From an uncultured Prevotellaceae bacterium (lineage in GTDB: Bacteria > Bacteroidota > Bacteroidia > Bacteroidales > Bacteroidaceae): a stretch of 9,204 bases of DNA. This document shows positions 1-9,204 of the stretch, one piece after another (within the stretch, counting starts at the first letter, position 1; each line of letters begins with the position of its first letter). Both the position numbers and the translations under genes were made by a program. The notes beneath the pieces were generated by a model. That model saw nothing but the letters and a program-made list of their open reading frames with translations. It did no database searches and was not told the origin of the DNA. The stretch is taken from assembly GCA_937892315.1 (NCBI GenBank), contig CALAVF010000359.1, forward strand, positions 1 to 9,204. The letters run 5' to 3'.

Positions 1-303
1 CTGCATGAGGGAGAGGACGGCTCCGTTGGGTTGTCCGTAATAGACGGGAGAGCCGACCACGAGGGCATCGGCGGTTGCCATCTTTTCCGAGATGCGGTTG
101 CACACATCGTCGTCGAACACACACTTGTTCTCTCCTTTCACCTTGCACTGCCCACAGGCGATGCAACTACGCACGGGCTTCACGCCGATTTGCACGATTT
201 CCGACTCAATGCCATGTTTCTCCAATGTTTTGGCAATCTCGCTCAGGGCGATGAAGGTATTACCCTGCTTTCGAGGGCTTCCGTTAATCAGTAATACTTT
301 CAT
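1..303 (-). CDS. Iron-sulfur flavoprotein / NADPH-dependent FMN reductase family (3' end cut by window edge)
   Basis: The first 101 codons of a flavodoxin-like protein are present; the rest lies beyond position 1. The ATG at 303-301 opens with MKVLLINGSPRKQGNT. GSPRKQGNT (residues 8-16) is the FMN-phosphate loop of the flavodoxin-like NADPH-dependent FMN reductase family, and GSPVYYG (84-90) is its second flavin-contacting loop. Between them lie C47, C50, C53 and C61, a CX2CX2CX7C cluster. That matches the compact [4Fe-4S] motif of archaeal/anaerobe iron-sulfur flavoproteins (Isf), in which electrons pass between the cluster and FMN. C68 is an additional cysteine. No signal peptide is visible, so it should be cytoplasmic. 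It follows the haem-uptake operon by 96 nt and has its own promoter. Its physiological partner is unknown; a redox role in iron or haem handling is only suggested by position. Confidence 0.88.
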   Translation of the reverse strand, partial: MKVLLINGSPRKQGNTFIALSEIAKTLEKHGIESEIVQIGVKPVRSCIACGQCKVKGENKCVFDDDVCNRISEKMATADALVVGSPVYYGQPNGAVLSLMQ

Positions 304-399
304 AAAATGTTAGTTTTGGTGAAATTCGTGCGGCAAAGTTATGCTTTTTGGGGCAAGTGACCAAATGTTGTGCGGAAAAAGATGCCGATGCGTGTCTTT
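304..399. other. Intergenic gap between hmuV and the flavoprotein gene
   Basis: This is the only real gap in the window (96 nt). It carries the promoter described separately. I see no GC-rich hairpin followed by a T run, so no intrinsic terminator is visible after hmuV. Read-through of the hmu transcript into the flavoprotein gene is therefore possible. No small ORF with a convincing start was seen. Confidence 0.6.
327..365 (-). promoter_or_regulatory. Bacteroidetes-type promoter for the flavoprotein gene
   Basis: Read on the minus strand, TTTG (365-362) is followed after exactly 20 nt by TAACTTTG (341-334). This fits the primary sigma factor consensus of Bacteroidetes, TTTG-N19-21-TAnnTTTG, at every defined base. 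Transcription would start near 327-330, giving a leader of about 25 nt before the ATG at 303. The leader ends in an A/T-rich stretch without a Shine-Dalgarno, as usual in this phylum. The promoter lies wholly in the gap between hmuV and the flavoprotein gene. Confidence 0.8.
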
Positions 400-747
400 T
401 TATTCGGGCACGTAGATGATTTCACCGTTTTCCAGTTCGTAGGCAATGCCGACTCGTTTGCCTCGGTTGCCCGACTGCTGCGACTGGTCTTCGCTGGGCG
501 TGTAGCGGTTGATTTTCTGCCCTTCCTTGGTGATGATTTCCATGTTATCCTTGCCAGGGTTCTTCACCATGGTGAAGTCTTCCTGCGAGAACATCTCGGT
601 CATGTTGTAGCGGGTGACGAGGGCTACCATGAGGGCAACGGCGAAGACCATTGCCACATCGAAGAGGTTGGATACGACGGACATGGGGTCGTCGTCATCT
701 GTCTCCCGGCTTCTGAGGGGGGAGGTATGCGTTGTTTTCTTTAGCAT
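400..747 (-). CDS. hmuV: HmuV-like small membrane protein, DUF2149 family
   Basis: A 115-residue protein with a short polar N-terminus containing an acidic DDDDP stretch (17-21). One membrane helix follows at about residues 28-46 (FDVAMVFAVALMVALV region). The rest is a polar C-terminal domain ending in GIAYELENGEIIYVPE, the characteristic end of DUF2149 proteins. The topology is predicted to be N-in, C-periplasmic. An Asp (D30) at the start of the helix recalls ExbD/TolR, which pair with ExbB/TolQ channels through a membrane Asp. The ExbD-like role is inference from topology and from the HmuU neighbour. The ATG at 747-745 lies 6 nt after the hmuU stop, so translation is probably coupled. It is the last gene of the hmuYRSTUV arrangement known from Porphyromonas and Bacteroides. 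The biochemical function of the family is not established. Confidence 0.85.
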   Translation of the reverse strand: MLKKTTHTSPLRSRETDDDDPMSVVSNLFDVAMVFAVALMVALVTRYNMTEMFSQEDFTMVKNPGKDNMEIITKEGQKINRYTPSEDQSQQSGNRGKRVGIAYELENGEIIYVPE

Positions 748-753
748 GGTGGA

Positions 754-1350
754 TCAGTTTTGTGGTTCGGTGAGTAGGTCGGCAAGGAACTGGAGGTTGA
801 CACGGTCGTGTTCGTACCAACGTGCTTTGACCTGACCTGTGATGAAGCCAATGGCCGCGGAGAAGAGTCCCACGACGGTGGTGGCAAAGGCTACCTGCAT
901 GTTGTATGCCATCGAGGCAATGTCGCCAGCCGCCAATCCAACGAGGGCAGGACCCATCGGGATGAGTGTGCCCATCAGTCCGAGCATGGGACCCATCTTG
1001 GCGAGGGTTTTGCTGGTGGCGAGGTCTTTGGAGGCGGCAATGTCGAAGTCGGCAAGGAGTTTCTGGAGGTGTGGCTCGCTCGCCTTGTGCCCGAGCATCT
1101 GCTGGATGTAGAAGACCACCAGAGACTTGTTTTGCTTGGGCAGACGCTCGGCAAGGGTTGCCGCGTTGTCGGTGGTGAGTGTGTCGAACTCGGCAGTGAG
1201 CAGGGCTTCGGTCTTGCGCACAGCGAGATACTGGCCGAAGAAACTGCCAATGAGCAGCAGGGCGCGTGCGAAGAGGAGGATGAGCAGGATGATGACAGGC
1301 ACGAGCAGTCCTGTGGAAATCCAGTAGAGAATGTCTGAGATGTAGTTCAT
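754..1350 (-). CDS. hmuU: HmuU-like MotA/TolQ/ExbB proton-channel protein
   Basis: A 198-residue inner-membrane protein. It has one helix near the N-terminus (about 12-36), a cytoplasmic loop of about 80 residues rich in Lys, Ala and Leu, and two further helices (about 117-140 and 148-172). The segment KMGPMLGLMGTLIPMGPAL matches the signature of the MotA/TolQ/ExbB family, where these helices form the proton path of a rotary or energy-transducing complex. The reading frame is open back to 1518, but the upstream part overlaps hmuT and is Arg/Ser-rich shadow sequence. The ATG at 1350 starts MNYISDILYWIS, lies one base after the hmuT stop (TAA C ATG) and begins just before the first helix, so I choose it. 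In this operon it probably pairs with HmuV and HmuT to energise HmuS or haem transport. A general ExbB serving TonB is less likely given its DUF2149 and CobN-like neighbours. Confidence 0.9.
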   Translation of the reverse strand: MNYISDILYWISTGLLVPVIILLILLFARALLLIGSFFGQYLAVRKTEALLTAEFDTLTTDNAATLAERLPKQNKSLVVFYIQQMLGHKASEPHLQKLLADFDIAASKDLATSKTLAKMGPMLGLMGTLIPMGPALVGLAAGDIASMAYNMQVAFATTVVGLFSAAIGFITGQVKARWYEHDRVNLQFLADLLTEPQN

Positions 1351-1351
1351 G

Positions 1352-2122
1352 TTATTTTTCTTTATGATGGTTTCTATTCTGATTCTTTGGGGACGCGTAC
1401 CCCTCGGGTGCGATGTGCCGTACCTCTTGGGTACGCCCAACCATACCCCTCGGGTACACCTGATAGATAATGAAGCCGATGAGGGCGAAAAGGAGAGTGA
1501 GTCCCGCGATGCCCACAAGGGCTGTCCAGTTCACCTCGGAGATGCCGACAGCGGAGGTGCGTCCGTTCACGGTGGCAATGATTCCAAGCACGGCGATGAG
1601 CGTGTTGGAGAGGAAGAAGATTTCGAGGCGCAACTCCTTCTCGGGAATGAGCCAGCGGACGAGCCATGTGAGGACGATGATGGCGACCAGCACCACGGCT
1701 GCAAATCCGTAGGCAATGGTTTTGAAGTCCATGCCCGTCAGCGTGAACATCAGCATCGTCTCCAAATGGAAGAGGACAGGGAAGATGAGGATGCCGGGGA
1801 ACCAGCGCAGTGCCTTATAGATATATAATGTGCGTTTCCTCACCTTGCCTGTGTACATGAGGTGGGTCGCCAGAAGGCAGTAAGCCATTTGGATGACCAC
1901 CTCAATCGAGAGCACCACCGCCGTGTCAAGCATCAGTTGCTGATTGTTCAGCCAGTCGTGCAGTTGCGACTTGCTCTGTTCGATGGCATATTGCCATACG
2001 AGTGCCACGAACAGGGCACACACGGCTGCAAGGGCAATGACCCACCAAGGCTTGTGGTAGGTCTGCTTCAGCACCGTGTTGAAGCAGACCAGTACAATCA
2101 GTATGAGAACAACCGCTTCCAT
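1352..2122 (-). CDS. hmuT: HmuT-like polytopic inner-membrane protein
   Basis: A 256-residue, strongly hydrophobic protein. I count about seven membrane helices, near residues 3-17, 26-46, 64-88, 105-128, 134-159, 166-186 and 196-221. No catalytic motif is recognised. Assignment as HmuT rests on its place between the CobN-like gene and the MotA/TolQ/ExbB gene, the order found in hmuYRSTUV loci. The ATG (2122-2120) directly abuts the hmuS stop (TAG|ATG), a coupled junction. Membrane His residues, for example in the LFHLETMLMF segment, could in principle handle haem or metal, but this is speculation. The hydrophilic tail (about 222-256) is encoded largely by a palindromic repeat array and may be a strain- or lineage-specific extension. 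It might be a permease for the product of HmuS or a membrane scaffold for HmuUV. Confidence 0.75.
   Translation of the reverse strand: MEAVVLILIVLVCFNTVLKQTYHKPWWVIALAAVCALFVALVWQYAIEQSKSQLHDWLNNQQLMLDTAVVLSIEVVIQMAYCLLATHLMYTGKVRKRTLYIYKALRWFPGILIFPVLFHLETMLMFTLTGMDFKTIAYGFAAVVLVAIIVLTWLVRWLIPEKELRLEIFFLSNTLIAVLGIIATVNGRTSAVGISEVNWTALVGIAGLTLLFALIGFIIYQVYPRGMVGRTQEVRHIAPEGYASPKNQNRNHHKEK
1397..1457. repeat. Three palindromic repeats at 23-bp period inside the end of hmuT
   Basis: On the plus strand three related units begin at 1398, 1421 and 1444, exactly 23 bp apart: TACCCCTCGGGTG, TACCTCTTGGGTA and TACCCCTCGGGTA. Each is an inverted repeat with a 3-5 base centre (for example TACCC-CTC-GGGTA, or CGTACC-TCTTG-GGTACG at 1419-1435) and would form a short hairpin in the mRNA. 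The period is not a multiple of three, so the three units are read in three different frames of hmuT. They lie 47-107 nt upstream of the hmuU start. Confidence 0.8.
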
Positions 2123-5100
2123 CTATTCCTTGGTGGTTTGGCGGCGGCGACGAATCAGCACGGCGAGCAGGGCAATGAAGAGCACCACGATGGCGACAAC
2201 CACGATGTTGCTGACGATGGTGGTCTGCTCCTCGCCTCCGTTCATCTCCTCCTTCTTCAGCACCTTGCCATCTTGGCTGTTCACCTGTTCGTTGCGCACC
2301 TGTGCTATTTGCTGCCTGTATTCCTTGGCTGTGGCACCATCCACACGTTCCGCAATGAAGTCTTGCAGACGTTGGTTGTCGCTCACCATGCGCGAGCCAC
2401 TTGCGCCGTATTTGTTCACCAACTCCGTGTGGAGCGTCGCGATTGCTTTCAGTTGGGATGCCGAAGCCTCCCAGTAGCCCTTGCGAGCCGATTCCATCAT
2501 CACAGCCGTCATCTCTTGCAGCGCCGCAGGATTCTTCTGCTCGAAGAACTGGCGGGTGTCGAGGTGGTACTTGTCTTGTACGTAGGTGTCGTAAATCTCG
2601 TCCCACATCTCGCCGTCGATGGCTTCGGGCTTCATCACGTTCCAACCAAATGTGTTCTGCACCAGTTCGGCGAAGGTGTTCGCATCGCTGGCACCGCCCT
2701 GCATCTTCTCCTTGATGTAGGTGGGGTTGAAGAGCGTTGTGCGGCTCTCTACGCCGATGGCTTCCTTCACCTCCTGCATCTTTGCGCGGTTGCGGTTCCG
2801 ATAGTCGCTCAGGTAGGCATCTGGCTCCTTGCCCGTCACGTTGCGCACCGCCATGTTCATGCCGCCCATGAACTCATACACGTGGTCGAGCGACAGTGCG
2901 CCCCATGTGTTTGATTGGCGAGGCTGAATCACGGCATCTGTGCGGCTCAGTGCTGCCTCGAAGGCATATTGCCGCATCTCCTCCCAGTTCTTCTCGCTGC
3001 CATAGAAAGCACCCATGTTGTTCAGATACACCTCAGCCAGTTCTTCCTCCTTGTCCCAGCGGTCGCTTGCCATGGTCATCTCCTGAATGCCTGTACCGTA
3101 GTTGCCATTCATTCCACCAAAGACTCGGTAGGTGCTCATCTCCCGTGCCTCTTTGGGCGAGAGACCTTTCTCCACAAGCACCCGTTCCGCCTCCTTCACG
3201 CCGTCTGCCACCATGTTCGTGTAGTGGTCATCCTTTGCGCTGGCGGCCATCTCGATGGCACGGTTGAGCAGGAACAGGCGGGAAGCCGCCAAGTCGCGCA
3301 ACTGCCCCGAGGTCTGCACCACCACGTCGATGCGTGGGCGACCCAGTTCTTTCGAGGGAATGAGCCGTATGTCCGTCACGCGTCCGAAGGCATCACGAAT
3401 GGGTTCCACGCCGAGCATGTAGAGGCATTGGGCAATGGTGGCACCTCCTGTTTCGATGAACTCGCTCGACCATAGTGTGTAACTCACCTTGCGAGGAATG
3501 CTGTCGTGGTGACGCTCCCGATACAGGCGGATGGTGTTCTCTGCCAGTTCCTTGCCTTTCTCCCATGCCTGTTCGGACGGGCATGCCTCGGCATTCACAC
3601 CGAAGAGGTTTCTGCCTGTCGGCACAGCATTGGGATTGCTGATGACATCACCGCCCGGCGAGGGTGAGGTATAGCCACCGCTCAAGGCGTTGAGCATGGC
3701 ATTGAGTTCTTGCTGAGGAGAACCTTGCAGCGCAAGGCGGTAGTTACCCACGTTGCGGATGGTGCGCTCCACTTCCAGTATGGCGTGGGAGAAGTCCTTG
3801 TCCTCCTTGGTCAGCATGCCCGCTTCTGCCACCTTGTCCATCAACTGCTGCATGGCTGGCGACATGTTTGCCATCTTGCTTTCCGTGTGCTTGTCTGTGG
3901 CATCGTTGCCACCGTTTTTCTTCATCATCGCTGCCTTCATCTTCTTCAACTGTTCGGGCGAGGCACCCATCATCTTGGCAATGGCAAGTGCTTTCTTGGG
4001 ATCCATGCCTTTGCCCATCTCACGCATCTTTGACATCTTCTCAGCCTTCTGGGTATTTTCTTTTTGATGGGATGCCCCCTTCGGCTTGTGGGTTGCCACC
4101 ACCTTTTTCGCTCCAGGCATTTCGTTCGCCATGCTCATCATCATTGCCATCATGTCTTGTGGGGCGGTGATGATGCTGTCGATGTGGTGGGCGCGTTGGA
4201 GGTCTTCCATGCTGATATGGGCTATGCGGCAAACCTCGGCGTTGGTCACTTCGGAGGTGCGATTCAAGAGTGTGCCGACCAATGCTTTGGCAGGGTTGAG
4301 GTAGCGAGCCGTGAAGAGTGCTTGGTGCTTCTCCGTGTCGTTGGCAGCACGTTTCAGCATCTTGTCGAGCGCAAGAAGGCTGTAGGCAATCGGGTCGGTT
4401 GCCATGGCATAGACGGAGGTGTTGATGCGCTCCGTCTCGTAAGGAATGCCCAGGGTGTAGAAGTGACTGGTGATTTTCTCATTACAGAGTTCTTCGGCAA
4501 AGGCTTCGATGTGTGCAATTTCGTTCTCGGTGTAGGGTTTGCTCATGAGCGAATCGAGGTGCAGTTCGCGATGGATGCCCATCTCGACAGTAAGTTTCTT
4601 CACCGCAAGTGATGCCTTGTCGCTGGGTGCTTTGGTGTAGGCATCGATGGCATCGGTCAGTTTGTTATATGTGTTGCGCAGGTTGCTCTCCATGAACGGA
4701 GGGGTGAGGTAAGATACCGTTGCTGCATACGTGCGCCGTTTGGCAATCATCGCCTCGCCCACATTGCCGATGGTGTAGAAATAGAAGTGAGGAACAGCCC
4801 CCACCAGGCGGTCACTCCAGCAGTTCTGGGAGAGAGCCACCTGCTTGCCCGGTGTGTATTCAAGCGAGCCATGTGTGCCGAAATGGATGAGAGCATCAGC
4901 CTTGAAGGCGTTCTGAATCCACAGGTATTCAGCCAAGTAAGGGTAGGGTGGTACAGCCTCGGTGCCATGCACCATCTTGAAGGTGTCGCTTCCTGTGCCT
5001 GCTGGCATCTGAGGCATCAGCACGATGTTGCCCAGATGGATGATGGGCAATCCGAGGTTTTCCTCGTCCTTTGCCAGATACTCACCGGGGTATTCGCCGT

Positions 5101-6505
5101 TGGTCTTTTTCATCTCTTGCAGCGATTTCTCCGTCAGCGTTGCCTTTGCCCATGCCTCGAAGTCGCTCTTGCTGACCAACTGCGGCTTGCCCTCATGGAG
5201 GAACTTCGCCTGTGCTCCTTCGGCATAGGTGCCAAACACGCTGCCCGACTGCTGAATGAGGGCATCCAGTTCTTCAGCCGATGCAGGAAGACCGCTAACG
5301 TTATAGCCGTTCTCCTTCAACTGAACCAAGAAATTGTACAGCGACGACACCACTTCCAATCCTGACGCAATCAGGGAGTTGGAACCGGGGCCTTTGAAGT
5401 AAACAATCGCCACTTTCTTCTCTCGGTTCGCTTTCTTTTGCAAGGCGATATGGTTGTTGACTGCCGTTACAAATGTCTCCAGACGTTCGGGGATGGTGTA
5501 TGCCTCGGGCAATCCGTCTTTCCCCTCCCGAATGGCGAAGAGCACGAACGGACGAATCATGCCGTCGATTTCGGGTACGATGATGCTTTGCGAGAAGAAG
5601 CCGCCCTGCATGCCCTGCTTGTCCTCCTCCCAATCGGCGGTCATGCGGTTCACATTGACGGTGGAGAACAGCGGGATGTTCTGCTTTTTCAGATACTCCA
5701 CCATGTAGTCGCCAATGCGTCCGTGTGCCATGTTGATGATGGCGGTGGGTTGGATGCTGTCGATGGCATGCGTCTTGACCAATGTGGGCAGGTCTCGTGT
5801 GGCATACACCACGTTGCCCGTCTCTTCCAGTTTGCCGATGAGGTCGGTGGCGTCACCCATCATGCCTGCAATGAGGATGCGTGGTGCATCGGCTTTCTGC
5901 AAGCCGTTCTCTTTCAGGAATTTGTCATAGTCCTTAATGCAGGTGAACGATACTTCCTCTGCCTCTCGGTCCTTCACGTCGGGATGGTAAAGCAGTTGCG
6001 CTTCGCGTTCCTCTACAGGCTCCACTTCGCTGAGGAAGAATAGTTTGCCGTCCACCTCATTGCGCAGGTAGTTGAGAAAACTGCGGTAGTTCTTCCGTCC
6101 GCCAGCCGACATGTATTGCTTCAGCGAATCGGCATCCCACTCGTCAATGCTCACGATGTTGTTGGCAGGGTTGGTGGCGGCTGTGGTGAGAATCTTCAAC
6201 CCTCCGTCTGCCAGTTCCTGAATCTTGGTGCGTTGTTCTTCGGTCATGCGGATGCCCATGCCGCTGATGAGCACCACGTCATATCGGTTCCAATCGTCAA
6301 TGTTGTCAAGTTTTTCTTCCGAGAGCCTGATGAAGCGATTGTCATTCGCTTTCGATATTTCTCCGAGGCTTGTCACTTGGTAATTCACAAAAGCAATGCT
6401 GGTGGGGCTGCACATGTGACGCCAAAATACAACAACGGCTGTGAGAAGAATCACAGCCAGAATGAGAAGAAAGAGGTGCTTTTTCTTGAATGTTATTTTC
6501 TGCAT
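2123..6505 (-). CDS. hmuS: HmuS-like CobN/Mg-chelatase H-type protein, membrane-anchored
   Basis: A 1460-residue homologue of the large subunit of cobalt/magnesium chelatases. The CobN core signatures are visible: IHFGTHGSLEYTPGKQ (H541 and H545, the usual tetrapyrrole/metal-site region), followed by NCWSDRLVGAVPHFYFY and AKRRTYAATVSYLTPPF, and the C-terminal-half signature VPTGRNLFGVNAEACP starting at V961. Unlike soluble CobN it has a Lys-rich start and a helix at about 10-28, and a second helix at about 1430-1451 followed by RRRR. Both ends are thus cytoplasmic and the main body should sit in the periplasm. A Met/Lys-rich insert occupies about 785-904. The ATG at 6505 lies 3 nt after the hmuR stop. 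Known: HmuS belongs to haem-uptake operons of Bacteroidales and has been linked to haem use. Inferred: it binds haem delivered by HmuR and may remove its iron, the reverse of insertion. No CobS/CobT ATPase gene is present here; HmuTUV may supply energy instead. Confidence 0.92.
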   Translation of the reverse strand: MQKITFKKKHLFLLILAVILLTAVVVFWRHMCSPTSIAFVNYQVTSLGEISKANDNRFIRLSEEKLDNIDDWNRYDVVLISGMGIRMTEEQRTKIQELADGGLKILTTAATNPANNIVSIDEWDADSLKQYMSAGGRKNYRSFLNYLRNEVDGKLFFLSEVEPVEEREAQLLYHPDVKDREAEEVSFTCIKDYDKFLKENGLQKADAPRILIAGMMGDATDLIGKLEETGNVVYATRDLPTLVKTHAIDSIQPTAIINMAHGRIGDYMVEYLKKQNIPLFSTVNVNRMTADWEEDKQGMQGGFFSQSIIVPEIDGMIRPFVLFAIREGKDGLPEAYTIPERLETFVTAVNNHIALQKKANREKKVAIVYFKGPGSNSLIASGLEVVSSLYNFLVQLKENGYNVSGLPASAEELDALIQQSGSVFGTYAEGAQAKFLHEGKPQLVSKSDFEAWAKATLTEKSLQEMKKTNGEYPGEYLAKDEENLGLPIIHLGNIVLMPQMPAGTGSDTFKMVHGTEAVPPYPYLAEYLWIQNAFKADALIHFGTHGSLEYTPGKQVALSQNCWSDRLVGAVPHFYFYTIGNVGEAMIAKRRTYAATVSYLTPPFMESNLRNTYNKLTDAIDAYTKAPSDKASLAVKKLTVEMGIHRELHLDSLMSKPYTENEIAHIEAFAEELCNEKITSHFYTLGIPYETERINTSVYAMATDPIAYSLLALDKMLKRAANDTEKHQALFTARYLNPAKALVGTLLNRTSEVTNAEVCRIAHISMEDLQRAHHIDSIITAPQDMMAMMMSMANEMPGAKKVVATHKPKGASHQKENTQKAEKMSKMREMGKGMDPKKALAIAKMMGASPEQLKKMKAAMMKKNGGNDATDKHTESKMANMSPAMQQLMDKVAEAGMLTKEDKDFSHAILEVERTIRNVGNYRLALQGSPQQELNAMLNALSGGYTSPSPGGDVISNPNAVPTGRNLFGVNAEACPSEQAWEKGKELAENTIRLYRERHHDSIPRKVSYTLWSSEFIETGGATIAQCLYMLGVEPIRDAFGRVTDIRLIPSKELGRPRIDVVVQTSGQLRDLAASRLFLLNRAIEMAASAKDDHYTNMVADGVKEAERVLVEKGLSPKEAREMSTYRVFGGMNGNYGTGIQEMTMASDRWDKEEELAEVYLNNMGAFYGSEKNWEEMRQYAFEAALSRTDAVIQPRQSNTWGALSLDHVYEFMGGMNMAVRNVTGKEPDAYLSDYRNRNRAKMQEVKEAIGVESRTTLFNPTYIKEKMQGGASDANTFAELVQNTFGWNVMKPEAIDGEMWDEIYDTYVQDKYHLDTRQFFEQKNPAALQEMTAVMMESARKGYWEASASQLKAIATLHTELVNKYGASGSRMVSDNQRLQDFIAERVDGATAKEYRQQIAQVRNEQVNSQDGKVLKKEEMNGGEEQTTIVSNIVVVAIVVLFIALLAVLIRRRRQTTKE
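3794..4153 (-). other. Met/Lys-rich low-complexity insert within HmuS
   Basis: Residues about 785-904 of HmuS contain roughly 21 Met and 22 Lys in 120 residues, with runs such as MMAMMMSM at the start and MKAAMMKKNGG in the middle. The stretch falls between the CobN N-terminal half and the PTGRN C-terminal half, and separates two well-ordered regions. It looks like amphipathic helix plus flexible linker. The Met side chains could contact haem, a membrane or a partner. The exact borders are approximate. Confidence 0.7.
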
Positions 6506-6508
6506 GGA

Positions 6509-8467
6509 TTAAAAGAATTTGTCGATGTCAATAGAAACTCCTATTGTTAATGTAGTGCCAATGGTGGTGGGCGAGTTGGTGTAGTAGTTCTTGGGTTGGT
6601 AGTTGAAGAGATTGTCCACCGCACAGTTGAGGGTGATGCCTTTCACAAACCGCTGTGAGAGGCTGAATTTCCAGAGGCTGTAGCCGTTGTAGTGCGTCTT
6701 CGTCATTTCGTCGAGATTGGTAGTGGTGTATCCCGTCTCGTTGAAGGCAGAGAGAAATCGCCCGGAAAGCGCAATGTTGAAGCCGTAGTTCTTCGTGAAC
6801 TGGTGGTCGTAGTCGATTCGCCAAGTGAGGGAGTGGGGGCGTGCGGCTGTGAGGTCGGGTTGTCCTTTATCCACGATGCTTTTGGTGAAGGCATACGATG
6901 CCCTTGCTCCGAGTCCGTTGTGGTGATGCAGTTGCAGCGTGGCATCGGCACCTGCAATCTGCTGGTCAGCGACATTGGTGTACATCTGTCCGTAAGTGCC
7001 GTCACGTTGCACGGTGGCGGTGGTTATGTAGTTGTTGAAGAAGTTGTAGTAGCCCGTAGCCGTGAAACAATACTTCAGGTTGTCGCTGATGGAACCATAG
7101 TTTGTCCACGAGAGCGAGAAGTTGTGGTTGGTTTCGCACTTCAAGTCCTTGTTGCCATAAATCATGAAGATGTTGCCCATAAAGAAATCCATGTACAGTT
7201 CCTTCAGCGACGGGGCACGAAAGCCGCTGGCGTAGGAGGCTCGGAGGCTGTGCTTGCCTGTCTTGTACATTCCTGCCACCTTCCATGTCGGCATTCCCTT
7301 TTCGGCGGCAGAGAAGTAGTCGTAGCGGAGTCCTGCAATGACGTTCCAATGGTTGTTGGGCGTATAATCCCACTGTGCGAAGAGGTCGTAACTGTTCTGC
7401 GAGTGGTGTTTTTGGTCGTCGGAGAACTGGTAGGAGAGCAGATAGTCATTCATATAGTCGGCACCTGCCACCAACTGTGACTGCCACTCGGGCATCTTGA
7501 GGCTGTAGAGGGCACGCCCGATGTTCTGACGGTTGGAGTAGTCGCGCACATCCTTGTGGGTGCGGGTGGCAAAGTCCGACTTGTCGTACTGGTCGAAACT
7601 GTAGGTCATTTCGAGGTTTTGCAAGGGGGTGATGTCCCAGTTGCCTTTTAGCCCATAGTTGAGGTCGCGGTAACGATCGTGGGTCGGTTCGCTGGTGTCG
7701 CGTTCGCGGAAATAGTAGCCTGCCCGTCCCGTCAGTTTGAAGTCGTCGGCAGGTTGCCAAACGAGACGTTCCTTCACGTTGTAGGTTCGGTTGGAGGGGA
7801 TGGTACTGACGTAGGAATCGTCGCCTCCATTCAGGTGTACGTCGTCAGCGTCAGTCATCTGGAACGTGGTGAGCGAATTGACCTTTCCCACATTGAAGTC
7901 GGCGCTGGTACCGTGTCGCCACTCCTTGGTCGCCCCCTCATAGCGGGTGTTTACGTTCGCCGCCCAATGGTCAGACGGCTGCTTGGTGATGATGTTGATG
8001 ACCCCTCCCATCGCTGCCGAGCCGTAAAGCGTAGAGGCTGCTCCCTTCACAATCTCGATGCGTTCCACGTTCGACAAGTCCAATCGCCCGAAGTCCACAT
8101 TGTCCATCGTCTCGCCCGCCATGCGTTCGCCATCAATCAGGAAGAGGATGTTGTTGCCGTCGTAGCCGCCCATGTTCAGCACCAGGTTCGTGCCCATCGA
8201 GAAGGTGAACTCCAAGCCTGGGATTTCCTGTTGCAGCAGGTCTTTCACGTCGGTGGCATCCACCTTTTTGATGTCTTCGGCTGTGATGACACGTGTCACG
8301 ACAGGGATGTCCTTCAGCGCTTTTGGGGTACGTGTACCTGTCACGACCACCGTCTGCAGTCCCAATGGGTCTTTGTTCCACACGGTGGTGTCGGCTGGCT
8401 CTGTCTCGGCTTGTGCTGTGGCAAATACGAGCAGCCCTATGATTGTATGATATATGTGTAGTTTCAC
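6509..8467 (-). CDS. hmuR: HmuR-like TonB-dependent haem receptor
   Basis: A 652-residue outer-membrane receptor if started at the GTG (8467-8465). This start yields MKLHIYHTIIGLLVFATAQA, a good signal peptide with probable cleavage before ETEP. A TTG start at 8503 would add 12 basic residues and overlap hmuY; no ATG fits. The plug begins at LQTVVVTGTR (37-46) and includes DVKDLLQQEIPGLEF, LFLIDGERM, VERIEIVKGAASTLYGSAAMGGVINI, all standard TonB-receptor plug motifs. The remainder is a 22-strand-type beta barrel ending in the typical terminal Phe. SGFRAPSLKELY (R417) corresponds to the conserved YRAP/FRAP region of haem receptors such as P. gingivalis HmuR. The nearby NPNL-type motif is degenerate here (GNKDLKCETNHNF) and carries a Cys. 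It accepts haem from HmuY and passes it to the periplasm using TonB energy. The partner tonB/exbBD are not in the window. Confidence 0.92.
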   Translation of the reverse strand: MKLHIYHTIIGLLVFATAQAETEPADTTVWNKDPLGLQTVVVTGTRTPKALKDIPVVTRVITAEDIKKVDATDVKDLLQQEIPGLEFTFSMGTNLVLNMGGYDGNNILFLIDGERMAGETMDNVDFGRLDLSNVERIEIVKGAASTLYGSAAMGGVINIITKQPSDHWAANVNTRYEGATKEWRHGTSADFNVGKVNSLTTFQMTDADDVHLNGGDDSYVSTIPSNRTYNVKERLVWQPADDFKLTGRAGYYFRERDTSEPTHDRYRDLNYGLKGNWDITPLQNLEMTYSFDQYDKSDFATRTHKDVRDYSNRQNIGRALYSLKMPEWQSQLVAGADYMNDYLLSYQFSDDQKHHSQNSYDLFAQWDYTPNNHWNVIAGLRYDYFSAAEKGMPTWKVAGMYKTGKHSLRASYASGFRAPSLKELYMDFFMGNIFMIYGNKDLKCETNHNFSLSWTNYGSISDNLKYCFTATGYYNFFNNYITTATVQRDGTYGQMYTNVADQQIAGADATLQLHHHNGLGARASYAFTKSIVDKGQPDLTAARPHSLTWRIDYDHQFTKNYGFNIALSGRFLSAFNETGYTTTNLDEMTKTHYNGYSLWKFSLSQRFVKGITLNCAVDNLFNYQPKNYYTNSPTTIGTTLTIGVSIDIDKFF

Positions 8468-8483
8468 ACGCGTTCTTGTTTTT

Positions 8484-9204
8484 TTAATTCTTCGCTTCTG
8501 CAAAGAGGGGGTATTTGTAGTTGACCGTCATCCATCCCTTTGTCTGATAACGGTCGTTGCTCATGAAGTCCACCAGTTGCACTGCGGCATAGGTGCTGTC
8601 GCTGAAGCGGTAGAGCATCACATTGTCGTACATCGTGTAGATGGGGGGCATCGTGCTCAAATCCATATTGAGCCATTTGCCCGCCTCCTTGTTTTTGTAG
8701 CCTGGGGCGTATGTGAGATAGCCTTCCATCATGTGCGACATGTCGATGGTGATGGATGCGTCGCTCCATTCGTCCTCTACCCAAAGAGGCTCGGCGGGCA
8801 GCCCTGCCGTCTCCAACTCTTCGATGGAGTGGTAGTTGGTCATCATCACCGAGGCTCCGTTGGTCTTCACGTCGTAGCGGTGTTGAGCAAAGTCCCACTC
8901 TTGGGGCGCACCGCTTTCGGTGGAGTCTTCAAGGTTTATGGTAGAGGTGGTGATGGCGAGTGAATCGCCGTGCAGGTTGATGTACACCCATTGCGTGTAA
9001 CTGGTGGCGTTGATGTAGTATTGTCCCGACTTGATGCTGACGAGCGTGCTGTCATTTGTCATCACAGAGTCGTTCTGCTGGCTGCTGCCGTTTTCCGTTC
9101 CGCTGTTGCCGCCGCCGTCCACCGTGTCGTCATACGCGCCTTCCAGCATATCACAAGCCGAGAATAGCCCCACCCAAGAGGCTATTCCCAGTATTGTCCA
9201 TATT
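8484..9204 (-). CDS. hmuY: HmuY-family haem-binding surface lipoprotein (5' end cut by window edge)
   Basis: The frame runs open to the right edge; the true start lies beyond 9204. The visible N-terminus reads IWTILGIASWVGLFSAC, a hydrophobic signal segment ending in a lipobox with the acylated Cys at 9155-9153. It therefore should be an outer-membrane, probably surface-exposed lipoprotein. A Gly/Ser/Asn-rich linker follows, then the HmuY domain: QWVYINLHGDS, the family signature EWDFAQHRYDVKTNG, and the C-terminal YAAVQLVDFMSNDRYQTKGWMTVNYKYP. Characterised HmuY proteins bind haem directly; P. gingivalis uses two His ligands, while relatives from other Bacteroidales differ. Which residues act here cannot be told; His and Met residues around ASVMMTNYH and SHMMEGYLTY are candidates. 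The GTG at 9173 must not be taken as the start, since it would cut the signal peptide. The stop (8486-8484) is 16 nt before hmuR. Confidence 0.88.
   Translation of the reverse strand, partial: IWTILGIASWVGLFSACDMLEGAYDDTVDGGGNSGTENGSSQQNDSVMTNDSTLVSIKSGQYYINATSYTQWVYINLHGDSLAITTSTINLEDSTESGAPQEWDFAQHRYDVKTNGASVMMTNYHSIEELETAGLPAEPLWVEDEWSDASITIDMSHMMEGYLTYAPGYKNKEAGKWLNMDLSTMPPIYTMYDNVMLYRFSDSTYAAVQLVDFMSNDRYQTKGWMTVNYKYPLFAEAKN

What the first reader, a model, noticed from the sequence alone, without database searches (positions are those of the whole stretch)
400..6505. Chelatase-like protein paired with a proton-channel module instead of AAA+ ATPases
CobN-type chelatase subunits normally work with the ATPases CobS/CobT (or ChlI/ChlD). 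Here the CobN-like HmuS is tightly coupled (0-6 nt gaps) to a 7-TM protein, a MotA/TolQ/ExbB-type channel and a single-pass DUF2149 protein with a membrane Asp, like ExbD. The hypothesis is a periplasmic haem-processing machine in which HmuTUV uses the proton gradient to drive conformational work in HmuS, such as metal removal or product export. The operon itself is known; the mechanism is inference.
Basis: partly seen in the sequence, partly recalled or inferred. Interest (0 to 1): 0.75.

Follow-up and report, generated by a model that had tools for sequence, protein, structure and literature searches.

The report
Proton-motor partners of heme de-chelatase
This is the known heme-uptake operon of gut Bacteroidota; relatives of its iron-removing enzyme and two small membrane proteins resembling a proton-driven motor occur together in distant bacteria and in archaea that have no outer-membrane receptors, which suggests the motor serves the enzyme or its transporter rather than outer-membrane uptake.

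Summary
In detail: the window holds the Bacteroidota hmuYRSTUV operon on the minus strand. HmuS matches the solved heme de-chelatase and keeps its named residues. HmuT is 7-TM, HmuU a MotA/TolQ/ExbB channel with pore threonines, HmuV DUF2149 with Asp30. Gaps S-T-U-V are 0, 1 and 6 nt.

Operon and HmuS activity are published; one lab proposed that HmuU/V power the receptor HmuR through TonB. Comparative evidence speaks against that. In 120 genomes of the Methanosarcina phylum, DUF2149 and MotA/ExbB (over cut-off) occur in the same 37, all with CobN; TonB-receptor plugs in none, ExbD over cut-off in none. In 149 genomes of a Segatella's order, the 9 with full DUF2149 are the 9 with CobN. An anchored CobN was seen in 29 of the 37; none of 41 CobN C-termini from the 31 DUF2149-less CobN genomes is anchored.

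Best reading: an exported, ATP-free branch of class I chelatases whose AAA+ motor was replaced by a proton-driven one. The permease is a serious alternative target: some archaeal loci hold motor plus permease without CobN nearby, and two genomes pair the motor with unanchored CobN. Contact and energy use were not tested.

The parts
8484..9203 (-). hmuY, hemophore-like protein gene (5' end cut by the window)
   Evidence: Pfam HmuY 2.2e-26
6509..8503 (-). [quoted passage not shown] first start is TTG)
   Evidence: Pfam Plug 1.8e-24 and TonB_dep_Rec_b-barrel 7.6e-40
2123..6505 (-). hmuS, membrane-anchored CobN-type heme de-chelatase, 1460 aa, N-terminal TM (10-28) and C-terminal TM (1433-1451) followed by RRRR
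   Evidence: Pfam CobN 1.4e-293; full-length match to 9d26; residues equivalent to Met79, His254, His538, Gln1198, Ser1199, Trp1202, Asp1208, His1209, Glu1212 present; TMs
3911..4153 (-). methionine-rich stretch of HmuS (about residues 785-865)
   Evidence: sequence read; a methionine-rich insertion is named as an HmuS feature in PMC12583661
1352..2122 (-). hmuT, 7-TM protein of no named family, in the place that DUF2162 fills in archaea and Desulfobacteria
   Evidence: 7 hydrophobic segments; AF2 pLDDT 83.6; hhalign to DUF2162 probability 23%
754..1350 (-). hmuU, MotA/TolQ/ExbB-family channel subunit, 198 aa
   Evidence: Pfam MotA_ExbB 42.6 bits, cut-off 22.9; ExbB T148 and T181 equivalents both Thr
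400..747 (-). hmuV, DUF2149 single-pass protein, 115 aa
   Evidence: Pfam DUF2149 1.9e-35; TM 24-42
658..660 (-). codon of HmuV Asp30, the acid in the membrane helix
   Evidence: Asp in 337 of 338 relatives, Glu in 1

Best explanation
HmuS belongs to an exported, membrane-anchored branch of class I (CobN/ChlH) chelatases that works without ATP. Its motor is a proton-driven ExbB/ExbD-like pair, HmuU (pore threonines) and HmuV (membrane Asp30), in place of the cytosolic AAA+ motor. Proton flow through HmuU/HmuV would move HmuV's outer part against HmuS or its TM anchors and reset HmuS (cavity opening, PPIX or Fe(II) release) so that it turns over. HmuT (DUF2162 in archaea) would be the membrane permease of the same complex. 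Shown here: gene content and order, genome-level co-occurrence, residue conservation, anchored CobN on one side of a supported split, absence of TonB-receptor plugs in the archaeal holders. Published: HmuS removes iron from heme. Inferred: physical coupling, proton use, and which step is powered.
For: (1) Same 120 archaeal genomes: DUF2149 in 37, MotA_ExbB over cut-off in the identical 37, CobN in 68 including those 37; ExbD over cut-off 0, receptor plug 0. (2) 149 genomes of the order of a Segatella: full-length DUF2149 in 9, CobN in 9, the same 9, on one contig each. (3) C-terminal TM in 23 of 24 archaeal and 38 of 40 bacterial CobN frames (1000 aa or more, both ends held, window included) in DUF2149 loci; anchored CobN confirmed in 29 of the 37 DUF2149 archaeal genomes; 0 of 41 CobN C-termini from all 31 archaeal CobN genomes without DUF2149 (34, 7). 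(4) Tree of 130 CobN: one split, support 1.0, with 77 anchored plus 8 not scored as anchored on one side and 45 unanchored on the other. (5) HmuV Asp30 337/338; HmuU T148 92/92 and T181 87/92. (6) Trichlorobacter has canonical exbB-exbD-tonB beside MotA-DUF2149-CobN; L014 also has an ExbD in its locus. (7) Comamonadaceae, Pseudoalteromonas and two Planctomycetota loci have no HmuT- or DUF2162-like permease beside the trio, while archaea lack receptors, so CobN is the partner common to both. (8) Purified HmuS: 1-2 turnovers; ATP not needed (PMC12583661). P. gingivalis inner membrane stimulates HmuS, E. coli's much less (PMC13227078).
Against: Purified HmuS does make some PPIX without partners. 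5 of 21 archaeal loci with 7 kb on both sides have no same-strand CobN within 7 kb; four of them are permease-MotA-DUF2149 alone. Of 23 further CobN frames near DUF2149 opened in the archaeal sample, 4 are not C-terminally anchored: G028 (N-terminal helix only), G040 and two in G048. Of the 37 DUF2149 archaeal genomes, 5 showed only unanchored CobN and 3 are unclear. MotA-DUF2149 also sits beside CARDB or beta-propeller surface proteins. DUF2149 is not shown to be homologous to ExbD, and the HmuV model is poor (pLDDT 66.9). His1209 with Glu1212 is in 22 of 22 HmuT-type HmuS but in 0 of 28 archaeal linked and 1 of 18 other bacterial CobN, so heme chemistry is probably not shared by the others. 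A B. fragilis btuS1 btuS2 double mutant still released PPIX (PMC6460266). Co-occurrence counts are not corrected for shared descent.
Confidence: 0.5

Rival explanations
1. The motor powers the 7-TM permease (HmuT, DUF2162), which moves metal, heme or porphyrin through the inner membrane; HmuS only feeds it.
For: Permease-MotA-DUF2149 is a tight trio in archaea and Desulfobacteria, and occurs without adjacent CobN in L016, L039, L042, L047. PMC13227078 draws HmuTUV as an inner-membrane heme transporter. Azospirillum and Diaphorobacter have ABC-transporter genes near the trio. Ni, Co, Zn neighbourhoods fit import.
Against: No HmuT- or DUF2162-like permease beside the trio in Comamonadaceae, Pseudoalteromonas and two Planctomycetota loci that were read. 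The assemblies of L039 and L042 carry a CobN-containing copy as well (L089, L038). HmuT is a different or very diverged family.
Confidence: 0.28
2. HmuU/HmuV are the ExbB/ExbD pair that energises the outer-membrane receptor HmuR through a TonB encoded elsewhere (the reading of PMC10100974 and PMC12583661).
For: HmuR is a TonB-dependent receptor in the same operon; 36 of 50 bacterial loci hold a receptor; the 2023 paper reports similarity of HmuU/V to ExbB/ExbD.
Against: The pair is kept in archaea: 0 of 120 genomes have a receptor plug and 0 of 120 ExbD over cut-off (2 weak). Trichlorobacter has both pairs in one cluster. No TonB among the seven window proteins scanned. Flavobacterium psychrophilum has a HmuR/HmuY-like pair without the other hmu genes (PMC9331221, passages). 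Bacteroides ihuae has ExbD and receptors but no DUF2149 (controls).
Confidence: 0.12
3. HmuU/HmuV act without force: a scaffold or proton supply for HmuS or HmuT, for example delivering the protons that replace iron.
For: De-chelation consumes two protons per heme (reaction given in PMC12583661); pore residues are kept.
Against: The periplasm is the proton-rich side, so a channel is not needed to bring protons there (inference).
Confidence: 0.1

Closest known systems
hmuYRSTUV operon and HmuS heme de-chelatase (B. thetaiotaomicron, P. gingivalis)
   Same: Same six genes and order, same named catalytic residues, TM at both ends
   Different: Nothing essential; the window is another member. Only the reading of HmuTUV is new.
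CobNST cobaltochelatase and ChlHID magnesium chelatase
   Same: PF02514 large subunit
   Different: Those are cytosolic and powered by AAA+ subunits; HmuS is anchored outside (also noted in PMC13227078), needs no ATP (PMC12583661), and has a MotA/DUF2149 pair next to it
ExbB-ExbD / TolQ-TolR / MotA-MotB proton motors
   Same: HmuU is PF01618 with pore Thr; HmuV has one TM with an Asp in register with ExbD Asp25
   Different: HmuV is DUF2149, no PF02472 match; short beta-rich outer part in a low-confidence model; no TonB among the window proteins; occurs in archaea
PA1922-PA1925 of Pseudomonas aeruginosa (Zur-regulated, zinc)
   Same: Receptor, CobN-like, channel protein and DUF2149 in one operon (PMC8531726, PMC11761036, PMC9431628; passages)
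   Different: Zinc rather than heme; no HmuT in the passages seen
pSZ77 cobN cluster of Geobacter (Trichlorobacter) lovleyi
   Same: DUF2162-MotA-DUF2149-CobN; authors noted no cobS/cobT partners (PMC3403914, passages)
   Different: Lies by cobalamin genes and carries its own exbB-exbD-tonB

Membership tests
HmuS heme de-chelatase | CobN-Mg_chel domain, full length | tested here: met
   1.4e-293; 9d26 alignment residues 9-1458
HmuS heme de-chelatase | Site 1 Met79/His254 and site 2 His538, His1209, Glu1212 | tested here: met
   window residues M83, H261, H545, H1208, E1211
HmuS heme de-chelatase | Methionine-rich insertion and two TM anchors | tested here: met
HmuS heme de-chelatase | Removes iron from heme | not testable with these tools
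   Shown for B. theta HmuS in PMC12583661
MotA/TolQ/ExbB channel (HmuU) | PF01618 over cut-off, 3 TM | tested here: met
   42.6 bits against 22.9; 3 hydrophobic segments
MotA/TolQ/ExbB channel (HmuU) | Pore threonines equivalent to ExbB T148 and T181 (role recalled) | tested here: met
   Thr in 92/92 and 87/92 relatives, both Thr in HmuU; ExbB Glu176 is not kept
MotA/TolQ/ExbB channel (HmuU) | Pentameric assembly, proton conduction | not testable with these tools
   no complex prediction or assay available
ExbD/TolR (HmuV) | PF02472 profile match | tested here: not met
   no ExbD match for HmuV at E up to 1; for 106 relatives ExbD is not among the 25 of 49 families shown
ExbD/TolR (HmuV) | Single TM with essential Asp | tested here: met
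   aligned in register with ExbD Asp25 over 19 columns, probability only 16%; that it is essential was not tested
ExbD/TolR (HmuV) | ExbD-type periplasmic fold | tested here: inconclusive
   model pLDDT 66.9, no Foldseek match under E 0.001
Ton system energiser | Serves a TonB-dependent receptor through TonB | tested here: inconclusive
   not testable in the window's own genome; for relatives, 37 of 120 archaeal genomes have the pair and 0 a receptor plug
CobNST / ChlHID | AAA+ subunits encoded with the large subunit | tested here: not met
   none among the seven window proteins scanned; rest of genome not held
DUF2162 permease (HmuT) | PF09930 match | tested here: inconclusive
   no DUF2162 match for HmuT; hhalign probability 23% over 161 columns
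MFS-like half transporter (HmuT) | fold | tested here: inconclusive

The most novel reading that the evidence does not exclude
Class I chelatases have two motors. The cytosolic branch (CobN, ChlH) uses AAA+ ATPases; an exported, membrane-anchored branch found in Bacteroidota, Desulfobacteria, Proteobacteria, Planctomycetota and methanogenic archaea uses a proton-driven MotA-DUF2149 pair to pull iron, nickel, cobalt or zinc from chelates outside the cell membrane.
Probability: 0.42. Interest if true: 0.85.

Novelty: new variant of a known kind. Interest (0 to 1): 0.62.

Why it matters
If true, it would be a new energy coupling: a proton motor driving a metal-handling enzyme rather than flagella, the outer membrane or Tol-Pal. 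It would explain how ATP-free, anchored CobN proteins turn over outside the membrane, and give a function to DUF2149 and DUF2162. It also offers one hypothesis for the archaeal CobN-like proteins whose role the HmuS authors call unclear (PMC12583661), and would change the assignment of HmuU/HmuV in a heme-iron pathway of gut and oral Bacteroidota.

Tried and rejected
TonB-energiser reading: lowered after the archaeal genome survey. FMN reductase gene at 1-303 as an electron donor: no relative downstream of DUF2149 in the 21 HmuT-type loci that hold 700 nt or more there (one relative lies 935 nt downstream in an archaeal locus, L078), so dropped. Fold searches for HmuT and HmuV gave nothing decisive. 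DUF2149 to ExbD by profile comparison: not established. HmuT to DUF2162: not established.

AAA+ neighbours: PF01078 was too broad (119 of 120 genomes over cut-off) and its match list was cut short. I put only 16 of the listed matches into the script; it shows 10 of 76 unlinked CobN with one within 5 kb. Rereading the list, I see no listed match within 5 kb of any of the 33 linked CobN, but the cut list makes this a weak negative; in G048 an ORF beside a linked CobN looks AAA+-like by eye. I do not use this as evidence. My single-sequence DUF2162 profile missed true members (L024, L074), so the 'no permease' lists are too long; I rely only on loci read by eye. The phylum-wide sample of 118 genomes had DUF2149 in 1 and CobN in 31; the other 30 were not tested for anchors. 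CobN topology rests on a simple hydropathy cut-off of 1.6. The DUF2149 scan patterns favour Asp30, so the fairer count is the 240 database proteins, all Asp. The tree is of 130 of 131 sequences (G028's linked CobN was dropped for gaps), lacks the loci fetched, and is midpoint-rooted, so it shows a split and not a clade. In my alignment the site-1 letters Met79 and His254 are present in only 9 and 11 of 22 HmuT-type HmuS, by divergence or misalignment. Complex prediction of HmuS-T-U-V could not be run.
Full report
The window. On the minus strand the window reads hmuY (cut), hmuR, hmuS, hmuT, hmuU, hmuV. Pfam gives HmuY, TonB receptor, CobN-Mg_chel, nothing over cut-off for HmuT, MotA_ExbB and DUF2149. 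The gaps R-S-T-U-V are 3, 0, 1 and 6 nt. HmuS aligns over its full length with the solved HmuS de-chelatase 9d26. It carries the residues that PMC12583661 names for site 1 (Met79, His254) and site 2 (His538, His1209 with Glu1212), plus Gln1198, Ser1199, Trp1202 and Asp1208, a methionine-rich stretch and a TM helix at each end. The ends look cytoplasmic by positive charge (KKK before the first TM, RRRR after the last), which puts the body outside. HmuV likewise starts with basic residues and its short remainder lies outside (inference).

What is known. Of the EMBO J 2025 paper (PMC12583661) I read the outline, passages and five sections. HmuS turns heme into PPIX and Fe(II) with NADH, without ATP, and the purified protein stopped after 1-2 turnovers. 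Its Figure 1 legend assigns HmuU/HmuV to powering HmuR and leaves HmuT unclear. The same group's 2023 paper (PMC10100974, passages) already noted ExbB/ExbD similarity of HmuU/HmuV, gave the TonB reading, and lists HmuV relatives in Methanomicrobia. The P. gingivalis paper (PMC13227078, passages) found that P. gingivalis inner membrane stimulates HmuS and E. coli membrane does so much less. It reports TM anchors in HmuS but not in CobN or ChlH, says that HmuTUV may affect the activity, and draws HmuTUV as a heme transporter. The searches I ran were: HmuS with heme and Bacteroides (17 papers), DUF2149 (5), CobN/ExbB/DUF2162/methanogen (78 with two terms, 20 listed), nickel/cobalt/TonB/CobN (106, 20 listed), CobN-like/ExbB-like (761, 20 listed), DUF2162 (0), a six-term set (17, 15 listed), CobN with MotA (9) and BtuS with chelatase (5). 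In those listings and the passages read I saw no proposal of a proton motor for CobN. I read only some of those papers, in part, and subscription journals are not held.

Where else the set occurs. A tblastn of HmuV on plasmids found 11 records; nine were opened. Trichlorobacter lovleyi has receptor, DUF2162, MotA, DUF2149 and CobN, followed by canonical exbB, exbD and tonB, in one cluster. Azospirillum has CobN-MotA-DUF2149 near nikR, with iron ABC-transporter genes downstream. Diaphorobacter has MotA-DUF2149 with an unannotated protein before and ABC-transporter genes after it. Runella has the trio among hypABF and hypCDE, with a permease weakly like NicO (below cut-off). Comamonadaceae and Pseudoalteromonas have MotA-DUF2149-CobN with no permease beside it. 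Published data add the Zur-controlled PA1922-PA1925 of P. aeruginosa (passages) and a CobN-like protein made with NikR1 only under nickel limitation in a hydrogenotrophic methanogen (PMC12350162, one passage; whether it has the motor genes was not tested).

With the plasmid set this is 89 loci, 39 archaeal and 50 bacterial. MotA lies next to DUF2149 in 37 of 39 and 48 of 50. Same-strand CobN within 7 kb occurs in 24 of 39 and 44 of 50. Among loci with 7 kb on both sides the figures are 16 of 21 and 26 of 27. One of the five archaeal misses (L022) has CobN close by on the other strand; the others (L016, L039, L042, L047) are DUF2162-MotA-DUF2149 alone, and the assemblies of L039 and L042 hold a CobN-containing copy elsewhere (L089, L038). 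A canonical ExbD was found in only two of the 89 loci, L003 and L014.

Genome-level test. The published TonB reading predicts that the pair follows receptors. In one sample of 120 genomes from the phylum of a Methanosarcina, DUF2149 is in 37, MotA_ExbB over cut-off in the same 37 (one more genome weakly), CobN in 68 including those 37, ExbD over cut-off in 0 (2 weak), and receptor plug in 0 (comparison). In 149 genomes of the order of a Segatella (Bacteroidales), DUF2149 over cut-off is in 10, one of them a 29-residue fragment. CobN is in 9, exactly the 9 with full-length DUF2149 and on the same contigs. These counts are not corrected for shared descent. The wider phylum sample of 118 had DUF2149 in 1 and CobN in 31, so CobN in general does not need DUF2149. 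Within the archaeal sample 42 of 48 DUF2149 places have MotA within 1 kb and 27 of 48 have a listed CobN match within 10 kb; many of the rest lie on short contigs.

Two kinds of CobN. CobN frames of 1000 aa or more with both ends held, in DUF2149 loci, have a hydrophobic C-terminal helix in 23 of 24 archaeal and 38 of 40 bacterial cases, the window's HmuS included. Of 23 further CobN frames near DUF2149 opened from the archaeal sample (some may repeat loci), 19 are anchored and 4 are not: G028, which has only the N-terminal helix, G040, and two in G048. All 31 archaeal genomes that have CobN but no DUF2149 were opened: 41 CobN C-termini (34, 7), none anchored; six more pieces lacked the C-terminus. 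Of the 37 DUF2149 archaeal genomes, 29 have an anchored CobN by sequence, 5 showed only unanchored CobN (G038, G040, G048, G085, G106) and 3 are unclear (G018 and G079 cut, G028). A tree of 130 CobN has one split of support 1.0 with 77 anchored and 8 not scored as anchored on one side and 45 unanchored on the other. Of the 8, five are cut at locus ends and three complete ones score 1.26 to 1.6. Further exceptions: G040 and G048 carry MotA-DUF2149 next to an exported 543-aa protein, and some loci pair the motor with CARDB, beta-propeller or NosD-like surface proteins.

Residues. HmuV Asp30 is Asp in 337 of 338 and Glu in one (Runella). The loci were partly found through that motif, but the 240 database proteins were not picked by it, and all have Asp. 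In 92 HmuU relatives the position of ExbB T148 is Thr in all, and that of T181 in 87; Glu176 is not kept (the roles of these residues are recalled). HmuV matches ExbD/TolR only over 19 TM columns with the two Asp in register, probability 16%, so I do not call it ExbD. AF2 gives HmuV one long helix and four strands at low confidence, and HmuT a helical bundle at pLDDT 83.6, with no decisive fold match. His538 is kept in most CobN of every group, but His1209 with Glu1212 is in 22 of 22 HmuT-type HmuS, 1 of 18 other bacterial linked, 0 of 28 archaeal linked, 1 of 16 later long and 10 of 46 later short archaeal CobN.

Reading. Cytosolic CobN and ChlH are moved by AAA+ ATPases (established knowledge, restated in PMC12583661). 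An exported CobN has no ATP. The partner found with the exported kind is a channel pair with the proton-path residues kept. Archaea exclude the receptor as the common target, and some Proteobacteria and Planctomycetota lack a recognised permease beside the trio, so the exported CobN is the one partner common to these lineages. That favours HmuS as the thing moved, at about one in two. The permease is the main rival because of the archaeal loci that hold motor and permease without CobN nearby. The other members probably handle other metals or ligands than heme, as the missing His1209/Glu1212 and the Ni, Co and Zn neighbourhoods suggest (inference).

Noticed in passing
window 1-303 (-): NADPH-dependent FMN reductase-like gene with CxxCxxC, 96 nt downstream of hmuV on the same strand; not found there in the 21 other HmuT-type loci with enough sequence.
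   Followed up: partly
L121, L122, L125 (archaeal): MotA-DUF2149 beside large exported CARDB, PQQ beta-propeller or NosD-like proteins, once with a TPR-DUF2162 fusion, instead of CobN.
   Followed up: partly
L169, L170 (G040, G048): MotA-DUF2149 beside an exported 543-aa protein that by eye resembles a substrate-binding protein, with unanchored CobN in the same cluster.
   Followed up: partly
DUF2162 alignment A6: Invariant P-C-P-x-C motif in the membrane permease family (23 sequences), suggesting a metal site.
   Followed up: no
L007 7608-8234: Permease in the Runella nickel cluster has only weak NicO/DsbD similarity below cut-off.
   Followed up: no
L005 4298-4735: DUF2149-like frame on a Paracoccus plasmid without MotA or CobN, next to a short piece of a receptor; looks like a remnant.
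   Followed up: no
L035: Several CobN frames in tandem beside one MotA-DUF2149 pair in a methanogen.
   Followed up: no
L064, L067, L068, L073 and similar Prevotellaceae loci: Shorter HmuT-linked CobN (about 1283 aa) stand beside the 1440-1460 aa HmuS type; only 9 and 11 of 22 HmuT-type sequences align with the site-1 Met79 and His254, so there may be two HmuS subtypes.
   Followed up: no
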